Below the pieces are notes generated by a model. It saw only the letters and a list, made by a program, of their open reading frames with translations. It was not told the DNA's origin and searched no databases. From Salarchaeum japonicum (GTDB lineage Archaea; Halobacteriota; Halobacteria; Halobacteriales; Halobacteriaceae), in contig NZ_CP085324.1 in assembly GCF_020614395.1 (NCBI RefSeq), positions 1,927,564-1,991,563 of the forward strand: a stretch of 64,000 bases of DNA. The letters are read 5' to 3'. Below are positions 1 to 64,000 of the stretch, piece by piece. A program made the position numbers and the translations under genes. Positions within the stretch are counted from its first letter, which is position 1, and each line of letters starts with the position of its first letter.

Positions 1-53
1 GTGTTGTCGGTGCTGGTCTCGGTGTCGCTGAAGTACGCCATCGTTCCCGCGCC
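1..53 (-). repeat. 53-nt repeat in TasA-like genes, copy 1
   Basis: These 53 bases are identical to 807-859 and 1415-1467. They encode the end of the signal segment and the first mature residues (AYFSDTETSTDN). With the second copy the similarity extends to about 118 nt (1-118 versus 807-924) with only a few mismatches. Confidence 0.9.
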
Positions 54-143
54 GCCCGCGGCCCCTGCGGCTCCGAGCGTCAGGAGGCCGCCGAGCGCGC
101 GACGCCGCGTGAGTTCGAACGTGCGTTGGTCGTCGTCTGACAT
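1..143 (-). CDS. TasA/CalY-like secreted protein, partial (N-terminus only)
   Basis: The reading frame begins with ATG at 143 and runs off the left edge, so only about 47 residues are visible. They hold a charged start, the run LTRRRALGG, a short Gly/Ala-rich hydrophobic stretch and the sequence GTMAYFSDTETSTDNT. This layout is that of TasA/camelysin-type proteins with a SipW-type signal peptide. The DNA is almost the same as that of the next gene on the right (233-946), so it is a paralogue. The mature domain, and any signal peptidase gene, lie outside the window. Confidence 0.75.
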   Translation of the reverse strand, partial: MSDDDQRTFELTRRRALGGLLTLGAAGAAGGAGTMAYFSDTETSTDN

Positions 144-232
144 TGGTGTGCATCCCCGTGTGGGGAAGACCCACGGGCGGAGTCGAACCGCCCGCGATGC
201 ACCGGCGTGGGTCGGAGCGTGTGGTTCGTCCC

Positions 233-946
233 CTAGAGGACGTCCTGTCCGGGTTCCTGTGCGAGCGCCATCGTGACCGTGATAGAGAGTTCGTCGCCCT
301 GGAAATCGTCGTCGTCGAAGTCGCCCGTGTACTCCGGGTGTGTTTCCGTGCTGACGAATTTCAAGTCCATCGTGAGGTCGCGGGGAATGTTTGACTGGGG
401 GGCGGGTTGGAGGTCGTCGAAAACCCCGTGTCGAACGACATCGTCGAGGTCGATGATGCCGTTGTCGTTCAGGTCTCCGTCGCCGTCGAGGTTGTCGAGG
501 AGTTCTCCGCCGCCAGTTTCCTCCGGATAGCTGAGCGTGTCCACTTCGAACAAGCTCGCCATCCCGTCGGCGCTCTCGGGCATGGTGTCGCCGTCGTCGC
601 TCCCGTTCCCGGATGCCTCGGTTCCGCTCGCCTCGATTTTGAGTTCGAGGTGATCTGCTGCGAGAGAGCCATCGTTTCGGGCGACGACGGTTCCGCCGAG
701 CGTGTCGCCGGGCACGAGGTTTCCTACCGAGAACACGCCGGAGACGCCATCACCGTAGGTGCCGCCAGGCGTGCCGAGTTCCAGGTTCATCGTGCCCGCG
801 CTGACAGTGTTGTCGGTGCTGGTCTCGGTGTCGCTGAAGTACGCCATCGTTCCCGCGCCGCTCGCCGCCCCTGCGGCTCCGAGCGTCAGGAGCCCGCCGA
901 GCGCGCGACGCCGCGTGAGTTCGATTCCGTCTGTGTCGTCACTCAT
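233..946 (-). CDS. TasA/CalY-like secreted protein with twin-arginine-type signal
   Basis: This 237-residue protein starts MSDDTDGIELTRRRALGG. It has a Gly/Ala-rich hydrophobic segment at about residues 18-33, then AYFSDTETSTDNTVSAGT, the hallmark of the TasA/camelysin family whose bacterial members form matrix fibres after SipW cleavage. The mature part is rich in Asp, Gly and Ser and should be a secreted beta-sandwich. A stretch at about residues 155-175 (DGDGDLNDNGIIDLDD) resembles a calcium-binding dockerin- or EF-like loop. It is the middle of three tandem paralogues on the minus strand. The RRR motif before the hydrophobic segment would also suit Tat export. Exact role unknown. Confidence 0.75.
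   Translation of the reverse strand: MSDDTDGIELTRRRALGGLLTLGAAGAASGAGTMAYFSDTETSTDNTVSAGTMNLELGTPGGTYGDGVSGVFSVGNLVPGDTLGGTVVARNDGSLAADHLELKIEASGTEASGNGSDDGDTMPESADGMASLFEVDTLSYPEETGGGELLDNLDGDGDLNDNGIIDLDDVVRHGVFDDLQPAPQSNIPRDLTMDLKFVSTETHPEYTGDFDDDDFQGDELSITVTMALAQEPGQDVL
807..859 (-). repeat. 53-nt repeat in TasA-like genes, copy 2
   Basis: This is the second of three identical 53-nt copies, inside the gene at 233-946. Synonymous positions are also conserved, which goes beyond what protein-level selection alone needs. Confidence 0.9.
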
Positions 947-960
947 CTGGAGTCACCGAG

Positions 961-1545
961 TTATTCGTCGGTCTCCTGATCGAGCGTGATGGTGGCGTTG
1001 ACGGTGGCGCTGTCCGACTGAATCTCGTTACCGGCGTCACTGACGATGCGCCACTCGACGGTGTACTCGACTTCCTCGCCCGCTTCGAGCGTCGCGAACT
1101 CGGAGTACGTGCCGAGGTCGGAGGCGTTCACCCAGCCGACGTTCGGAGCGTCGTCCGAGGTGAGCTTGACCTGGAGGTTCTCCGGTAGCTCGCTGTCGGA
1201 CGGACTGTTGTCGACTCCCTCTTCGGGTTCGACGATACCGTTCTCGGCGCTCGAAACGTCGAAGTCGATGCTGAGGGTGCCGTCGATGGTGCCGTTGTTG
1301 GAGACGTTGAGCGTCGTGCTACCGGAGTCACCGGGCGCGGCTTCACTGACCTCGACGAGCGTGACGTCGCTGTCGCCGTCGTCGAGCTGGAGGTCGAGCG
1401 TGCCTGCGCTGACGGTGTTGTCGGTGCTGGTCTCGGTGTCGCTGAAGTACGCCATCGTTCCCGCGCCCGCGCCTGCGGCCGCAAGACTGATGACGAGGAG
1501 CGACGCCAGTACTCTACGCCGTGTGAGTTTGATCGTGCGTGACAT
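961..1545 (-). CDS. TasA/CalY-like secreted protein, third paralogue
   Basis: The protein has 194 residues and starts MSRTIKLTRRRVLAS. A hydrophobic segment at about residues 14-29 is followed by AYFSDTETSTDNTVSAGT, identical to the neighbouring paralogue. The mature domain reads like a camelysin/TasA-type beta-sandwich, with DLQLDDGDSDVTL followed by an alternating hydrophobic pattern. It differs from its neighbours in most of the mature region but is nearly identical at the DNA level over the signal-to-mature junction. As the most upstream gene of the minus-strand group it probably carries the main promoter, in 1546-1908. Confidence 0.75.
   Translation of the reverse strand: MSRTIKLTRRRVLASLLVISLAAAGAGAGTMAYFSDTETSTDNTVSAGTLDLQLDDGDSDVTLVEVSEAAPGDSGSTTLNVSNNGTIDGTLSIDFDVSSAENGIVEPEEGVDNSPSDSELPENLQVKLTSDDAPNVGWVNASDLGTYSEFATLEAGEEVEYTVEWRIVSDAGNEIQSDSATVNATITLDQETDE
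1415..1467 (-). repeat. 53-nt repeat in TasA-like genes, copy 3
   Basis: This is the third identical 53-nt copy, inside the gene at 961-1545. Beyond the repeat the two signal peptides differ, so the identity is local. Confidence 0.9.
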
Positions 1546-1908
1546 TGGTGGTCACCCGATGGACAATCGGACGGCATTGGTGTGCTTGCGCGATCGGACT
1601 CGCGCGGTGTTTTCCGTCACGTCGTCCATCGACAGGACACCCTCTCTCCTACACCCCCGTATGTATGCGCTCCGAGATGTTTCCTAACGCCGGCCATAAT
1701 TCGCTTAGTTCGAGGTTACCGGCGGCATCCTCATACCGACGCCTTCGCGCGGTTTCCGGGTTTAACGACTGATTTGTAGATACTAATACATATTTTTCGT
1801 TCGGAAGGTGTTCGATATCTACGGCCGCCGGCCGGGCGTGGTAATTCATGTCGAGAACCCGTAGAGTTATGAGATGACAGTATCGAGTGTATTCCAGGCA
1901 ACACGTGT
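1546..1908. other. Intergenic region between divergent genes, probable promoters
   Basis: These 363 bases hold no convincing gene. The left third is GC-rich. The segment at about 1764-1802 is markedly AT-rich (it includes actaatacatatttttcg) in an otherwise GC-rich context. The region must carry the promoter for the minus-strand TasA-like genes and one for the plus-strand gene at 1909. I cannot place either start site with certainty. Confidence 0.5.
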
Positions 1909-2493
1909 ATGACGGGCGTGCTACGAGACGCCGGGAACGAGGGGCGAACCGAGCCGACCAGAGAGGACGTGTTCCACCTGTTGAGCAACCGGCGGCGGCG
2001 ACACACCCTTCACTACCTCCGCCAGCGTGACGGCGAACAAGTCGACCTCCGCGAACTCTCCCAGCAACTCTCCGCGTGGGAGAACGGCGTTCCGCCCGCG
2101 GAAATCACGCACCGCGACCGGAAGACCGTGTACACGTCGCTCCGGCAGACCCACCTGCCGAAGATGGACGACGCGAACGTCGTGGACTACGACCCGAACC
2201 GGGGGCACGTCGAACCCGCGGAGGAGTTCGAGGACGTGGAGGTCTACCTCGACGTGGTTCCCGAACAGGAGATACCGCGCAGCGAGTACTACCTCGGGTT
2301 GAGCGCGTTCGCGGCCGCGTTGCTCGCCGTCGCGTGGGTGGACGTGTTCCCGTTCGACCTGCTCTCGGACGTCACGTGGGCGGCGGTCATCGTCGCGCTG
2401 TTCGCGGTGTCCGCGGCGGTAGACACCTACTACGACGCGCGCCGCCAGCTCGGCTCGGACGGCGCGCCGCCCGACCTCCCGGAGCAGGACTGA
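1909..2493 (+). CDS. Winged-helix (DUF7344-like) protein with two C-terminal membrane helices
   Basis: The protein has 194 residues. Residues about 15-100 form a winged-helix-like domain that begins with DVFHLLSNRRRRHTLHYL, typical of a haloarchaeal family of small predicted regulators. Two hydrophobic segments near residues 127-145 and 150-170 should anchor it in the membrane. A membrane-tethered transcription regulator is the likely role. It is divergent from the TasA-like genes across a 363-nt AT-rich gap, so control of those genes is possible but not shown. ATG at 1909 is the first start in a frame that opens with the expected N-terminus. Confidence 0.65.
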   Translation: MTGVLRDAGNEGRTEPTREDVFHLLSNRRRRHTLHYLRQRDGEQVDLRELSQQLSAWENGVPPAEITHRDRKTVYTSLRQTHLPKMDDANVVDYDPNRGHVEPAEEFEDVEVYLDVVPEQEIPRSEYYLGLSAFAAALLAVAWVDVFPFDLLSDVTWAAVIVALFAVSAAVDTYYDARRQLGSDGAPPDLPEQD

Positions 2494-2533
2494 CGGTGGA
2501 GGTTTTTGTAGGTCGAACGCGAGCGTTCGCCCG

Positions 2534-2884
2534 ATGAGGTGGCTGACCGTCGACGGAGACGTGGGGAGCGAGCAGGAGTTCTACTGGCTGTGGATACTCG
2601 CGACGACGGGGTACGGCGTCGGCGACATCGTCACGACGGTGGCGCTCGTGTACTATGCGCCGGCGGTTCGCGAGGGGAATCCGCTGGTGGCGTTCGCGCT
2701 CGACAGCCTGGGGCTGGCGGGACTGGTGGGGGTGAAGCTCGCGGCGTTCTTCGCGTGTCTCGCGTTGAGCGTGTACGCGATGCACGCGTGGAAAGACCGG
2801 TTCGTCTACCTGACGCCGCCCGTCGCGCTCGCCGGCGTCGGATTCCTCCTCACGGTGTTGAACGTTCGACTGCTCGCGGCGTAG
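2534..2884 (+). CDS. Small membrane protein, unknown function
   Basis: The protein has 116 residues and three or four hydrophobic segments, at about residues 16-40, 53-82 and 92-114. There is no recognised catalytic motif. It begins 40 nt after the winged-helix membrane protein and on the same strand, so the two may be co-transcribed. I do not recognise it beyond its look of a conserved haloarchaeal membrane protein. Confidence 0.6.
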   Translation: MRWLTVDGDVGSEQEFYWLWILATTGYGVGDIVTTVALVYYAPAVREGNPLVAFALDSLGLAGLVGVKLAAFFACLALSVYAMHAWKDRFVYLTPPVALAGVGFLLTVLNVRLLAA

Positions 2885-3028
2885 CCGGGCACGTTCCGTA
2901 GTCCTTTTACTCGCGCTCCCCGAACGTTGGGTAACTCGCTGGCCACGGGCTCCAGCGGGCACCCGTTTCGACGGGACGAAATGTGGTTCGCGTCCGCGAA
3001 CTGAATCGCAAGCGCCCGACTGATAACC

Positions 3029-3604
3029 ATGGCACGAAGTTTCTACTCCCACATCCGGGACGCGTGGAAGCAGCCCGGCGAGGGCAAGCTCGCCGAACTG
3101 CAGTGGCAGCGAAAGCAGGAGTGGCGCGACCAGGGCGCTATCGTCCGCGTCGACAACCCGACTCGCCTCGACAAGGCCCGCGACCTGGGCTACAAGGCGA
3201 AGCAGGGCGTCGTCGTCGCGCGCGTCTCCGTGCGGAAGGGGACGGCGCGCAAGCAGCGGTTCAAGGCCGGGCGTCGGACGAAGCGCCAGGGCGTGAACCG
3301 TATCGGTCGCTCGAAGAACCTCCAGCGCATCGCGGAGGAGCGCGCGACCCGGAAGTACCGGAACCTCCGCGTCCTGAACTCGTACTGGGTGGGTGAGGAC
3401 GGCAGTCAGAAGTGGTTCGAGGTCATCTTCCTCGACCCCGAGCATCCCGCCATCCAGAACGACGACGACCTGAACTGGATCTGTGACGACTCCCAGGAGA
3501 ACCGCGCGCACCGCGGTCTCACCGCCGCCGGCAAGCGCGGGCGCGGTCTCTCGAAGAAGGGCAAGGGCACGGAGCGCACGCGCCCGAGCGTGAACTCCGA
3601 CTAA
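3029..3604 (+). CDS. rpl15e: 50S ribosomal protein L15e
   Basis: The protein has 191 residues, the usual length for the family, and starts MARSFYSHIRDAWKQP. It carries the conserved L15e blocks RVDNPTRLDKARDLGYKAKQ, the basic RRTKRQGVNRI segment and RGLTAAGKRGRGL near the C-terminus. L15e is an archaeal/eukaryotic large-subunit protein bound to 23S rRNA. ATG at 3029 gives the family N-terminus exactly. The gene is flanked by unrelated genes, as is common for L15e in archaea. Confidence 0.97.
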   Translation: MARSFYSHIRDAWKQPGEGKLAELQWQRKQEWRDQGAIVRVDNPTRLDKARDLGYKAKQGVVVARVSVRKGTARKQRFKAGRRTKRQGVNRIGRSKNLQRIAEERATRKYRNLRVLNSYWVGEDGSQKWFEVIFLDPEHPAIQNDDDLNWICDDSQENRAHRGLTAAGKRGRGLSKKGKGTERTRPSVNSD

Positions 3605-3608
3605 CCGC

Positions 3609-4118
3609 CTACTTTTCGTCGAGGTATTCGCGTTCGATTTCGGTTTCGCCGCCCGCGAGCCGTGCGAGCAGTCCGGTGAGCGTGTCGAAGAACACGACGA
3701 GCGGGTAGAGGAGGAGTTCGATGACGCGCATCGGACCGACGACGCGCAGCGACCAGGCTTCGGCGTTCGCGAGCCCCCAGGTCTTCGGGAGGATTTCGCC
3801 GAACACGAGAACCAACGTGGTGGCGGTGAGGGTGGCGGCGACGGCGGCGTAACTCGGCGGGAGGTAGGTGACGAGGACGACGGTGACGATGCTGGAGATG
3901 GCGATGTTCACGACGTTGTTCCCGACGAGGAGGGTGACGAGGAGGCGGTGAGAGTTCTCCCGGGTCTCCGCGAGCTGTTTGCCGGTGGGGGTGTCCGCGA
4001 GTTCGCGGACGCGTTCGATGGGGAGGGAGAACAGTGCGATTTCCGCGCTGGAGAAGAACGCGCTCACGGCGAGCAAGAGGGCGACGCCGCCGACTATCGG
4101 GAGGAGTGTCCAGTCCAT
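3609..4118 (-). CDS. CNNM/DUF21 transmembrane domain protein without CBS domains
   Basis: The protein has 169 residues. It matches the DUF21/CNNM transmembrane module of CorC/HlyC-type ion transporters: an N-terminal helix, AFFSSAEIALFSL, VTLLVGNNVVNIAISS, and a helix ending FGEILPKTWGL. Full-length relatives have about 400 residues, with a CBS pair and a CorC domain after this module; here the gene stops right after it. The start at 4118 is preferred because the next in-frame ATG (4160) would overlap the upstream gene. It probably handles Mg2+ or another cation, but a free-standing module could act differently. Confidence 0.75.
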   Translation of the reverse strand: MDWTLLPIVGGVALLLAVSAFFSSAEIALFSLPIERVRELADTPTGKQLAETRENSHRLLVTLLVGNNVVNIAISSIVTVVLVTYLPPSYAAVAATLTATTLVLVFGEILPKTWGLANAEAWSLRVVGPMRVIELLLYPLVVFFDTLTGLLARLAGGETEIEREYLDEK

Positions 4119-4147
4119 ACAGGGCCGTGGTGGGGAGGGACTGTAAG

Positions 4148-5887
4148 TTACTGCGTCCACTCGGCGTCCGCGAGCGTGCGCTGGACGGCGTCGTGGCCGA
4201 CGGCGTCCGCGAGCGTGCGGAACGCGGCCTGTTCTTCGCGGTTCTCGGTTTCGGCGACCAGCCGGGAGACGATGAACTCGGGCGTGGACTTCCCGACGGT
4301 GTCGAAGCGGGGCTGGTAGTCCACGGCGAGTTCGAGGTCGGGCGTGAGGCCCTCGGCGAAGATGCCGTCGATGCGGGCGTTCCCGGGGAGGGGAGCGAGG
4401 TCGTCGGCGAGGTGGGTGACGTAGACGCCGAGCGCGTTTTCTCTACCTGTGAGCGTGACGAGGCCGTGGAGGAGGTCGGCGGCGCTCCCGGGTTCGGTGA
4501 TGGCTTCGAACTCGTCCACGAGCATGAGGGTGCGGCGGTCGCCGGAGAGCGGCGGGACGACGGAGCGCAGCGTGGATTCGAGGACGCCGGCGTTGAAACT
4601 GGCGTGCCGGCGGTGGAAGACGAGCGCGTCCACCAGGCCGACCTCGGCGGAGTCAGCGGGGACGGGGAGACCCATCTGCGCGAGCAGGGCGACCTGACAG
4701 AGCGTTTCGAGGAGCGTCGTCTTCCCGCCGGAGTTCGCGCCGGTGAGCACGGTGACGCGGTCGCCGCTCGGCGCGTCTCCGGTCGAGTGGTCGCCGACGC
4801 CGTACGTGACGGGCTGGACGTCCACGCCGTCCCGGCGGAGGGAGAGGTTTCGCGCGCCGACGACGGCGATCGTATCCGTCTCGACGATGTCGGGCCGCGT
4901 GAGGTCGAACGCGTCGGCGAAGCGGGCGATCGAGAGGTAGAACGCGATGTTGGAGACGGCCTCGACGGCGGCGTCCACGTCCTCGCGCGCCGCATCGACG
5001 CGCTCCCGGAGGTCGGTTCGGACGGTGTCCTCGCGGGACTCGACCGCCGCGGCGAGGTCGGTTTCGAGGGCGCGGGCGGTGGCGGCGAGGAAGTCCGCGG
5101 CGTCGGTCGCGCCGTCGCCCATCGCCTCGCGCGCCCGCGAGGGGTCGATGGCGGTCTGCTCGCGGACGTACGCGACGAACGCCTCCCGGAACTCCTCGGT
5201 GCCGCGCACGCCCGAGCCCCGAATCTCCTCCAGCACGTCGAACGTGTCGCGTTCGAGGCGTTCGGCGTCCGCGTGAGCGTCCCGGAGTTCGTCGAGGCGG
5301 GCGTCCGCGCCGGCGGTGACGCGTTCGCCGTCGAGGTACTGGAGGGCGTCCGCGGCGTCCGCGAGCGCGTCGGGGTCGCAGTCCGCGAGCGGCGCGAACA
5401 CGCCGTCGTGCAAGCCAGTCTCGCGGAGGACGAGCGCCGCGTCCACAGCGGCGCGGTCGGTGCCGCCCGCGTCGTCGTAGCGCTCGAACGCGTCCAGCAC
5501 GTCGGTTCGCGTGGCGTCGTCGAGCGCGCGCCAGGATTCGACGGCGGCGGTCACGCGGTCGAGGCGCGCCTCCACAGCGTCCCGGTCGAGGAGCGGCGTG
5601 AGGACGCGGACGCGGTCGGCGGCGTGGTCGGTGACGGCGTAGGATTCGGCGAGCGAGACGATGTCCTTGTAGACGGCGCGGGCGTCCTCGGTCGCGAGCA
5701 CGTCCATGCCGTCCCCGCCGTTCGCGCGTCGGAGGATGCGGGTCGCGCGGCCCCGGGAGAGACCGGCGTCCACGAGCGTCCGACTGTCCGCGGATTCGAT
5801 GGCGGCGACGGCGGCCTCGGTGCCGAGCGAGTCGTCGAGGAGCGCGGCGGTCTTCGGGCCGACGCCCCAGTAGTCCTCCAGTCGCAT
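4148..5887 (-). CDS. MutS-like ATPase with N-terminal helix-hairpin-helix
   Basis: The protein has 579 residues. The N-terminal 60 residues resemble helix-hairpin-helix DNA-binding repeats (WGVGPKTAALLDD). A long helical core follows, and the C-terminal third is a MutS-type ATPase with Walker A TGANSGGKTTLLE at about 380-392 and Walker B LMLVDEFEAI at about 450-459. The mismatch-reading domain of true MutS, with its Phe-x-Glu motif, is absent. Archaeal relatives are grouped loosely with MutS5/MutS2-like proteins and probably act on branched DNA. It lies between the CNNM and GtrA genes and 4.4 kb from true MutS. Confidence 0.8.
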   Translation of the reverse strand: MRLEDYWGVGPKTAALLDDSLGTEAAVAAIESADSRTLVDAGLSRGRATRILRRANGGDGMDVLATEDARAVYKDIVSLAESYAVTDHAADRVRVLTPLLDRDAVEARLDRVTAAVESWRALDDATRTDVLDAFERYDDAGGTDRAAVDAALVLRETGLHDGVFAPLADCDPDALADAADALQYLDGERVTAGADARLDELRDAHADAERLERDTFDVLEEIRGSGVRGTEEFREAFVAYVREQTAIDPSRAREAMGDGATDAADFLAATARALETDLAAAVESREDTVRTDLRERVDAAREDVDAAVEAVSNIAFYLSIARFADAFDLTRPDIVETDTIAVVGARNLSLRRDGVDVQPVTYGVGDHSTGDAPSGDRVTVLTGANSGGKTTLLETLCQVALLAQMGLPVPADSAEVGLVDALVFHRRHASFNAGVLESTLRSVVPPLSGDRRTLMLVDEFEAITEPGSAADLLHGLVTLTGRENALGVYVTHLADDLAPLPGNARIDGIFAEGLTPDLELAVDYQPRFDTVGKSTPEFIVSRLVAETENREEQAAFRTLADAVGHDAVQRTLADAEWTQ

Positions 5888-5923
5888 ACCGGAGGAGAGA
5901 GGAGAAGTCCGGTTAGGTGTTTC

Positions 5924-6349
5924 TCACGCGATGCGTTCGCTCCCCCAGTAGTTCCAGACGCCGCCGACGCCGGTGGCGGCGAGGCCGGAGAGCCAGGCGG
6001 GGAGCGCGAGCGCCAGGCCGACGGTGAGGAAGCCGGCGTAGATGACGTAGCCGACGGCGTAGACGCCGACGTAGTGGGGGACGCGTTCGAGCGCGCCGCC
6101 GTCGAAGTCGAACGTCACGAGGCGGTTGAGGCCGTACGTCCAGAGGACGCCCGCGAGGAACGCGGCGAGCGCGGGCAGGAGGATGCCGTCGCCGTCCGCG
6201 AGCGCGAGGAGGACGAGGAGGTTGACGAGCGCGCCGGTCGCGCCCACCCCGCCGAACTCCGCGACGCGAACCGCTCGCTCGGGCGCGACGTACTCGGCGA
6301 GGAACGTCCCGCGAACGGCGGACGCGAGTGCGGTCTCGATGCGCTCCAT
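5924..6349 (-). CDS. GtrA-family membrane protein
   Basis: The protein has 141 residues from the ATG at 6349; an in-frame ATG at 6361 would add four residues. Four hydrophobic segments and the motifs RVAEFGGVGATGALVNLL, LWTYGLNRLVTF and a C-terminal NYWGSERIA fit the GtrA family. These are small four-helix proteins thought to move polyprenyl-linked sugars or to partner glycosyltransferases in cell-surface glycan synthesis. No glycosyltransferase lies next to it, so the substrate is open. Confidence 0.85.
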   Translation of the reverse strand: MERIETALASAVRGTFLAEYVAPERAVRVAEFGGVGATGALVNLLVLLALADGDGILLPALAAFLAGVLWTYGLNRLVTFDFDGGALERVPHYVGVYAVGYVIYAGFLTVGLALALPAWLSGLAATGVGGVWNYWGSERIA

Positions 6350-6465
6350 TCGTGTCCTCACGCTTGCGACTCGTTTCGGTTAAATGTTTTGTGGTGGTGT
6401 GAGTGGTTCCCAGAGTCCCGTGCCGCCACCGCGTCCCTTTTCGGCTACCGGAGAGTAGTCGGGGT

Positions 6466-7107
6466 ATGAGCGACATCGTTCCCGAGGACACCCTCGCGGT
6501 GTACTCCGACTTCGTCTGCCCGTTCTGCTACCTCGGCCGTGCGAGCCTCCAGCAGTACCTTGATCAGTCCGACGACCCGCCCGCCGTCGAGTGGCGCTTT
6601 TTCGACCTCCGCGGGTACAAGCGCGGGCCCGACGGCGACATCGACGACAGCGTCGAGGACGGGAAGGACGAGGACTACTTCGCGAACGTGAAGGACAACG
6701 TCGAACGCCTCAAGGAGGAGTACGACGCGGACGAGATGCTCGGCCTCGACGAGGTGCCGGACGTGGACTCATGGGACGCCCAGCAGGCCGCGCTCTACGT
6801 GAAACAGTCCTACGACGACGAGACCTTCAAGGAGTTCTACAACGCGCTCTTCGACACGCACTGGGTGGACGGCCGCCCCATCGACGACCCGGACGTGCTC
6901 GCGGACGTAGCCGAATCGGTCGGCGTGGACGGCGACGAAATCCGGGACGCCATCACGGACGAGACGCTCGAAGCCGAACTCGAAGACCGGTTCGAGGACG
7001 CCACCGACGTCGGCATCACCGGCATCCCCACGTTCGTCTACGACGACCACGCCGCCCGCGGCTCCGTCCCACCCGAACAGCTCGACCGCCTCGTCAACGG
7101 CCGCTAA
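6466..7107 (+). CDS. DsbA-family (FrnE-like) thiol oxidoreductase
   Basis: The protein has 213 residues. It opens with a thioredoxin strand, AVYSDFVCPFCYLGR, placing an active-site CxxC at Cys18 and Cys21. A helical insertion follows, and the C-terminal GITGIPTFVY supplies the cis-proline loop. This matches the DsbA/FrnE branch of cytoplasmic thioredoxin-fold oxidoreductases. No signal peptide is present. The start at 6466 is chosen because longer in-frame starts add unrelated residues. The gene is convergent with a thioredoxin gene one base away. Confidence 0.9.
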   Translation: MSDIVPEDTLAVYSDFVCPFCYLGRASLQQYLDQSDDPPAVEWRFFDLRGYKRGPDGDIDDSVEDGKDEDYFANVKDNVERLKEEYDADEMLGLDEVPDVDSWDAQQAALYVKQSYDDETFKEFYNALFDTHWVDGRPIDDPDVLADVAESVGVDGDEIRDAITDETLEAELEDRFEDATDVGITGIPTFVYDDHAARGSVPPEQLDRLVNGR

Positions 7108-7455
7108 CTACTCGACGCGCTCCGCGGAACTGTTCTCGGTGACGAACTCGACGACCGCTTCCGTCCCCTGGAAGCCCTCGGCCAATCGGCCGACGACCTC
7201 GCCGTCCTCGAAGAGGAGGAGGGTCGGGACGCTCCGGATGTTGTACTCGTCCACGAGGTCGAGGTCGGTCTGAGGGTTGCACATCGCGACGGTCGCGGTG
7301 GTGGCGCGCGCGACGTTCCCGACGATGGGTTCGATGGACTGACAGAGCGTACAGCCCTTCGTGTAGAAGTCCACGAGCACCACGTCCTCTGACGCGACGA
7401 GCGCGTCGAGGTCGCCGCCCGTCTCCAGCTGTCGGGGTTTCTCGGTGAGAGACAT
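7108..7455 (-). CDS. Thioredoxin-family protein
   Basis: The protein has 115 residues with a thioredoxin fold: VVLVDFYTKGCTLCQSIEP gives a CTLC redox pair (Cys35, Cys38), and SVPTLLLFEDGEVV gives the cis-Pro77 loop. The Thr-Leu between the cysteines replaces the classical Gly-Pro and should shift the redox potential. It is convergent with the DsbA-family gene (stop codons adjacent), so two thiol-redox enzymes sit tail to tail. Likely a cytoplasmic disulfide reductase. Confidence 0.92.
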   Translation of the reverse strand: MSLTEKPRQLETGGDLDALVASEDVVLVDFYTKGCTLCQSIEPIVGNVARATTATVAMCNPQTDLDLVDEYNIRSVPTLLLFEDGEVVGRLAEGFQGTEAVVEFVTENSSAERVE

Positions 7456-7619
7456 ACTCGTTCTTGGAGGCGAACGCGTTTAGGCGGCGCGCCCCCGGGG
7501 CCGTTCACCGGCTTCCGAACCACCCTCTGTGAGAGAGCGGTTCGCCGGAGAGCGGTGGCTCAGGCGTAAAATAACGGGAAAATCTGGAGTGCTGTCCGTC
7601 GCTCTCGCGACAGGAAGTG

Positions 7620-7826
7620 TTACTGGCGAACGACGTTCGCCGCGCGCGGGCCCTTGGGGGAGGACTCGATGTCGAATTCGACGTCCTGACCCTCTTCGAG
7701 GTCCGGGCCGCCGACGTCCTCCATGTGGAAGAACACGTCTTCGCCGTCGTCGAGGTCGCCGTCGTCAGTCGAGATGAAACCGTAGCCGCCTGTGTCGTTG
7801 AAGAAGTCAACGGTACCGATTGCCAT
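7620..7826 (-). CDS. cspA: Cold-shock domain protein
   Basis: The protein has 68 residues and is a single cold-shock OB-fold: MAIGTVDFFNDTGGYGFIS with the RNP1-like motif at about 13-19, DVFFHMEDV (RNP2) at about 30-38, and a C-terminal RAANVVRQ. It binds single-stranded nucleic acid and is expected to act as an RNA chaperone. The start at 7826 gives the usual length; upstream in-frame codons are not conserved sequence. It stands alone, with 383 nt of non-coding DNA on its upstream side. Confidence 0.95.
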   Translation of the reverse strand: MAIGTVDFFNDTGGYGFISTDDGDLDDGEDVFFHMEDVGGPDLEEGQDVEFDIESSPKGPRAANVVRQ

Positions 7827-8209
7827 TACAACCAAACAGTAGGCCGCCCCCCGGATAACACTTCCGAGAGTCAAGGTACCACGACTCCCTACGAGACGTT
7901 TGTCCACCCGAGACCGTGGTGGCGCGTTCCTGAAACCACCAAGCACTTACCGGTCGTCGCTGAACGCCCGGTGATGGTTCGACGGCCGCGGCCGGTCTAC
8001 GACCCTCGTTCTCCCCCCGCCGCGCGGGCGGCCCGATAGCCGCAGCACTCGGGTTCGCCACGCTCCCCGCTACCGACCGGGAGTCGCAGTTCTCGCCGTC
8101 TACCGCACGAAATGCAGACACACGCCGCGTCCCCCCGGGACGCACCGGACAGCGCACCGCTCGCTAGCCACAGCCACGCTCGCCGTTCGCGAACGCGGGG
8201 TGGTGGGTC
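7827..8209. other. Gene-free region between cold-shock and MFS genes
   Basis: These 383 bases lie between divergent genes. The right part (about 7970-8200) is very GC-rich. A minus-strand reading ending at 7997 contains CVCISCG and CCG motifs like a small zinc finger, but it has no usable start codon. The cold-shock promoter must lie at the left end. I see no supported gene. Confidence 0.4.
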
Positions 8210-9448
8210 GTGACCGACTCCGTCTGGCGGAACCGGAGTTTCCGCCGGTTCTTCGCCGGCCAGTTCGTGACGAACGCCGGGGACAGCCTCTACACCGTCG
8301 CGGTGCTCTGGCTGGCGTTCGAACTCACCGGCTCCACGGGAGTGACTGGCGCGCTGAACGCGATTCTCCTCCTGCCGTGGCTCCTCCAGATACTCGCGGG
8401 GCCGCTCGTCGACCGCCTCCCGCTGAAGGGCGTGCTCGTCGGCGCGCAACTCGCGCAGGGCGTCGTCGTGCTCGCGCTCCCCGTCGCCGCCGCGACCGGC
8501 GTCCTCGGCGTCGAGGTGCTGTTCGCGGTCGCGCCATTGTTGATGCTGGCGTCGCTCGCGATGGCACCGATGGAGACCGCCGTCCTCCCGCGAATCGTCG
8601 AGGACGGCCGGCTCTCGGCGGCGAACTCGGCGCTCGCCACCGTGACGCTCGGTCTCGACATGGTGTTCGACGCCGTCGGGGGCGCGCTCGTCGCGACCGT
8701 CGGCGCGACCGCGCTGTTCCTCGCGGACGCGGGGACGTTCGCGCTCGCCGCCGTCCTGTTCGCCGGCGTCGGCCTCGACGCGCCCGAATCGCGCGATGAG
8801 AACCCGTCCGTCCGCCAGGTTCTCGGGTCGTACCGCGCCGACCTCCGGGAGGGCGTCGAGATTCTTCGCGGAACGGTGTTCGTCGAACTCGTCCTCACCA
8901 CCGCCGTCGCGAACTTCACCACGGGAGTGACGCTCGCGGTGCTGCCGGCGTTCGGCGCGTCGCTCGGCGGCCCCCTGTACTACGGCCTGCTGCTGGGCGC
9001 GCTCGGCGTCGGCCGCCTCCTCGGGTCGCTCGCCGGGCCGTACGTCGAGGGCGTGCCGTTCGGCCGCCTCCTGGTCGCGCACGGCGTCGGCGCGGCCTGC
9101 TGGCTCGCCGCCGTGCTCGCGCCGTCCCCCGCGCTCACCGTCGCCCTGTTCTGTCTCGCGTGGGTGCCCGTCGGCGCGAGCGGCGTGGTGTCCTCGACGC
9201 TGAACCAGCGCGTCTTCCCCACCGAGGCGCTCGGCCGGGTGTCCGCGACGAAGGGCACGGCGTCGGGCGCGACGCTCCCGCTCGGCTCCCTGCTGGGCGG
9301 TCTCCTGGGCGACCTCGCGGGGGTTCGGGCGACCATGGCGCTCGCCGCGTCCGGGTTCGCGTTCACCGCCGCCTACGTCCTCCTGCGCCCGCGACTCCGC
9401 CGCCTCCCGCCGGTTCGGGACGCGGAGCCGAGCGACTTCGGCCTCTAG
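8210..9448 (+). CDS. MFS transporter
   Basis: The protein has 412 residues and about twelve hydrophobic helices. It starts at GTG 8210 (VTDSVWRNRSFRRFFAGQFV), a common N-terminus of MFS_3-type exporters, and has a helix-2 region LAGPLVDRLPLKGVLVGAQ in the position of the MFS signature loop. Relatives export small hydrophobic compounds; the substrate cannot be told from sequence. Its stop codon overlaps the end of the convergent nadE by 4 nt. Confidence 0.88.
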   Translation: MTDSVWRNRSFRRFFAGQFVTNAGDSLYTVAVLWLAFELTGSTGVTGALNAILLLPWLLQILAGPLVDRLPLKGVLVGAQLAQGVVVLALPVAAATGVLGVEVLFAVAPLLMLASLAMAPMETAVLPRIVEDGRLSAANSALATVTLGLDMVFDAVGGALVATVGATALFLADAGTFALAAVLFAGVGLDAPESRDENPSVRQVLGSYRADLREGVEILRGTVFVELVLTTAVANFTTGVTLAVLPAFGASLGGPLYYGLLLGALGVGRLLGSLAGPYVEGVPFGRLLVAHGVGAACWLAAVLAPSPALTVALFCLAWVPVGASGVVSSTLNQRVFPTEALGRVSATKGTASGATLPLGSLLGGLLGDLAGVRATMALAASGFAFTAAYVLLRPRLRRLPPVRDAEPSDFGL

Positions 9449-10206
9449 AGGCCGGGCGTCGGCGGCCGCCGGCGCTTGTGCTCCGTGGAGTCGTGGAGGG
9501 AGACGAAGCGCTCGACGAGGTCGCGCTCGATACCGGTGTCGGCGACGATTTCCGGGACGGTGAGTTCGTGGTCGAGGTAGCGCCGGAGCACGGCGTCGAT
9601 AGTCTCGTAGGACGCGCCCAGTTCGCCCTCGTCGGTCTGGCCCTCCCAGAGCTCCGCTGTCGGCTGTTTCTCCACGAACGTCTCGGGGAGGCCGACGTAC
9701 TCCGCGAACTCGTAGAGGTCGGTCTTGTAGAGGTCGGCGAAGGGAGCCACGTCCACTCCACCGTCGCCGTGCTTCGTGAAGTAGCCGAGTTCGTACTCGG
9801 AGCGGTTGTCCGCGCCGAGCACGAGGAAGTCCCGGGCGTTCGCGGCCTCGTAGCAGTACGTCATCCGGACGCGCGCTCGGACGTTCCCGACCGTCTTCTC
9901 GTCGAAGTCGCCGGGGAGTCCCTCGCGGACGGACGCGACCGCGGGCTGGATGTCGTCTTCCTCGTATGGGACGGAGAGCGACTCGCAGAGCTCGCGGGCG
10001 TCCCGCATGTTCGCCGCGGAACTCGGCGCGCCCGGGAGGACGAGTCCGAGGACGTTCTCGGGGCCGACGGCGTCCGCGGCGACCCGCGCGCCGAGCGCGG
10101 AGTCCAGGCCGCCGCTGACGCCGAGCACGTAGCCCTCGGCGTTCGCGTCGTCCAGGCGCTCGCGGAGGAACTCGTGGATGCGGGCTTCGGCGCGCGCGTA
10201 GTCCAT
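9445..10206 (-). CDS. nadE: NAD+ synthetase (ammonia-dependent)
   Basis: The protein has 253 residues. It ligates ammonia to the nicotinate of deamido-NAD using ATP, the last step of NAD synthesis. The PP-loop SGGLDS is at residues 31-36, and GADNRSEYELGYFTKHGDGG and DLYKTDLYEF give the deamido-NAD and magnesium sites. No glutaminase domain is present, so ammonia is the nitrogen donor. The start at 10206 fits the family N-terminus (YARAEARIHEFL). It is divergent from mutS. Confidence 0.95.
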   Translation of the reverse strand: MDYARAEARIHEFLRERLDDANAEGYVLGVSGGLDSALGARVAADAVGPENVLGLVLPGAPSSAANMRDARELCESLSVPYEEDDIQPAVASVREGLPGDFDEKTVGNVRARVRMTYCYEAANARDFLVLGADNRSEYELGYFTKHGDGGVDVAPFADLYKTDLYEFAEYVGLPETFVEKQPTAELWEGQTDEGELGASYETIDAVLRRYLDHELTVPEIVADTGIERDLVERFVSLHDSTEHKRRRPPTPGL

Positions 10207-10332
10207 ACGCGGCGTCTCGGCCGCCGGACAGTTAACGGGTGCGGCGGTCGTCGGTTGCGCGTCGGTGTCTCTGGGGCGGAAAACCGCGTGAGTGCGACGA
10301 CTATTTCCGGCAGAACCCCCTGAATCTGGGGT

Positions 10333-12912
10333 ATGACTGAGGCGCTCGGCGCTCCCGAGAAGATGGCGGAGCGCCGCGAGGAACTGACGCCGATGCTCTC
10401 TCAGTACCTCGACCTCTGCGAGCGCTACGACGACGCGCTCGTCCTCTTCCAGGTCGGGGACTTCTACGAGACGTTCTGCGAGGCCGCCGAGGAGGCCGCT
10501 CGCGTGCTCGAAATCACGCTCACCGCCCGCGAGGACTCCACGGGCACCTATCCGATGGCGGGCATCCCCATCGACAACGCCGAACCGTACATCGAGACCC
10601 TCCTCGAATCCGGCTACCGGGTCGCGGTCGCCGACCAGGTGGAGGACGCGGACGCGACGAACAGCCTGGTCGAGCGCGCGGTCACCCGTATCGTCACGCC
10701 CGGTACCGTGACGGAGGACGAACTCCTCGGGGGCGACGAGAACAACTTCGTCGCCGCGCTCACCGGCGGGGACTCCTACGGGCTCGCGTTCCTCGACGTG
10801 TCCACCGGCGACTTCGTCGCGACGAGCGCGGACTCGCGCCAGCAGGTCAGGGACGAACTCGGGCGGTTTGCGCCCGCGGAGGCCGTGGTGGAACCGGGCG
10901 TTGACGCCGAGTTGTTCGGCGCGGACTGCATGGTGACGCGGTTCCGCGAGGACGCGTTCGACGCCGCGAGCGCGCGCGAGAAGCTCGACGCGTACTTCGG
11001 CGCGCCCGAGCGACGGCTCGCGGGCGACAGCGAGATTCGGGCGTGCGGCGCGCTCCTCTCGTACGCCGAGTACACGCGCGCCGGCCAGCAGGACACCCTG
11101 GAGTACCTGAACCACCTGACGCGCTACGACCCCCGCGACTACATGGTGCTCGACGCCGTCGCCCTGCGGAGCCTCGAACTGTTCGAACCGCGGAGCGTCC
11201 ACGGCCGCGAGGGGACGACGCTGGTGGACGTGCTGGACGAGACCTCGTGTGCGCTCGGCCGCCGGAAACTCACGGACTGGCTACGCCGCCCGCTCGTGGA
11301 CAGAGACCGTATCGACGCCCGGTTGGACGGCGTGGAGGAACTCCGCGGCGACCTCCGGACGCGCGAGGAGCTCGCGGAGGCCCTGCGGGACGTGTACGAC
11401 ATCGAACGCCTGATTTCGCGGGTGTCCCGGGGGCGCGCGAACGCCCGCGACCTCCGCTCCCTGGAGACGACGCTGGACGTGATTCCCGACCTCCGCGAGT
11501 TGCTCGTGGACGCCGACTCGGGGAAGCTACGCGACCTCCGCGCGCGCCTCCAGGACCTCTCGGACGTGCGCGAGGAAATCGGGAGCGCCATCGTGGACGA
11601 CCCGCCCCAGGAACTCACCGAGGGCGGCGTCATCCGGGACGGCTACGACGAGACGCTGGACGAGTTACGGGAGACGGAGCGCGAGGGCAAGCAGTGGATT
11701 CGCGACCTCGAAGCCGCGGAGAAAGAGCGGACGGGCGTCGAGTCGCTGAAGGTCGGGCACAACAGCGTGCACGGCTACTACATCGAGGTGACGAAGGCGA
11801 ACACGGAACACGTCCCCGAGAACTACGAGCGCCGCCAGACCCTGAAGAACGCAGAGCGGTACGTGACGCCCAAACTCAAGGCCCGGGAGGACGAAATCGT
11901 GCGCGCCGAGGGCCGGGCGGACGACCGCGAGTACGAGCTGTTCGTCGGGGTGCGGGAGTCGGTCGCGGCCGAGGCCGAGCGCGTGCAGGACGTGGCGGCC
12001 GCGGTCGCGGAACTCGACGCGCTCTGCTCGCTCGCGACCGTCGCGGCGGAGTACGACTACGCGCGCCCGGAGATGCGGGAGGCGGGCGCGCCCATCGACA
12101 TCGAGGGCGGCCGTCACCCGGTCGTGGAGCGCACCGAGGAGGGGTTCGTGCCGAACGGCGTCCACCTCGGCGGCGACGAGCGCGTCGCGGTCATCACCGG
12201 TCCGAACATGAGCGGGAAATCCACGTACATGCGGCAGGTCGCGCTCGTCTGCGTGCTCGCGCAGGTCGGGAGTTTCGTGCCCGCGGAGTCCGCGGAACTC
12301 GGCGTGCTGAACCGCGTGTTCACGCGCGTCGGCGCGAGCGACGACATCGCGGGCGGCCGCTCGACGTTCATGGTGGAGATGACGGAGCTCGCGGACATCC
12401 TCCGGGACGCCGACGACGGGTCGCTCGTGCTCCTCGACGAGGTCGGGCGGGGGACGAGCACGGCGGACGGCCTCGCCATCGCGCGCGCCATCACGGAGTA
12501 CATCCACGACGAGACGGACGCGTTGACGCTGTTCGCGACGCACCACCACGAACTCACCGACCTCGCGGACGACCTCGGGGAGGCGGTGAACCTCCACTTC
12601 CCCGCGACCCAGACCGGCGACGGCGTGGCGTTCCGGCACGACGTGGCGTACGGCGCGGCGACCGCGTCCTACGGCATCGAGGTGGCGAAGGCCGCGGGCG
12701 TGCCGGACGACGTGGTGCGGCGCGCGCGAGAACTCGTGGAGCGCGAACGCGAGCGGAACGCGGTCGAGGGCGCGACCAGCGGGGGCGCGCAGGAGGCCGA
12801 CGGCGGGAGCGCGCCGAGCGACATCGAGGACGCGCTCCGGGACGTGGACCTGGCGCAGACGACGCCGCTCGAAGCGATGACCGTCCTGCAGGAACTGAAG
12901 CGCCGGCTCTAG
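10333..12912 (+). CDS. mutS: DNA mismatch repair protein MutS
   Basis: The protein has 859 residues and is a full MutS. The N-terminal mismatch domain has VGDFYETF with the intercalating Phe-Tyr-Glu at about residues 44-46, followed by connector, lever and clamp domains. The ATPase has Walker [14 protein letters not shown] at about 622-634 and [13 protein letters not shown] at about 698-710, and a C-terminal region follows an acidic linker. It should recognise base mismatches and small loops. Halophile genomes often place mutL directly after mutS; here the next gene is nucS, on the opposite strand and overlapping by 4 nt. Confidence 0.97.
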
Positions 12913-13610
12913 GGGGTGAGCGGGACGAAGTCGTGGCCGGCCTCCGCGAGCAGGTGGCGGGCGCGGTCGGTGACGGATGGCGCGACGAGCACGCCCCGCA
13001 CGGCCGCGTCCGCGTGCAGGTCGCGGGCGAGCGCGTCGACGTATCGGTCGAGTTGGCTGGCGGCGTCGGGGCCGACCCGGCGGCGTTTCAGTTCCACGAC
13101 CACGCGGGTGCCGTCGGCGTCCTCGCCGTAGATATCGACGGGGCCGGCGGCGGTGTCGCGTTCGGTCGCGAGCGGGCGAAAGCCCTCCGAAATCAGGTCG
13201 GGGTCGGCGAGCACGCGCTCGCGGAGGTCGTCTTCGGTGCCGGAGACTTCGGCGTCGGCGTCGTCCAGCGGGAGGAGCGAGACGTGAGAAACGTGAGTGA
13301 ATCGGCAGTCGAGGGTTTCGCCGTCGCGTTCACCGTGGAGACGGAGTTCGTCGTCCTCGACGGAGACGGAGAGGGTTGCGCCGGGCGCGAGCCAGTTCAC
13401 GGGCTGGTGGCCGGTGGCGGCGTGCGCGAGCAGGGTGCCGTCGGGCTTGTGGAGGACGTGCCGGCGGCCGACGGGGAGCGTGCTGGTGGCGCGGCCGTCG
13501 TACGCGAGTTCGCACGCGCCGTACAGCGCGACGGCGCGGTCGTCCGCGTCCCGGAGGGCGTCGGCGGCCTCCGCGGGCGAGGGGTCGGCGAGGAACGCCG
13601 CGTCTGACAT
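12909..13610 (-). CDS. nucS: Mismatch-specific endonuclease NucS (EndoMS)
   Basis: The protein has 233 residues. The N-terminal half is the beta-rich dimerisation/DNA-binding domain. The C-terminal half is a RecB-like nuclease with Asp159 (PVDIYG), Glu173 and Lys175 (VVVELKRR) and Gln186 (SQLDRYV), the expected metal-binding and catalytic set. NucS makes double-strand cuts at mismatches and drives non-canonical mismatch repair in archaea and actinobacteria. Its last four bases overlap the end of mutS, a tail-to-tail arrangement of two different mismatch systems. Confidence 0.93.
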
Positions 13611-13640
13611 ACGCGAAGCGTGGGCGTGCGGGGGTTTACG

Positions 13641-13931
13641 CTATTCGACGCGCGCGCCGCACCGCGGGCAGTACGTCGCGGCGGTGAGCACGGGGTGGAG
13701 GGGTTTCACCTGGAACTCGTAGCCGCAGTCGGAGCACGCGTAGGTGGGGGCCCGGCGAATCCAGACGGAGCGGCCGCCGACCGACTTCTGTCGAACGTCG
13801 TCGGACTCGACGAGCGCGCGGAGCGCGCGCTTCACGGCGTCCCGGGTGCGGTCGAGGCGGGACGCCACTTCCTCGGTGGTGTACGGTTCGAGCGGCGTCA
13901 TCGCGTCCCGCACGGCGTCGGCGTCGGTCAC
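13641..13931 (-). CDS. Small HTH and zinc-ribbon protein, possible transcription regulator
   Basis: From the GTG at 13931 the protein has 96 residues: a helix-turn-helix (YTTEEVASRLDRTRDAVKRA) and a C-terminal zinc ribbon with paired cysteines CSDCGYEF and CPRCGARV. This suits a small DNA-binding regulator. An ATG at 13988 would put the start inside the AT-rich promoter region, so GTG is preferred. It shares that promoter region with the divergent hydrolase gene and follows nucS on the same strand with 30 nt between. Confidence 0.7.
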   Translation of the reverse strand: MTDADAVRDAMTPLEPYTTEEVASRLDRTRDAVKRALRALVESDDVRQKSVGGRSVWIRRAPTYACSDCGYEFQVKPLHPVLTAATYCPRCGARVE

Positions 13932-13978
13932 GGCGGAGACTGCGTGGCGAGCGCGGATAACGGTTCGCCGACACCCAC

Positions 13979-13998
13979 CTATATACATTATAATAATT
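13979..13998. promoter_or_regulatory. AT-rich divergent promoter (TATA-like)
   Basis: The block ctatatacattataataatt is strikingly AT-rich. On the plus strand the CTATATAC part lies 24-31 nt before the ATG at 14010, right for a leaderless haloarchaeal transcript. On the minus strand the same block could serve the gene starting at 13931, with a short leader. Confidence 0.6.
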
Positions 13999-14009
13999 AA
14001 AGAATTAGT

Positions 14010-14816
14010 ATGTCACGTGATGGCGCGCCACTGTACACGCACCGACCCGAAACCGTCTCGACCGACCGCGGGAGCGGGGACGCCGTCGTGTTCGCGCACG
14101 GCACCCTGATGGATCGCACGATGTTCGCGCCCCAGATAGAGGCGTTCGCGGACGACTACCGAACCGTCGCGTTCGACCTGCGCGCGCGAACCGACCGGTA
14201 CGCGGACGACTACGACCTCGACGACCTCGTCGCGGACACCGAGCGGTTCCTCGACGCGAAAGGCATCGACTCCTGCGTCCTCGCCGGCATGTCCATGGGC
14301 GGGTTCATGGGGTTGAAGTTCGCGCTCACCCACCCCGACCGCCTCGACGGCCTCGTCCTCGTGGACTCGATGGCGAAACCGCACTCGCCCGCAGACCGCG
14401 AACGCCACCGGGAGACCGTGGACGCGCTCGAAGGCCTTCCGACCCTTCCCGAGGAGGCCGCGCGACCCGTCACGCACGAACTGTTCGGGGAGACGACGCG
14501 CGAGGAGCGGGCCGACCTCGTGGACGACTGGGTGGCGCGCTGGACGACCTACCCGGGGGACGCCGTGAAGGGCGAAGTGTACTCGTGGCTCGACCGCGAC
14601 GACCTCCGCGACGACGTAGCGGCTATCGACGCGCCCGTGCTCGCGGTGCACGGCGAGGAGGACGCCACCCTCGGCATCGAGGAAGCCAGAGAGTCCTATC
14701 GGGGGATTCCCGACCTGACGTTCGAGCCGATTCCGGAGGCGGGCCACTCCTCGAACTGCGAGAACCCCGCTGCGGTGAACGCCGCGCTCGACGGCTTCCT
14801 CGACCGCGTCTACTGA
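14010..14816 (+). CDS. Alpha/beta-fold hydrolase
   Basis: The protein has 268 residues and is a classical alpha/beta hydrolase: the oxyanion motif HGTLMD near residue 30, the nucleophile elbow GMSMGG with Ser95, an acid residue in APVLAVHGEEDATLG, and a catalytic His in EAGHSSNCENP near residue 247. Substrates of this superfamily are diverse (esters, lactones, C-C bonds) and cannot be assigned. It ends 32 nt before the AIR-synthase-like gene on the same strand. Confidence 0.85.
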   Translation: MSRDGAPLYTHRPETVSTDRGSGDAVVFAHGTLMDRTMFAPQIEAFADDYRTVAFDLRARTDRYADDYDLDDLVADTERFLDAKGIDSCVLAGMSMGGFMGLKFALTHPDRLDGLVLVDSMAKPHSPADRERHRETVDALEGLPTLPEEAARPVTHELFGETTREERADLVDDWVARWTTYPGDAVKGEVYSWLDRDDLRDDVAAIDAPVLAVHGEEDATLGIEEARESYRGIPDLTFEPIPEAGHSSNCENPAAVNAALDGFLDRVY

Positions 14817-14848
14817 GGGTTCTTAATCCCGGACGCGCTCGACTCGGT

Positions 14849-15868
14849 ATGGATCACGGGAAGGCGAGTCGCGAGTTCTTCGACCGGCACGTCGCGCCGA
14901 ACCTCGGCGCGGAGCGCGACGACGTGCTGCTGGGGCCGACGCACGGCGCTGACTTCGGCGCGCTCGACCTCGGCGACCGCGTACTCGCGCTCGCGAGCGA
15001 CCCCCTGTTCGTGCTCGGCGACCTCGGCGTGCGGGACGCGGCGTGGTTCGCGTTCCACATCGCTGTCTCCGACGTGGCGCTCTCCGGACTGCCCCCGACG
15101 CACCTCGCGGTGGACTGGAACCTCCCGCTCGACGCCGACCCCGCGTTCGTCGGCGAGGTGTTCTCCGTGTTCGACGCGGAGGCCCGCGACCTCGGCGCGA
15201 GCATCGTCACCGGCCACACGGGCGCGTACGAGGACTGTTCGTTCCCGACCGTCGGCGGCGCGACGGCGCTCGCGCTCGGCGACCACAGCGACCTCGTCCT
15301 CCCGACGGGCGCGACCCCGGGCGACCGCGTCGTCGTCACCAAAGGCCCCGCCATCGAGACGGTGGGCGTCGTCGCGAGCGTGTTCGGCGACCGGCTCGAC
15401 CTCCCCGAAGAGACCGTGAATCGGGCGCGCGACCGCCTCCGGGACGCCTCGCCGGTTCGGGACGCGCTCGCCGCCGCGGCGACGGGCGAGGTGACGGCGA
15501 TGCACGACGCGACGGAGCGCGGCCTGGCGAACGGCCTGCACGAACTCGCCGCCGCGAGCGGCGTCGGCGTCGACATCGCCCGGGACGCAGTACCAGTCTC
15601 GCCGGGCGTGCGCGAGGTCTGCGACGCCCTGGGTATCGACCCGTGGACGGCGTCGAGTTCCGGGACGGTGGTGCTCGCCGCGCGCGACAGCATGCCCGTC
15701 GTGGACGCGCTCGCCGACGAGGGGATTCCCGCCGCCGACGCGGGGCGCGTGACCGAATCGGGCGTCCGCGTGGACGGCAGTCCGCTCCCCGAACCTGACT
15801 CCGACCCCTTCTGGCCGGCGTACGCCGACCTCCGGAACCGCGACGACCGCCGCGGGCCGAACGCCTAA
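14849..15868 (+). CDS. AIR-synthase-related (HypE/ThiL-like) protein
   Basis: The protein has 339 residues and belongs to the PurM/HypE/ThiL/SelD fold: an N-terminal ATP-binding half (DDVLLGPTHGADFGALDLG, TGHTGAYEDCSFPTVGG) and a C-terminal half beginning TPGDRVVVTKGPAIET. No HypE C-terminal cysteine tail is seen; it ends in DRRGPNA. No hydrogenase genes occur in the window, so a HypE role is unlikely. Haloarchaea carry such free-standing paralogues with no established function. Confidence 0.75.
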   Translation: MDHGKASREFFDRHVAPNLGAERDDVLLGPTHGADFGALDLGDRVLALASDPLFVLGDLGVRDAAWFAFHIAVSDVALSGLPPTHLAVDWNLPLDADPAFVGEVFSVFDAEARDLGASIVTGHTGAYEDCSFPTVGGATALALGDHSDLVLPTGATPGDRVVVTKGPAIETVGVVASVFGDRLDLPEETVNRARDRLRDASPVRDALAAAATGEVTAMHDATERGLANGLHELAAASGVGVDIARDAVPVSPGVREVCDALGIDPWTASSSGTVVLAARDSMPVVDALADEGIPAADAGRVTESGVRVDGSPLPEPDSDPFWPAYADLRNRDDRRGPNA

Positions 15869-15892
15869 CTTCGCCGCCGCCGTTTTCGGCGT

Positions 15893-17281
15893 ATGCCCCA
15901 CGTAGTCGTCATCGGTGCGTACGGGAGCGCCGGCGTCGCGGCGGCGGAGACGCTCGCGGACTCCGACTTCGAGGTGACGCTGGTCGACGACGGCGACCCC
16001 GGCGGCGGCCTCTGCATCCTCCGCGGGTGCATGCCGTCGAAGGAACTGCTCTCCGTCGCTGAGCACGCGCATCAGGCGCGCCACGACCACCGAATCGAGG
16101 GCGCGGACGCGCTCTCCGTCGACCTCGCGGACACGGTCGAGACGAAGAACGACCGCGTGCTCGGGTTCGCGGAGCACCGGCGGAACGCCGTGCACGACCT
16201 CGCGGAGCGCGAGAACGTGACGTTCGTCCACGACACCGCGCGCATCGTCGGCGAGCACGAGGTCGAAATCGGCGGCGACACCGTCGAAGCGGACTACGTC
16301 GTCGTCGCCACCGGCTCTAGCCTGAACGTCCCCGCCGTCCCGGGTATCGAGGACGTGGACTGGATGGGGAGCCGGGACGTGCTCGACGCGACCGCGTTCC
16401 CGGACTCCGGGGTGGTGATGGGGTTCGGGTACGTCGGCGTCGAACTCGTCCCCTACCTCACTGAGGCCGCGGGGATGGACATCACGGTCATCGAGCACGA
16501 CGCGCGGCCGCTCGACCGCGCGGACGACCGCATCGGTGACGAACTCCTCGACCTCTACCGCGAGGAGTTCGACGTGACCGTGGAGACGGGCGTGATGGAG
16601 ACCGCCGTGGAGGAGCGGGACGACGGCGGCGTGCGGTTGTTCCTCGACGACGGCAGTCACGTGGACGCAGACCAGTTGTTCTGCTTCACGGGCCGCGCGC
16701 CGAACACCGACGGCGTCGGCCTGGAGAACGCCGGTATCGATGCCACCGGGGAGTGGGTGGCGGACACGATGCAGTCGCGGGACGCGCCGTGGGTGTTCGC
16801 GGCGGGAGACGTGCTCGGCGAGCGCATGATACTCCACATGGCGAAAGAAGAGGGGTATCTCGCGGGCGAGAACGTCCTGCGGCATCACGCGGGCGAGTCG
16901 CTGGAGTCGTACGACCCGATTCCGCACTACGTGATGTTCGCGGGCGCGGGCGTCTACCCGTACGCGTCCGTCGGGTACACCGTCGAGGAGGCCGAATCCC
17001 GAGGCTACGAGGACGTGGTGACGGCGTCGCGGGCGGCGAGCAGCGACGGCATCTTCAAGTCGAAGCAGGTGCCGTGGGGCCGGGCGAAGCTCGTCGTCGC
17101 CGCGGATGGAACCGTCCTCGGCTACCACGGACTCCACCACCACGCGGACGTGATGGCGAAGACGCTCCAGGTCGTCGTGGAGAACGGGCTGGACGTGCGC
17201 GACCTCCCCGACCGCGCGTACCACCCGACGACGCCCGAGATTCTGGACGGCCTGTTCCGGGACGCGAAGTCACAGCTGTAG
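15893..17281 (+). CDS. Pyridine nucleotide-disulfide oxidoreductase (Lpd/MerA-like)
   Basis: The protein has 462 residues, in the family of dihydrolipoamide dehydrogenase and mercuric reductase. A redox-active pair Cys41/Cys46 lies in GGGLCILRGCMPSK, an NAD(P) site in GFGYVGVELV near residue 180, a second FAD contact in VFAAGDVLGE, and the C-terminal His-Glu dyad in YHPTTPEI. The first FAD motif reads GAYGSAG, so the second conserved Gly of GxGxxG is Tyr. No lipoyl-complex genes are nearby. Likely an NAD(P)H-linked flavoprotein with an unknown disulfide or quinone substrate. Confidence 0.85.
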   Translation: MPHVVVIGAYGSAGVAAAETLADSDFEVTLVDDGDPGGGLCILRGCMPSKELLSVAEHAHQARHDHRIEGADALSVDLADTVETKNDRVLGFAEHRRNAVHDLAERENVTFVHDTARIVGEHEVEIGGDTVEADYVVVATGSSLNVPAVPGIEDVDWMGSRDVLDATAFPDSGVVMGFGYVGVELVPYLTEAAGMDITVIEHDARPLDRADDRIGDELLDLYREEFDVTVETGVMETAVEERDDGGVRLFLDDGSHVDADQLFCFTGRAPNTDGVGLENAGIDATGEWVADTMQSRDAPWVFAAGDVLGERMILHMAKEEGYLAGENVLRHHAGESLESYDPIPHYVMFAGAGVYPYASVGYTVEEAESRGYEDVVTASRAASSDGIFKSKQVPWGRAKLVVAADGTVLGYHGLHHHADVMAKTLQVVVENGLDVRDLPDRAYHPTTPEILDGLFRDAKSQL

Positions 17282-17398
17282 GCGTGCTGGGGGCGTTCAG
17301 GCGACGCGTCCGCGTCCGTGCGCGGCGCGCCGCCGTTCCGAAGTAGCCCGCGCACGGCCCGAGTCAGGGCACGCCGGCCGCTGGCCGCGGCTTCCTAC

Positions 17399-18214
17399 TT
17401 AAACTCTGCAGCCGTCGGCGTACTCGACCTCGCGCACGCTCTCGATTTCGGGGTGGTCGCCGCAGACGGGACAGTCGGGGTTCTTCTCGAAGTCGATTTC
17501 CTCGAAAGTGGTGTCGGCGGCGTCGTAGAAGAGGAGGCGGCCGTCGAGCAGGTCGCCGTGGTCGAGCAGGCTCTTCACGGCCTCGGTCGCCTGAATGCAT
17601 CCGACGGTGCCGGGGAGGACGCCGAGCACGCCCGCGGTCGCGCAGTCCGGAACCGTTCCCTCGGGCGGGGCTTCGGGGAACAGACACCGATAGCAGGGGG
17701 AGTCGTCGGTCGTGTCGAACGTGACGACCTGGCCCTCGAAGCGGTAGATTGCGCCGTGGCTGAACGGGACGGCTTCGAGCTTGCAGGCGTCGTTCACGAG
17801 GTAGCGGGTGGCGAAGTTGTCCGAGCAGTCCACGACGAAGTCGCGGTCGGCGACGAGGTCGTGGGCGTTCTCGACGGTGAGGCGGGCGTGGTGGGTTTCG
17901 ACCGAGATGTCGGGGTTGAGGGACTGGACGTAGTCGCGGGCGCTCTCGACCTTCGGCGTGCCGATGTCGCTGTCCGCGTGAATCACCTGGCGCTGGAGGT
18001 TCGAGCGCTCGACGGCGTCGTCGTCCACGATGGCGAGGTGGCCGACGCCGGCGGCGGCGAGGTACTGAATCACGGGCGCGCCCAGGCCGCCCGCGCCGAC
18101 CACGAGCACGTTCGCGTCGAGGAGGCGTCGCTGTCCCTCGGGGCCCACGTCGTCCATGATGATGTGCCGGGAGTACCGGTCGAGCTGGGTGGGGTCGAGG
18201 TCGAGGCCGCTCAT
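17399..18214 (-). CDS. ubaA: E1-like ubiquitin/SAMP-activating enzyme UbaA (MoeB/ThiF family)
   Basis: The protein has 271 residues. It adenylates the C-terminus of small ubiquitin-like proteins (SAMPs) for protein modification, tRNA thiolation and molybdopterin synthesis. The ATP site is GAGGLG at 40-45. A structural zinc site is formed by Cys174/Cys177 and Cys248/Cys251. The catalytic cysteine is probably Cys191 in PDCATAGVLG. Haloarchaea usually have one such E1-like enzyme serving all these roles. It heads no clear operon; the next minus-strand gene starts 1 kb downstream. Confidence 0.92.
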   Translation of the reverse strand: MSGLDLDPTQLDRYSRHIIMDDVGPEGQRRLLDANVLVVGAGGLGAPVIQYLAAAGVGHLAIVDDDAVERSNLQRQVIHADSDIGTPKVESARDYVQSLNPDISVETHHARLTVENAHDLVADRDFVVDCSDNFATRYLVNDACKLEAVPFSHGAIYRFEGQVVTFDTTDDSPCYRCLFPEAPPEGTVPDCATAGVLGVLPGTVGCIQATEAVKSLLDHGDLLDGRLLFYDAADTTFEEIDFEKNPDCPVCGDHPEIESVREVEYADGCRV

Positions 18215-18244
18215 ACCCGGGTTTGTCGGCGGGCGGCCTAACGA

Positions 18245-19225
18245 CTATCGGTGGCAGAACCGGCCCCAGGGCGGGAGCGTCCGGTAGCGGTCGCCGCGGT
18301 CGGGGAGCGGGACGACCACGGTGTCGTCGGACGCGAAGCGGCCGCGGCGGTCGAGTTCGTGGACGGCGGCGACGGCCCCGCCGGCGGACGCGCCGACGAG
18401 GAAGTCGCCGTCGACCCGGAGGCGGTCACGGACGACGGATTCGTCGTACCGGCCGGTGTCGCGGATGTCGATGGTTCGGTCGGCGTAGCGGCCGCGGAGG
18501 CGGTGGGCGTGCGCGTACGCCTCGCGGGTGGAGACGTCGAGTCGGTCGTCGAGCACGGACTCGTCGTATATTTCGGGTTTCTCGAACCGGCTCCCGCGCA
18601 CGTATTTCAGGCCGTCGATGGCGTGGTAGGGTTTCCGGGGTTCGTACCCGATGATTTCGACGCCGTCGGGCGAGAGCGCGCGGCCGACGCCGGTGATGGT
18701 GCCGCCGGAGCCGACGCCGGCGACGAAGTGCGTCACCTCGCCGTCGGTCTGCGCGCGGAGTTCGGGGCCGGTGCCGGTCTCGTGCGCGCGGGGGTTCGCG
18801 GGGTTCGCGTACTGGTCGGGCCGATAGTAGTCATCAGAATCGAGCAGGCGCTCGGCTTTCGCGAGCATCCCTTCGTACGTTTCCGCGAGGTGGACGGTGC
18901 CGCCGGCGTCCCGGATGGCGTCGAGTTTCGTCCGGCTCGTCCCCTCGTAGCTCACGATTTCCACGTCGTATCCCCGCGAGACGCCGACGCGGGTGAGCGC
19001 GAGCCCGGTGTTTCCACTGGATGGTTCGAGGATCGTCCGGTCGCCGATTTCGCCCCGGGCTTCGGCGGCGTCGAGCATCGACACGGCGATTCGGGACTTC
19101 ACGCTCCCGCCGCCGTACGGCTGGTCGTGGAAGTTCAGCCACTCGACCTTCCCGTACACCGTCGGCGCTACGTCGAGGTCGAGGACGACGAGCGGCGTGT
19201 CGCCGACCGCGGACTCCGCGCGCAT
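18245..19225 (-). CDS. PLP-dependent cysteine-synthase-family enzyme
   Basis: The protein has 326 residues and the fold of O-acetylserine sulfhydrylase/cystathionine beta-synthase: Lys43 in GGGSVKSRIA for the PLP Schiff base, the substrate loop SSGNTG, and the phosphate loop GVGSGGT. The N-terminus (AESAVGDTPLVVLD) begins at ATG 19225. It probably makes cysteine or a related beta-replacement product. It lies next to the sulfur-carrier activating enzyme ubaA, which fits a sulfur-metabolism link but does not prove one. Confidence 0.85.
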   Translation of the reverse strand: MRAESAVGDTPLVVLDLDVAPTVYGKVEWLNFHDQPYGGGSVKSRIAVSMLDAAEARGEIGDRTILEPSSGNTGLALTRVGVSRGYDVEIVSYEGTSRTKLDAIRDAGGTVHLAETYEGMLAKAERLLDSDDYYRPDQYANPANPRAHETGTGPELRAQTDGEVTHFVAGVGSGGTITGVGRALSPDGVEIIGYEPRKPYHAIDGLKYVRGSRFEKPEIYDESVLDDRLDVSTREAYAHAHRLRGRYADRTIDIRDTGRYDESVVRDRLRVDGDFLVGASAGGAVAAVHELDRRGRFASDDTVVVPLPDRGDRYRTLPPWGRFCHR

Positions 19226-19250
19226 ACCCCTGGCTGGGTGCGCGGGGAGA

Positions 19251-20558
19251 TTAAGCGTCGGGGCCGGACGCGAGCGCGAGGAGCGTGCCGTCTCGGAGCG
19301 CGGCGTATAGGAAGTCGCCCGCGAGAACGAGTCTGACGGCGGGCGCGGGGAGCGTGCGTCGCCAGCGCTCGCCGTCGCCGTCGACGGCGACGAGAACCGG
19401 TCGTTTCGGGGAGTCGTCCGCGGGCGCGGGGTTGCCGTCGAGCGCGGCGTACACGACGCCGTCGGCGGTGACCGGCGGGGCCGCCCCGCCGCCGAGTCCG
19501 GGGTAGTGCTCCGACCAGCGCGGTTCGCCGGTTCGTGGGTCGTACGCCCGTATCGTCGCGTCGCGCGCCGAATACCGCACGTCGTTTTGGACGGCGGTGT
19601 CGGTGGTTCGATGCGTGACGGCGTACACCGCCTGGGGGGTGACGGCGGGAGGGAGACACCGCGACCCGACGACGTGCTGCCAGCGCTCGGTGCCGTCGGC
19701 GGCGTACGCGGTGAGCGTCCCGTCGTTCTCGGACTCGAACCGACCGAACCGGGAGACGGGGACGAACGCGGTGTCGTCGCGCGCGGCGGGCGTGAACGCG
19801 AGGCGGCCCGAGACGTGGTCCGCCCACAGGGTGTTCGGCGGACTGCCGAGGAGTCTGTCGAGGATGCCGTGGGCGCGGGAGAGCCGGGTGACGCGGCGAA
19901 CCGGCCGCGTGATGTAGACGCTGTCCGCGGTGACGGCGGGCGCGAACGCGAACCCGGACTTCTCGACGGTCCAGTGCACGGTGCCCGCGTCGGCGTCGAG
20001 CGCGAACAGGCGGGTGGTGTCGGCGACGAACACGTCGCCGTTCGCGACGAGCGGCGGCGTGAGCAGGCCCCAGTCGGGCGACACCGACCACTCCGGGGTG
20101 GTGTCGGGGAGGCGGTAGGTCGCGAGCGTCGCGCCGCGCTCGCGAGTCCAGCGGGTGGCGTAGGCGGTTTCGTCGTGGACGGCGAGGCCGTAGACGGGGT
20201 CGACGGGGTCGTGTGTCCAGCGGTGCGCGCCGGTATGTGCGTCGTAGCAGTCGAGCATCTCCCCGCCGACGAGCAGCTGTCCGTCGGCGACGACGGGGTT
20301 CGGGGTGCGCGCGTACTGGGGGTAGGGCGCGGTGTACTCGGTGCGCCACGCGACTTCGGGCGGGTCCGTCGGCGGGGTCGCGTGGGGATTGTGGCTCGTG
20401 TGTCCGGGGTCGTGTCCGGCCATCGGCCAGCCGGCGGCGTCCACGCTCGGTGTGAGCGTGTCGGGCGCGGTGGCGGCACAGCCGGCGAGCGCGGCGGACG
20501 CGCCGACTCCAGCGGCGGCGAGGAGGCGACGGCGGGAGGTGGAGGGCGTCTCGACCAT
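19251..20558 (-). CDS. PQQ-like beta-propeller lipoprotein
   Basis: The protein has 435 residues. Residues 1-30 form a Tat-type signal (TSRRRLLAAAGVGASAALAGC) ending in a lipobox cysteine. The rest is a chain of PQQ-propeller blades with repeats such as AYDPRTGEPRWSEHYPG and LDADAGTVHWTVEK. It should be an exported, lipid-anchored propeller. Relatives bind PQQ or serve as scaffolds; no PQQ enzyme is nearby, so its function is unknown. The gene lies between the cysteine-synthase-like and GlcD-GlcF genes on the same strand. Confidence 0.8.
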   Translation of the reverse strand: MVETPSTSRRRLLAAAGVGASAALAGCAATAPDTLTPSVDAAGWPMAGHDPGHTSHNPHATPPTDPPEVAWRTEYTAPYPQYARTPNPVVADGQLLVGGEMLDCYDAHTGAHRWTHDPVDPVYGLAVHDETAYATRWTRERGATLATYRLPDTTPEWSVSPDWGLLTPPLVANGDVFVADTTRLFALDADAGTVHWTVEKSGFAFAPAVTADSVYITRPVRRVTRLSRAHGILDRLLGSPPNTLWADHVSGRLAFTPAARDDTAFVPVSRFGRFESENDGTLTAYAADGTERWQHVVGSRCLPPAVTPQAVYAVTHRTTDTAVQNDVRYSARDATIRAYDPRTGEPRWSEHYPGLGGGAAPPVTADGVVYAALDGNPAPADDSPKRPVLVAVDGDGERWRRTLPAPAVRLVLAGDFLYAALRDGTLLALASGPDA

Positions 20559-20599
20559 ACGCCGAATGGACACGTGACGGGAAAATAAGGGTTCGGTGG

Positions 20600-23500
20600 T
20601 CAGGCGTCGAGCGCGTCCGCGAGCGCCTCGACGGGCGTCCGGGGGTCGTCGGGGGCGTCGGGGAGGTCGTGGAGCTGGGTGCGGCAGGACGCGCCGGGCG
20701 CGACGACCTCGTCCACGTCGGTCGCGGACACCTGGTCTTCGAGGAGTTCGCCGATGGCCATGCTCATCGAGTGGTGTTCGGCCTCGTAGCCGAAGGAGCC
20801 GGCCATCCCGCAGCAGCCGGAGTCGAGGGCGTTCACGCGGTAGCCGGCGCGGCGGAGCACGCCGACGGCGTGGTGGTCTTTCTTCGTGGATTTCTGGTGG
20901 CAGTGGCCGTGGTAGGCGAGGCTGCCGTCGCCCGCGAGGTCGAGTGCCTCGTCGAGGCGGTGGCGGTCGAGGTATTCGAGGACGCCGTACGCGTGCGTGC
21001 TGACGCGCTCCATCTCGGGGCCGTCGAGGAGGTCGCGGTAGTCGGACTGGAGCATGACGGCGTCCGACGGTTCGACGAGCACGATATCCTTCCCGGCTTC
21101 GACGGCGGGCGCGAGGTCGTCGACGGTGGCTTCGGCGCGCTCCCGGGAGCGGTCGAGGAAGCCCTTCGAGAAGGCGGGGCGGCCCACGTCGGTGCGGTCG
21201 GCGACGGAGACGTGGACGCCCGCGGCCTCCAGCACCCGAACGGCGGCCTTCGCGGGGGCGGGCGTGCAGTAGTTCGAGTACGTGTCCGCCACCAGGACGA
21301 CCGCGTGGTCGGCGTCGGCTTCGGGCACTCGGCTGCCGCCCCGTGACCCGAACCAGTCCTGGAAGGTCTCCCGCGTGAAGGAGGGGAGCGTGCGCGATTT
21401 GGAGATGCCGAGGACGCGTTCGCCGATTTCGCGCGCGCCCGGGAGTTTCGTCGCGAGGTTCGAGACGGGCGCGGTGGCGCTCCCGAGTTTGCAGAAGGTG
21501 TCGATGTTCGCGAACAGTTTCGAGCGGACGCTCGCGCCCTCGCGCTGGTGGTGTTCGTGCGTGAGTTCGGCCTTCATCTTCGCCATGTCCACCTCGCTCG
21601 GGCAGTCGCGCGAGCAGCCCTTGCAGCCGATGCAGAGGTCGAGGACTTCGGTGACGAACTCCTCTGAGAACTGTTCGTCCTCGGGGAGGTCGCCGCTCAT
21701 CGCCTGCCGGAGGAGGTTCGCGCGCCCCCGGGTGGCCTGGATTTCCTCGTCTGCGGCGCGGTACGTCGGGCACATCACGCCGCCCGTGGTGTCCTGGCTA
21801 CCACGACAACCGCCGCAGCCGTGGCAGAGTTCGGCCATCCCCTGGAAGCCGTTCTCGTTCTCCCAGGAGAGCGTCGGCTCGAAGCCCGCGTCGAACTCGT
21901 AGTCCGCGCCGTACCGGAGGTTCTCCGTCATCGACACGGCGGTCGCGCGCTCGGGGAGCCCGGCGGACTCGGCGCTCGCGGGGTCGTCGAACCCGCACAC
22001 CTGTCCGGGGTTGAGCAGCCAGTCGGGGTCGAACGCTGACTTGAGGTCGCGGAACGCGCGCCAGAGGCGGTCGCCGTACAGTTTCTTGTTCCACTGGGTG
22101 CGCGCGCGGCCGTCGCCGTGCTCGCCGGAGACGCTCCCCCCGTACTCGACGACGAGGTCGGTGACGGCGTCCGAAATCGACTCCATCGTCTCCGCGCCGT
22201 CGATGGCTTTCGTGTTGACGAGCGGGCGGACGTGGAGGACGCCGGGGCCGGCGTGCGCGTAGAAGGACGCGAACGTGTCGTGCGCTTCGAGCACGTCCTG
22301 GAAGTCCTGGACGTACTCGGGGAGGCGCTCGGGCGGAACGGCGCAGTCCTCGATGAAGGAGATGTGTTTCTCGTCGGAGGTCCGGGAGAGCAGAATCGGC
22401 ATCCCGGCCTTCCGCATCTTCCAGAACCGGCTTCGCTGTTCCTCGTCGTGGGCTTCCATCGCGTGCGTCGCGAAGACGGGCGCGTCGGCGGTCGCGCGGT
22501 CGGCGGTCGCGTCGAACTCGGTGTCGGTGCCGGGCGCGCGGTCGGCGACGACGTCGGCGACCTGCTGTTTGCCGTGGTCGTCGCTGTCGGCGTAGAACTC
22601 CACGAGCAGCGCGGAGCCGGTGCCCTCTGGGAGCATCCCGACCACGTCCGCGAACTCCTCGGTGTCGGCGGCGAGGTCGAGGAGCACGTCGTCCACGAGT
22701 TCGACGGCCGCGGGGTCGTGTTCGAGCATCGGCGCGACGTCCGAGACGGCGTCAACGAGGTCGTCGTACGCGAACAGCGCCACGGCCTTCGTCTCCGGGA
22801 CCGGTTCGAGGGAGACGGTCGCCTCCGTGATGACGCCCAGAGTTCCCTCGCTTCCGGCCAGGAGCGCGGCGACGTTCACGACGCCGCCGTCAGGGTCGGC
22901 GTCCCGGAACGCGTAGTCGAGGTTGTACCCGGAGACGTTCCGCTTCATGTCCGGGTACCGGGCGTCGATTTCCTCGCCGTCCTCGTCGAGGAGGCGTTCG
23001 AGTTCGGCGTAGATTCGGGCTTCGCGGTCGCCGTCGGGGTCGGCGCGCTCTCGGAGTTCCGCGACGGAGACCTGGCCGAACGTGGTTCGCGTGCCGTCCG
23101 CGAGCACGACCTCCAGGGACTCGACGTAAGCGTCCGTCTTCCCGTAGACGAGCGAGTGCGACCCCGAGGAGTTGTTCCCGATCGCGCCGCCGAGCGCGGA
23201 CTTATCGCCCCACGCGGGGTCGGGCGCGAACTTCAGGCCGTGCTCGGCGAGCTGGGCGTTGAGGTCGCCGAGTTTGATGCCGGGCTGTGCGGTGACGCGG
23301 CGGTCGTCGGGAGAGACCGACCGCACGGCGTCCATGTACCGGGAGAAGTCGAGGACGACAGCCTCGTTCACGGTCTGGCCGGCGAGGCTCGTGCCGCCGC
23401 CCCGCGGGAGGACGGGCACGCCGTGGTCGGCGCAGTAGGAGACGGTCGCCTCCACGTCCGCGGCGCTCTCCGGGAAGACGACGCCGATGGGCGTGACCTC

Positions 23501-23662
23501 GTACGCGCTCGCGTCGGTCGCGTACAGCTGGCGGGTGTAGGTGTCGAAGCGGACGTCGCCCTCGACGACGCGGGAGAGCGCGTCCACGAGGTCGGGGCGC
23601 TCCACGTCCTCGCTCGCGTAGTCGTACGCCGCCCGGGAGTCGGCGGCGGGGTCGATTGCCAT
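20600..23662 (-). CDS. FAD-linked oxidase fused to iron-sulfur subunit (GlcD-GlcF/D-lactate dehydrogenase type)
   Basis: The protein has 1020 residues. The N-terminal half is a GlcD-type flavin oxidase: PRGGGTSLAGQTVNEAVVL binds FAD near residue 90, and a FAD-oxidase C domain follows. At about 614 and 679 lie cysteine clusters CHGCGGC and CIGCKGCSRDCP for 4Fe-4S centres. The C-terminal part is a CCG domain ending in HGHCHQKS and DSGCCGMAGSFGYE near 950. The whole should oxidise D-lactate, glycolate or a similar 2-hydroxyacid and pass electrons to the quinone pool. In many bacteria these parts are separate proteins. Confidence 0.9.
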   Translation of the reverse strand: MAIDPAADSRAAYDYASEDVERPDLVDALSRVVEGDVRFDTYTRQLYATDASAYEVTPIGVVFPESAADVEATVSYCADHGVPVLPRGGGTSLAGQTVNEAVVLDFSRYMDAVRSVSPDDRRVTAQPGIKLGDLNAQLAEHGLKFAPDPAWGDKSALGGAIGNNSSGSHSLVYGKTDAYVESLEVVLADGTRTTFGQVSVAELRERADPDGDREARIYAELERLLDEDGEEIDARYPDMKRNVSGYNLDYAFRDADPDGGVVNVAALLAGSEGTLGVITEATVSLEPVPETKAVALFAYDDLVDAVSDVAPMLEHDPAAVELVDDVLLDLAADTEEFADVVGMLPEGTGSALLVEFYADSDDHGKQQVADVVADRAPGTDTEFDATADRATADAPVFATHAMEAHDEEQRSRFWKMRKAGMPILLSRTSDEKHISFIEDCAVPPERLPEYVQDFQDVLEAHDTFASFYAHAGPGVLHVRPLVNTKAIDGAETMESISDAVTDLVVEYGGSVSGEHGDGRARTQWNKKLYGDRLWRAFRDLKSAFDPDWLLNPGQVCGFDDPASAESAGLPERATAVSMTENLRYGADYEFDAGFEPTLSWENENGFQGMAELCHGCGGCRGSQDTTGGVMCPTYRAADEEIQATRGRANLLRQAMSGDLPEDEQFSEEFVTEVLDLCIGCKGCSRDCPSEVDMAKMKAELTHEHHQREGASVRSKLFANIDTFCKLGSATAPVSNLATKLPGAREIGERVLGISKSRTLPSFTRETFQDWFGSRGGSRVPEADADHAVVLVADTYSNYCTPAPAKAAVRVLEAAGVHVSVADRTDVGRPAFSKGFLDRSRERAEATVDDLAPAVEAGKDIVLVEPSDAVMLQSDYRDLLDGPEMERVSTHAYGVLEYLDRHRLDEALDLAGDGSLAYHGHCHQKSTKKDHHAVGVLRRAGYRVNALDSGCCGMAGSFGYEAEHHSMSMAIGELLEDQVSATDVDEVVAPGASCRTQLHDLPDAPDDPRTPVEALADALDA

Positions 23663-23713
23663 ACGCCACCCTTGCACGTCGGGGGGTGTAAAGCCGGACG
23701 GTCGCGGCAGGCG

Positions 23714-24943
23714 TCAGTCGAACGCGCCGGCGTCCCGGAGTTCCGCGAGTTCCGCTTCGGTGAAGCCGTACTCCGCGAGCACGTCGTCGGTGTGTTCGCC
23801 GAGGCGGGGCGGGTACTGGCGGATGCTCGTGGGCGTCCGGGAGAAGTGCATCGGACTGCCCGGCATCTCGACCTCGCCCGCGGTCGGGTGGGGCACCGAC
23901 TGATGCATGCCGCGTGCCTCGACCTGCGGGTTCTCGAAGACGGCTTCCATGTCCTTCACGTCGCTCGCGGGCACGTCGTGCTCCCGGAGGGCGTCGAGGG
24001 CGTCCGCGGTTTCGAGCGCCGCGAACTCCTCGTCGAGGATGGCGTCGAGTTCCTCGCGGTTCTCGACGCGGTCGGCGTTCTGCGCGAACCGGGGGTCGTC
24101 CGCGAGGTCGGAGCGCCCGATGGCGTCGCAGAAGCGCGGCCAGATGTGTTCGCTCGCGCACGCGACGACCACGTAGCCGTCCGCAGTCTCGAACGCCTGG
24201 TACGGCGCGATGGTCGGGTGCTTGGAGCCCATTCGGCCGGGCGACTCGCCGGTCGCGAAGTAGTTCGACGCCATGTAGGACATCCACGCGACCTGGCCGT
24301 CGAGCAGGCTCACGTCTATCTTCTGTCCCGTGCCGTCCCCGAGTTCGCGCTCCAGGAGCGCGGCGAGGATGGCCTGCGCGGCGTACATGCCCGCGCCGAT
24401 GTCCGCGATGGCGACGCCGACGCGGACGGGCGCGCCGCCCTCCTCGCCCGTGATGGACATCATCCCGCCCTCCGCCTGCATCATGATGTCGTACGCGGGC
24501 CGGTCTTTCTGCGGCCCCCACTCGCCGTACCCGGAGAGCCCGCAGTAGACGAGTTCGGGGTTGTCCTCGCGGAGGTCGTCGTAGCCGAGCCCCCAGTCCT
24601 CCATCGCGCCGACGCGGAAGTTCTCCACGACCACGTCCGCCTCGGCGGCGAGGTCGCGGAACACCTCGCGGCCCTCCTCGCTCTGGAGGTCGAGCGTGAC
24701 GGAGCGCTTGTTCCGGTTCACGCTCATGTAGTACGCGGACTCCTCCGCGTCGCCGTACCGCGGCGGGTGCCAGCCGCGGGTCTGGTCGCCCGTTCCCGGG
24801 CGTTCTATCTTCACGACGTCCGCGCCGAGGTCGCCGAGTTGCATCGTGCAGAACGGTCCGACGAGCACGCGCGACGCGTCGAGCACGGTCACGCCGTCCA
24901 GCGGCCCGGTCTCGCCGCTCGCGTGTTCGGCTTCGCCAGTCAT
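23714..24943 (-). CDS. Class III CoA-transferase (CaiB/BaiF family)
   Basis: The protein has 409 residues. It has the family N-terminus GVTVLDASRVLVGPFCTMQ, the helix MSVNRNKRSVTLDL, and the catalytic Asp152 in RPAYDIMMQAEGG that forms the acyl anhydride intermediate. These enzymes move CoA between carboxylic acids. The donor and acceptor cannot be read from sequence. It precedes the FAH, cupin and SDR genes on the same strand, so the substrate may be a small acid made in that pathway. Succinyl-CoA:glutarate transferases also belong to this family. Confidence 0.9.
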   Translation of the reverse strand: MTGEAEHASGETGPLDGVTVLDASRVLVGPFCTMQLGDLGADVVKIERPGTGDQTRGWHPPRYGDAEESAYYMSVNRNKRSVTLDLQSEEGREVFRDLAAEADVVVENFRVGAMEDWGLGYDDLREDNPELVYCGLSGYGEWGPQKDRPAYDIMMQAEGGMMSITGEEGGAPVRVGVAIADIGAGMYAAQAILAALLERELGDGTGQKIDVSLLDGQVAWMSYMASNYFATGESPGRMGSKHPTIAPYQAFETADGYVVVACASEHIWPRFCDAIGRSDLADDPRFAQNADRVENREELDAILDEEFAALETADALDALREHDVPASDVKDMEAVFENPQVEARGMHQSVPHPTAGEVEMPGSPMHFSRTPTSIRQYPPRLGEHTDDVLAEYGFTEAELAELRDAGAFD

Positions 24944-24981
24944 ACGCGGGAGAAGGGGGGTCGGAACGAAGAAGGTGTGGA

Positions 24982-25806
24982 TTACTGTCGGACGACGTCG
25001 GTTTCGAGGTCGGTGATGGGTTCGACCTCGGCGCGCGCGGTGTCGCCGTCCTCGATGACGCCCGCACCCGGGGTGCCCGTGCTGATTATGTCGCCGGGCT
25101 GGAACGTGGTGGACTGAGAGAGGTAATTGAGGAGTTCCGGCGGCTTGAACAGCATCCCGTCGAGGGTGTTCTCGGAGACGACCTCGTCGTTCACGACGGT
25201 GCGAACGGCGACCTGGTCGAAGAACTCCTCGACGTTCTCGGGGACGGCGATGTAGGGGCCGGCGACGAGGAACGTGTCGAAGGACTTCGCGCGCGTGAGG
25301 AAGCGCGGGTTGCGTTCGAGGATGTCCTCGGAGGTCATGTCGATGATGGGGACGAACCCGGCGACGACGCTCTCGAAGTCGTCCTCGGGGACGTTCGAGC
25401 ACGTGCGGCCGAGCACGACGCCGAGTTCGGCTTCCGCGGTGACGCGGTCGGTTACGTCCGCGGGCGGGAGGCGAATCGGCGTGTCGGGGCCGGCGGCGAC
25501 CGACGGCGGCTTGATGAAGCTCGCGGGCTCCTCGGGACGCACCTCGTCGAGGTCTTCGGCGTGATCGGCGTAGTTCAGGCCGATACCCCAGAGTTTGCCG
25601 GGCTGGTCGAGCGGGAAGCCGAACGCGAGGTCGGCCGCGGCGACGCGTTCGGCGGTGGCGTCCGCGGGACTCGGAAGCCCGTCGGGTGCCTGCGCGAGCG
25701 CGTCCTCGACGGTTTCGAGCGCGGGGTCGGCCGCGTTCAGCGGGACGAACCCGTCGTCGTCGCCGAGCAGGGGCGTGCCGTCCGCGGCGCGTGCGATGTA
25801 CTTCAT
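24982..25806 (-). CDS. Fumarylacetoacetate hydrolase family protein
   Basis: The protein has 274 residues. The C-terminal domain has the FAH core: LWGIGLNYADHAEDL, metal ligands in EAELGVVLGR, and GDIISTGTPGAGV near the end. The family includes hydrolases of 2,4-diketo sugar acids, 2-keto-3-deoxy-acid dehydratases and oxaloacetate decarboxylases. Its start overlaps the stop of the cupin gene by 4 nt (ATGA), showing translational coupling. With the SDR, cupin and dehydratases nearby it most likely acts on a keto-deoxy sugar acid. Confidence 0.9.
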   Translation of the reverse strand: MKYIARAADGTPLLGDDDGFVPLNAADPALETVEDALAQAPDGLPSPADATAERVAAADLAFGFPLDQPGKLWGIGLNYADHAEDLDEVRPEEPASFIKPPSVAAGPDTPIRLPPADVTDRVTAEAELGVVLGRTCSNVPEDDFESVVAGFVPIIDMTSEDILERNPRFLTRAKSFDTFLVAGPYIAVPENVEEFFDQVAVRTVVNDEVVSENTLDGMLFKPPELLNYLSQSTTFQPGDIISTGTPGAGVIEDGDTARAEVEPITDLETDVVRQ

Positions 25807-26147
25807 TGGCGGTCAGTCCAGAAGTCGAAGCTCCGGCCCGGCGCGAACACGTCGAGGCCGACGGCGCGCTCGTCGCCCGTGTTCTCCACGCGGTGTTCCT
25901 CCCAGGAGTCGAGGTGGACGGAGTCGTACTCGTGGAGGGTGACGGAGTCGTCCTCCGTGTAGATGGTGAGTTCGCCTTCGAGGCAGACGCACACCTGTTC
26001 GTTCTCGTGGTCGTGCATCGGGGAACTGTGGCCCGCGGGCTTCTCGAACCACTCGAACGTGAACTTATCACTGCCGGCGAGGGCCTTCCGGCCCCATCCT
26101 TCGTCGGGTTCGTACGTCTCCGCGTCGTCGAAGTCGACTGGCTCCAT
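25803..26147 (-). CDS. Cupin-domain protein
   Basis: The protein has 114 residues and is a single cupin barrel: AGHSSPMHDHENEQVCVCLEG holds the first His-x-His metal motif, and a later strand carries HLDSWEEHRVEN with the second. It may bind a metal and either a sugar acid or a regulatory ligand. Its end overlaps the FAH-family start by 4 nt, so the two are made together. Small cupins in such clusters are often isomerases or sensors, but I cannot choose between these. Confidence 0.85.
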   Translation of the reverse strand: MEPVDFDDAETYEPDEGWGRKALAGSDKFTFEWFEKPAGHSSPMHDHENEQVCVCLEGELTIYTEDDSVTLHEYDSVHLDSWEEHRVENTGDERAVGLDVFAPGRSFDFWTDRQ

Positions 26148-26195
26148 GCGAAACCCAACCCGGGGCCGAGATAAGTAGATGACGGAACCCGTAAT

Positions 26196-26987
26196 CTAGA
26201 GGTTCGAACTGCCCGCGCCGCCGTCGATGGGCACCGCCGTGCCGTTGATGTAGCCGGACTTCGGCGAGGAGAGGAAGGCGACGGTGTCACCGAGTTCCAT
26301 CGGGTCGCCGATGCGGCCGAGCGGGTTGCCCTTCCCGCGCTCTTCGAGGCCGTGCTCGTAGGAGTCGTACTCGCCGCGCTCGACGCCCTGCTCGATGAGG
26401 TCCTGGATACGGCTGGTCTCGTGGGGGCCGGGGAGGACGGCGTTCGCGCGCACCTCGGGCGCGAGTTCCGTGGACAGCGTCTTTTCGAGGCCGATGACGC
26501 TCATGCGGACGGAGTTCGAGAGGACGAGCGACGGGATGGCTTCCTTCACGCTCCGGGACGTGATGTTGACGATGGTGCCGCCGTCGCCTGCCTGGAGGTG
26601 TTCGGTGGCCTCCCGGACGGTGCGGACGACGCTCATGACGAGGAGGTCGTAGGCGTCGTACCAGTCCTCGTCGGTGGTGTCGAGGAAGGGGCCGGACGGC
26701 GGGCCGCCGGCGGACGTGACGAGGTGGTCGAGGCCGCCGAACTCGTCAACCGTCGTCTGCACGAGGTTCTCGATGTCCGCCTTCTCGGTGAGGTCGGCCT
26801 TCACGCCGACCACGTCACCGGTCGCGACCTCCTCGACCGCCGCGACGCCCTCCTCGACGGATTCGTCGCTGCGGCCGTTCACGACGACGTTCGCCCCCTC
26901 GCGGGCGAGCGCCTTCGCGGAAGCCTGGCCGAGACCGCTACTGGATGCCGTTACGAGCGCCGCGTTCCCCTCGATATCGAGGTCCAT
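26196..26987 (-). CDS. Short-chain dehydrogenase/reductase family protein with altered active site
   Basis: The protein has 263 residues. The cofactor site is TASSSGLGQ near residue 13, and the fold runs through to the C-terminal SGYINGTAVPIDGG. The Ser of the active site is present (ITSRS, Ser144), but the YxxxK positions read SNSVR, that is Ser157 and Arg161 in place of Tyr and Lys. The usual NNAG motif reads TSAG. A subgroup of FabG-like SDRs shares this change. It may still bind NAD(P), but classical proton transfer by Tyr is not possible. It heads the cupin/FAH/CoA-transferase group. Confidence 0.85.
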   Translation of the reverse strand: MDLDIEGNAALVTASSSGLGQASAKALAREGANVVVNGRSDESVEEGVAAVEEVATGDVVGVKADLTEKADIENLVQTTVDEFGGLDHLVTSAGGPPSGPFLDTTDEDWYDAYDLLVMSVVRTVREATEHLQAGDGGTIVNITSRSVKEAIPSLVLSNSVRMSVIGLEKTLSTELAPEVRANAVLPGPHETSRIQDLIEQGVERGEYDSYEHGLEERGKGNPLGRIGDPMELGDTVAFLSSPKSGYINGTAVPIDGGAGSSNL

Positions 26988-27085
26988 ACGCACAGCATAG
27001 CCTCCCGGGACTTAGGTATTGAGAAGTCGCGCTAACTCTGCCGGAAAACGGTACACCAAAACCCGGGGCGGAGAAGACCTACGTG

Positions 27086-28288
27086 ATGACGACACACGAC
27101 GTGGCAATCGTCGGCGGCGGCTGTGTCGGGCTGTCGGTCGCGAAGCACCTCGCGGAACGCACCGACCTCGACGTCGCCGTCCTGGAGAAGGAGTACCACC
27201 TCGCGGAACACCAGTCCGGCCGGAACTCGGGCGTCCTCCACCCCGGGTTCAACTATCCGCCCGAGTCCGAGAAGGCGCGGTTCGCGACCGAGGGAACGCG
27301 GCGGATGAAGGAGTACTGCGCGGAGCACGACATCCCCTGCGAGGAACTCGGCGTGCTCGTCGTCGCGACGGACGACAGCGAGGAAGCCCGGCTCGGCGAA
27401 CTCGCGGAGCAGGCGGAGGCGAACGGCGTCGAGTACGAGATGCTCGACTCCCAGGAGGAGATTCAGGAGTACGAGCCGCACGCGGTCGGGCAGGCCGCGC
27501 TCCGCGCGCCGGAGGCGGCGTCCGTGGACTCCCAGCAGTACGTGTACACGCTCGGCCGCGAAGTCCAGCGCAAAGGCGTGACGCTCTACCTCGGCCACGA
27601 AGTGACGGGCGTCCGGGAGACCGGCGACGGCTACCGGCTCGCCACGTCGAACAGCGACATCGACGCGGACGTGCTCGTGAACGCCGCGGGCCTGCACGCG
27701 GACACGCTCGCCCACCAGGTCGGCGTCGGCGAGGAGTACCAGGTCGTGCCGTTCCGCGGCGAGTACTACGAGGTCACGCCCGACCGCGCGCACCTCTGTC
27801 AGTCGATGATTTACCCGACGCCCGACCCCGACCTCCCCTTCCTCGGCGTGCACTACACGCGGCGCTCCGACGGGAAGGTCATCGTCGGGCCGAACGCCGT
27901 GCTCGCGTTCGGCCGCGAGGCCTACGAGAACACGGACTTCGACCTCGCCGACCTGAAGGAAACCCTCACCTACGACGGGTTCTGGAAACTCATCGCCGAC
28001 CCGATGATGATTCGGGTGGCGTGGGACGAGCTCAACAAGTCCTACCGGAAGGAGAAGTTCGCGGAGGCGTCCCAGAAGCTCGTGCCCGAGGTTCGCGAGC
28101 GCGACCTGAACAAGAGCTACGCGGGCATCCGCGCCCAGCTCCTGAGCGAGGACGGCGAGCTCGTGAAAGACCCGCTGTTCGTCGAGACGGACGACGCCGT
28201 CCACATCCTGAACGCCGTCTCGCCCGGGTTCACGTCCTCCCTGCCGTTCGGCGACCACATCGCCAGCCTCGTCGAGGAGAAACTCTAG
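27086..28288 (+). CDS. lhgO: FAD-dependent L-2-hydroxyglutarate oxidase-like protein
   Basis: The protein has 400 residues. GGGCVGLSVAKHLAE near residue 9 is the FAD dinucleotide fold, and LEKEYHLAEHQSGRNSGVLH is the LhgO/DAO-family block after it. It ends with the LhgO-like DAVHILNAVSPGFTSSLPFG. LhgO oxidises L-2-hydroxyglutarate to 2-oxoglutarate and feeds electrons to the membrane. The gene is divergent from the SDR and 33 nt upstream of a mannonate-dehydratase-family gene, so another 2-hydroxyacid or sugar acid is an alternative substrate. GTG at 27083 is an alternative start. Confidence 0.85.
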   Translation: MTTHDVAIVGGGCVGLSVAKHLAERTDLDVAVLEKEYHLAEHQSGRNSGVLHPGFNYPPESEKARFATEGTRRMKEYCAEHDIPCEELGVLVVATDDSEEARLGELAEQAEANGVEYEMLDSQEEIQEYEPHAVGQAALRAPEAASVDSQQYVYTLGREVQRKGVTLYLGHEVTGVRETGDGYRLATSNSDIDADVLVNAAGLHADTLAHQVGVGEEYQVVPFRGEYYEVTPDRAHLCQSMIYPTPDPDLPFLGVHYTRRSDGKVIVGPNAVLAFGREAYENTDFDLADLKETLTYDGFWKLIADPMMIRVAWDELNKSYRKEKFAEASQKLVPEVRERDLNKSYAGIRAQLLSEDGELVKDPLFVETDDAVHILNAVSPGFTSSLPFGDHIASLVEEKL

Positions 28289-28321
28289 ACGTTAAGTACC
28301 GACCCGTGGTTTGGGGTGACA

Positions 28322-29341
28322 ATGCCTACGGAGTTCCCCGACGAGATGCGGGTCGCCATCGGCACGTACAAACCCGCGACCGACGATTTCCTGCGGTTCG
28401 CCGCGCAACTCGGCGTCGACGACATCCTCCTCACGCCCCACCGCCACCCCGGCTTCGAGTCCGCGCTCCCGCTCGGCGAAGCGTGGAGCGAGGACGCGCT
28501 CGCGGAACTGAAGTCGCGCGCGAACGGCGCTGACCTCCGGCTGTACGCGGTGGAGAAGATGCCCGTCCCGCTCTACGAGATTCTGCTCACGGACGACGCC
28601 GACGAGCGCGCCGAACTCACGAGCATCATCACGGAGACCATCACGAACATGGGCGCGGCGGGCGTCCCCGTCCTCGGGTACAGCGGCCACCCGCCGGACG
28701 GTGCGGTGCGCACCACCCGCGAGCATCCCGTGCGGGGCGGCGCGCTCGCGTCCGCCTACGACGTGGACGACCTCCACGAACTCGACCGCGACGACGACGA
28801 CGTCGAGCGCGACGTGTCGGAAGACCTGATGTGGGAGCGCTACGAGGCGTTCCTGCACGAGGTCGTGCCGGTCGCGGAGGACGCGGGCGTGACGCTCGGC
28901 GTCCACCCGAGCGACCCGCCGGTCGAACAGCTGTTCGGGATTCCCCTCCTGTTCCGGAACCGCGAGAACTTCCAGCGCGCGCTCGACATCCATCCCAGCG
29001 ACAACCACGGCCTCAAACTCGGGATGGGGTGCTGGTCCGAGATGGGCGAAGACCTCGTGGACGTCATCGAGCACTTCGGCGGCGACCAGATCGTGTACGC
29101 GCACTTCCGGGACGTCGTCGGCACGGTTCCGCGGTTCCACGAGACGTTCGTGGACGACCCCGCGGGGAACTTCGACGAGTACGAGGTCGTCGAGGCGCTC
29201 GACCGCGTCGGGTTCGGCGGCGTGATGACGCCCGACCACGTCCCCCTGATGGAGGGCGAGTCCGACTGGGAGTTCGGGAGCACGCTCGGGCGCTCCTACA
29301 CCGTCGGCTACCTCAAGGGAATGCTGAAATCGCTCGAATAG
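28322..29341 (+). CDS. Mannonate dehydratase (UxuA) family protein
   Basis: The protein has 339 residues. It has the TIM-barrel UxuA layout: DDILLTPHRHPG near the N-terminus, VTLGVHPSDPP, LKLGMGCWSEMG, IVYAHFRDVVG and GVMTPDHVPLME, which carry the metal-binding and catalytic residues. True UxuA turns D-mannonate into 2-keto-3-deoxygluconate. Its upstream partner is the LhgO-like oxidase, and two enolase-superfamily dehydratase genes converge from the right, so the block handles sugar acids. The ATG at 28322 follows a GTG at 28316 that would add two residues. Confidence 0.87.
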   Translation: MPTEFPDEMRVAIGTYKPATDDFLRFAAQLGVDDILLTPHRHPGFESALPLGEAWSEDALAELKSRANGADLRLYAVEKMPVPLYEILLTDDADERAELTSIITETITNMGAAGVPVLGYSGHPPDGAVRTTREHPVRGGALASAYDVDDLHELDRDDDDVERDVSEDLMWERYEAFLHEVVPVAEDAGVTLGVHPSDPPVEQLFGIPLLFRNRENFQRALDIHPSDNHGLKLGMGCWSEMGEDLVDVIEHFGGDQIVYAHFRDVVGTVPRFHETFVDDPAGNFDEYEVVEALDRVGFGGVMTPDHVPLMEGESDWEFGSTLGRSYTVGYLKGMLKSLE

Positions 29342-29355
29342 AGAAGGAAGAAGCG

Positions 29356-30567
29356 TTAGAACGCGGTCGTGCCGTCGAGGACGTGTTCTTCGACGACGGA
29401 CTCGTCCAGTTCGATGCCGAGACCCGGTTCTTCGGGAACCTCGATGTAGCCGTCCTCGATGAGGTCGCTGCCGGTGTGGAGGTCGTCCCACCAGTCCACT
29501 TCGAGCGCGTGGAACTCCAGCACGTCGAAGTTCGGCATCGCGGCGGCGAGGTGGACGCACGCCATCGTGCCGACGGGACTGCAGACGTTGTGCGGCGAGA
29601 CGGGCATGTAGTTCTCTTCAGCGCGGTCGGCGACCCGCAGGGTCTCCGCGAGGCCGCCGACCGTGGTCGGGTCGGGCGTGAGCACGTCCACGCCGTGGTC
29701 GTAGATGAGGTCGGTGAGTTCGAACACCCGGAACCGGTTCTCGCCGGTGGCGACGGGCGTGCGGGTGGCCTTCGTCACCTCGGTCTGGGCGTCCATGTTC
29801 TCCGGGGGAACGAGGTCTTCGAGCCACATCAGGTCGAACTCCTCCAGTTCGTACGCGAGGCGTTTCGCGCTCTCGACGGAGTAGTCCCAGTGGCAGTCGA
29901 ACGCGAGGTCGACCTCGTCGCCGATTTCGTCGCGAACGGCTTCGACGATTTCGCGCTTCTCCCGAATCGCCGTGTTGGAGAGGCGGCCGTTGTAGGGGTC
30001 GGGGTCGTTGTCCCGGGGGAGGTCGAGGTCGAACTTCAGCGCGCTGAACCCCATGTCCACGACGCGCCGGGCTTCGGCGGCGTACGCCTCCGGGGAGTAC
30101 GCGTCGGCCTCGGCGTAGGCGGTCGCGCCGTCCTCGACGGCGTACGCCTCGCCGGCGTGACAGTCGCAGTACATCCGGATTTCGTCGCGGTACTTCGACC
30201 CGAGGAGCTGGTAGACCGGGAGGTCGAGGAGTTTCCCGGCCGCGTCCCAGAGCGCCACCTCGATGCCGGACGCGGCAGTGACGACCTTGCCCGTGGTGCC
30301 GCCGTGACCGCTCATCTCCTGGAAGATGTAGCGCGTGAGGCGTTCAACGTCGAGCGGGTTCTCGCCGATGAGGAAGCGCTTCGTGTACTCGATTATCTCG
30401 GGGACGCCGCCGCCCCGGTACGACTCGCCGATGCCGGTGACGCCGGCGTCGGTCTCGATTTTGACGAGGTTCCACTCGAAGTTCCCCTCGACGACCGCGG
30501 TCTTGATGTCCGTGATTTCCACGTCGCGGGCGTCCGCGCGGGTCGTCTGGAGCGAGTAGTCCCTCAT
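29356..30567 (-). CDS. Enolase-superfamily sugar-acid dehydratase (gluconate/galactonate type)
   Basis: The protein has 403 residues with the mandelate-racemase/muconate-lactonising layout: an N-terminal capping domain and a barrel with Lys178 (ALKFDLDL), metal ligands Asp224 (AFDCHWDY), Glu250 (WLEDLVPPEN) and Glu276 (TGENRF), and a catalytic His in VSPHNVCSPVG. The KFD motif and WLEDLVPPEN are like archaeal gluconate dehydratases. It probably dehydrates a C5 or C6 aldonic acid to a 2-keto-3-deoxy acid. It is translationally coupled (4-nt overlap) to the second enolase-superfamily gene upstream. Confidence 0.87.
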   Translation of the reverse strand: MRDYSLQTTRADARDVEITDIKTAVVEGNFEWNLVKIETDAGVTGIGESYRGGGVPEIIEYTKRFLIGENPLDVERLTRYIFQEMSGHGGTTGKVVTAASGIEVALWDAAGKLLDLPVYQLLGSKYRDEIRMYCDCHAGEAYAVEDGATAYAEADAYSPEAYAAEARRVVDMGFSALKFDLDLPRDNDPDPYNGRLSNTAIREKREIVEAVRDEIGDEVDLAFDCHWDYSVESAKRLAYELEEFDLMWLEDLVPPENMDAQTEVTKATRTPVATGENRFRVFELTDLIYDHGVDVLTPDPTTVGGLAETLRVADRAEENYMPVSPHNVCSPVGTMACVHLAAAMPNFDVLEFHALEVDWWDDLHTGSDLIEDGYIEVPEEPGLGIELDESVVEEHVLDGTTAF

Positions 30568-31670
30568 AGGCGGTACTCCGCGAGGGCGTCCTTGTCGAGC
30601 GGCACGCCGTGGCCGGGCTGGTCGGGGAGCGGAATCATGCCGTCGTCGTCGGGCGCGAGCGGTTCCTCGACCACGTCGTCGAACACCTTCACGTCCATGT
30701 CCCGGTAGAAGTACTCGATCCAGAGGCCGTTCTCGATTGCGCCGAGGAGGCTGGCGTGGATGTTCCAGTTGTAGTGGGGGGCGATGGGGACGTCGTAGGC
30801 GGACGCGTAGTGCGCTATCTTCAGCCACTCCGTGATGCCGCCGCAGACGGTCACGTCGGGCTGGAGGATGGTCGCCGCGCCGGAGTCCACGAGGTTCGCG
30901 AACTGGTGGCGGGTGCCTTCGAGTTCGCCCGTGGCGACCGGGTAGGAGAGCGCGTCGTTCACCTCCGCCATCGTGTCCACGCGGTCGATCATCACGGGTT
31001 CCTCGATGAAGTAGGGGTCGTAGGGTTCGAACGCGCGGCACGCGCGCACGGCCTCCGTCGTGTTCGGGTAGACGCCGTTCCCGTCGAGCAGGAGGGTAAC
31101 GCCGTCGCCGATTTCGTCGCGGACGGCGGCGACGCGGGCTTCCTCTTCCTGCACGGACTTCCGGCCGACCTTCATCTTCACCACGTCGTGGCCCTCGTCG
31201 AGGTAGCGCCGCATCTCCGCGCGCAGGCCCTCGTGGCCCTTCTCGTCGCGGTAGTAGCCGCCGCTCCCGTAGGACGGAACCGCGTCGGCGTGTCCGCCGA
31301 GGAGCTTGTGGAGGGGTTCGCCCGCCGCCTTGGCTTTCACGTCCCAGAGCGCGATGTCCACGGTGGAGATGGCGCGGAGGAAGAGGCCGTGGCGGCCGAT
31401 CTGGACGTTCCCGTTGTACATCTCGTGCCAGAGGCGCTCGGTGTCTCGGGGGTCTTCGCCGACGAGCAGTGGTTCGAGGAGGTCGTTGACGGCGTCGGCG
31501 ATGAGGCCCGCGCCGTCGTAGCCGAGGGAGTACCCGACGCCCTCGTGGCCCTCGTCCGTCCGGACGTACGTGATGGCGTGGTCGCGGTAGGTGAGGGTTC
31601 GGTTGGAGAACGATACGGGGGTTTCAAGTGGAATCTGTATCGGGAAGGATTCCACCTCGGTTATCTCCAT
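30564..31670 (-). CDS. Enolase-superfamily protein (mandelate racemase subgroup)
   Basis: The protein has 368 residues. The capping domain is followed by KMKVGR (Lys165, Lys167, the KxK acid/base motif), metal ligands Asp196 (LLDGNG), Glu223 (FIEEP) and Glu249 (TGELEG), and a His in IAPHYNWNIH. This set marks the mandelate racemase subgroup, which holds many sugar-acid dehydratases and racemases. It differs from its neighbour at the KxK position (KFD there), so the two probably act on different acids or steps. The upstream region is shared with a divergent uspA gene. Confidence 0.87.
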   Translation of the reverse strand: MEITEVESFPIQIPLETPVSFSNRTLTYRDHAITYVRTDEGHEGVGYSLGYDGAGLIADAVNDLLEPLLVGEDPRDTERLWHEMYNGNVQIGRHGLFLRAISTVDIALWDVKAKAAGEPLHKLLGGHADAVPSYGSGGYYRDEKGHEGLRAEMRRYLDEGHDVVKMKVGRKSVQEEEARVAAVRDEIGDGVTLLLDGNGVYPNTTEAVRACRAFEPYDPYFIEEPVMIDRVDTMAEVNDALSYPVATGELEGTRHQFANLVDSGAATILQPDVTVCGGITEWLKIAHYASAYDVPIAPHYNWNIHASLLGAIENGLWIEYFYRDMDVKVFDDVVEEPLAPDDDGMIPLPDQPGHGVPLDKDALAEYRL

Positions 31671-31748
31671 ACGTGGACGCTACTCCCCCCGAGGAAAGAG
31701 ACGCGTATGCCGGCAATGGTTGCCGGCGGCTGGCGGGGCCACCGAATC

Positions 31749-31754
31749 TTTATA
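31749..31754 (+). promoter_or_regulatory. TATA box for uspA-like gene
   Basis: TTTATA is centred 27-28 nt before the ATG at 31779, the canonical position for a leaderless haloarchaeal transcript. A purine-rich run (accgaatc) precedes it as a possible BRE. Confidence 0.65.
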
Positions 31755-31778
31755 CCGGGCGAGGCGAGTGCACCCTGT

Positions 31779-32228
31779 ATGTACGAAGTGTTGCTGCCGG
31801 TCGGGGAGAGCGAATCGCGCGCAAAGCGGGCCGCGGAGGTCGTGACGGACTTCCCGGGGGACGCCGACGAGGTTTCGGTGGTCGTGTTGAACGTGTTCGA
31901 AGACTTCGAGGTGTCCGGGGAGGCCGGGCACGTGTCGTCCGACAGCGCGTTCGAGGGCGAGATTACGGACGCACACGAGAACGAGTTCCCGCCGAGCGTC
32001 GACGCCGCCGTGGAACACCTGGAGGCCGCGGGCGTCGAGGTATCGAAGCGCCGGGAGGAGGGCGAACCAGAGGAGATCGTGCCGTCCGTCGCGGAGGAAC
32101 TCGACGTGGACAACATCGTGATGAGCGCTCGCAAGCGCAGTCCCACCGGGAAGCTCCTGTTCGGGAGTACGACCCAGGCGACGATGCTGTCGGTCGACCG
32201 TCCGGTGACGGTTATCACCAGCGAGTAA
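31779..32228 (+). CDS. Universal stress protein (UspA) family
   Basis: The protein has 149 residues with the UspA fold: MYEVLLPVGESE at the start, the helix DAAVEHLEAAGVEV, VDNIVMSARKRSPTGKLLFG, a variant of the ATP-binding GxxG loop, and VTVITSE at the end. Such proteins often sit beside haloarchaeal TRAP or other membrane transporters and may bind ATP to regulate them. It lies between the divergent dehydratase pair and the TAXI-TRAP genes, in the same direction as the transporter. Confidence 0.88.
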   Translation: MYEVLLPVGESESRAKRAAEVVTDFPGDADEVSVVVLNVFEDFEVSGEAGHVSSDSAFEGEITDAHENEFPPSVDAAVEHLEAAGVEVSKRREEGEPEEIVPSVAEELDVDNIVMSARKRSPTGKLLFGSTTQATMLSVDRPVTVITSE

Positions 32229-32300
32229 CCTACTTAACTATCGTTAACATTCACGTTATTTAGTCCAGTTAGTGCCACTAATAGTCTGAAAGGAACAGAT

Positions 32301-32310
32301 TATTATATAT
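32301..32310 (+). promoter_or_regulatory. TATA box of the TAXI-TRAP operon
   Basis: The sequence tattatatat lies 24-33 nt before the ATG at 32334. About 60 nt further upstream, TTAAC-tatc-GTTAA (32234-32247) forms an inverted repeat that could be an operator or part of the uspA end. Confidence 0.6.
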
Positions 32311-32333
32311 GGTCGTGAGTGTTATGAACGACT

Positions 32334-33383
32334 ATGTCGGATGATGGCATGAACCGACGGGAGTTCTTGTACGGCTCAGCAGCTGTTGGTGCGCTCGGCC
32401 TGGCCGGGTGTACGAGCGGCGGCAGTGGGGACGACGGCAGCGACATGACGCTTCGCGTCGGCACGTCCGCCGGCGAGACGAAGAACGTCGGCCTCGCGGT
32501 CGAACAGGCAGCATCGAACCACAGCGACAGCCTGGACTACTCGACCGTCGAGAGTCCCGGATACATCGGTACCATCCGACGGATGGCGCAGGGCCAGTTC
32601 AACTCCGGTATCACGGACAACAACTCGCTCCTCAAGGCCGTCGACGGCCGCGGCACGTTCGAAGAACAGGGCGTGGACAGCGTCCCCTGGTACGGGTTCT
32701 ACGCGTTCCCGTACAGCATCTACATCGTCGCGCGTGACGGCACGGACATCGAGACGTTCGACGACCTCGCCGGCAAGAACGTCTACCCCGCCGAACCCGG
32801 CTACTCGACGCGCGCGACGACGCTCGACGTCTGGGCGCAGGACCCGACCGCGGACGTCTACGACCAGATGAACATCGTCGACCTCAGCGTCGAGGACGCG
32901 CCCGGCGCGATGGAGGAAGGCGAGATCGACGCGTGTATCGCGTACGGGACGCCCGGCGTGAGCTACACCGGCTTCGTCACCCAGATCGCGTCCCGCATCG
33001 ACGTGCACTACGTCGAGCCGACGGACGCGCTCATCGAGTCCGCCGAGAACTACGGCGGCGCGGGTACGTCCACCACGCCGTACAGCGAGTGGACGCTCGG
33101 CAACGCGGACATCGGCACGGACGAAGTGTTCACCTGGAACCTCGAAGTGAACTACACGTTCAACCCGAGCGCGAGCGACGACGCAGTGTACGAGCTCTGC
33201 CGGGTCGTCGAGGAGAACAACCAGAGCATCAACGACACGGAACCGCAGTTCAACAACTTTGAGTCGACGAGCGACATGCTCGCGTCCGCCCGCGAACAGC
33301 TCCCGGTTCACCCCGGCGCGGCCCAGTACTACAAGGACAACGACGCGTGGGACGACAGCCTCACCGAGGCGTCGCGAGACTAA
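32334..33383 (+). CDS. TAXI-family TRAP transporter solute-binding lipoprotein
   Basis: The protein has 349 residues. A Tat-type signal (NRREFLYGSAAVGALGLAGC) ends in a lipobox cysteine, so the mature protein is lipid-anchored outside. The body has the TAXI layout: LRVGTSAGETKNVGLAVEQ, then IRRMAQGQFNSGITDNN and DLAGKNVYPAEPG. TAXI binding proteins feed TRAP transporters and several bind glutamate, glutamine or dicarboxylates. The permease follows 75 nt later, after a hairpin and T run. The nearby sugar-acid genes suggest an organic-acid ligand. Confidence 0.9.
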   Translation: MSDDGMNRREFLYGSAAVGALGLAGCTSGGSGDDGSDMTLRVGTSAGETKNVGLAVEQAASNHSDSLDYSTVESPGYIGTIRRMAQGQFNSGITDNNSLLKAVDGRGTFEEQGVDSVPWYGFYAFPYSIYIVARDGTDIETFDDLAGKNVYPAEPGYSTRATTLDVWAQDPTADVYDQMNIVDLSVEDAPGAMEEGEIDACIAYGTPGVSYTGFVTQIASRIDVHYVEPTDALIESAENYGGAGTSTTPYSEWTLGNADIGTDEVFTWNLEVNYTFNPSASDDAVYELCRVVEENNQSINDTEPQFNNFESTSDMLASAREQLPVHPGAAQYYKDNDAWDDSLTEASRD

Positions 33384-33396
33384 CCGCGTAGCCGGC

Positions 33397-33419
33397 GCGC
33401 GGATCGACCGCGCATTTTT
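33397..33419 (+). terminator. Hairpin plus T run between TAXI gene and permease
   Basis: GCGCGG (33397-33402), a five-base loop and CCGCGC (33408-33413) form a perfect six-pair stem directly followed by a run of five T. It could end part of the transcription after the binding-protein gene or stabilise that part of the message. Haloarchaeal termination usually needs only T runs, so the stem may serve RNA stability. Confidence 0.5.
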
Positions 33420-33458
33420 GAGATTTAGTCGCATGCACGACACCAAGCAATACCACAC

Positions 33459-35453
33459 ATGAGTACTCAATCGAATCAAAGCTCACCTAACACACTCGTC
33501 AGCCGCGGGCTCGACATTTCAGTCACGGTAAGCGCGCTCCTATTCTGGGCGATCGTCCTCTACCGATCGTACACGGAAGGCTTCCTGCCGTCCACGGTGC
33601 AGTACGGCGTCGTCTTCGTCGGCGGTATCATGACGGTCTACGCGTTGAACGAGACGAAGGAGGCGGTGGAGGAACGGAACTGGATCGACGGTATCGTCCT
33701 CCTCCCGTCCTCGATAGTCCTCATCAGCGCCGCCGTCTTCTTCGCCACGAACTTCGAGCTCGTCTACCTCCAGCAGCAGGGGTACGCGACCGAACACCAG
33801 TACATGCTCGCGCGCCTCATCATCCTCTCCATCCTCTACCTCACGTGGCGCGAGTTCGGGAACCTCTTCCTCGGGCTCGTCGGCGGGATGATACTGTACG
33901 GGCTGTACGGGAACTACATCGCCGACAGCATCATTCTCAGCCACGGTGGGATGGATCAGCTCACGCTCCTGCAGACCCTCGTCACCGACCTCGGCGGGTT
34001 CTACGGGAGCCTGACCCAGCTCACCGCGTCCTGGATCGCGCCGTTCCTCCTGTACGCGGGCCTCCTGTTCGCGTACGGCGCGTTCGACCTCATCCTCCGG
34101 GTGGCGATTCAGTCCGCGAAGTACATCGAGTCCGGCGTCGCGCAGACCGCCGTGCTCGCGTCCGCGGTCATCGGCTCCATCAACGGCTCGTACACCGCGA
34201 ACGCCGCGATGACGGGGTCGTTCAGCATTCCGACGATGAAGGAGTCCGGGATGTCCGGCCACCGCGCGGCCGCCATCGAGGCGGTCGCGTCCACGTCCGG
34301 CCAAGTGTTGCCGCCGGTGATGGGCGCGTCCGCGTTCATCATGGCGTCCACGCTCCAGACGGGCTACATCAACATCGTCGTCGCCGGGCTCGTGCCGGCC
34401 GCGATTCTGGTCGCGTGTATCAGCATCGCCGTCCACTACACGGCCATCAGCGACCAGAGCACGCAGAACATGGACTTCGAGAGCTTCTTCGACGACGCTC
34501 TCACCACGACTGACAAAATCGTCGAAACCATCCGGTTCGGCGTGCCGTTCCTCGTCCTCATCGGCCTGCTGGGCGTCCTCCAGTACACGGTGACGACGTC
34601 CGCGATGTGGACGATCTTCTCGATGGTCGCGTTCGGCGTGCTTCTCCCGATCATCCGCGCCGTGGTCACGGGCGACTCGCCGGTCGCCGAGTTCGTGAAT
34701 CAGTTCTGGAACACCGTCCACGGCTTCCGCCGCGGCGCGGTGATTCTCGCACCCATCGCCATCATCCTCGTCGCGGTCAGCGGCGTCGTCGGCATCCTTC
34801 AGGTCACCGGCGTCCCGAGCAAGATAGCCATCATGATTATGGGTATCTCGGGCGGCGTTCTCCTGTTCGCCGTCCTGCTCGCGATGGCCGTGAGCATCCT
34901 GATGGGCGTCGGCATGCCGACGGCCGCGGCGTACGTCATCGTCTCCGTGCTCATCGCACCGGCGCTGACGAACAACTTCGACATCCCCCAGATCGCCTCG
35001 CACTACACGGTGTTCTACGCCGCCATCCTGGCGGGTATCACGCCACCGGTCGCGACGGCGGCCGTCGTCGCCGCGGGTATCGCGGAGGCGAACTTCTGGC
35101 GGACGTGCGGAGCGGCTATCAAGATCGCCGCGCCGCTGTTCGTCCTGCCGGTCGCGTTCGTCTACAACACCTCGCTCGTGTCGTTCTCGCTCGGCCTGAC
35201 GACCATCTGGGTCGGCCTGCTCGTGCTGCTCGGCGCGATAGCCATCATCTACGGCCTGAACTACCCGTTCTCGCTCGGGTTCTGGCAGACCGTGCTCGCG
35301 CGCATCGGCCTCTCGGCCGTCGGCGTGGTCGTGATGGTGTACCCGAACGACATCGTGAAGCTCGCGGGTATCGCCGTGTTCGCCGCAGTGTTCTTCGGTG
35401 AGAAGATGCTGTACGGAGACATGGAGAAACCCACCACGGGTGGTGCGCAATGA
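33459..35453 (+). CDS. TRAP transporter fused permease (DctQM type)
   Basis: The protein has 664 residues with roughly 16-18 hydrophobic helices. The first 4-5 helices replace the small DctQ subunit. The rest is the large DctM-type permease, with family blocks SAVIGSINGSYTANAAMTGSF, VASTSGQVLPPVMGASAFIMA and VGMPTAAAYVIVS. It is a secondary, cation-driven importer of the ligand carried by the TAXI protein. Its stop overlaps the start of a small membrane protein gene by 4 nt. Confidence 0.92.
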   Translation: MSTQSNQSSPNTLVSRGLDISVTVSALLFWAIVLYRSYTEGFLPSTVQYGVVFVGGIMTVYALNETKEAVEERNWIDGIVLLPSSIVLISAAVFFATNFELVYLQQQGYATEHQYMLARLIILSILYLTWREFGNLFLGLVGGMILYGLYGNYIADSIILSHGGMDQLTLLQTLVTDLGGFYGSLTQLTASWIAPFLLYAGLLFAYGAFDLILRVAIQSAKYIESGVAQTAVLASAVIGSINGSYTANAAMTGSFSIPTMKESGMSGHRAAAIEAVASTSGQVLPPVMGASAFIMASTLQTGYINIVVAGLVPAAILVACISIAVHYTAISDQSTQNMDFESFFDDALTTTDKIVETIRFGVPFLVLIGLLGVLQYTVTTSAMWTIFSMVAFGVLLPIIRAVVTGDSPVAEFVNQFWNTVHGFRRGAVILAPIAIILVAVSGVVGILQVTGVPSKIAIMIMGISGGVLLFAVLLAMAVSILMGVGMPTAAAYVIVSVLIAPALTNNFDIPQIASHYTVFYAAILAGITPPVATAAVVAAGIAEANFWRTCGAAIKIAAPLFVLPVAFVYNTSLVSFSLGLTTIWVGLLVLLGAIAIIYGLNYPFSLGFWQTVLARIGLSAVGVVVMVYPNDIVKLAGIAVFAAVFFGEKMLYGDMEKPTTGGAQ

Positions 35454-35674
35454 GCGAGCGCCGCGAGGACCCCGAAGACCAGGTCGACACGACCGACGTC
35501 GGCGGCCTCGGCGAAGTCCTCCCCGAACCCCTGAAGCCGTTCTGGATGCCGATTCAGCGGATTCAGGAGTTCCGGGACACCTGGGGTGACACGTACACGG
35601 GCATCATGGAGCTCGTGCTCGGTCTCGGACTCGCCATCGGCTACGTCTGGTGGCTCGTCCTCTACCTCGGCTAA
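35450..35674 (+). CDS. Small membrane protein coupled to the TRAP permease
   Basis: The protein has 74 residues: an acidic N-terminal half, an aromatic and Pro-rich middle (LPEPLKPFWMPIQRIQEF) and one C-terminal membrane helix (MELVLGLGLAIGYVWWLVLY). I do not recognise a family. The ATG lies in the ATGA overlap with the permease stop, so the two are translationally coupled and it is likely an accessory part of the transporter. The acidic start and conserved-looking aromatic segment argue against a chance frame. Confidence 0.7.
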   Translation: MSERREDPEDQVDTTDVGGLGEVLPEPLKPFWMPIQRIQEFRDTWGDTYTGIMELVLGLGLAIGYVWWLVLYLG

Positions 35675-35682
35675 AAACCGGA

Positions 35683-35691
35683 TTTTCTTTT
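35683..35691 (+). terminator. T-rich end of the TRAP operon
   Basis: The pyrimidine tract ttttctttt follows the last stop codon by nine bases and precedes the end of the convergent gene at 35692. T-rich tracts like this end transcription in haloarchaea. Confidence 0.5.
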
Positions 35692-37140
35692 CTACTGCCA
35701 GTTCGCGGCACGCTCCACGTCCATCGGGATGTGGGCGTCCTGCGTCTTCACGTCCGCCAGGTAGTCGCGGAGGTCGTCTACGAACGCGGGGTGCGCGCAG
35801 TTCTCGATAATGCGTTCAGCGCGCTCGACCGGGGAAAGGCCGCGTACGTCCGCGACGCCCTGTTCGGTGACGAACACGTCGATGTCGTGTTCGGTGTGGT
35901 CGACGTGGAACGCCATCGGCACCACGCGCGATATCTCGCCGTCCTTGATGGTGGAGGGGAGCGCGCAGACGGAGACGAGGCTGTTCCGGTTGAAGTCCGC
36001 GCTCCCGCCGACGCCGTTTATCATGCGGCTGCCGTTGACGTGCGTGGAGTTGACGTTCCCGTAGATGTCGAACTCGATGGCGCTGTTCACGCCGACGACG
36101 CCGAACTGGTCGATGAGTCCGGGGTGGTTGGAGACGTCGGCGGGCCGGAGGACGATGTCCTCTGCGTAGCGTTCCACGTCGTCGAAGAGACGTTCCTGGC
36201 CCTCGGTGGTGAGCGCGAGCGAGGTCGCGCTCGCGGCTTCGAGGCGGCCCTCGTCCAGCATGTCGAACAGCCCGTCCTGGATGAGTTCGCCGAAGTACAC
36301 CACGTCGCGGCCGCCGAAGTCGAGTTCCTTCAGTTCGCCCATGAGGGCGTTCCCGAGGCTCCCGACGCCGAACTGGAGGTGGATGGCGTCCTCGAAGACG
36401 GGCGAGCGCTCCAACTCCCGGGTGAGGAAGTCCCCGAGGTTCTCGGCGATGGCGAGGTCGTCCTCCGTGGGGTCGCGGAACGTGTAGGTGTCGTCGGGGC
36501 GGTCGGACTCCACGACCGCGGTGAGTTTCTCGGGGTCGAACTCGACGCGCGTGCTCCCGATGCGCTCGCCGGGGTCGGTGAGCGGGACGGGGTCGCGGTT
36601 CGGCGGCGCGTCCGGCCGGTAGATGTCGTGGAGCGCCTGGAGTTCGAGCGGCTGTGCGGCGTTCACTTCGACCACGAGTTCGTCCGCGGCCTCGACGAAC
36701 GCCGGCACCTGCCCGAGCGACGTGGAGGGAACGAACCAGTCCGGGCCGACGGCGACCGCTTCGACGACGCAGACGTCGGGGTCTACCACGCCGCGGTACT
36801 GCACGTCGTCGCCCATCGAGGACGCGTTCCGGTCGCTGAACGCAATGTCGCGGCGGTTCGTCGCGGCGCGCGCCACCTCGGAGGACTGGTAGGTGAACCG
36901 GCGAGCGATAGCGCCCGACTCGACGAGTTCGACGTCGATTTCGTCGCCGACGTTCCCGCTACTGACGAGCGTGAGCGCGAGGTCGCGGTCGTCGGCGGCG
37001 AGCGCGAGCGGCACCAGTTTGGGGTAGCCGACGCTCCCGAACCCGCTCGTGAGCACGGTCGCGTCCGGCGCGATGTCGGCGGCGACCGAGTCGGCGTCCC
37101 GGAGGGGGAGGTCGCCGTTGAGGCGGTCGCTGACGGTCAT
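35692..37140 (-). CDS. Acetyl-CoA hydrolase/CoA-transferase family protein
   Basis: The protein has 482 residues. The N-terminal half has VLTSGFGSVGYPKLVPLAL. The C-terminal half has FGVGSLGNALMGEL, YFGELIQDG, where the Glu is the probable nucleophile that forms a CoA thioester, and FVTEQGVADVRGLSP, a hallmark of the Ach1/Cat1 family. Members hydrolyse acetyl-CoA or move CoA between acetate, succinate and other acids. It is followed, on the upstream side, by a glutaryl-CoA dehydrogenase gene in the same direction, so it may activate glutarate or recycle CoA. Confidence 0.9.
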   Translation of the reverse strand: MTVSDRLNGDLPLRDADSVAADIAPDATVLTSGFGSVGYPKLVPLALAADDRDLALTLVSSGNVGDEIDVELVESGAIARRFTYQSSEVARAATNRRDIAFSDRNASSMGDDVQYRGVVDPDVCVVEAVAVGPDWFVPSTSLGQVPAFVEAADELVVEVNAAQPLELQALHDIYRPDAPPNRDPVPLTDPGERIGSTRVEFDPEKLTAVVESDRPDDTYTFRDPTEDDLAIAENLGDFLTRELERSPVFEDAIHLQFGVGSLGNALMGELKELDFGGRDVVYFGELIQDGLFDMLDEGRLEAASATSLALTTEGQERLFDDVERYAEDIVLRPADVSNHPGLIDQFGVVGVNSAIEFDIYGNVNSTHVNGSRMINGVGGSADFNRNSLVSVCALPSTIKDGEISRVVPMAFHVDHTEHDIDVFVTEQGVADVRGLSPVERAERIIENCAHPAFVDDLRDYLADVKTQDAHIPMDVERAANWQ

Positions 37141-37212
37141 CGAGAATCAGACTCGGAGAAGTCCTGCATGCCCCCCGGTACCCCGTACGCGATGAAAAAG
37201 CCTTCCGTCGGT

Positions 37213-38373
37213 CTACTGGAACGCCTGGATGCCGGTGAGTTCCTGGCCGAGGACGAGCGTGTGGATGTCGTGGGTTCCCTCGTACGTGTAGACGGTCTCC
37301 ATGTTCGCCATGTGCCGCATCGGCGAGTAGTCCGCGCTGATGCCGTTCCCGCCGAGCATCTCGCGGGCGACCCGGCTCATGTCGCGCGCCATCCGGACGT
37401 TGTTCCGCTTCGCCATCGAGACGTGCGCGGGTTCGAGGTCGCCGCGCTCCTTCAGGTCGGCGAGCCGGTGCGCGAGCAGTTGTGCGGTGGTAATCTGGGT
37501 CGCCTGCTCCGCGAGCTTCTGCTGCTGGAGCTGGAAGCCCGCGATGGGCTGGCCGAACTGCTCGCGGCCCTTCGCGTACTCGCGGGCCTCCTCGAAGGCG
37601 TCGCGCGCCGCGCCGATGACGCCCCAGGCGATGCCGTAGCGCGCCTGCGTGAGACACGAGAGCGGACCCTTCATCCCGGAGACGCCGGGAAGGACGTTCT
37701 CCTCGGGGACGACCACGTCGTTCAGCCCGATTTCGCCCGTGATGGACGCGCGGAGGCTGAGCTTCTCGTCGAGCTTGTTCGTCGTCACGCCCTCGCGGTC
37801 GGTCTCCACGAGGAACCCGCGGACGGTGTCGTCGTCGCTCCGGTCTTTCGCCCACACGACGGCCACGTCGGCGATGGGTGAGTTCGTAATCCAGGTCTTC
37901 GCGCCGTTCAGCACGTACTCGTCGCCGCGCTTCTCAGCGTGCGTCTCCATCCCGGACGGGTTCGAGCCGTGCTGGGGTTCGGTGAGACCGAAACAGCCGA
38001 CGGCGTCGCCGCGACCCATCGCGGGCAACCACTCCTCCTTCTGTTCCTCGCTCCCGTACGCGTGAATCGGGTACATGACGAGCGCGCCCTGCACGCTCGC
38101 CATCGACCGAAGCCCGGAGTCGCCGGCTTCGAGTTCCTGCATGAGGAGGCCGTACGCGGTCTCCGAGACGCCGGGGAGACCGTAGCCGTCGAGGTTCGGG
38201 GCGAAAAAGCCCATCTCGCCCATCTTCGGGATGATGTCCGTCGGGAACGTCCCCTCGATGAAGTGCTCGCCGATGTCCGGTTTGATTTCGGACTCGACGA
38301 AGTCGCGGGCGGTGTCCCGAATCATCCGCTCCTCGGCTGAGAGGTCGTCCTCCAGACCAACGAAGTCCAACAT
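37213..38373 (-). CDS. gcdH: Glutaryl-CoA dehydrogenase-like acyl-CoA dehydrogenase
   Basis: The protein has 386 residues. Blocks typical of the glutaryl-CoA branch are present: LRSMASVQGALVMYPIHAYG, GLTEPQHGSNPSGM, SLRASITGEI, ARYGIAWGVIGAARDAF and LGGNGISADYSPMRH. The catalytic base is Glu365 in YTYEGTHDIH. The enzyme would oxidise and decarboxylate glutaryl-CoA to crotonyl-CoA with FAD. The neighbouring CoA-transferase-family gene fits a short acid-activation and oxidation unit. Other acyl-CoA substrates cannot be excluded, but the resemblance to GcdH is strong. Confidence 0.88.
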   Translation of the reverse strand: MLDFVGLEDDLSAEERMIRDTARDFVESEIKPDIGEHFIEGTFPTDIIPKMGEMGFFAPNLDGYGLPGVSETAYGLLMQELEAGDSGLRSMASVQGALVMYPIHAYGSEEQKEEWLPAMGRGDAVGCFGLTEPQHGSNPSGMETHAEKRGDEYVLNGAKTWITNSPIADVAVVWAKDRSDDDTVRGFLVETDREGVTTNKLDEKLSLRASITGEIGLNDVVVPEENVLPGVSGMKGPLSCLTQARYGIAWGVIGAARDAFEEAREYAKGREQFGQPIAGFQLQQQKLAEQATQITTAQLLAHRLADLKERGDLEPAHVSMAKRNNVRMARDMSRVAREMLGGNGISADYSPMRHMANMETVYTYEGTHDIHTLVLGQELTGIQAFQ

Positions 38374-38460
38374 TACCTGTAACTAGGCGAAACGACGCTT
38401 AAGGATTGTGCAACCGGGCCGGAAAACCAATAAGATGGGGCGCGAAAGAGGGGATAACGT

Positions 38461-38934
38461 ATGCCTGACGGACGAGTACGCCGGGACGCGTCGCCGTACC
38501 TCACGTCGCTCGACGGGAGCGCGGCCGAACGCGTCACCGCGATGGAGTGGGGACGACACCTCGGCCGCGCGTTCGGCGCGTCCGGCGCTATCAGCGCGCT
38601 CCGTTACTACGAGGAGGTCGGCTGGGTGAGCGAGGCCGTGAAGGAGACGATGGCAGACTACGTGCGCGGCCTCCCGCTCGACGCGCTCGAATCCGACCCG
38701 GAGTACGAGCCGGAGTTGAGCGCGGAACTGGACGACCTCGGAGAGTCGCCGTTCGACGCACACGCGAAGTCGCTTGAGTACGTCGCGGCCATCGCGAACG
38801 ACAACATCACGCACCAGCTCGCGACGATTTCGGGGAGCGCGGCCGCGCGCGAGGCCGCCGCGGCGGCGGGCGAGTTCCAGGAGGACATCCCGGAGCCGGC
38901 GCAGGCCGCGGCGCGCGACGAGGACGAGGAGTGA
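38461..38934 (+). CDS. arlD: Archaellum accessory protein ArlD/FlaD-like
   Basis: The protein has 157 residues and carries the ArlD/ArlE domain: SPYLTSLDGSAAERVTAMEW, ALRYYEEVGWVSEAVKETM and YVRGLP. This cytoplasmic domain is found on proteins that link chemotaxis adaptor CheF to the archaellum motor. A coiled, acidic tail follows. It stands on the opposite strand from the rest of the arl operon and ends 4 nt before the end of arlJ. The same domain closes the ArlCE protein at 44018-45007. Confidence 0.87.
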   Translation: MPDGRVRRDASPYLTSLDGSAAERVTAMEWGRHLGRAFGASGAISALRYYEEVGWVSEAVKETMADYVRGLPLDALESDPEYEPELSAELDDLGESPFDAHAKSLEYVAAIANDNITHQLATISGSAAAREAAAAAGEFQEDIPEPAQAAARDEDEE

Positions 38935-38938
38935 GTTT

Positions 38939-40678
38939 TTAGACGGAGACGAGCGCGCCGACGAGGTAGCCCGTGGCGACGGCGACGACGGCGCTTATCC
39001 ACACCTGGACGACGAAGTGCGTGAGCGTGGTGAGCGAGTGGCCGCGGCTGACGATGCGAATCATCACGGACGTGAGGAGGGCGTTGAGGAGGACGATGAC
39101 GAACAGCATGAACTGGAGTTGGGGGATGTCGTACTGGCTGACGGAGAGCAGGCCGCCGAGTTGGGCGTTGCTGAGGTCCATGTCCTGCGCGATGGTCATG
39201 AACAGCCGGGAGATTTCGAGGCCGACGAACATCGCGAACACGCTCGCGCCCGTGATTCCGTAGATGGTGCCGACGACGGTGCCGGCTTCCTGACTGCGTT
39301 TCCGGCGGAGGTTCAGGACTTCGCTGATGTTCGCTTCGATGAGACTGCCGAGCTGGCGGGGTTCGCCGCCCATGCGGCGGCCGGTGACGTACATGTCGCT
39401 GAACTTCTGGATGAGGTAGGAGCCGGTTTCGGCGGCGAAGTACCGCCACGCGAGGTTGGAGTCGATGCGCATCGAGAGGCGCTTGTAGAGGTCGTCGACG
39501 TTCGTGGTGAGGTTCCCGAAGTCCTTCTTCCGGAGGCTCTGGAGGACGGAGCCGGTGGAGCTCTGCTTGACGGATTCGACCGCGCCGAGCGCGCGGATGA
39601 AGGAGGGGAAGGACTCGTCGCGGTTCTTGATGCGGTTCTGTTCCTGGCGGGCGATGAGGCCGGGGATGATGAAGGGCGTGAACGGGACGGCGAGGAAGAG
39701 CGGGAGCGGGATGTCGTTCCCGACGGGGACGAGTCCGGAGAGGATGCCGTACGTGAGCGCGGTGAGCGCGAGGCTGAGGCCGGTGCCGACGAGCAGGCCG
39801 GTGCGGAGGCGAGCGTTCCGGTCGAGCGCGATTTCGGTGCGGTAGAACCAGACGGGGTCTTTCGGGGCGACGCTGTTCATCGCGTACACGAACACCACCT
39901 GGAGGAAGAGGTAGAGGAGGATGACCGCCATCACGGGCGTCATCGGGTCGATACCGACGATGAACGGGACGACGAGCGCGAACACGAGGCCGAACGTCGT
40001 GGAGAGCACGATGCTCATGTAGACGTCCTTGATGAGCGCGAGGCGGTCGAGTTGGGCTTCGTAGCGCGTGACGAAGCTCTGGATGATGGAGTCCTGTTCG
40101 GAGAGCAGGAAGTCGTCGATGGTCTGGCCCGCGCCGACGGTGTACGCGAGGCGTTCGAGGAAGTCCTGCATCAGGGGGCTGGGGACGCGTTTCGCGCGCA
40201 TCCGGCAGGCGTCTTCGAGGCTCTGGTTCCACGTGTCGATCAATCCGACGATGTGCCCCATCTCCTCCGCGATGGCCTCGTACTCGTCTTCCTTGGCGAG
40301 CGTGCGGAACACCTCCACGCGGTCGATGTTCGTCGTGGAGAGGATGGTGATGTGGGTGATGAAGAGGTGGAAGTGCTCCCGGATCTGTTTGCGCTTCCTG
40401 TCCTGGAGGATTTTCGGGTAGATGAGCGCGACCAGCGGGAGGAACAGGCCGAACAGGACGGTGACGGGAACGACGAACAGCGGGAGACCGAGGAAGAACG
40501 GTAACAGCATGACGGCGAACCCGAGCACGACCGAGGGGAGGATGACGACCAGCGCGTACCGCTGGGCGGGCATCCCCATGTACTCGTAGTCCCGCAGGAG
40601 CGACCGGACGACGTTCCCGATGTCGAACTCGTCGTCGTCGGCCCCGACCTGCGTTCCCGTCCCGGTCTCCGTCGCCAT
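38939..40678 (-). CDS. arlJ: Archaellum membrane platform ArlJ (FlaJ)
   Basis: The protein has 579 residues. It is the archaeal TadC/GspF-like platform: multiple helices near 50-95, 265-345 and 450-578, a cytoplasmic GspF-type domain with LAYTVGAGQTIDDFLLSEQ, and the block MGGEPRQLGSLIEANISEVL. ArlJ anchors the motor and the growing filament. Its ATG directly follows the stop of arlI (TAG then ATG), so translation is coupled. It is the last gene of the minus-strand arl operon. Confidence 0.95.
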   Translation of the reverse strand: MATETGTGTQVGADDDEFDIGNVVRSLLRDYEYMGMPAQRYALVVILPSVVLGFAVMLLPFFLGLPLFVVPVTVLFGLFLPLVALIYPKILQDRKRKQIREHFHLFITHITILSTTNIDRVEVFRTLAKEDEYEAIAEEMGHIVGLIDTWNQSLEDACRMRAKRVPSPLMQDFLERLAYTVGAGQTIDDFLLSEQDSIIQSFVTRYEAQLDRLALIKDVYMSIVLSTTFGLVFALVVPFIVGIDPMTPVMAVILLYLFLQVVFVYAMNSVAPKDPVWFYRTEIALDRNARLRTGLLVGTGLSLALTALTYGILSGLVPVGNDIPLPLFLAVPFTPFIIPGLIARQEQNRIKNRDESFPSFIRALGAVESVKQSSTGSVLQSLRKKDFGNLTTNVDDLYKRLSMRIDSNLAWRYFAAETGSYLIQKFSDMYVTGRRMGGEPRQLGSLIEANISEVLNLRRKRSQEAGTVVGTIYGITGASVFAMFVGLEISRLFMTIAQDMDLSNAQLGGLLSVSQYDIPQLQFMLFVIVLLNALLTSVMIRIVSRGHSLTTLTHFVVQVWISAVVAVATGYLVGALVSV

Positions 40679-42361
40679 CTATGCTTCCGGTGAGTCCGGG
40701 AGCCCACCAGTATTTATCGGCAGCGCCTCGACGCCGTCGCGCTGGAACGTCGAGATGGCGTTGTTCGCCTCCGACCACGACAGCACGTCCTCGTCGATGA
40801 GCCGGCGGATGATTTCGGCGCGCCGCCGGAGTTCGTCGTAAATCTCCCGGGTGTCCTGGTAGCCGAGGAGTTCCGCGATCTGGTCTTCGAGCACGTGGCT
40901 GTTGTTCATGCCCGTGAACACGACCTCGTCGTCGCGGGGATCCCAGTTGAACGCCTGTCGGGTGATGACGCCGCCGTCGTGGTCGCTGTAGCCCTCGATT
41001 TCCTGGACGGAGGTGACGCGGCGGAGCACGCGGTCGCCCTGTTTCACGCGGTTCTGGAAGAGCGCCACGTCGCAGTTGTCCATGAACGTCTCGGGGACGT
41101 TGATGGGTTCGCCCGTGAACCGCTGAATCATCGAGACGATGTCGCTCGCGTGGAACGTCAACATCACGGGGTGGCCGGTTTGTGCGGCCTGGAACGCCAT
41201 CTGGCCCTCCGCGCCGCGAACCTCGCCGACGATGATGTAGTCGGGCCGAGAGCGGAGCGCGGCGGCGACGAGGTCGAACATGTCCACGTCCGCGTTCTCG
41301 TCGCTCCCCTGTCCCTCGCGGGTGAGGAGTTGCTGCCAGGTCGAGTGGGGGACGTTCACCTCGGCCGTGTCCTCGGCGGTGTAGATTTTGGAGTCGCGGG
41401 GGATGAGGGAGATGGAGGCGTTCAGGGTCGTGGTCTTCCCGGACGCCGTTTCCCCGACGACGAACACCGTGCGTTCGTTCTCCAGGCAGAGCCAGAGGTA
41501 GGCGGCGAGTTCGGGGCTGAGCGTCCCCCACTTCGTAATCTGGAAGATGGAGAGGGGGACTTCCTCGCTCTGACGGATGGTGAGGCTCGGCCCCTGCACG
41601 GACACGTCGTCCGAGTAGATGATGTTGATACGGGAGCCGTCGGGGAGCGTGGAGTCGATGATGGGGTTCGAGTCGGACACCGGGGTGTCCATACGTTCGC
41701 CCATGTTCCGAATCCAGTTCTCGAACTCCTCGCTCGACCCGAAGTCCACCGTGGTCGGGAGCATGCTGTAGGTCGCGTGGTCGACGTAGCACTGGTGGGG
41801 GCCGATGACGTGAATGTCCTCGTTCTCGGGGTCGCTCATGATGGGGTCGAGCGGGCCGAGTCCGACGATGTCGCGCTGGAGGCGGTACCGCACCCGGCGG
41901 TAGGTCTCCTCGTCGACGTTCACGGTGGTTCCGATGAACGACCCGACCATGCCGGACGCGACGCCGCCGACGGAGACGATGTCGTCGAGGAGGTCGTCGA
42001 GGTGTTCGTCGAACTGGCGTTCCTCGCTCGGCGCGGGCTTGGTGACGCTCTTGTCGAGGAGGAGTTGGCGAATCGTCTCGTACTGCTGGTGTTCGTTCGG
42101 CCGGAGGGAGGGTTCGACGACGTAGTACGTGGTGTCGATACCCACGTCCCCGTGGATGTGGCAGAACGTCGGGTGTTCCGACGCCGTCGGGTAGATGACG
42201 TGGGGGTTGTGCATCTCGTGTTCGTCCGCTAGTTCGTCCACGTACAGCGGGTACTCGCCGTGTTCCTCCCGGAACGTCTCCAGGTGGTCGCGGAGGTGGG
42301 TGTGTTCGTCCATCAGCGCCTGGAGTTCCGCGCTCGCGCGCTGGGAGCCGAGTTCCGTCAT
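40679..42361 (-). CDS. arlI: Archaellum motor ATPase ArlI (FlaI)
   Basis: The protein has 560 residues and is a type IV/II secretion superfamily ATPase: Walker A VVGETASGKTTTLN at about residue 300, the Asp-box-like DGSRINIIYS, and Walker B-type IIVGEVRGAEGQMAFQAAQT. It powers both assembly and rotation of the archaellum. The N-terminal region is about 170 residues of variable helical sequence. It abuts arlH and arlJ with no spacer on either side, the usual order in haloarchaea. Confidence 0.96.
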   Translation of the reverse strand: MTELGSQRASAELQALMDEHTHLRDHLETFREEHGEYPLYVDELADEHEMHNPHVIYPTASEHPTFCHIHGDVGIDTTYYVVEPSLRPNEHQQYETIRQLLLDKSVTKPAPSEERQFDEHLDDLLDDIVSVGGVASGMVGSFIGTTVNVDEETYRRVRYRLQRDIVGLGPLDPIMSDPENEDIHVIGPHQCYVDHATYSMLPTTVDFGSSEEFENWIRNMGERMDTPVSDSNPIIDSTLPDGSRINIIYSDDVSVQGPSLTIRQSEEVPLSIFQITKWGTLSPELAAYLWLCLENERTVFVVGETASGKTTTLNASISLIPRDSKIYTAEDTAEVNVPHSTWQQLLTREGQGSDENADVDMFDLVAAALRSRPDYIIVGEVRGAEGQMAFQAAQTGHPVMLTFHASDIVSMIQRFTGEPINVPETFMDNCDVALFQNRVKQGDRVLRRVTSVQEIEGYSDHDGGVITRQAFNWDPRDDEVVFTGMNNSHVLEDQIAELLGYQDTREIYDELRRRAEIIRRLIDEDVLSWSEANNAISTFQRDGVEALPINTGGLPDSPEA

Positions 42362-43102
42362 CTATGCCACCGTCCGCGTCACGATTGTCAGGCCGCGACC
42401 CGTCTGTACCTCGTACCCGATGGTGTCGTCCACCTGGTTCCCCATGCCCGCGAACTTCTTCACGACCATCTGTCGGCGGATGTCGTTCCCGACCTCCTCG
42501 GAGGAGAGTTTGAGGTAGATGTCGGAGACGTCGCGGACGGGTCGGAGCGCCGCGTTCGTCAGCGAGTCGGGATTGACGGTGAGGAGAATCGTCTTCCCGC
42601 GGGCGGTTATCGTGCGGAAGAAACTGATGAGGTTCTGCATCACGTCGTCCTCGTCGCCGTGTTCGCGGATGGACTCGTAGTGGGGGTCGTGGAGGAGGAC
42701 GGAGTCGAACCCGTCGAAGATGATGACGTCGCTGTTCCACATCGTCTCCGCCTCCATCAATCGCTGGAGGAGCGGGCGTTTCGCGTCCACCTCGCTGAAC
42801 GTGTTCGTCGTGTCCACGTCCGCGTGCAGGAACAGCATGTTCTCGCGAGTGAGGTGTTTGACGACGCCGTAGTCGAGGGACTCCATCTGGTCGATGAAGC
42901 TCGCCGCCGTCTCCTCCGTGGAGACGTACGTGACCGTGTTCCCGGTCTCCGCGATACCGTACGCGAACCGCTGCGTGATAACGCTCTTCCCGGATCCGTG
43001 TTCGCCCTCGATGATGCCGAGGCTGCCCGCGGGGATGCCGCCGCCGAGCTGCGCGTTCACGCGGTCACGGGTGTCGAGTCCGAGTTCGTAGAGGTCTGGC
43101 AT
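42362..43102 (-). CDS. arlH: Archaellum motor accessory ATP-binding protein ArlH (FlaH)
   Basis: The protein has 246 residues with a RecA/KaiC-like fold: Walker A GEHGSGKS at 33-40 (SGKSVITQRF) and a Walker B-like strand VIIFDGFDSVLLHD. ArlH binds ATP, forms a ring under ArlI and is thought to switch the motor between assembly and rotation. Its stop meets the arlI start without spacer. On the other side arlG ends 13 nt before its start. Confidence 0.95.
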   Translation of the reverse strand: MPDLYELGLDTRDRVNAQLGGGIPAGSLGIIEGEHGSGKSVITQRFAYGIAETGNTVTYVSTEETAASFIDQMESLDYGVVKHLTRENMLFLHADVDTTNTFSEVDAKRPLLQRLMEAETMWNSDVIIFDGFDSVLLHDPHYESIREHGDEDDVMQNLISFFRTITARGKTILLTVNPDSLTNAALRPVRDVSDIYLKLSSEEVGNDIRRQMVVKKFAGMGNQVDDTIGYEVQTGRGLTIVTRTVA

Positions 43103-43115
43103 GGTGGTGGGTGGC

Positions 43116-43571
43116 CTACACGTAGACGGTCACGGTCTCCTCGTCTCCGACGACGTGCACCGAGATGGTGTGTTCGCCGGCATCGAGCGTGTGGGAGACG
43201 GTGAGGCGAAGGATTTCGCCGGGCGCCCACACGTCGCCCGTCGCGTTGTCGGGTCTCGAAAGGGCGTCAACCGTCGCGTACTGGCCGTCAATGAATACGT
43301 CTATTTGGGAGGTCTGGGCGTATAAGTCCTTTTGCCCGGTGTTCTTCACGAGGAGCGTGACGTTTCCGGTGGAGTCGTTGTAGAACGCGTCGCTCCCCGT
43401 GTCGCCGACGATGTCGATGTCGGTCTCGATTTTGTCCGCGGCGGCGAGCCCCGACCCCTGAAGGGTCTGGTCGAGGTCGACGACGCTCGCGGTGAGCGTG
43501 GACGCGACCGTCGCGGCGACGAGGAGGGACGCGATGAAGATGACGAGTTTGTCGACGGAGACGCTCGCCAT
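43116..43571 (-). CDS. arlG: Archaellum stator-like protein ArlG (FlaG)
   Basis: The protein has 151 residues: an N-terminal pilin-like helix (DKLVIFIASLLVAATVAST) and a beta-sandwich outside domain with GNVTLLVKNTGQKDLY and DVFIDGQY. ArlG forms filaments in the pseudoperiplasm and, with ArlF, holds the motor to the S-layer. Its start overlaps the end of arlF by one base. A paralogous N-terminal domain occurs in the gene at 49547-50863. Confidence 0.93.
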   Translation of the reverse strand: MASVSVDKLVIFIASLLVAATVASTLTASVVDLDQTLQGSGLAAADKIETDIDIVGDTGSDAFYNDSTGNVTLLVKNTGQKDLYAQTSQIDVFIDGQYATVDALSRPDNATGDVWAPGEILRLTVSHTLDAGEHTISVHVVGDEETVTVYV

Positions 43572-44011
43572 CAGGACACCACCGTCACGTCGTTCGTCCC
43601 CTCACTCACCGCGTACTCGGTCACGACGACGACCCGCGCGGGTTCGTTCGCGAGCGACAGCGTGAGCGTGAGGTTCTCGCCCGGTGCCCAGACGGTTCGC
43701 GCGCTCGCGCCCTCGACGGCCGTCCCGGGGTTCGTGAAGACGCCGTCCACGAGCAGGTCGGTGTCGTTCACGTGCAGGCTCGTCGTGCCCGTGTTCGCGA
43801 CGCGCACCGTGAGCTCGTCGGACGTGTTGTTGTACGTCACGTCGTCGAGCGTGATGTCCGTGTTCCCGGTCGCGAGCGCGCGGTTCTCGTGTGCGCCCAT
43901 CGAGTCCGAGATGTCCTCGAACCCGGCCTGCGCCGCCGGGACGACGACGCCGACGACCATGAACGCCGCGACGAACAGGATAGCGGCCGCGCCGTTCGTA
44001 CTGAACCCCAT
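43571..44011 (-). CDS. arlF: Archaellum S-layer-binding protein ArlF (FlaF)
   Basis: The protein has 146 residues. Residues 1-30 form a hydrophobic helix (GAAAILFVAAFMVVGVVVPA), and the rest is a beta-sandwich with NTSDELTVRVANTGTTSLHV and DLLVDGVFTNPG. ArlF binds the S-layer and caps ArlG filaments to give the fixed part of the motor. It lies between arlCE and arlG with almost no spacing. Confidence 0.92.
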   Translation of the reverse strand: MGFSTNGAAAILFVAAFMVVGVVVPAAQAGFEDISDSMGAHENRALATGNTDITLDDVTYNNTSDELTVRVANTGTTSLHVNDTDLLVDGVFTNPGTAVEGASARTVWAPGENLTLTLSLANEPARVVVVTEYAVSEGTNDVTVVS

Positions 44012-44017
44012 GCGAGG

Positions 44018-45007
44018 CTACGTCCCCGCGAGCTCCGTCTGTTGGGCCAGCTTCTGGATGTGTTCGAAACTCTCGCTGTGCGCCTCGACGGACAGTTCGC
44101 TCGGCGGCCGGGACGGCTGGTCTTCGTCCAGGTCGTGCGCGCCCGACAGCACGGTCTCCAGTTGGCGTTTCACGGAGGGGCTTATCCAGTCGATTTGGGC
44201 GTAGTAGTCGATGGTCTTCAGCGCGCCCGCCGGCCCCGCGGTGTCCACGAGCATCGACACCCACTGCATCAGGAGGACGTCCGTCGCGTACGTCGGCGCG
44301 AGCGCGTTCAGGTAGGGCGAGTCCCCGGACTGTGACGCGGACACCGGGCGCGCCGGCGGTTCCACGGGTTCGTCCGCCGCCTCGTCGTCTTCCGCGTCGG
44401 GTTCCTCGTCCGCATCCGCGTCCGCGTCGAGGTTCGCCTTCAGGTCTTCGAAGCTCACCACGTCCTCGTCGTCGCTCTCGTCCTCGTCGGCGTCCTCGGT
44501 GGTGTGGCGTTCGTGGCCGATGTCGTCGGACGCCTCGCCGGACATCACGCCGTACGTCTCGTCGTCGGGCGCGACGGCGTCGCGCTCGCTCGACGACGAG
44601 AAGGGGTTGATGTCGTCGGTCAGCCGGTCGTACACGCCGAGCAGGGTCGCGTTCGTCTCCTGAATCTCGTCGAGCCGGGCCTCCATCGACTCCTGGTCGT
44701 TCTCCAGGGACTCGATGGCCGACTCGTTCGTGCCGACGCGGTTCCGGACTTCGTCGAGGTTGTACTGGAGTTCCTCGACCGCGTCACCCACGTCGCCCTC
44801 GAACGCCTCCGTCGAAATCCGGGGCGGCTGAGGTTCCGGTTCCGATTCCGTCTCGGTCTCTCCCGAGTCGGCGGCTTCGTCGTCGGTCTCCGAGTCCGCG
44901 TCCGTCTGCTCCGCGTCCGCCTCGGCGTCCCGTTCCTCGTCCTTCGATTGCGTGTTCGGGACGAGGGAGTCGAGGCCGAGTTCCCGCATCACGTCGCCGA
45001 GGTTCAT
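44018..45007 (-). CDS. arlCE: Archaellum fusion protein ArlCE (FlaCE)
   Basis: The protein has 329 residues. A central ArlC-type coiled coil (ELQYNLDEVRNRVGTNESAI and following heptads, about residues 87-145) is joined to a C-terminal ArlD/E domain (SPYLNALAPTYATDVLLMQW). Between and before them are long, highly acidic, probably unfolded linkers. Fusion of ArlC and ArlE is usual in haloarchaea. The protein binds the motor cytoplasmic ring and receives switch signals through CheF. It is the first gene of the arlCE-F-G-H-I-J operon. Confidence 0.93.
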   Translation of the reverse strand: MNLGDVMRELGLDSLVPNTQSKDEERDAEADAEQTDADSETDDEAADSGETETESEPEPQPPRISTEAFEGDVGDAVEELQYNLDEVRNRVGTNESAIESLENDQESMEARLDEIQETNATLLGVYDRLTDDINPFSSSSERDAVAPDDETYGVMSGEASDDIGHERHTTEDADEDESDDEDVVSFEDLKANLDADADADEEPDAEDDEAADEPVEPPARPVSASQSGDSPYLNALAPTYATDVLLMQWVSMLVDTAGPAGALKTIDYYAQIDWISPSVKRQLETVLSGAHDLDEDQPSRPPSELSVEAHSESFEHIQKLAQQTELAGT

Positions 45008-45103
45008 TCGTAAACGGATTCGGGGCCGGTAAGGAAGAACCTTTGGGCAGAGAGGACTGGGTTTAAGCCCGCTCGGGGAGACCACCAGACGGAGACTGTA
45101 CGG

Positions 45104-45715
45104 ATGGCTGACGAGAACGCGGTGCACGACATGGTCGTCGACCTGCTCTCGGAATGGGAGAGCCCGGTCGCCGACAAGCGCGTGTTCACCCGGCGGCTCA
45201 CGACCTACCTCTCGGAGGAACTCGCCGACCGTGGCCTGGACATGGCCGTCGAGCGGACGGCGCAGGGCCCCTGCGACATCGTCGTGGGCGACGTGGGCGT
45301 GCTCGTGTTCACCGACTTCAGTCACGCCGACACCATCGAGTTGCGCTCGCAGAGCGACCGCATCCGGGAGCGCGTGGAGACGCTGGTCGTGTTCGGCTAC
45401 CTGCTCCCGGAGCGCGACCTCGACCGCTGGCGGATGGGCGAGTTCAAGTACGAGGCGATGGGGTTGCGGCTGGACGAGGTGACGTTCCTGCGGCGCGACC
45501 CGAAGACGGAGACCGTCGAGGAGCACGGGTGGCCGAGTCGCGTGTGGCGGTTCGCGATCGCGGTCGTCGCGCTCCTCAGCATCGTCATCGGCATCGAACT
45601 CGCCATCCTCTACCAGGCGTTCGGCGGGGTCGCGCCGAGCCCCGAGTTCACGCTCGCGGCGGTGGTCGTGCTGTCCGCGCTGCTCGTGTTCATCTACGAG
45701 CGCATCCCCGTCTAG
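45104..45715 (+). CDS. Predicted membrane protein with soluble N-terminal domain, unknown
   Basis: The protein has 203 residues. About 145 N-terminal residues are soluble, with a core GPCDIVVGDVGVLVFTDF. Two membrane helices follow (WRFAIAVVALLSIVIGIELA and FTLAAVVVLSALLVF). The core strands resemble the sheet of PD-(D/E)xK nuclease folds, but the ExK position reads FTD, so an active nuclease is doubtful. It is divergent from the arlCE operon across 96 nt and could share regulation with it. A TTTAAG at 45062-45067 is a possible TATA box. Confidence 0.6.
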   Translation: MADENAVHDMVVDLLSEWESPVADKRVFTRRLTTYLSEELADRGLDMAVERTAQGPCDIVVGDVGVLVFTDFSHADTIELRSQSDRIRERVETLVVFGYLLPERDLDRWRMGEFKYEAMGLRLDEVTFLRRDPKTETVEEHGWPSRVWRFAIAVVALLSIVIGIELAILYQAFGGVAPSPEFTLAAVVVLSALLVFIYERIPV

Positions 45716-46164
45716 AGGTCGAGGTCGGACTCCGCGAGCAGGACGCGGAGCACGTCCTCCGGCGGCTCCGAGGGGTCGATTCGATGGGCGTACCAGCGGA
45801 GCGCGCGCTCGAACGTATCGACGACGTTGTTCGACGCGAACCGCTCGTCCGCGACGCCGTGGTCGGTCTTCACGGCGAGCGCGGCCGCGTACTGCTCGGG
45901 AACCGCGGAGAGCGCCGCGGCCGCGGACGGGGTTTCCGCTGGCGTCGGCGAGTCGTCCGTCTCACCCGGGAGGTCGTCCGCGGGCCGGGGGTCGGGCGAC
46001 CGGCCCTCGCTCGTCGAGACAACGTACCGACCGTCGCCTATCTCCTCGACTTCCTCGCGACCCTCGACGTCGAGGTCTTCAGGGGAGAGCACGCCGTCCT
46101 CGGCGAGGTCTTCGGGCGGAACGTCCTCCACGTCCTCGACCGTGGGGTTCGAATCGTCGGCCAT
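45712..46164 (-). CDS. Acidic protein of unknown function near the archaellum operon
   Basis: The protein has 150 residues. It opens with an acidic stretch (ADDSNPTVEDVEDVPPEDL), has a segment EEIGDGRYVVST, a Pro/Ser/Thr-rich linker and a helical C-terminus (FASNNVVDTFERALRWYAHR). No catalytic motif is visible. Its end overlaps the convergent gene at 45104-45715 by 4 nt. The placement beside arl genes is like haloarchaeal motility clusters, so a link to the motor or chemotaxis is possible. I do not recognise the family with confidence. Confidence 0.6.
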   Translation of the reverse strand: MADDSNPTVEDVEDVPPEDLAEDGVLSPEDLDVEGREEVEEIGDGRYVVSTSEGRSPDPRPADDLPGETDDSPTPAETPSAAAALSAVPEQYAAALAVKTDHGVADERFASNNVVDTFERALRWYAHRIDPSEPPEDVLRVLLAESDLDL

Positions 46165-46237
46165 ACGGGAGCGTGGAGCGCGAGCGACATAATCTCGTGG
46201 GCGAAGCATTCAGGGCGCGCGCCCGCGTCTCTCGGGT

Positions 46238-46417
46238 ATGGTCTCGCTCTCCATCGTCGCGGCCGGCCTCGGACTGGTGGTCGCGGCGGCGGCGTTCCTC
46301 CGGCTCGCGGACAGCGACGAGACCGACGCCGTCCACCTCGTGGTACTCGAATACGGGTTCGCGTTCGCGCTCCTCATCGCGGGGTTCGGCCTCATCGTCA
46401 TCGAGATGCTCACGTGA
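46238..46417 (+). CDS. Small two-helix membrane protein
   Basis: The frame encodes 59 residues starting MVSLSIVAAGLGLVV. It has two hydrophobic segments joined by a short acidic loop (LADSDETDAVHLV) and ends in LIVIEMLT. High codon-position GC and the clean two-helix layout support a real gene. Function unknown. It precedes a lipoprotein gene by 39 nt on the same strand. Confidence 0.6.
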   Translation: MVSLSIVAAGLGLVVAAAAFLRLADSDETDAVHLVVLEYGFAFALLIAGFGLIVIEMLT

Positions 46418-46456
46418 GGCAACAACGCTTTTCCCCGTCAGGGGCCGCGTACTGGT

Positions 46457-47023
46457 ATGGAACTCGGACGACGCGCGTTCGCCGGCATCCTGGGTGCGGC
46501 GGGCGCGGGCGCGCTCGCGGGCTGTTCGTCGCTCACCGGCGACGGCGGGCGGAGCGAGGAGACGGTGACGGCGACGGAGCCGAACGCGGACGGCGAGGGG
46601 ACGCTCGGGGAGCTCCGCTACCTCATCGAGACGAAGCAGGGGGAAAACGACCGCGCGATACAGCTCACGCGGATGGCGACGGGCACCGCGAGCAACGACG
46701 ACGGCGAGTTCACGTACGTCACCGCGACCTACGACTCACAGGCGAGCGACCGCGGCGACTTCATCAACGAGGTGGGCGTGTTCGCGCGGAGTTACGCGAC
46801 GTACGTCGGCGCGGGCGGGGAGGCGGCGACGGACTTCACGGTCACCGTGGCGGACGGGTACGACGGCCAGCCGTCCTCGTTCGGCATCGCGCGGGCGTGG
46901 GCGCGGCGGTACAACGCGGGCGAGATGTCCGGGAATCAGTACATCGGGAACATCGTCTCGACGTTCGAGGAGACGACGACCGGGAGCGGCGCGAACACCT
47001 CAATCCGGGGCGATAAGCTATAA
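46457..47023 (+). CDS. Putative lipoprotein, unknown function
   Basis: The protein has 188 residues. ELGRRAFAGILGAAGAGALAGC is a Tat-type signal with lipobox, so a lipid-anchored surface protein is expected. The mature part is about 165 residues with ELRYLIETKQGENDRAIQL, and FTVTVADGYDGQPSSFGIAR, which suggests an alpha/beta domain. No family is recognised. It is followed by two coupled membrane protein genes on the same strand, within the arl neighbourhood. Confidence 0.65.
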   Translation: MELGRRAFAGILGAAGAGALAGCSSLTGDGGRSEETVTATEPNADGEGTLGELRYLIETKQGENDRAIQLTRMATGTASNDDGEFTYVTATYDSQASDRGDFINEVGVFARSYATYVGAGGEAATDFTVTVADGYDGQPSSFGIARAWARRYNAGEMSGNQYIGNIVSTFEETTTGSGANTSIRGDKL

Positions 47024-47049
47024 GCCCCCGTGGTCGCCAGAGTTGGACG

Positions 47050-47199
47050 ATGAACGTATCGTTCGAGAGCGTGTCGGCGCGCGTCCCGAGTCGGCTGTGG
47101 CCCGGACGCCGCGCACACCTCCCGCTCCGAGTGGCTCCCATGCTCCTCGTCGGGATGATTCTGCTCGTTCTCGGCGTGTTGAGCACGGCGGCGTTCTGA
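47050..47199 (+). CDS. Small single-helix membrane protein
   Basis: The frame encodes 49 residues (NVSFESVSARVPSRLWPGRR at the start) with one hydrophobic helix (VAPMLLVGMILLVLGVLST) at the C-terminus. Its stop lies one base before the ATG at 47201, which points to coupled translation with the larger membrane protein. Function unknown. Confidence 0.55.
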   Translation: MNVSFESVSARVPSRLWPGRRAHLPLRVAPMLLVGMILLVLGVLSTAAF

Positions 47200-47200
47200 G

Positions 47201-47947
47201 ATGTCCTCGAAGACGCCGAGCACGAAGGAAGTAGAGGCGGTGAGCTGGCTCGTCTCCCGGAAGATTTGGGCGAGCACGGCCGTGATAGCGGGCGTGTTCG
47301 TCGTGCTCATCGCCCTCACGGGCGTCGTGCTGTACGACGCGCCCCTGATGCGGGGGTTCCGGCGGAGCGCGTCGAACCCCATCGCGGTGCTCTACATCGT
47401 CCTGTTCGCTCGCGCGCTCGCGTTCGTGCTCGCGCAAGTGCGGCGGGACGCGGCGGTCGCGCGCGGCGACCTCTCGATAGTGAGCGACGCCTCGCTGATG
47501 GGGATGACGACGGTCGCGGCGTTCTCCGTCATCGGCGTCATCGCGACCGGGGTCGCGCTCCCGCTGTTGGTCGCGACGACCGACCAGTTCACGTACCTCG
47601 CGGTCGGCATCGCGGGGCTCGTCGTGCCCGTGAGCTACCCGATACTCGTCTACCAGCTCGGCCAGCGCACCGCCACCGACCGCTACGAGCGCGGGTTCCA
47701 CGTCCTGCCCGCGGCCTGGCACTACCTCTGGACGCTCCCCGTGGTCGTGCTCGTGTGGTACCTCGCGCTCGGCGTCGACCCCCTGCCCGTGACGGGTGAC
47801 GCCGCGCGGTTGTTCGACGCGCAGACGGTGTTCGTGGACGTCTGGACGTTGCTCTACGTCGCCATCGGCACCCCGACCCTGCTCGTCTTCCTCTATCCCT
47901 TCCGGTGGTACGCGGAGCGCGTCGTCCGCGTCGTCCTTCCCTCGTAA
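47201..47947 (+). CDS. Six-helix membrane protein, unknown
   Basis: The protein has 248 residues and six hydrophobic segments, beginning with STAVIAGVFVVLIALTGVVL and ending with LLYVAIGTPTLLVFLYPF. The loops are short and no signature of a transporter family is visible. It directly follows the small protein at 47050-47199. It might be a permease or an assembly factor; I cannot tell. Confidence 0.65.
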   Translation: MSSKTPSTKEVEAVSWLVSRKIWASTAVIAGVFVVLIALTGVVLYDAPLMRGFRRSASNPIAVLYIVLFARALAFVLAQVRRDAAVARGDLSIVSDASLMGMTTVAAFSVIGVIATGVALPLLVATTDQFTYLAVGIAGLVVPVSYPILVYQLGQRTATDRYERGFHVLPAAWHYLWTLPVVVLVWYLALGVDPLPVTGDAARLFDAQTVFVDVWTLLYVAIGTPTLLVFLYPFRWYAERVVRVVLPS

Positions 47948-47994
47948 CCGACAGCCCTTGATATTTAAGGCGTCGGGCGGTGTAGCGAGCGTCA

Positions 47995-48348
47995 ATGGCC
48001 GACACGAAAGACTACCTCCCCGAGAGGCTCCCCGGCTTCCGCGACATCAAACCCCGCAACCAGGCCGCGCTCGTCGTCCTCTCGGCGTTCGTCGTCAGCA
48101 TCGCCGTCGCCGCCGTCGCGACAGTCGCCGGCATCGAACCAGGTCACGTCATCCCGGTGCTCGCCACCGTCGTCTTCCTGCTGTTCCTCGGCGCGAGCCT
48201 CGTCGTCTTCCGCGCGATGTTCGTCGCCGCGCAGAAAGCAGACGGCAGCGTCCAGACCGCCTTCACCCACCCCGCGTTCGCCGTGCTCTTCGCGCTCGTC
48301 GTCTTCGCCGGCGCGCTCTTCCTCGGCTTCCTCAACCAGTACGTGTAG
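47995..48348 (+). CDS. Three-helix membrane protein, unknown
   Basis: The protein has 117 residues: a soluble start (ADTKDYLPERLPGFRDIKP) and three hydrophobic helices at about 24-46, 51-74 and 91-113. The sequence cttgatatttaag about 30 nt upstream of its ATG is a likely TATA element, so it may have its own promoter. No motif gives a function. Confidence 0.6.
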   Translation: MADTKDYLPERLPGFRDIKPRNQAALVVLSAFVVSIAVAAVATVAGIEPGHVIPVLATVVFLLFLGASLVVFRAMFVAAQKADGSVQTAFTHPAFAVLFALVVFAGALFLGFLNQYV

Positions 48349-48732
48349 GCAACCGCCGACACGCACGCCCCGACGAAGCCACCCCACGACTACTCGAACG
48401 CCACCAGCGACACCCTCCGCGAACCCACATCGAGCAGACGGAACAACAGCGCCATAGCGTGAGACGATGTTCTTCGTCCGGCCGGAAGCGACGACGCCCG
48501 AGACACGGCACTGCAACAGCAAGAACGCGAAGAACAGCCACCGCGTCATCGCACACACGTGAGGAACGAAGACGGTCGAAAGCGTGTCACGCGACGAAAC
48601 TCAGCAGCGTGTATCGGCGGCGCGTATGGAATACACGGAGAGTACGAGTCGGAATCGCCAGTGTGTAGCCTCACGGCTATCGGGTGTTGGTTCGAAAGAA
48701 AACCGCGGCGTGTTCGGAAGTGGAAGTCCGGC
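48349..48732. other. Gene-free region downstream of the archaellin
   Basis: These 384 bases lie between convergent genes. Base composition is clearly less GC-rich than the neighbouring genes, codon bias in all frames is poor, and no frame has a good start with protein-like sequence. It may be decayed DNA or hold an RNA; I see no clear structure. Confidence 0.4.
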
Positions 48733-49344
48733 TTAGAGGCGGACTGCTTCGCCGTCCTCAGCGTCCGCGAGGGAAGCCGGGACGTTGAGCTGGAAGACCG
48801 TCTCAGCACCGGAGGAGGTCACGAAGGTGAGGTGGACTTCGTCACCGCCTTCAAGGTCTTCAAGCTCCGCGACGGGGTTGGTGCCGTCGCTGATGTTAAT
48901 GACGACCTGGAAGCGGTCGTTCTGCGAGTTGAGGACGGGAACCGTGCCGCCCTCGTCCGTCACTGCGTTAACGCTGAAGTCCTCGTTGGTGAGGGTCGTA
49001 GCGCCGCTCGGACCAGTCCACCGAATCGTGGTCTTGCTGACGTTGATGGAGTCGGAACCGGGCGCGAGGCTGACCGAGATGGTCGTCTGGTTGATGACCT
49101 TTCCATCAGTGCTGTTGTTCACGATGCCGGTTGCGGCGCTCACGTCGAGCCGGTCGGTGACGCCGGACTGGGCGTCCTGGCTCGTTGACTGCGCGGATGT
49201 CTGAAGCAGGCCGGCCGTGTTGATGAGGACGCCGGCCGCGAGCGCGGCGACGAGGATCATCGCGATGAACACGACGAGCGTTTCGATACCGATCTGGCCC
49301 CGGTCTTTCTCGAAGTCGGGGCGGGGAATGCTGATGTCTACCAT
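48733..49344 (-). CDS. Archaellin (archaellum filament protein)
   Basis: The protein has 203 residues. The class III signal is EKDRGQIGIETLVVF, cleaved by the prepilin-type peptidase after Gly16 (RG/Q). The helix (VVFIAMILVAALAAGVLINT) builds the filament core. The outer domain is acidic and has several Asn-x-Ser/Thr sequons (for example NNST, NQT, NVS, NIS) that could be N-glycosylated. Only one archaellin is seen here, while many haloarchaea have two or more in tandem. It is on the same strand as the arlCE operon, 3.7 kb upstream of it. Confidence 0.95.
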   Translation of the reverse strand: MVDISIPRPDFEKDRGQIGIETLVVFIAMILVAALAAGVLINTAGLLQTSAQSTSQDAQSGVTDRLDVSAATGIVNNSTDGKVINQTTISVSLAPGSDSINVSKTTIRWTGPSGATTLTNEDFSVNAVTDEGGTVPVLNSQNDRFQVVINISDGTNPVAELEDLEGGDEVHLTFVTSSGAETVFQLNVPASLADAEDGEAVRL

Positions 49345-49546
49345 GATTGGATTTGGGTTTTGTTGGCGGTCCGTCAGCGACGCAGTCACACAGCTGCGCG
49401 CCGCCTGTACCACTACACATACGGGACATACACATAAACGCGTTGGCTAAATCAGGGGTTGAGGCGGGTGTTTTCGAGACATGTGTCCGACATTTTAATG
49501 GGTGGTTTAGCCCGGGTTCGGCCGGGTTGTGGAGGCGGAGAGGAGG

Positions 49547-50863
49547 TTACGCGACGCCGATCGTCGTGTCCGTATCGACGATGACCTGTTCACCGGATTC
49601 GGTGAGTATGTATCCGATGTCTCCGCTGGGTCCCTGCATGTACCGTATCGGGGCCGGGTCGCCGGCGTTCGAGGCGTACTCGACGTAGATTATCTCGGGT
49701 GTGTCGTCGTCGTCGATGTCCGCCGCTCCCATACCCGTCCCGGTTTCCGGTTGTTCCTGAACCCCGTTGGGTTGGTAGGAGGTGAGCGAGCCGGACGTGA
49801 ATTCGAGAATCGAGATGTATCCCGAGCCGTCGCGGTAGGGGACGCCGACGTTTCCGTCATCGTCGAAGTCGCCGGGCGTCCCGACGCCGAGGGGAGAAGA
49901 GAGACTCTGGGAGGACGAGTGGACGGTGCCGTCGTCGTCCAGGAAGGTGATGCCGGGGTTCGACGTGACGAAGAGGAGTTCGTCGGCGGAATCGCCGTCG
50001 AAGTCGGTGATTCCGATGATACCGTTGGCCTGCGCGTTCGACTGGTCGGCCACGGTGAACACGTCTCGGCTGTCGAGCGTGACGCCGTAGATACCGGAGT
50101 TGTTCCCGAAGAATATCGAGCGGTCGGAGCCGTTCCACGTGCCGACCGCGACCCGGGTGCCTTCGTTCGTACTGTCGCTGGTGAACGGCTGACCGGGGAG
50201 GGTGACGTTGGTGCCGTTCCCGTACGCGATCTTCAGCGCGCCGGACTGGTTCACGTACGGGATGTCTGCCGCGCCGTCCTCGTCGAAGTCCTGGGACGGC
50301 CCGAGTCCTTCGGGAACCGTCTCGTTGAGGTAGGTGGTGACGGCTTGTGTGTCCGCGTCGTACAGTTTCACGGAGCCGGAGAACACCACGTCTCCGCTGA
50401 GGTCGGCGGCGCTCCCGTAGAACGGGAACGTCAGGAGGGAGCGGCGTTCGTTGGAGCGGACGACGACGCGGTGTGCGCCCTCGTCGATGGTGGTGTTGAG
50501 GGTGATGCGGGCGACGTTGCCGGGCCGCCAGTAGTCGCCGTCGAGGACGGTGATGTCGGTCTCCTGGACGAACTGGCCGTCGATGAGGGTGTCGACGCGG
50601 TCGGGGTTGGTGGAGAGGACGTTCTCGCCGGTGTTCTTGACGAGGAGGGTGACGGTCGTCTCAGAGGCGTTGTAGATGGCGCTGGAGCCGGGGTCGCTGA
50701 TGATGGCGAAGTCGGTGTCGAGCGTCTCGCCGTAGTCCTGGCCGGTGTCGCGGATGGCGGTGGAGACGTCGTTGGCGACGCCGGTGGCGGTGCCGGCGAG
50801 CATCGCGGCGACGGCGACGGCGGCGATGAAGAGGATGACGTGGGAGGCGGAGACGCTGGCCAT
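49547..50863 (-). CDS. ArlG-like domain fused to FG-GAP/VCBS-type repeats
   Basis: The protein has 438 residues. Residues 1-150 match the ArlG plan and share blocks with the ArlG at 43116: MASVS, a pilin-like helix (VILFIAAVAVAAMLAGTATG), SETTVTLLVKNTGENVL and DTLIDGQF. The rest holds at least four Asp-rich calcium-binding loops of FG-GAP type near residues 190 (DFDEDGAADIPYV), 285 (DFDGDSADELLFV), 332 (DFDDDGNVGVPY) and 381 (DIDDDDTPEIIYV), typical of integrin-like propellers. It lies just upstream of the archaellin on the same strand. It may be a motor-linked or S-layer-linked adhesin; its function is inferred only. Confidence 0.8.
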   Translation of the reverse strand: MASVSASHVILFIAAVAVAAMLAGTATGVANDVSTAIRDTGQDYGETLDTDFAIISDPGSSAIYNASETTVTLLVKNTGENVLSTNPDRVDTLIDGQFVQETDITVLDGDYWRPGNVARITLNTTIDEGAHRVVVRSNERRSLLTFPFYGSAADLSGDVVFSGSVKLYDADTQAVTTYLNETVPEGLGPSQDFDEDGAADIPYVNQSGALKIAYGNGTNVTLPGQPFTSDSTNEGTRVAVGTWNGSDRSIFFGNNSGIYGVTLDSRDVFTVADQSNAQANGIIGITDFDGDSADELLFVTSNPGITFLDDDGTVHSSSQSLSSPLGVGTPGDFDDDGNVGVPYRDGSGYISILEFTSGSLTSYQPNGVQEQPETGTGMGAADIDDDDTPEIIYVEYASNAGDPAPIRYMQGPSGDIGYILTESGEQVIVDTDTTIGVA

Positions 50864-50919
50864 CGATTGGGAGTGCTTCGTCGCACGGACGGATAAGCGT
50901 TGAGGCAGGCCGTTTCGGG

Positions 50920-51432
50920 TTATTCGGGCGCGTGGACGGTGAGCGGGCCGCCGCAGCGGCCGCAGGCGTACTGTCCGGGGTTGCGGACGAGGCGGGATTC
51001 GCGGTAGCGGGGGAGGCGGTTCTCGCAGTCGGCGCAGACGACCCACCAGTCGGGGTCGGTGAAGCGCTCGCAGTGGGTCGTGGTGTCGAGGCGGTCGGAG
51101 AGTCGCTGGAAGCGGTGGCCGTGGGTTGGGTCTGCGTGTTCGGTGACGAGGTGGGCGTGCGCGAGTTCGTGGCGGACGGTGCTGGCGACGGCGTGCCAGC
51201 CCTGGTTCTGGAAGAGCCGCCACGCGAGGCGTACTTCGAGGGGTGTGTCGTCGCGGTAGCGGAGGAGGCCGGCGCGGCGTTTCGCGCGCGTGCTCACCGA
51301 CCACTCCAGGTCGGAGACATTGACGGAGAGGTCGTGGTGGGCGACGAGGTCGCGGGCGTACACGCGGACGGCGGCGAGGAGTTCGTCGTGACTGCAGGGC
51401 GGCGTGACGGCGTACCACTCGACCTCGTTCAC
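50920..51432 (-). CDS. SprT-like zinc metalloprotein
   Basis: The protein has 170 residues. It has HELAH at about 88-92 (STVRHELAHAHLV) with a third His about 12 residues later (HGHRF), and a C-terminal zinc ribbon with VCADCENRL and ACGRCGGPL. This is the SprT/Spartan-like layout; eukaryotic Spartan digests DNA-protein crosslinks. GTG at 51432 is used as start because a TATA-like CTATAC lies 25-30 nt upstream and no ATG is in frame there. Confidence 0.8.
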   Translation of the reverse strand: MNEVEWYAVTPPCSHDELLAAVRVYARDLVAHHDLSVNVSDLEWSVSTRAKRRAGLLRYRDDTPLEVRLAWRLFQNQGWHAVASTVRHELAHAHLVTEHADPTHGHRFQRLSDRLDTTTHCERFTDPDWWVVCADCENRLPRYRESRLVRNPGQYACGRCGGPLTVHAPE

Positions 51433-51455
51433 GACGCGAGTGTCGGGCGGCGCGA

Positions 51456-51461
51456 GTATAG
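51456..51461 (-). promoter_or_regulatory. TATA-like element of the SprT-like gene
   Basis: On the minus strand CTATAC lies 24-29 nt before the GTG at 51432. This supports the GTG start and a leaderless transcript. It sits just beyond the stop of the pirin gene. Confidence 0.5.
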
Positions 51462-51470
51462 AAGGCGGGG

Positions 51471-52217
51471 TTAGAAGACGAACGGGCCCTGCTGGCGGAT
51501 GGGTTCGTCGTGGGGTTCGCCGGAGACGGCGACGAGGCGGAGGCCGTCGTCGGTCTCGACGTGGTAGTCGCCGCCGGTCGTGGTGGGGAACGCGTCGCCG
51601 TCCGCGAAGTCGTCGCCGTCGACGGTTCCGTCGCCGGCGACGCCGTAGAGGAAGCCGGTCCAGTCGTCGGGCACGCTCCACGTCCACTCGTCGGTGACGC
51701 GCACGTCGAGGTACTCCATGTGGGTGTGGAGGCTGAGCGGGGAGCCGTCGCCGACGACGGTCGTGACAGTCGCGCCTTCGCGTTCGTCGGTGGGGAGGTC
51801 GCTCTGGTCTGCGCCCTCGTAGTCGGCGTCGATTTCTTTCTTCTCGCGCGGGAGGTTCACCCAGAGCTGGAGGCCGTTACAGGCGTCGCCGTCGGCGGGG
51901 AACTCGGAGTGTTCGATGCCGCCGCCGGTGGTGATGCGCATCGCCTCGTTCTCGTAGGCGGTGTGGCTGACGCCGAGGGAGTCCTCGTGTTCCATCCCGC
52001 CGTCTATCATGTAGGAGACGATTTCGAACCCCTTGTGCGGGTGCATCGGGAACCCCTTGTCCGGGTCGATGTAGAACCGCTCGAACAGCACGAAGGGGTC
52101 GAGGTTGTGCGGGTAGTTGTTGGTGGGGAACGCGCGGTTCGAGTTCACGCCGGTTCCGTGCCGGACGGTCTGTCCGGCGACCGGTTCGGGCCGTCGCTCG
52201 GGGTCGTCAGTAGACAT
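51471..52217 (-). CDS. Pirin-family protein
   Basis: The protein has 248 residues with two cupin domains. The pirin motif FPMHPHKGFEIVSYMIDGG and HEDSLG, with its iron-binding His set, is intact in the N-terminal half, and GIEHSEFP follows. Pirins are iron-binding proteins, some with quercetinase activity and some acting on redox state. The C-terminal cupin is more divergent. It is divergent from the superoxide dismutase gene, which suggests a shared oxidative-stress response. Confidence 0.9.
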   Translation of the reverse strand: MSTDDPERRPEPVAGQTVRHGTGVNSNRAFPTNNYPHNLDPFVLFERFYIDPDKGFPMHPHKGFEIVSYMIDGGMEHEDSLGVSHTAYENEAMRITTGGGIEHSEFPADGDACNGLQLWVNLPREKKEIDADYEGADQSDLPTDEREGATVTTVVGDGSPLSLHTHMEYLDVRVTDEWTWSVPDDWTGFLYGVAGDGTVDGDDFADGDAFPTTTGGDYHVETDDGLRLVAVSGEPHDEPIRQQGPFVF

Positions 52218-52418
52218 ACCGAAACGAACCCACCCAATACTGATAAGCATCACGTAGCCGGAAGTCAAAACGTGTCGTTATAGAGACCATTATTCCGAGC
52301 TTTCCCGAATTGGGACTCAATAAGCCACTATAGACCAGTTTCATAAGAGTTGGTTTTTCTACTTGAACGCGCTACAGAGAACGTTCATACCCGTGGCGAC
52401 GGTAGGACGGAGTGCACT

Positions 52419-53021
52419 ATGAGCGACTACGAACTTCCCGCGCTGCCGTACGACTACGACGCGCTCGAACCGCACATCAGCGAACAGGTGCTCACGTGGC
52501 ATCACGACACCCACCACCAGGGCTACGTGAACGGCTGGAACTCCGCAGAAGAAACGCTCGCCGAGAACCGCGAGGACGGCGACTTCTCCAGCTCCGCGGG
52601 CGCAATCCGAGACGTCACCCACAACGGGAGCGGGCACGTGCTCCACACGCTGTTCTGGGAGTCGATGAGCCCCGAGGGCGGCGACGAACCCGAGGGCGAC
52701 CTCCGAGACCGCATCGAGGAGGACTTCGGCTCCTACGACGCCTGGAAGGGCGAGTTCGAAGCCGCGGCGTCCGCCGCCGGCGGCTGGGCGCTCCTCGTCT
52801 ACGACAGCCACAGCCAGCAGCTCCGCAACGTCGTGGTCGACAAGCACGACCAGGGCGCGCTCTGGGGCAGCCACCCCATCCTCGCGCTCGACGTCTGGGA
52901 GCACTCCTACTACTACGATTATGGACCTGACCGCGGTGACTTCATCAGCAACTTCTTCGACGTCGTCGACTGGGAGGAACCCGCGAGCCGGTTCGCGGAC
53001 GCGGTCGAGCGCTTCGAATAA
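52419..53021 (+). CDS. sod: Manganese/iron superoxide dismutase
   Basis: The protein has 200 residues. The metal ligands are in LTWHHDTHHQGYV, HVLHTLFWESM and LDVWEHSYYYDY, the last giving the Asp-x-x-x-His pair. It turns superoxide into peroxide and oxygen. The start at 52419 gives SDYELPALPYDYDALEPHIS, the typical haloarchaeal N-terminus; an upstream in-frame start would add 23 unrelated residues. Confidence 0.97.
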   Translation: MSDYELPALPYDYDALEPHISEQVLTWHHDTHHQGYVNGWNSAEETLAENREDGDFSSSAGAIRDVTHNGSGHVLHTLFWESMSPEGGDEPEGDLRDRIEEDFGSYDAWKGEFEAAASAAGGWALLVYDSHSQQLRNVVVDKHDQGALWGSHPILALDVWEHSYYYDYGPDRGDFISNFFDVVDWEEPASRFADAVERFE

Positions 53022-53145
53022 GCGAACGCCAGTCCGCCCGCGGTGACAGTCGGCCCACGGTTGGCACCTTTTCGGAACCCCACGCGGGTTCCATCGGTCT
53101 CACGTCCGGATAGCCACGCGTACGCTGTGAAAACAGGAGAGGACG

Positions 53146-53646
53146 TTAGTCGTCGACGGGGTCGTCGGTGATGGTTCCCCAGTCGCCCCGGTAGAAGGTG
53201 AGGGGGTCGGCGGTCTCGTCGCGGACGGCGGCGTGTTCGGCGCGGCCGGCGTAGATGGTGTGGTCGCCGACGGTGAACGTGTCGTGGAGCGTGCAGTCCA
53301 CGGTGGCGAGTGCGTCCTCGAAGACGGGTGCGCCGGTGGCTTCGGTGGTCGTCGATTCCTCGGTGAAGGGGTCGCCGTCCTCGCTCATGCCCGCGAAGTG
53401 TTCGGCGAGGCCGCGCTGGTCGGTGGTGAGGACGTTGACGGCGTAGGCGTCGGTGTCGGTCTCCTGGAGGAGGCGGTGGGCTTCGGTGCCGTGGTCGAGG
53501 GAGACGAGGACGACGGGCGGGTCGAGGCTGAGGCTGGCGAAGGCGTTGACGGTGATGCCGTGCGGTTCCTCGCCGGGCAGGGTGACGACGGTGACGCCCG
53601 TCGCGAAGTTCCCGAGGACGGTGCGGAAGGCGTCCGCGTCCACCAT
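53146..53646 (-). CDS. Flavin reductase-domain protein
   Basis: The protein has 166 residues with the FMN-binding flavin reductase fold: RTVLGNFATGVTVVTLPG, the loop TVNAFASLSLDPPVVLVSL and a C-terminal TFYRGDWGT. Members reduce flavin with NAD(P)H or bind FMN themselves, often for a partner oxygenase. No oxygenase is adjacent. The start at 53646 avoids the longer arginine-rich leader. Convergent with sod. Confidence 0.9.
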   Translation of the reverse strand: MVDADAFRTVLGNFATGVTVVTLPGEEPHGITVNAFASLSLDPPVVLVSLDHGTEAHRLLQETDTDAYAVNVLTTDQRGLAEHFAGMSEDGDPFTEESTTTEATGAPVFEDALATVDCTLHDTFTVGDHTIYAGRAEHAAVRDETADPLTFYRGDWGTITDDPVDD

Positions 53647-53766
53647 TACGCCCCACCCCGGAGCGCGGCGTGTTCGAGAGCGATGCGTGCGTGACGACGC
53701 TGATACGTCATACACGGAGCGTGGAGTGGGAGGGGGAAGAGCGCTTTCTGCAGACGCGTACAGCAG

Positions 53767-54729
53767 TCAGTTGGAGAGGTGTTCGACGACGGCGGTGTCG
53801 GTGACGGTGACGTCGTCGTCCACGAGCACGCGGAGTTCGTCGCCGCCGCATTCGAGCGTGAGTTCGACCTCCAGGGGGTCTTCGGAGACGACTTCGGTGT
53901 GCCGGTCGCTCACGCACCAGTCGAAGTGCCAGAACGGCTCGGTGTTGAGGTCGACGCCGCGCTCGGAGTGAAAGACGAGGACGTGCGCGTCGTCGAGGAG
54001 GGTGACGCCGACGGTGGACTGAAGCTGGTAGCCGCATCGCGAGCACACGTGGCGGACGGCGACGTCGAGGTCGTCGCGGTCGGGGTCGCGGACGAGACTG
54101 GTGTCCACGCTCCCCGTGCACTCGGGGCAGACGCCGTCCGCGGCGAGACAGTAGTGGTGGCGGACGTAGTGGTGGAACGCCTGCATCAGGTCGTCCGTCG
54201 TCCGGTCGTCCAGGCCGCCCGAGGGGAACGGATAGCTCACCTGAATGGTGCCGCACTCGGTACACCCGACGGTGAGCGTGTCGTCCACGTACCAGCCGTG
54301 CAGGCTCCCGTCGCAGTCGTAACACGACCCCGTGACGGGGAAGAACCCGAGCTGTGCGCGCTCCGTCAGCGTCCCCGTGAAGATGGAGCTCACGACCTTC
54401 CGCCCCGGATACCGGAACGCGTAGCCGTCCTCCGTCTGCTTCACGAAGTGCCCCGTGAGCTTCCGGAGGTGGTAGTTGAAGTTCGCGCTGTCCTCGATGT
54501 CCACGCGCTCGAACAGGTCGGTGAAACTCACGGGCTCCTCGTCCGCGCCGAGTTCGAGCAGCGCCTGCAGGATGTCCACGCGCGTGTCGTTCCCCAGCAC
54601 CGAGAACACGTCCGCGGGCGGAATGCGCTCCTCCGTCCGCGGCGTCGCCACACCACCGTTCCCGGCGGCCTCCCCCGCGCCGTCCGCGCCCTCCACGTCC
54701 TCGCGCACGGATCGGTCGAACTGACTCAT
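53767..54729 (-). CDS. HTH transcription regulator with two zinc ribbons
   Basis: The protein has 320 residues. An acidic N-terminal leader is followed by an ArsR-like winged helix (ADVFSVLGNDTRVDILQALL, FNYHLRKLTGHFVKQ). A C-terminal sensor part carries CYDC/CTEC and CPEC/CSRC cysteine pairs that should form two zinc ribbons. This layout is common in haloarchaeal regulators. It is divergent from the lipoprotein gene at 54934. Ligand and targets are unknown. Confidence 0.82.
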   Translation of the reverse strand: MSQFDRSVREDVEGADGAGEAAGNGGVATPRTEERIPPADVFSVLGNDTRVDILQALLELGADEEPVSFTDLFERVDIEDSANFNYHLRKLTGHFVKQTEDGYAFRYPGRKVVSSIFTGTLTERAQLGFFPVTGSCYDCDGSLHGWYVDDTLTVGCTECGTIQVSYPFPSGGLDDRTTDDLMQAFHHYVRHHYCLAADGVCPECTGSVDTSLVRDPDRDDLDVAVRHVCSRCGYQLQSTVGVTLLDDAHVLVFHSERGVDLNTEPFWHFDWCVSDRHTEVVSEDPLEVELTLECGGDELRVLVDDDVTVTDTAVVEHLSN

Positions 54730-54933
54730 ACCCCGAACATGGACGACCGGCCGGTAAAGCGTATCGGGACCACCCCTCAAACGACAGTGACACACCACCG
54801 AATACGTACGACGCGTCAGGTAGGATCAAAATCCGAGTGACTGCTACCCAGGCGGATGAGAGGCTGGTGAGTGCCCCCGGGGCGGGGGTGCGGACTACAG
54901 AAAGTATTCACCACTCCGCACACCCCTTCCGAT

Positions 54934-55326
54934 ATGACAGTTTCCCGTCGAACGTTCCTCCAACTCGGCGGAGTAGGCGCGGTCGCATCGCTCGCAGGAT
55001 GTAACGCCCTCTCCCCCTCTCCAGAAGGAACCCCAGACTTGATCTTCGTCAACCAGAACGAGAACCCAGTCACGATCGAGGCGGCCGTGAGCAACGAAGC
55101 CGGTGAAACCCTGGTGTCCATGCAGCTTGACGTGCCGGTCGTTGAAGGCCACGGACGGCCGAACGCGTCAATCGACAACGTCTTCGAGAGTGACGGACAG
55201 TACACGGTCTCAGTAGACGTTACGGACGGCCCCTCCGCCACGGAAACACTCGAAGTCACCGGAACAGAAGACGACTCCGACAGCCATCAGGTGTATCTCG
55301 ACGGTGATGAAATAGCGTTCTCGTAG
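54934..55326 (+). CDS. Small Tat lipoprotein, unknown
   Basis: The protein has 130 residues. TVSRRTFLQLGGVGAVASLAGC is a clear Tat signal with lipobox. The mature part, about 105 residues, is probably a single beta-sandwich (LIFVNQNENPVTIEAAVSNE, GQYTVSVDVTDG). Base composition is lower in GC than its neighbours, which may point to a later arrival. No family is recognised. Confidence 0.7.
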   Translation: MTVSRRTFLQLGGVGAVASLAGCNALSPSPEGTPDLIFVNQNENPVTIEAAVSNEAGETLVSMQLDVPVVEGHGRPNASIDNVFESDGQYTVSVDVTDGPSATETLEVTGTEDDSDSHQVYLDGDEIAFS

Positions 55327-55576
55327 AGCAGTACTCGAACCCCCTGACTTCGAATCGAACGAACTCCGCGAGCGACCGCTGGGAGGAACCGCTCATGCCG
55401 TCCACCCCCGAGATTCAGTCATGAGTTTCGCCGGACGGCGGCGACCCCCAACGAGTTCCTCGTTCTCTTCCCTCTGAGAAAGGCGGTTTCTGAGAGTTCT
55501 GAAAGAGGGTTTTCGAGCGGTAGACGTGTCTCTACACGTTGTTTTCGTTTCGGCCAGGAGTCGGGCGCGAATCGGA

Positions 55577-55651
55577 TGGGCCCTGGCGGATTTGAACCAC
55601 CGCTCACCCGGTTATGAGCCGGGCGCTTTAACCAGACTAAGCTAAGGGCCC
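55577..55651 (-). tRNA. tRNA with CAU anticodon (probably Ile2, else elongator Met)
   Basis: The minus strand folds as a tRNA: acceptor GGGCCCT pairing with AGGGCCC, anticodon stem CCCGG/CCGGG with loop CTCATAA (anticodon CAT), T-arm with TTCAAAT, discriminator A. No CCA is encoded. A GGGCCC acceptor is the pattern I expect for archaeal tRNA-Ile that reads AUA through agmatidine; elongator Met is the alternative. Confidence 0.85.
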
Positions 55652-55716
55652 TCGCGTCTACGTAGCCGAGTCCCCGACTTTAGACTACCGGGACGCGGCG
55701 AGCCGGTGCTGGCGGA

Positions 55717-55731
55717 AACGTCCGGACGGAG
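55717..55731 (+). repeat. Partial copy of tRNA-Arg 3' end
   Basis: AACGTCCGGACGGAG is identical to 55824-55838, which covers the 3' end of tRNA-Arg. Such partial copies often mark integration sites or their remains, but only 107 nt separate the two starts and no integrase is visible. Confidence 0.5.
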
Positions 55732-55825
55732 TCCCCGCGAGCCAGCGGCGAGCGGGGGCAGGCCGGACGTGACTGAGTGAGTGGAGCGACGAGCGGAACG
55801 CTCGTCGCGTAGTGAAACGAAGGAA

Positions 55826-55898
55826 CGTCCGGACGGAGATTTGAACTCCGGTCCCTGGCTCCGCAAGCCAAGAGGATAGTCCACTACCCTACCCGGAC
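55826..55898 (-). tRNA. tRNA-Arg (GCG)
   Basis: On the minus strand acceptor GTCCGGG pairs with TCCGGAC (one G-T pair). The anticodon loop TTGCGGA gives anticodon GCG, which reads CGC/CGU arginine codons. The T-arm has TTCAAAT and the discriminator is G. A 15-nt copy of its 3' end lies 107 nt away at 55717. Confidence 0.9.
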
Positions 55899-56046
55899 TC
55901 ATCTATCCGTAGCGCGGTGGTATGTAAAGCGGTTACGATTCGGGCGTCGGGGTGAGGGTTCTTGTAGGATGACGGGAGGAGTCGGGGGTATGTGTGCGTG
56001 GGTGAGAATTCGGAGTTTGCGGGTGTGTGGGGTGGAGAGGACAATG

Positions 56047-56052
56047 TTTATG
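56047..56052 (+). promoter_or_regulatory. TATA-like element upstream of RPA gene
   Basis: TTTATG lies about 31-36 nt before the ATG at 56083, preceded by a purine-rich stretch (gagaggacaatg) that fits a BRE. The leader would be very short. Confidence 0.5.
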
Positions 56053-56082
56053 CGCGGGACTCCCGTGGCTTGATTTACGATT

Positions 56083-57468
56083 ATGGGCGCTATTGAGGAG
56101 ACGTACGAGGACCTCGACACGGACGTTTCCCTGGAGGAGTTTCGGGAGGCGGTGGAGGCGAAGGTGGAGCAGATGGGGGGGTTGGCGGACGAGGAGACGG
56201 CGGCGATGCTGTTGGCGCACGAGCTCGACGAGGGGGAGGTGAACGGTATCGCGGATATCGAGCCCGAGATGGAGGAGGTGAAGTTCCTGGCGAAGGTGAC
56301 GAGCGTGGGGGAGTTGCGGACGTTCGAGCGCGACGAGGAGGACGAGGATGGACGGGTGTTGAACGTGGACGTGGCGGACGAGTCGGGGTCGGTTCGGGTG
56401 TCGTTCTGGGACGAGCAGGCCGCGGCGGCGACGGACGAACTGGAGCCGGGGCAGGTTCTCCGAATCAAGGGCCGGCCGAAAGACGGCTACAACGGCGTCG
56501 AGGTGAACGTCTCGCAGGTCGAGGTGGACGAGGACGAGGAGATAGACGTGCAGGTCGTGGACACGTATCGCGTGGAGGATTTGACGATGGGTGCGTCGGA
56601 CGTAGACCTCGTGGGCGAGGTGTTGTCGACGGACGACGTGCGGACGTTCAGTCGCGACGACGGCTCGGAGGGGAAGGTGTCGAACCTGCTCGTGGGCGAC
56701 GAGACGGGGCGGGTTCGGGTGACGCTCTGGGACGAGCAGGCCGACCTCGCCGAGGAGTTCGCGGCGGGCGACGTGGTGGAGGTGACGGACGGGTACGTGC
56801 GGGAGCGCGACGGGTCGCTCGAACTCCACGTCGGGAACCGCGGGCGCGTTGAGACCGTCGCGGAGGACGTGTCGTTCGTGCCGGACGCGAAACCCATCGA
56901 CGACCTGGAACTGGACGAGACCGCTGACATCGCGGGCGTGGTGCGGTCGGTGGACGAGAAGCGGACGTTCGACCGGGACGACGGCAGCGAGGGGCAGGTC
57001 CGGAACGTTCGCTTGCAGGACCAGTCGGGCGACATCCGGGTGGCGCTCTGGGGGGAGAAGGCCGACCTCGACATCGGGCCCGGTGACGAACTCCTGTTCA
57101 CGGACGTGGGCGTGCAGGACGGCTGGCAGGACGACCTCGAAGCGTCCGCTGGCTGGCAGTCCACGGTCATCACGCTGGACGACGGCGCGGCGACCGAGTC
57201 CAGTTCGGAGTCCGCGGGCGCTGATCTCTCCTCGTTCGAGGACGGGACGAGCCCCGACGCGTCGTCGGGCGACGATGACGGCGACTCGGACGGCGGCGAG
57301 GACGTGGAGTTCACGGGTGTCGTCGTGCAGGCGGGGTCACCCGTAATTCTGGACGACGGCGAGGAGACGATGAGCGTCGCCACCGAGACGGACGTGACGC
57401 TCGGGCAGGAAGTGACGGTGCGCGGGACGCTCCGGGACGGGACGCTGGACGCCGAGGACGTGCGGTAA
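56083..57468 (+). CDS. rpa2: Replication protein A (single-stranded DNA-binding, multiple OB folds)
   Basis: The protein has 461 residues. An N-terminal helical part is followed by OB folds at about 65-155, 170-265 and 280-360, each with the repeated plan E(L/V)RTFxRDDGSEG and SGxVRVxxWDEQA. After an acidic Ser/Asp-rich linker a short fourth OB-like strand set closes the protein. It coats single-stranded DNA in replication and repair. The gene is upstream of the histone gene in the same direction, as in other haloarchaea. Confidence 0.93.
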   Translation: MGAIEETYEDLDTDVSLEEFREAVEAKVEQMGGLADEETAAMLLAHELDEGEVNGIADIEPEMEEVKFLAKVTSVGELRTFERDEEDEDGRVLNVDVADESGSVRVSFWDEQAAAATDELEPGQVLRIKGRPKDGYNGVEVNVSQVEVDEDEEIDVQVVDTYRVEDLTMGASDVDLVGEVLSTDDVRTFSRDDGSEGKVSNLLVGDETGRVRVTLWDEQADLAEEFAAGDVVEVTDGYVRERDGSLELHVGNRGRVETVAEDVSFVPDAKPIDDLELDETADIAGVVRSVDEKRTFDRDDGSEGQVRNVRLQDQSGDIRVALWGEKADLDIGPGDELLFTDVGVQDGWQDDLEASAGWQSTVITLDDGAATESSSESAGADLSSFEDGTSPDASSGDDDGDSDGGEDVEFTGVVVQAGSPVILDDGEETMSVATETDVTLGQEVTVRGTLRDGTLDAEDVR

Positions 57469-57572
57469 TCGGCGGCCGGGACGCCCGGGTCGTGTCGTTC
57501 GATTGGATGGAGTGGTGTGCGAGACGCGCCCACACGATAAGTGTTAAGAGAGAGACTACCCCGTAGTTGGGT

Positions 57573-58004
57573 ATGAGCGTCGAACTCCCGTTCGCGCCGG
57601 TGGACGATATCATCCGGCGGCACGCGGGCGACTTGCGGGTGAGCGCCGACGCGGCAGAGGAACTCGCGCGACGCATCCAAGACCACGGCGCGGCGGTGGC
57701 CGCGACGGCCGCCGAGCGCGCCGACGAGGACGGCCGGAAGACGCTGATGGCGGCGGATTTCGGCGTCGATGACGTGACCGACAGGGAGTCGCTCGCGCTC
57801 CCGGTCGCGCCCGTCGACCGCATCGCGCGACTCGACATCCCCGACGCGTACCGGGTGTCGAAGGACGCGCGACTCGCGCTCGCCGCGCGCCTGGAGGAGT
57901 ACGCGGCGGACGCCGCGGCGGGGGCGGCGGTGCTGGCGGAGCACGCGGGGCGACGCACTGTGCAGGCAGAGGACGTCGAGACGTACTTCGAGCTCGTGGA
58001 ATGA
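57573..58004 (+). CDS. hstA: Archaeal histone, two fused histone folds
   Basis: The protein has 143 residues and holds two histone folds in one chain: ELPFAPVDDIIRRHAGDLRV with the following helices to about residue 65, and ALPVAPVDRIARLDIPDAYR with helices to about 140. Fused doublets are normal in Halobacteria. The chain is acidic, unlike most histones, and in haloarchaea this protein may act more as a regulator than as packaging. Its stop overlaps the next ATG by 4 nt. Confidence 0.95.
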   Translation: MSVELPFAPVDDIIRRHAGDLRVSADAAEELARRIQDHGAAVAATAAERADEDGRKTLMAADFGVDDVTDRESLALPVAPVDRIARLDIPDAYRVSKDARLALAARLEEYAADAAAGAAVLAEHAGRRTVQAEDVETYFELVE

Positions 58005-59017
58005 GGTTCGGGTACGACGACGCGTGTCTCGACCACGACCCGGGACCCCGTCATCCGGAGAGCCCGGACCGCCTCCGCGCGATTCGGCAGGAGTTGTCGA
58101 AGCGTCACGGCGTCGAGTACGTCTCAGCGCGGGACGCGAAGCGCGAGGAGGTCGAGCGCGCGCACGAGTCGGGGTACGTGGACAGGCTCGTGGAGTTCTG
58201 CGAGTCCGGCGGCGGGAGTTGGGATCCGGACACGACCGCGGTGGAGGAGACGTGGCCGGCGGCGTTGGCGTCCGCCGGGCAGTCGATGTGGGCGGCGCGG
58301 CGCGCGGTCGCGGGTGATTCGGGCAGGGAGACGCCGTTCGCCATCGGGCGGCCGCCCGGCCATCACGCGGTCGCGGACAACGCGATGGGTTTCTGTTTCC
58401 TGAACAACGTCGCCGTCGCGGCGGAGCACGCGCTCGCGACGACGGAGACGGAGCGCGTCGCGATTCTGGACTGGGACGTCCACCACGGGAACGGCACGCA
58501 GGACATCTTCTACGACCGCGGCGACGTGTTCTACGCGTCCGTGCACGAGGACGGCCTCTACCCGGGGACGGGCGACATCGACGAGACCGGGGAGGGCGAC
58601 GGCGAGGGGACGACGCTGAACGTGCCGTTCGACGCGGGCGCGGGGGACGCGGAGTACGTCGCGGCGTTCGACGAGCTCGTGATTCCGGCGTTCGAGGCGT
58701 TCGACCCCGACCTCGTCCTGGTGAGCGCGGGGTTCGACGCGCACCGCCACGACCCCATCTCGCGGATGCACGTCTCCACGGACGGCTACGGCGTGCTCAC
58801 GGAGCGCATGCAGACCGTCTCGGACGCCGTGAACGCGGGCCTCGGGTTCGTGCTCGAAGGCGGGTACAGTCTCGACACGCTCTCCGAGGGCGTCGGGATG
58901 GTGCACGAGGTGTTCGACGGGATGACGCCCGTCACTCCGGAAGAAGACGTGTCGGAGGACGCACGCGAGGTCATCGACGACGTGCTCGACGCGCGTCAGG
59001 GAATCGGGTCGAAGTAG
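58001..59017 (+). CDS. hdaI: Histone deacetylase-family protein (HdaI/AcuC-like)
   Basis: The protein has 338 residues with the zinc deacetylase core: RPPGHHAVADNAMGFC (active-site His pair near 119), LDWDVHHGNGTQDIF (metal Asp/His near 158) and GFDAHRHDP (third metal Asp near 245), and the Gly-rich EGGYSLDTL near the end. The substrates may be acetylated proteins or small molecules. The ATG lies within the end of the histone gene (ATGA), so the pair is co-translated. Its 3' end overlaps the convergent CCA gene by 22 nt. Confidence 0.92.
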   Translation: MRFGYDDACLDHDPGPRHPESPDRLRAIRQELSKRHGVEYVSARDAKREEVERAHESGYVDRLVEFCESGGGSWDPDTTAVEETWPAALASAGQSMWAARRAVAGDSGRETPFAIGRPPGHHAVADNAMGFCFLNNVAVAAEHALATTETERVAILDWDVHHGNGTQDIFYDRGDVFYASVHEDGLYPGTGDIDETGEGDGEGTTLNVPFDAGAGDAEYVAAFDELVIPAFEAFDPDLVLVSAGFDAHRHDPISRMHVSTDGYGVLTERMQTVSDAVNAGLGFVLEGGYSLDTLSEGVGMVHEVFDGMTPVTPEEDVSEDAREVIDDVLDARQGIGSK

Positions 59018-60345
59018 GCCGCGAGTTCCCGACCGAACTCCTCCGCGAGCACCGCGACGTCGGCGTCCACGAGCACCTCGTAGTCGCCCGCCTCGACGAT
59101 GGACGCGACGTGCGTCCCGAGCGCAACCTCACCGAGTCGCTCGGTCGCGAACCCGGCGGCGGTGCGAACGTCGCGTTCGCGCTCCACGACGTACCGGTGG
59201 CCGTCGAGGAACGGCCCGTACACGTCCGCGTCCTCGTACTTCTCGAAGAACCCGGTGGCGTGCTCGCCGACGTGCACGGGCGGCCCCTCGTGGCGCTCGA
59301 TCGCCGGCAGGGTCGCGGTCGCGAGTTCGACGAACAAGACCGCGGAGTCGTCGGCCCACGCGGCCGACCGCACCACCTCGAACCCGGCGTGTTCGAGGCC
59401 GCGGACGAGTCCTTTCCGGGAGCGCCGGAGCTGGGGGTAGAGCTGGTCTTCCACGAGGTCGGGGGCGTCGAAGCGCACCGCGAGCGCGTTCGTTCCGCGG
59501 CGCTCCAGGTGTGAACGCACGTCGGCCGGGTCGAGCGCGAGGCGGGCGTCCGGGAAGAACACGTCCTCCCGGGGGTCGTCGAGGAAGGCGCGGGCGTAGT
59601 GCTGGAGGCGCGCGACCTGCTCGCGGGAGACGACGGCCGCGACGTTCCGCTCGGGGTCGGTCGGGTCGATGACGACGAGTGGGTCGTCGAACGTCGCCGC
59701 CGCGTGCGCCTCCGGGTCGTGCTCGACGGGCGGGTGCCAGTCCCGCGCCGCCTCCAGGACCTCGCGGAACCCGCCGTATTCGAGGACGAGGAGTTCCGTG
59801 AGATAGCCCGAAAACCCCTGGGTGCGGAGGTCGCTCCCGTACGCGCCGATGCCCTTCAGGAACTGCTTCAGGAGTCGGACGTCCGCCGCGAGGTCGTCCG
59901 TCAGGCGCTCGCGGAGGTAGACGTTGTGGAAGGGCGTGCGGTCGACCGCGGACTGAATCTCCGTCGCCGCCTCCACGCGATAACACGGCACGAGGTCGAC
60001 CTCGTACCCCTCGAACGACCCCTTCACGTACGGATGCTCCGCGTACTCCTCGTGGCCGTCCGGCAACACCTGATTCCCGACCGCCAGCCCGAGGTCTTCC
60101 AGTTCCTCCCGGGACAGAGTCGGGTCGAACCGCACGAACACGTCGATGTCGCGGTCGCCCCGCACCCACGTCCCCCGCGCCGTACTCCCGACCTGCATCA
60201 CGTCCGCCTCGACGCCGTGGTCGGCGAGCGCGTCTTCCGCCCGCGCCACCAGCCGCCCCGCCGCCTCCCGCAACTCCGCGCGCTCGCTCGGCGTCGGATC
60301 CACGCGCTCCCGAACCCGCGCCACCACGTCCTCGAACTCACTCAT
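58996..60345 (-). CDS. cca: CCA-adding enzyme (tRNA nucleotidyltransferase, class I)
   Basis: The protein has 449 residues. GSTARGTW at 53-60 and the metal pair Asp66/Asp68 in DRDIDVFV form the nucleotidyltransferase site. QGFSGYLTELLVLEYGGF belongs to the central domain of the archaeal class I enzyme. It builds or repairs the CCA end of tRNAs, consistent with the three tRNA genes here that lack an encoded CCA. The start at 60345 gives SEFEDVVARVRERVDPTP, typical of the family. Confidence 0.95.
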   Translation of the reverse strand: MSEFEDVVARVRERVDPTPSERAELREAAGRLVARAEDALADHGVEADVMQVGSTARGTWVRGDRDIDVFVRFDPTLSREELEDLGLAVGNQVLPDGHEEYAEHPYVKGSFEGYEVDLVPCYRVEAATEIQSAVDRTPFHNVYLRERLTDDLAADVRLLKQFLKGIGAYGSDLRTQGFSGYLTELLVLEYGGFREVLEAARDWHPPVEHDPEAHAAATFDDPLVVIDPTDPERNVAAVVSREQVARLQHYARAFLDDPREDVFFPDARLALDPADVRSHLERRGTNALAVRFDAPDLVEDQLYPQLRRSRKGLVRGLEHAGFEVVRSAAWADDSAVLFVELATATLPAIERHEGPPVHVGEHATGFFEKYEDADVYGPFLDGHRYVVERERDVRTAAGFATERLGEVALGTHVASIVEAGDYEVLVDADVAVLAEEFGRELAAYFDPIP

Positions 60346-60442
60346 ACTCCCGGATTCGACCGCCCTCCGGGAAAGAATACCGGCACACTACCGCGGAGAA
60401 ACGAAAGCCCTTTCAAAAGCACGCGACTACTGACGGGTGCGA

Positions 60443-60515
60443 GCCGCCGTAGCTCAGTTGGTAGAGCACCTGGTTGTTACCCAGGTTGTCCCAGGTTCGA
60501 GCCCTGGCGGCGGCG
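60443..60515 (+). tRNA. tRNA-Asn (GTT)
   Basis: Acceptor GCCGCCG pairs with CGGCGGC, the anticodon stem is CCTGG/CCAGG with loop TTGTTAC (anticodon GTT), and the T-arm is CCAGG-TTCGAGC-CCTGG. The discriminator is G. TTTCAAAAG at about 60410-60418 is a likely TATA element. Confidence 0.95.
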
Positions 60516-60522
60516 TCCTTCT

Positions 60523-60738
60523 GTGACCGACAATCGAGGAGCGAACGCTCCGAGGGCGTCGGTCACGAATACGCCCACGACAGGGGTCGGGCAAGCGAGT
60601 CGCAGCGCCCGAGTAACGCGAGGCCGACCGTCTCGCCACGTTCGAGCCCTGTCGTGGGCGTGTTTTTCTGCAGAAAACACGCTCAGCCAGACGCGAAGCG
60701 TCTGGCGCGAGCCCAGACACCCAGAGGGTTTCTGGGTG
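60523..60738 (+). other. Array of five inverted repeats downstream of tRNA-Asn
   Basis: Five perfect or near-perfect inverted repeats follow one another: GTGACCGAC/GTCGGTCAC (60523-60566) with inner GGAGCG/CGCTCC; a 15-nt pair ACGCCCACGACAGGG/CCCTGTCGTGGGCGT (60571-60661) enclosing GGTCGG/CCGACC; a near-palindrome around CTGCAG (60659-60681); CCAGACGC/GCGTCTGG (60687-60705); CACCCAGA/TCTGGGTG (60718-60738). No coding frame fits. A structured RNA or a small mobile-element remnant is possible. GTTCGAGCCCTG at 60640-60651 repeats part of the tRNA-Asn 3' half. Confidence 0.6.
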
Positions 60739-60803
60739 GATTCGTCTTTTCGCGTGGGTTCGGTAATCGGGAGTCGTTTCAGTCGGTGACTCCTGGGTGG
60801 GGT

Positions 60804-61391
60804 ATGATGGAGGCGTTGCGTGCGGGGGTGGCGGTGTTCGATTCGGGGTACTATTACGCGGCGCACGACGTGTGGGAGGCGGCGTGGTTGGAGGAGCGCG
60901 ACGGTCTCTTGCAGGGGTTAATTCAGTACGCGGGGGCGGTGCATCACGCCCGGGAGCGGAACTGGGAGGGGTGTGTGAGTCTGGCGGGGAGTGCGCGGGA
61001 GTACCTCGTGGCAGCGGACGCGCGCGGGGTGAACGTGTCGGACGTGCGGGAGTACTTGGTGGCGCTGGAAGCCGACCCGGAGCGCGTGGAGCGCGGGCCG
61101 CCGCAGGGTATCACGATAGACGGCGAGATAGTGGGGTTGGGGGAGTTGGATGCGGAGGCGGCGTTGTGGGCGTCGCCGGCGCTCGCCGAGGAGCGCGGGG
61201 AGAATGCCGTGATTCAGGGCGTGGCGTACGCGCGGGAGGACTTCGAGTCTGGGGAGGCGGACAGCGTGTTCGTGCGGTTAGCTATCGATTTCGTGACGGA
61301 CGCGGACAAGCGCGCGATAATCGCACAGCGGCTCGGGGAGCACGCGGAGGAGCGGCGGCGGCGCGAGCGGGACGTCGAGGGCTTGTTCTAG
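60804..61391 (+). CDS. DUF309-domain protein
   Basis: The protein has 195 residues. The DUF309 signature is present: YYYAAHDVWEAAWLEERDG at about 16-34 and LLQGLIQYAGAVHHARERNW after it. The family is a small helical bundle with conserved His/Glu and unknown function, possibly metal-binding. A second ATG at 60807 would shorten it by one residue. It ends in a 4-nt overlap with the convergent small membrane protein. Confidence 0.87.
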   Translation: MMEALRAGVAVFDSGYYYAAHDVWEAAWLEERDGLLQGLIQYAGAVHHARERNWEGCVSLAGSAREYLVAADARGVNVSDVREYLVALEADPERVERGPPQGITIDGEIVGLGELDAEAALWASPALAEERGENAVIQGVAYAREDFESGEADSVFVRLAIDFVTDADKRAIIAQRLGEHAEERRRRERDVEGLF

Positions 61392-61618
61392 AGGAGTTGG
61401 AGGGCGACGTAGCCGGCGGCGAGCAGGCAGGCGACGCCGAGGAGTTGGACGACGCGCGCCCAGCCGTTCGGCGAGCCGTCGCTCCCGTAGCCGCCGTGTC
61501 TGTCGTGGGGGATGCGGCCGAGCGTCTGGATGCGGATGAACGCGTGCGGGTAGACGACGAGCAGAACGCCGAGCGCGACGCCGAGCACGACGGCGAGAAG
61601 TTCGCGGAGACCAGCCAT
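61388..61618 (-). CDS. Small two-helix membrane protein
   Basis: The protein has 76 residues: a helix LAVVLGVALGVLLVVYPHAF, a polar loop with several Gly and His residues, and a second helix VQLLGVACLLAAGYVALQLL. It follows htpX by 38 nt on the same strand and may be co-transcribed. Function unknown. Confidence 0.65.
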   Translation of the reverse strand: MAGLRELLAVVLGVALGVLLVVYPHAFIRIQTLGRIPHDRHGGYGSDGSPNGWARVVQLLGVACLLAAGYVALQLL

Positions 61619-61656
61619 AGCTAGGGGGAACGGCGAGACGAGTAAAAACCCCTGCG

Positions 61657-62544
61657 TTACTCGCGGAGGCGCTCGATGCGCTTCTCCATCGGCGGGTGCG
61701 TCGAGAACACCTTCTCCAGGAACCCGCGTTCGGGGCTGGAGATGCAGAGCGCGCTCACTTGCTGGTCAACCGCGGAGTCGCGGCGGCGGTCTTGCCGGCC
61801 GCGACCGCGCGTGCGCTGGGCGTTCCGGGACGCCTGCGCGGCCTGCTTGTTCCCCTGGCTGATTTTTTCGAGCGCGCGGGCGAGCGGGTCGCCGTTCCCG
61901 ATGGCGCGCTTCGCGTCCGCGTCAGCGACGTACTCGCGGTAGCGGCTGATAGCGAGCACGAAGATCATCACGATGAACTGGACGACTTGTCCGACGACCA
62001 TCGCGAGGAAGAAGTCCGCGAGGTCGTTGTCGCCCGTGAACAGCACGGCGTACTGCGCGACGATGGCGACGACGGACGCGATTCCCTGCCCGACGACCAT
62101 CGTGACCACGTCGCGGTTCGCGATGTGCGCGAGTTCGTGCGCGAGCACGCCTTCGAGTTCGTCCTTCTCCAGGATCTGCATGAGTTCGCGGGAGACGACA
62201 ACCGTTCCCGCGCCCTTCCGACCGACCGCGAACGCGTTCGGCACGCCCATGTTCGCGACCATCAGCCGGGGTTTCTTGATGTTCATCTCCTCGGAGAGGT
62301 CTTCGACCATCCAGTGTACGTCCTGGTACTCCTGTTCGGGCATGTCTTCCGCGCCGACCGACCGGAGCGCGGCCCACTTCCCGATCTTGTACTGAACACC
62401 GACGAGCAGAATGCTTCCCGCAATCGCTATCGGGAACACACCCTGTCCGAACAGGGCGACCGCGGCGAGGACGGCGACCCCGTAGAACGCGAACAGGATA
62501 GCGCCGACAACGGCCATCCGCACTTTCAGACCGAAGTGTCTCAT
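61657..62544 (-). CDS. htpX: Membrane zinc protease HtpX
   Basis: The protein has 295 residues of the M48B family: two N-terminal membrane helices, HELAH at 136-140 (GVLAHELAHIANRD), further helices near 145-200, and the Glu-containing motif SRYREYVADADAKRA that gives the third zinc ligand. It degrades damaged membrane proteins. The C-terminal Arg-rich QRTRGRGRQDRRRDS stretch is an insertion beyond the core domain before the FSTHPPMEKRI ending. Confidence 0.94.
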   Translation of the reverse strand: MRHFGLKVRMAVVGAILFAFYGVAVLAAVALFGQGVFPIAIAGSILLVGVQYKIGKWAALRSVGAEDMPEQEYQDVHWMVEDLSEEMNIKKPRLMVANMGVPNAFAVGRKGAGTVVVSRELMQILEKDELEGVLAHELAHIANRDVVTMVVGQGIASVVAIVAQYAVLFTGDNDLADFFLAMVVGQVVQFIVMIFVLAISRYREYVADADAKRAIGNGDPLARALEKISQGNKQAAQASRNAQRTRGRGRQDRRRDSAVDQQVSALCISSPERGFLEKVFSTHPPMEKRIERLRE

Positions 62545-62582
62545 GGGTCTGTCTTGGCCATAGGTGGCGATAAAGGCGGCGG

Positions 62583-63326
62583 TCAGGCGTCGTGTTCCGC
62601 GCTGTTATCCTGTGGTTCGTACCCCAGAATCTCCTTCGCGCGCTCGATGGAGTAGTACTTCCGGTCGTTGTCCGAGATGCCGTAGACGATTTCGTAGTCG
62701 TAGTCGGCTTCGAGGCAGCGTTCGAAGAGGTGCGCGCAGTCCCGGTAGGAGAGCCACATCGCCTGTCCGCGTTCGTAGTCGATGGGGGGGTGGCCCTTGG
62801 TGAGGTTACCGATGCGGACGCAGACGACGGAGAGGTCGTGTTCGTCGTGGTAGTATCTCCCGAGGACTTCGCCGGCGGCCTTCGAGACGCCGTAGAGGTT
62901 GCTGGGTCGGGGGAGTTCGGTGCCGTCGAGGCGGAAGTCGTCGCCCTCGCGGTAGAGGTCGGGCTTCCGGTCGGTCTCGTAGTGGCCGACGGCGTGGTTG
63001 GAGGACGCAAAGGCGAGTTTCTCGACGCCGGCATCGACGGCGGCCTCGTAGACGGTCTGGGTGCCGTCGATGTTGTTCTGGAGGACGGACTCCCAGGGGG
63101 CGTCCGGTCGGGGGTCGCCGGCGAGGTGGATGACCGCGCCGACGCCGTCCATGGCGTCGCGGACGGCGTTCTCGTCGGTGATGTCGGCGACGACGACCTC
63201 GTGGTCGGCGGCGTCCGCCGGGGGTTCGCGGTCGAGCAGTCGCCACTCGTAGTCGTCCTCGTTGCCGCCGAGGATGGCCTGGCCGACGCGCCCCGACGCG
63301 CCCGTGAGCAGTACCGGGTCGTCCAT
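62583..63326 (-). CDS. azf: NAD-dependent glucose-6-phosphate dehydrogenase, Azf type
   Basis: The protein has 247 residues with an extended SDR fold: TGASGRVG at 8-15 and Tyr145/Lys149 in NLYGVSKAAGE. The blocks AFASSNHAVGHY and VCVRIGNLTKGHPP match the haloarchaeal Azf group, in which the Haloferax enzyme oxidises glucose 6-phosphate with NAD+. Related NAD-dependent epimerases and uronate dehydrogenases are the alternative. The start at 63326 places the dinucleotide motif at the usual distance. Confidence 0.82.
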   Translation of the reverse strand: MDDPVLLTGASGRVGQAILGGNEDDYEWRLLDREPPADAADHEVVVADITDENAVRDAMDGVGAVIHLAGDPRPDAPWESVLQNNIDGTQTVYEAAVDAGVEKLAFASSNHAVGHYETDRKPDLYREGDDFRLDGTELPRPSNLYGVSKAAGEVLGRYYHDEHDLSVVCVRIGNLTKGHPPIDYERGQAMWLSYRDCAHLFERCLEADYDYEIVYGISDNDRKYYSIERAKEILGYEPQDNSAEHDA

Positions 63327-63415
63327 TCGAGTAGACACTCCACCGGTACCGAAATCAATGGTGCGGTTCGCCGCGGAGGCGACACGGCTTACACCGCGGA
63401 GGCCCGACGAGGCGT

Positions 63416-63751
63416 ATGGCGAGCACTCCAGAGGAGGCGTGTTTCGAGGCGGGAATCAAGTTCGGCGCGCTCTACCACCAGTTCGCGGGGACGCCGGTGA
63501 GCCCCGAGAGCGCGCCGTCGCTGGAGCGCGCTATCGAGGAGTCCATCGAGAACCAGCCGTACTGCGAGCGCGTCTCGGTCACGATTCTCGACGACCGACT
63601 CGACACCAGTCACGGCTACACGGAACTGACGGGCGAGTACATGGAGGTCGAGCTGGTCGTCGCGTACGAGGGCGCGGAAGTGGTGGCGTCGATGGCGATG
63701 GAGGACGGCTACCCGCTGATGCGCCTCGATTCCGTCGAATCCCCGGCGTAG
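63416..63751 (+). CDS. Archaeal dihydroneopterin aldolase family protein (MptD-like)
   Basis: The protein has 111 residues, the usual length for the archaeal MptD family, with EACFEAGIKFGALYHQFAG at the start and YTELTGEYMEVELVVAYEGA in the middle. MptD splits dihydroneopterin in the synthesis of tetrahydromethanopterin-type or folate-type pterins. Halophiles use folates, so a folate or tRNA-modification branch is likelier. The gene is divergent from azf across 89 nt. Confidence 0.82.
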   Translation: MASTPEEACFEAGIKFGALYHQFAGTPVSPESAPSLERAIEESIENQPYCERVSVTILDDRLDTSHGYTELTGEYMEVELVVAYEGAEVVASMAMEDGYPLMRLDSVESPA

Positions 63752-63782
63752 TTTTAAACCCCTCTCGGTCGAATCCCCGGGT

Positions 63783-64000
63783 ATGAGTGACATGGAGGAC
63801 GAGGAGCTGTTCGGCGAGGCGGCGGACGAGATTCGCGGCGACGTGGAAGAACACCTCGCGGCGGCGCGCGACGCCCTCCCCGACGCGGACGCCATCTGGA
63901 CGGTGGAGGCGGACAACACGCTCGGCGTGCTCAACGGCCTGCGCTCCGCGCTCGCCGCCGAGGAAGTCGAGGGGCACTTGCGGGACGCGAAGAAGTGGTT
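63783..64000 (+). CDS. Haloarchaeal acidic protein (DUF5790-like), partial
   Basis: The frame starts at ATG 63783 and runs off the right edge after about 72 residues. It is acidic and helical (EELFGEAADEIRGDVEEHLA, LRDAKKWF) and looks like the start of a small uncharacterised haloarchaeal family. It follows the MptD-like gene by 31 nt on the same strand. Confidence 0.6.
   Translation, partial: MSDMEDEELFGEAADEIRGDVEEHLAAARDALPDADAIWTVEADNTLGVLNGLRSALAAEEVEGHLRDAKKW

Follow-up and report, generated by a model that had tools for sequence, protein, structure and literature searches.

How the motor of the archaellum is fixed in the cell envelope is an open question, and the location of ArlF and ArlG in situ is, according to a 2025 review, still needed (PMC12024892). 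What, then, are we to make of a haloarchaeal gene that joins an ArlG-type protein to a beta-propeller, and that lies immediately next to the archaellin gene? The window analysed here, the whole stretch of 64,000 nucleotides taken from Salarchaeum japonicum (contig NZ_CP085324.1), contains this gene together with an arl locus, with the following features:

38461-38934, plus strand: stand-alone Arch_fla_DE (ArlD/E-like) protein
38939-40678, minus strand: ArlJ
40679-42361, minus strand: ArlI motor ATPase
42362-43102, minus strand: ArlH
43116-43571, minus strand: canonical operon ArlG (169.7 bits on the NCBIfam ArlG model)
43571-44011, minus strand: ArlF (136.6 bits, cutoff 110)
44018-45007, minus strand: ArlC/D-E type fusion (FlaC_arch and Arch_fla_DE)
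48733-49344, minus strand: archaellin, with an N-terminus of prepilin-peptidase type (DRGQIGIE)
49547-50863, minus strand: fusion of an ArlG paralog to a beta-propeller, 438 aa
50420-50863, minus strand: ArlG domain of the fusion, residues 1-148 (helix 3-49, beta-sandwich 52-148), without class III signal peptide
50399-50419, minus strand: linker, residues 149-155 (AlphaFold2 model, low confidence at 151-155)
49550-50398, minus strand: beta-propeller module, residues 156-438, ending in IGVA (FG-GAP_3, AlphaFold2, Foldseek, profile boundaries)

Coordinates, strand and length of the fusion gene are as a previous sequence-only reading gave them. The archaellin, which that reading placed some 200 nucleotides away on the same strand, is indeed found downstream at a measured distance of 202 nucleotides, and it is the sole archaellin found in this genome. 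A longer, GTG-initiated version of the gene, in the same frame (49547-51418), is not credible, since it would overlap the SprT-like gene at 50920-51432 and since the ATG at 50863 matches the start of every ArlG. An artefact of start choice or of read-through is ruled out as well: the reading frame begins at the ArlG ATG, and the layout is common to five genomes, in which, outside the window, genes were called by a codon-bias caller, so that their starts may be off. Between the archaellin and arlCE, at 45104-48348, we observed small genes whose counterparts are kept together in arl loci of a second genus, with 33-59% identity, which suggests that they are unrecognised archaellum-associated genes.

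The first half of the protein belongs to the ArlG family. Residues 1-146 match positions 1-148 of the NCBIfam ArlG model (NF052591) with 156 bits, for a cutoff of 110, against 53.5 bits for the protein on the ArlF model (NF052590), and the model of pilin and archaellin N-termini (TIGR02537) finds no match in the fusion while it recognises the archaellin and the proteins of L059 and L065. The assignment to ArlG rather than to a generic type IV pilin, as proposed from the sequence, is therefore upheld, and these curated models rule out the generic pilin for residues 1-146; Pfam Arch_flagellin, which covers ArlG, ArlF, archaellin and pilin alike, makes no discrimination among them. A prepilin-peptidase signal, that is, a class III signal peptide, is absent from the fusion and present in the archaellin. 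The MASVS start, the helix and the TVTLLVKNTG and DxxIDGQ blocks are common to the fusion and to the operon ArlG, as had been noticed (39% identity over 139 residues, E 4e-28), and 36-37 of the 42 positions conserved in canonical ArlG are retained. In one respect the early description needed amending: the protein has the ArlG layout, but it is a paralog that exists beside a normal operon ArlG and is not the motor's only one, the slot between arlF and arlH being occupied by 43116-43571. Searched against PDB chains, the fusion sequence alone gave no match, and an ArlG profile matched archaellins and not the Sulfolobus ArlG chain.

The second half was thought to hold at least four Asp-rich loops of the FG-GAP/VCBS type, and four separate loops of DxDxDG type, beginning at D192, D287, D332 and D382, are indeed seen:

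50264-50290, minus strand: loop 1, DFDEDGAAD, residues 192-200
49979-50005, minus strand: loop 2, DFDGDSADE, residues 287-295
49844-49870, minus strand: loop 3, DFDDDGNVG, residues 332-340
49694-49720, minus strand: loop 4, DIDDDDTPE, residues 382-390

To judge from their motifs, these loops would be of the calcium type. Pfam FG-GAP_3 is found in three stretches of this half, with a score (27.4 bits) barely above the gathering threshold of 26.9. In the AlphaFold2 model of the full protein, built from an alignment of 37 rows (mean pLDDT 85), the helix and the beta-sandwich are followed by a poorly defined linker (151-155) and then by the propeller; modelled alone, the latter reaches a pLDDT of 86 and a pTM of 0.86, with residues 159-436 confidently folded as a beta-propeller. 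The mutual orientation of the two domains is not to be trusted, because only five alignment rows span both. Foldseek retrieves varied beta-propellers (LRP6/LDLR, the FleA and PLL lectins, CRTAC1, TolB), with TM-scores of about 0.4-0.6 for most, E-values down to 1e-6 and 9-17% identity, and propellers also dominate the matches of the full model. Prediction of the structure thus bears out the propeller, while the term 'integrin-like' that had been attached to it is loose: our own reading of the DSSP strand list, which is not the output of a tool, gives six blades, the C-terminal strand closing blade 1, against seven in integrin.

The complete layout recurs in four further genomes of the family, at 44% (G003), 40% (G006), 37% (G010) and 35% (G018) identity, well beyond what chance would allow, and these four proteins score 129-152 bits on the ArlG model. 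The search for the same architecture in haloarchaea and in the wider phylum found it in these five genomes of a single family; there was no further fusion among 391 haloarchaeal genomes and none outside the haloarchaea among 295 genomes sampled from the phylum, and a scan of named genomes gave a single weak propeller match, in a bacterial MAG. With such a patchy distribution, with propeller-less paralogs being common and with a propeller whose dN/dS is near neutral, one might think of a neutral or decaying gene fusion devoid of specific function. We consider this very improbable, as the reading frames are intact in five genomes across three genera, the position of the gene is conserved in two of these genera, invariant residues are present in both domains, the terminal GxA included, and the same architecture arose repeatedly and independently.

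In G003 and G006, which belong to one genus, the fusion lies directly 5' of the archaellin gene, in a locus that preserves, besides these two, several of the small genes common to the window, arlCE-F-G-H-I-J and an arlD-like gene. With the window's genome, this makes three genomes, from two genera, in which fusion and archaellin are neighbours; in the third genus (G010, G018) it is located far from the arl cluster, so that the adjacency first noticed in the window extends to other genomes without being a general rule. A role as an accessory of archaellum regulation or assembly might be invoked here, the propeller starting or regulating assembly of the filament rather than anchoring it. Propeller proteins at the tip of type IV pili, the PilY1 family, control assembly of these pili, and the fusion immediately precedes, on the 5' side, an archaellin gene in three genomes, among them the window's, where no other archaellin gene was found. 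This role is nevertheless improbable: the fusion has no profile match to the PilY1/PilC families, archaella are assembled without it in most arl-bearing haloarchaea, and it is unlinked to archaellin in G010 and G018.

Association with the archaellum system as a whole is visible at the level of genomes. A true ArlI, for which a match of at least 700 bits was required, occurs in 22 of the 26 genomes of the family, among them the five genomes with a fusion, each of which also has a separate operon arlG; the four genomes that lack it have no ArlG-type protein of any kind. The fusions are thus found only in arl-bearing genomes and the N-terminal half of the window's protein fits ArlG better than pilin, two points on which the sequence-only reading could have failed. 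In six relatives of the genus of G010 and G018, the ArlG paralog is a protein of about 151 residues without propeller, and it is away from arl in all four neighbourhoods read (G012, G013, G014, G019). This distribution is consistent with a link to motility, within small numbers of related genomes, and the linkage with arl (11 of the 22 arl-bearing genomes against 0 of the 4 arl-less ones, all closely related) is suggestive only. Many related genomes with arl genes lack a fusion, so that swimming does not require it.

Several observations made in passing concern the same families. The other species of the window's genus (G025) has neither a true ArlI nor any ArlG, so that the archaellum system as a whole differs within the genus. 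At least two haloarchaeal families have ArlG paralogs that stand alone, well away from the arl clusters (L135:1990-2457, L136:1943-2395, L041:9717-10172, L043:9725-10183, L045:9777-10232, L130:2907-3368). Inside arl clusters, we found arlG genes in tandem duplicate (L131:1870-2875, in G054) and arlF genes in tandem duplicate (L086:1545-2446, in G173).

How the two halves came together may be read from their trees. Canonical ArlG groups apart from the fusions and the off-operon paralogs (support 95/94, or 77/87 with more rows), the fusions of the window, G003 and G006 come together (100/98), and those of G010 and G018 are placed among the propeller-less paralogs (99/95). The AU test rejects one clade for the five fusions, both on the propeller tree (p 0.013) and on the larger tree of the ArlG part (p 0.017), p being 0.063 on the smaller one; a single clade of all off-operon ArlG paralogs is not rejected (p 0.285). 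The simplest reading of these sequences would be one or more old duplications of ArlG, followed by at least two graftings of the propeller on ArlG and by one on ArlF, and loss combined with exchange of modules could mimic part of this pattern.

The two halves also differ in pace. Between G003 and G006, the ArlG part of the fusion is 88% identical (dN 0.073, dS 0.267, dN/dS about 0.27), slightly above the 81% seen for operon ArlG, while the propeller is 49% identical (dN 0.463, dS 0.531, dN/dS about 0.87); these figures come from one pair and a simple counting method, and dS is also raised in the propeller (0.53 against 0.27). The contrast fits a constrained base bearing an exposed, changing head that tracks a partner; as dS is raised there too, the fast propeller could also reflect weak constraint. 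An abrupt recombination breakpoint between the two parts was looked for in this pair and rejected, identity dropping gradually along the protein without a clean break.

The propeller is in fact not restricted to ArlG. Its boundaries, as defined by profile, run from about position 151-162 to the terminal GxA, and in G376, a genome of another haloarchaeal family in which operon arlF and arlG are present as well, the same module follows an ArlF-type domain in a gene away from the arl cluster (L070:1459-2694, plus strand, also L088:9407-10642): residues 1-135 match positions 1-137 of the ArlF model with 100.8 bits, below the cutoff of 110, and FG-GAP_3 comes next. It is also C-terminal to pilin-like proteins, of the Pilin_N (L059, L065), DUF7266 (L053, L064) and DUF7261-like (L049) types, and N-terminal in large secreted proteins of Ig/PKD type. 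Present on ArlF-type, pilin-like and large secreted proteins alike, the propeller is thus a module that moves among the surface proteins of haloarchaea. Clusters of DUF7266/DUF7261 pilin-like genes have one propeller-bearing member each (L053:1498-2904, L054:946-2352, L064:961-2316, L049:586-2400), and the window's genome has a second copy of the propeller (G000:C1:63430-64269, in L003:1330-3654), situated close to the N-terminus of a large Ig-type protein that is secreted. ArlG also carries a graft of a different kind: in an off-operon paralog from another haloarchaeal family (L129:1562-2326, plus strand, 136 bits), an extra C-terminal stretch of about 105 residues has no Pfam match.

Here we meet the main rival account, that of a plain surface adhesin or lectin disconnected from the motor, in which a retired ArlG paralog is used as membrane helix and stalk while the propeller attaches to other cells or to surfaces, independently of rotation. 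The company that the propeller keeps speaks for this, since ordinary pilin-like proteins of the type IV kind and secreted proteins of Ig/PKD type bear it too; so do the lectins FleA and PLL among its structural neighbours, the fast evolution of the head and, in G010 and G018, a fusion gene unlinked to arl. It is less easily reconciled with an ArlG part that retains 36-37 of 42 consensus positions and evolves as slowly as operon ArlG, with the restriction of fusions to arl-bearing genomes and with archaellin adjacency in two genera, and we regard it as somewhat unlikely. As the propeller is also carried by ArlF-type and by ordinary pilin-like proteins, a general surface-display module is at least as likely as a device specific to the motor.

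We can describe the gene product as an ancient haloarchaeal ArlG paralog with an exchangeable propeller placed C-terminal to a normal ArlG beta-sandwich. As for its role, we tentatively favour, at rather less than even chances, a modular subunit of the stator family, which would polymerise via ArlG and display its fast-evolving propeller towards the S-layer or further out. This proposal is modelled by analogy on two known situations: in the pseudoperiplasm, ArlG forms a filament that is helical and open, its presumed cap being ArlF, a protein that binds the S-layer (PMC8667602), and in bacteria bulky modules grafted on pilins are exposed at the tip of the pilus, where they serve adhesion (PMC8179133). 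The ArlG scores, the retained positions and the two well-formed domains on a short linker argue for the stator subunit, together with the archaellin adjacency in a conserved arl locus, the absence of ArlG from the arl-less genomes of the family, the occurrence of the module on ArlF-type and pilin-like proteins, its repeated grafting and the contrast in pace between base and head; the unlinked fusions of G010 and G018 and the many arl-bearing relatives without fusion count against it. The ArlG part would enter the envelope as ArlG does, its helix in the membrane and without processing by prepilin peptidase, and would join the ArlG/ArlF assembly through conserved ArlG faces. It would most likely be a terminal, cap-like, or a sparse subunit, because a head of 290 residues would crowd a continuous filament. 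Stiffened by calcium, the propeller would be positioned at the S-layer or outside it and would there bind a variable partner, which may be the S-layer glycoprotein or a glycan, a neighbouring cell or a surface, so that contact or anchorage would be added to the base of the archaellum, operon ArlG not being replaced. A broader view, possible but to be held with some doubt, is that the propeller was acquired in independent events by ArlG paralogs, on at least two occasions, and by an ArlF paralog, anchors doubling as heads for S-layer contact or for surface sensing and adhesion: with what seem to be repeated haloarchaeal grafts, the motor anchor may also serve as a surface-contact device. If the fusion acts at the base of the archaellum, surface contact and motility would be connected in Archaea. 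Moreover, an ArlG that naturally bears a bulky, recognisable head, in an organism with a single archaellin, is a ready-made probe for the position of ArlG-type subunits by cryo-tomography.

How does this protein compare with known systems? A literature search covering largely papers available without subscription found none that links ArlG to FG-GAP or refers to ArlG paralogs outside the operon, and in the same literature the 'modular pilin' papers that mention archaella deal with bacterial pili or are general reviews, with no archaeal or archaellum case. New here are the sharing of the propeller with ArlF-type and pilin-like proteins and the result that the trees of both domains reject one common clade for the ArlG fusions. 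With ArlG (FlaG; NF052591), the fusion has in common a full-length match above cutoff, the same start, helix, KNTG and DGQ blocks and the lack of a prepilin-peptidase site; it differs in lying outside the operon slot and the canonical group of the tree, and in carrying a propeller of 280 residues where an ordinary ArlG has about 150 in all. ArlF (FlaF; NF052590) may be comparable in function, as a connection between the ArlG filament and the outer envelope, and the ArlF-type protein of G376 bears the same propeller, yet the window protein is an ArlG by sequence (156 against 53.5 bits). With FG-GAP/VCBS propellers (integrin alpha, CRTAC1, the AAL/FleA and PLL lectins, LDLR/LRP6) it shares the fold and the Asp-rich loops, at a sequence identity of 9-17% only, and integrin alpha has seven blades where six are read from our model. 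The closest parallel in design is with the modular type IV pilins, such as PilB with its vWA module and PilC with its lectin module in Streptococcus sanguinis (PMC8179133, PMC9934059), where a small filament-subunit module is likewise joined by a short linker to a bulky C-terminal functional module, a head bearing a metal site, which in the fusion is a putative one. These are bacterial proteins, which act in pili and have a class III signal, whereas the fusion has no such signal and belongs to the stator family of the archaellum: it works like a modular pilin but is not one and, if it acts at the base of the archaellum, it would extend the principle of modular pilins to the stator of a rotary motor.
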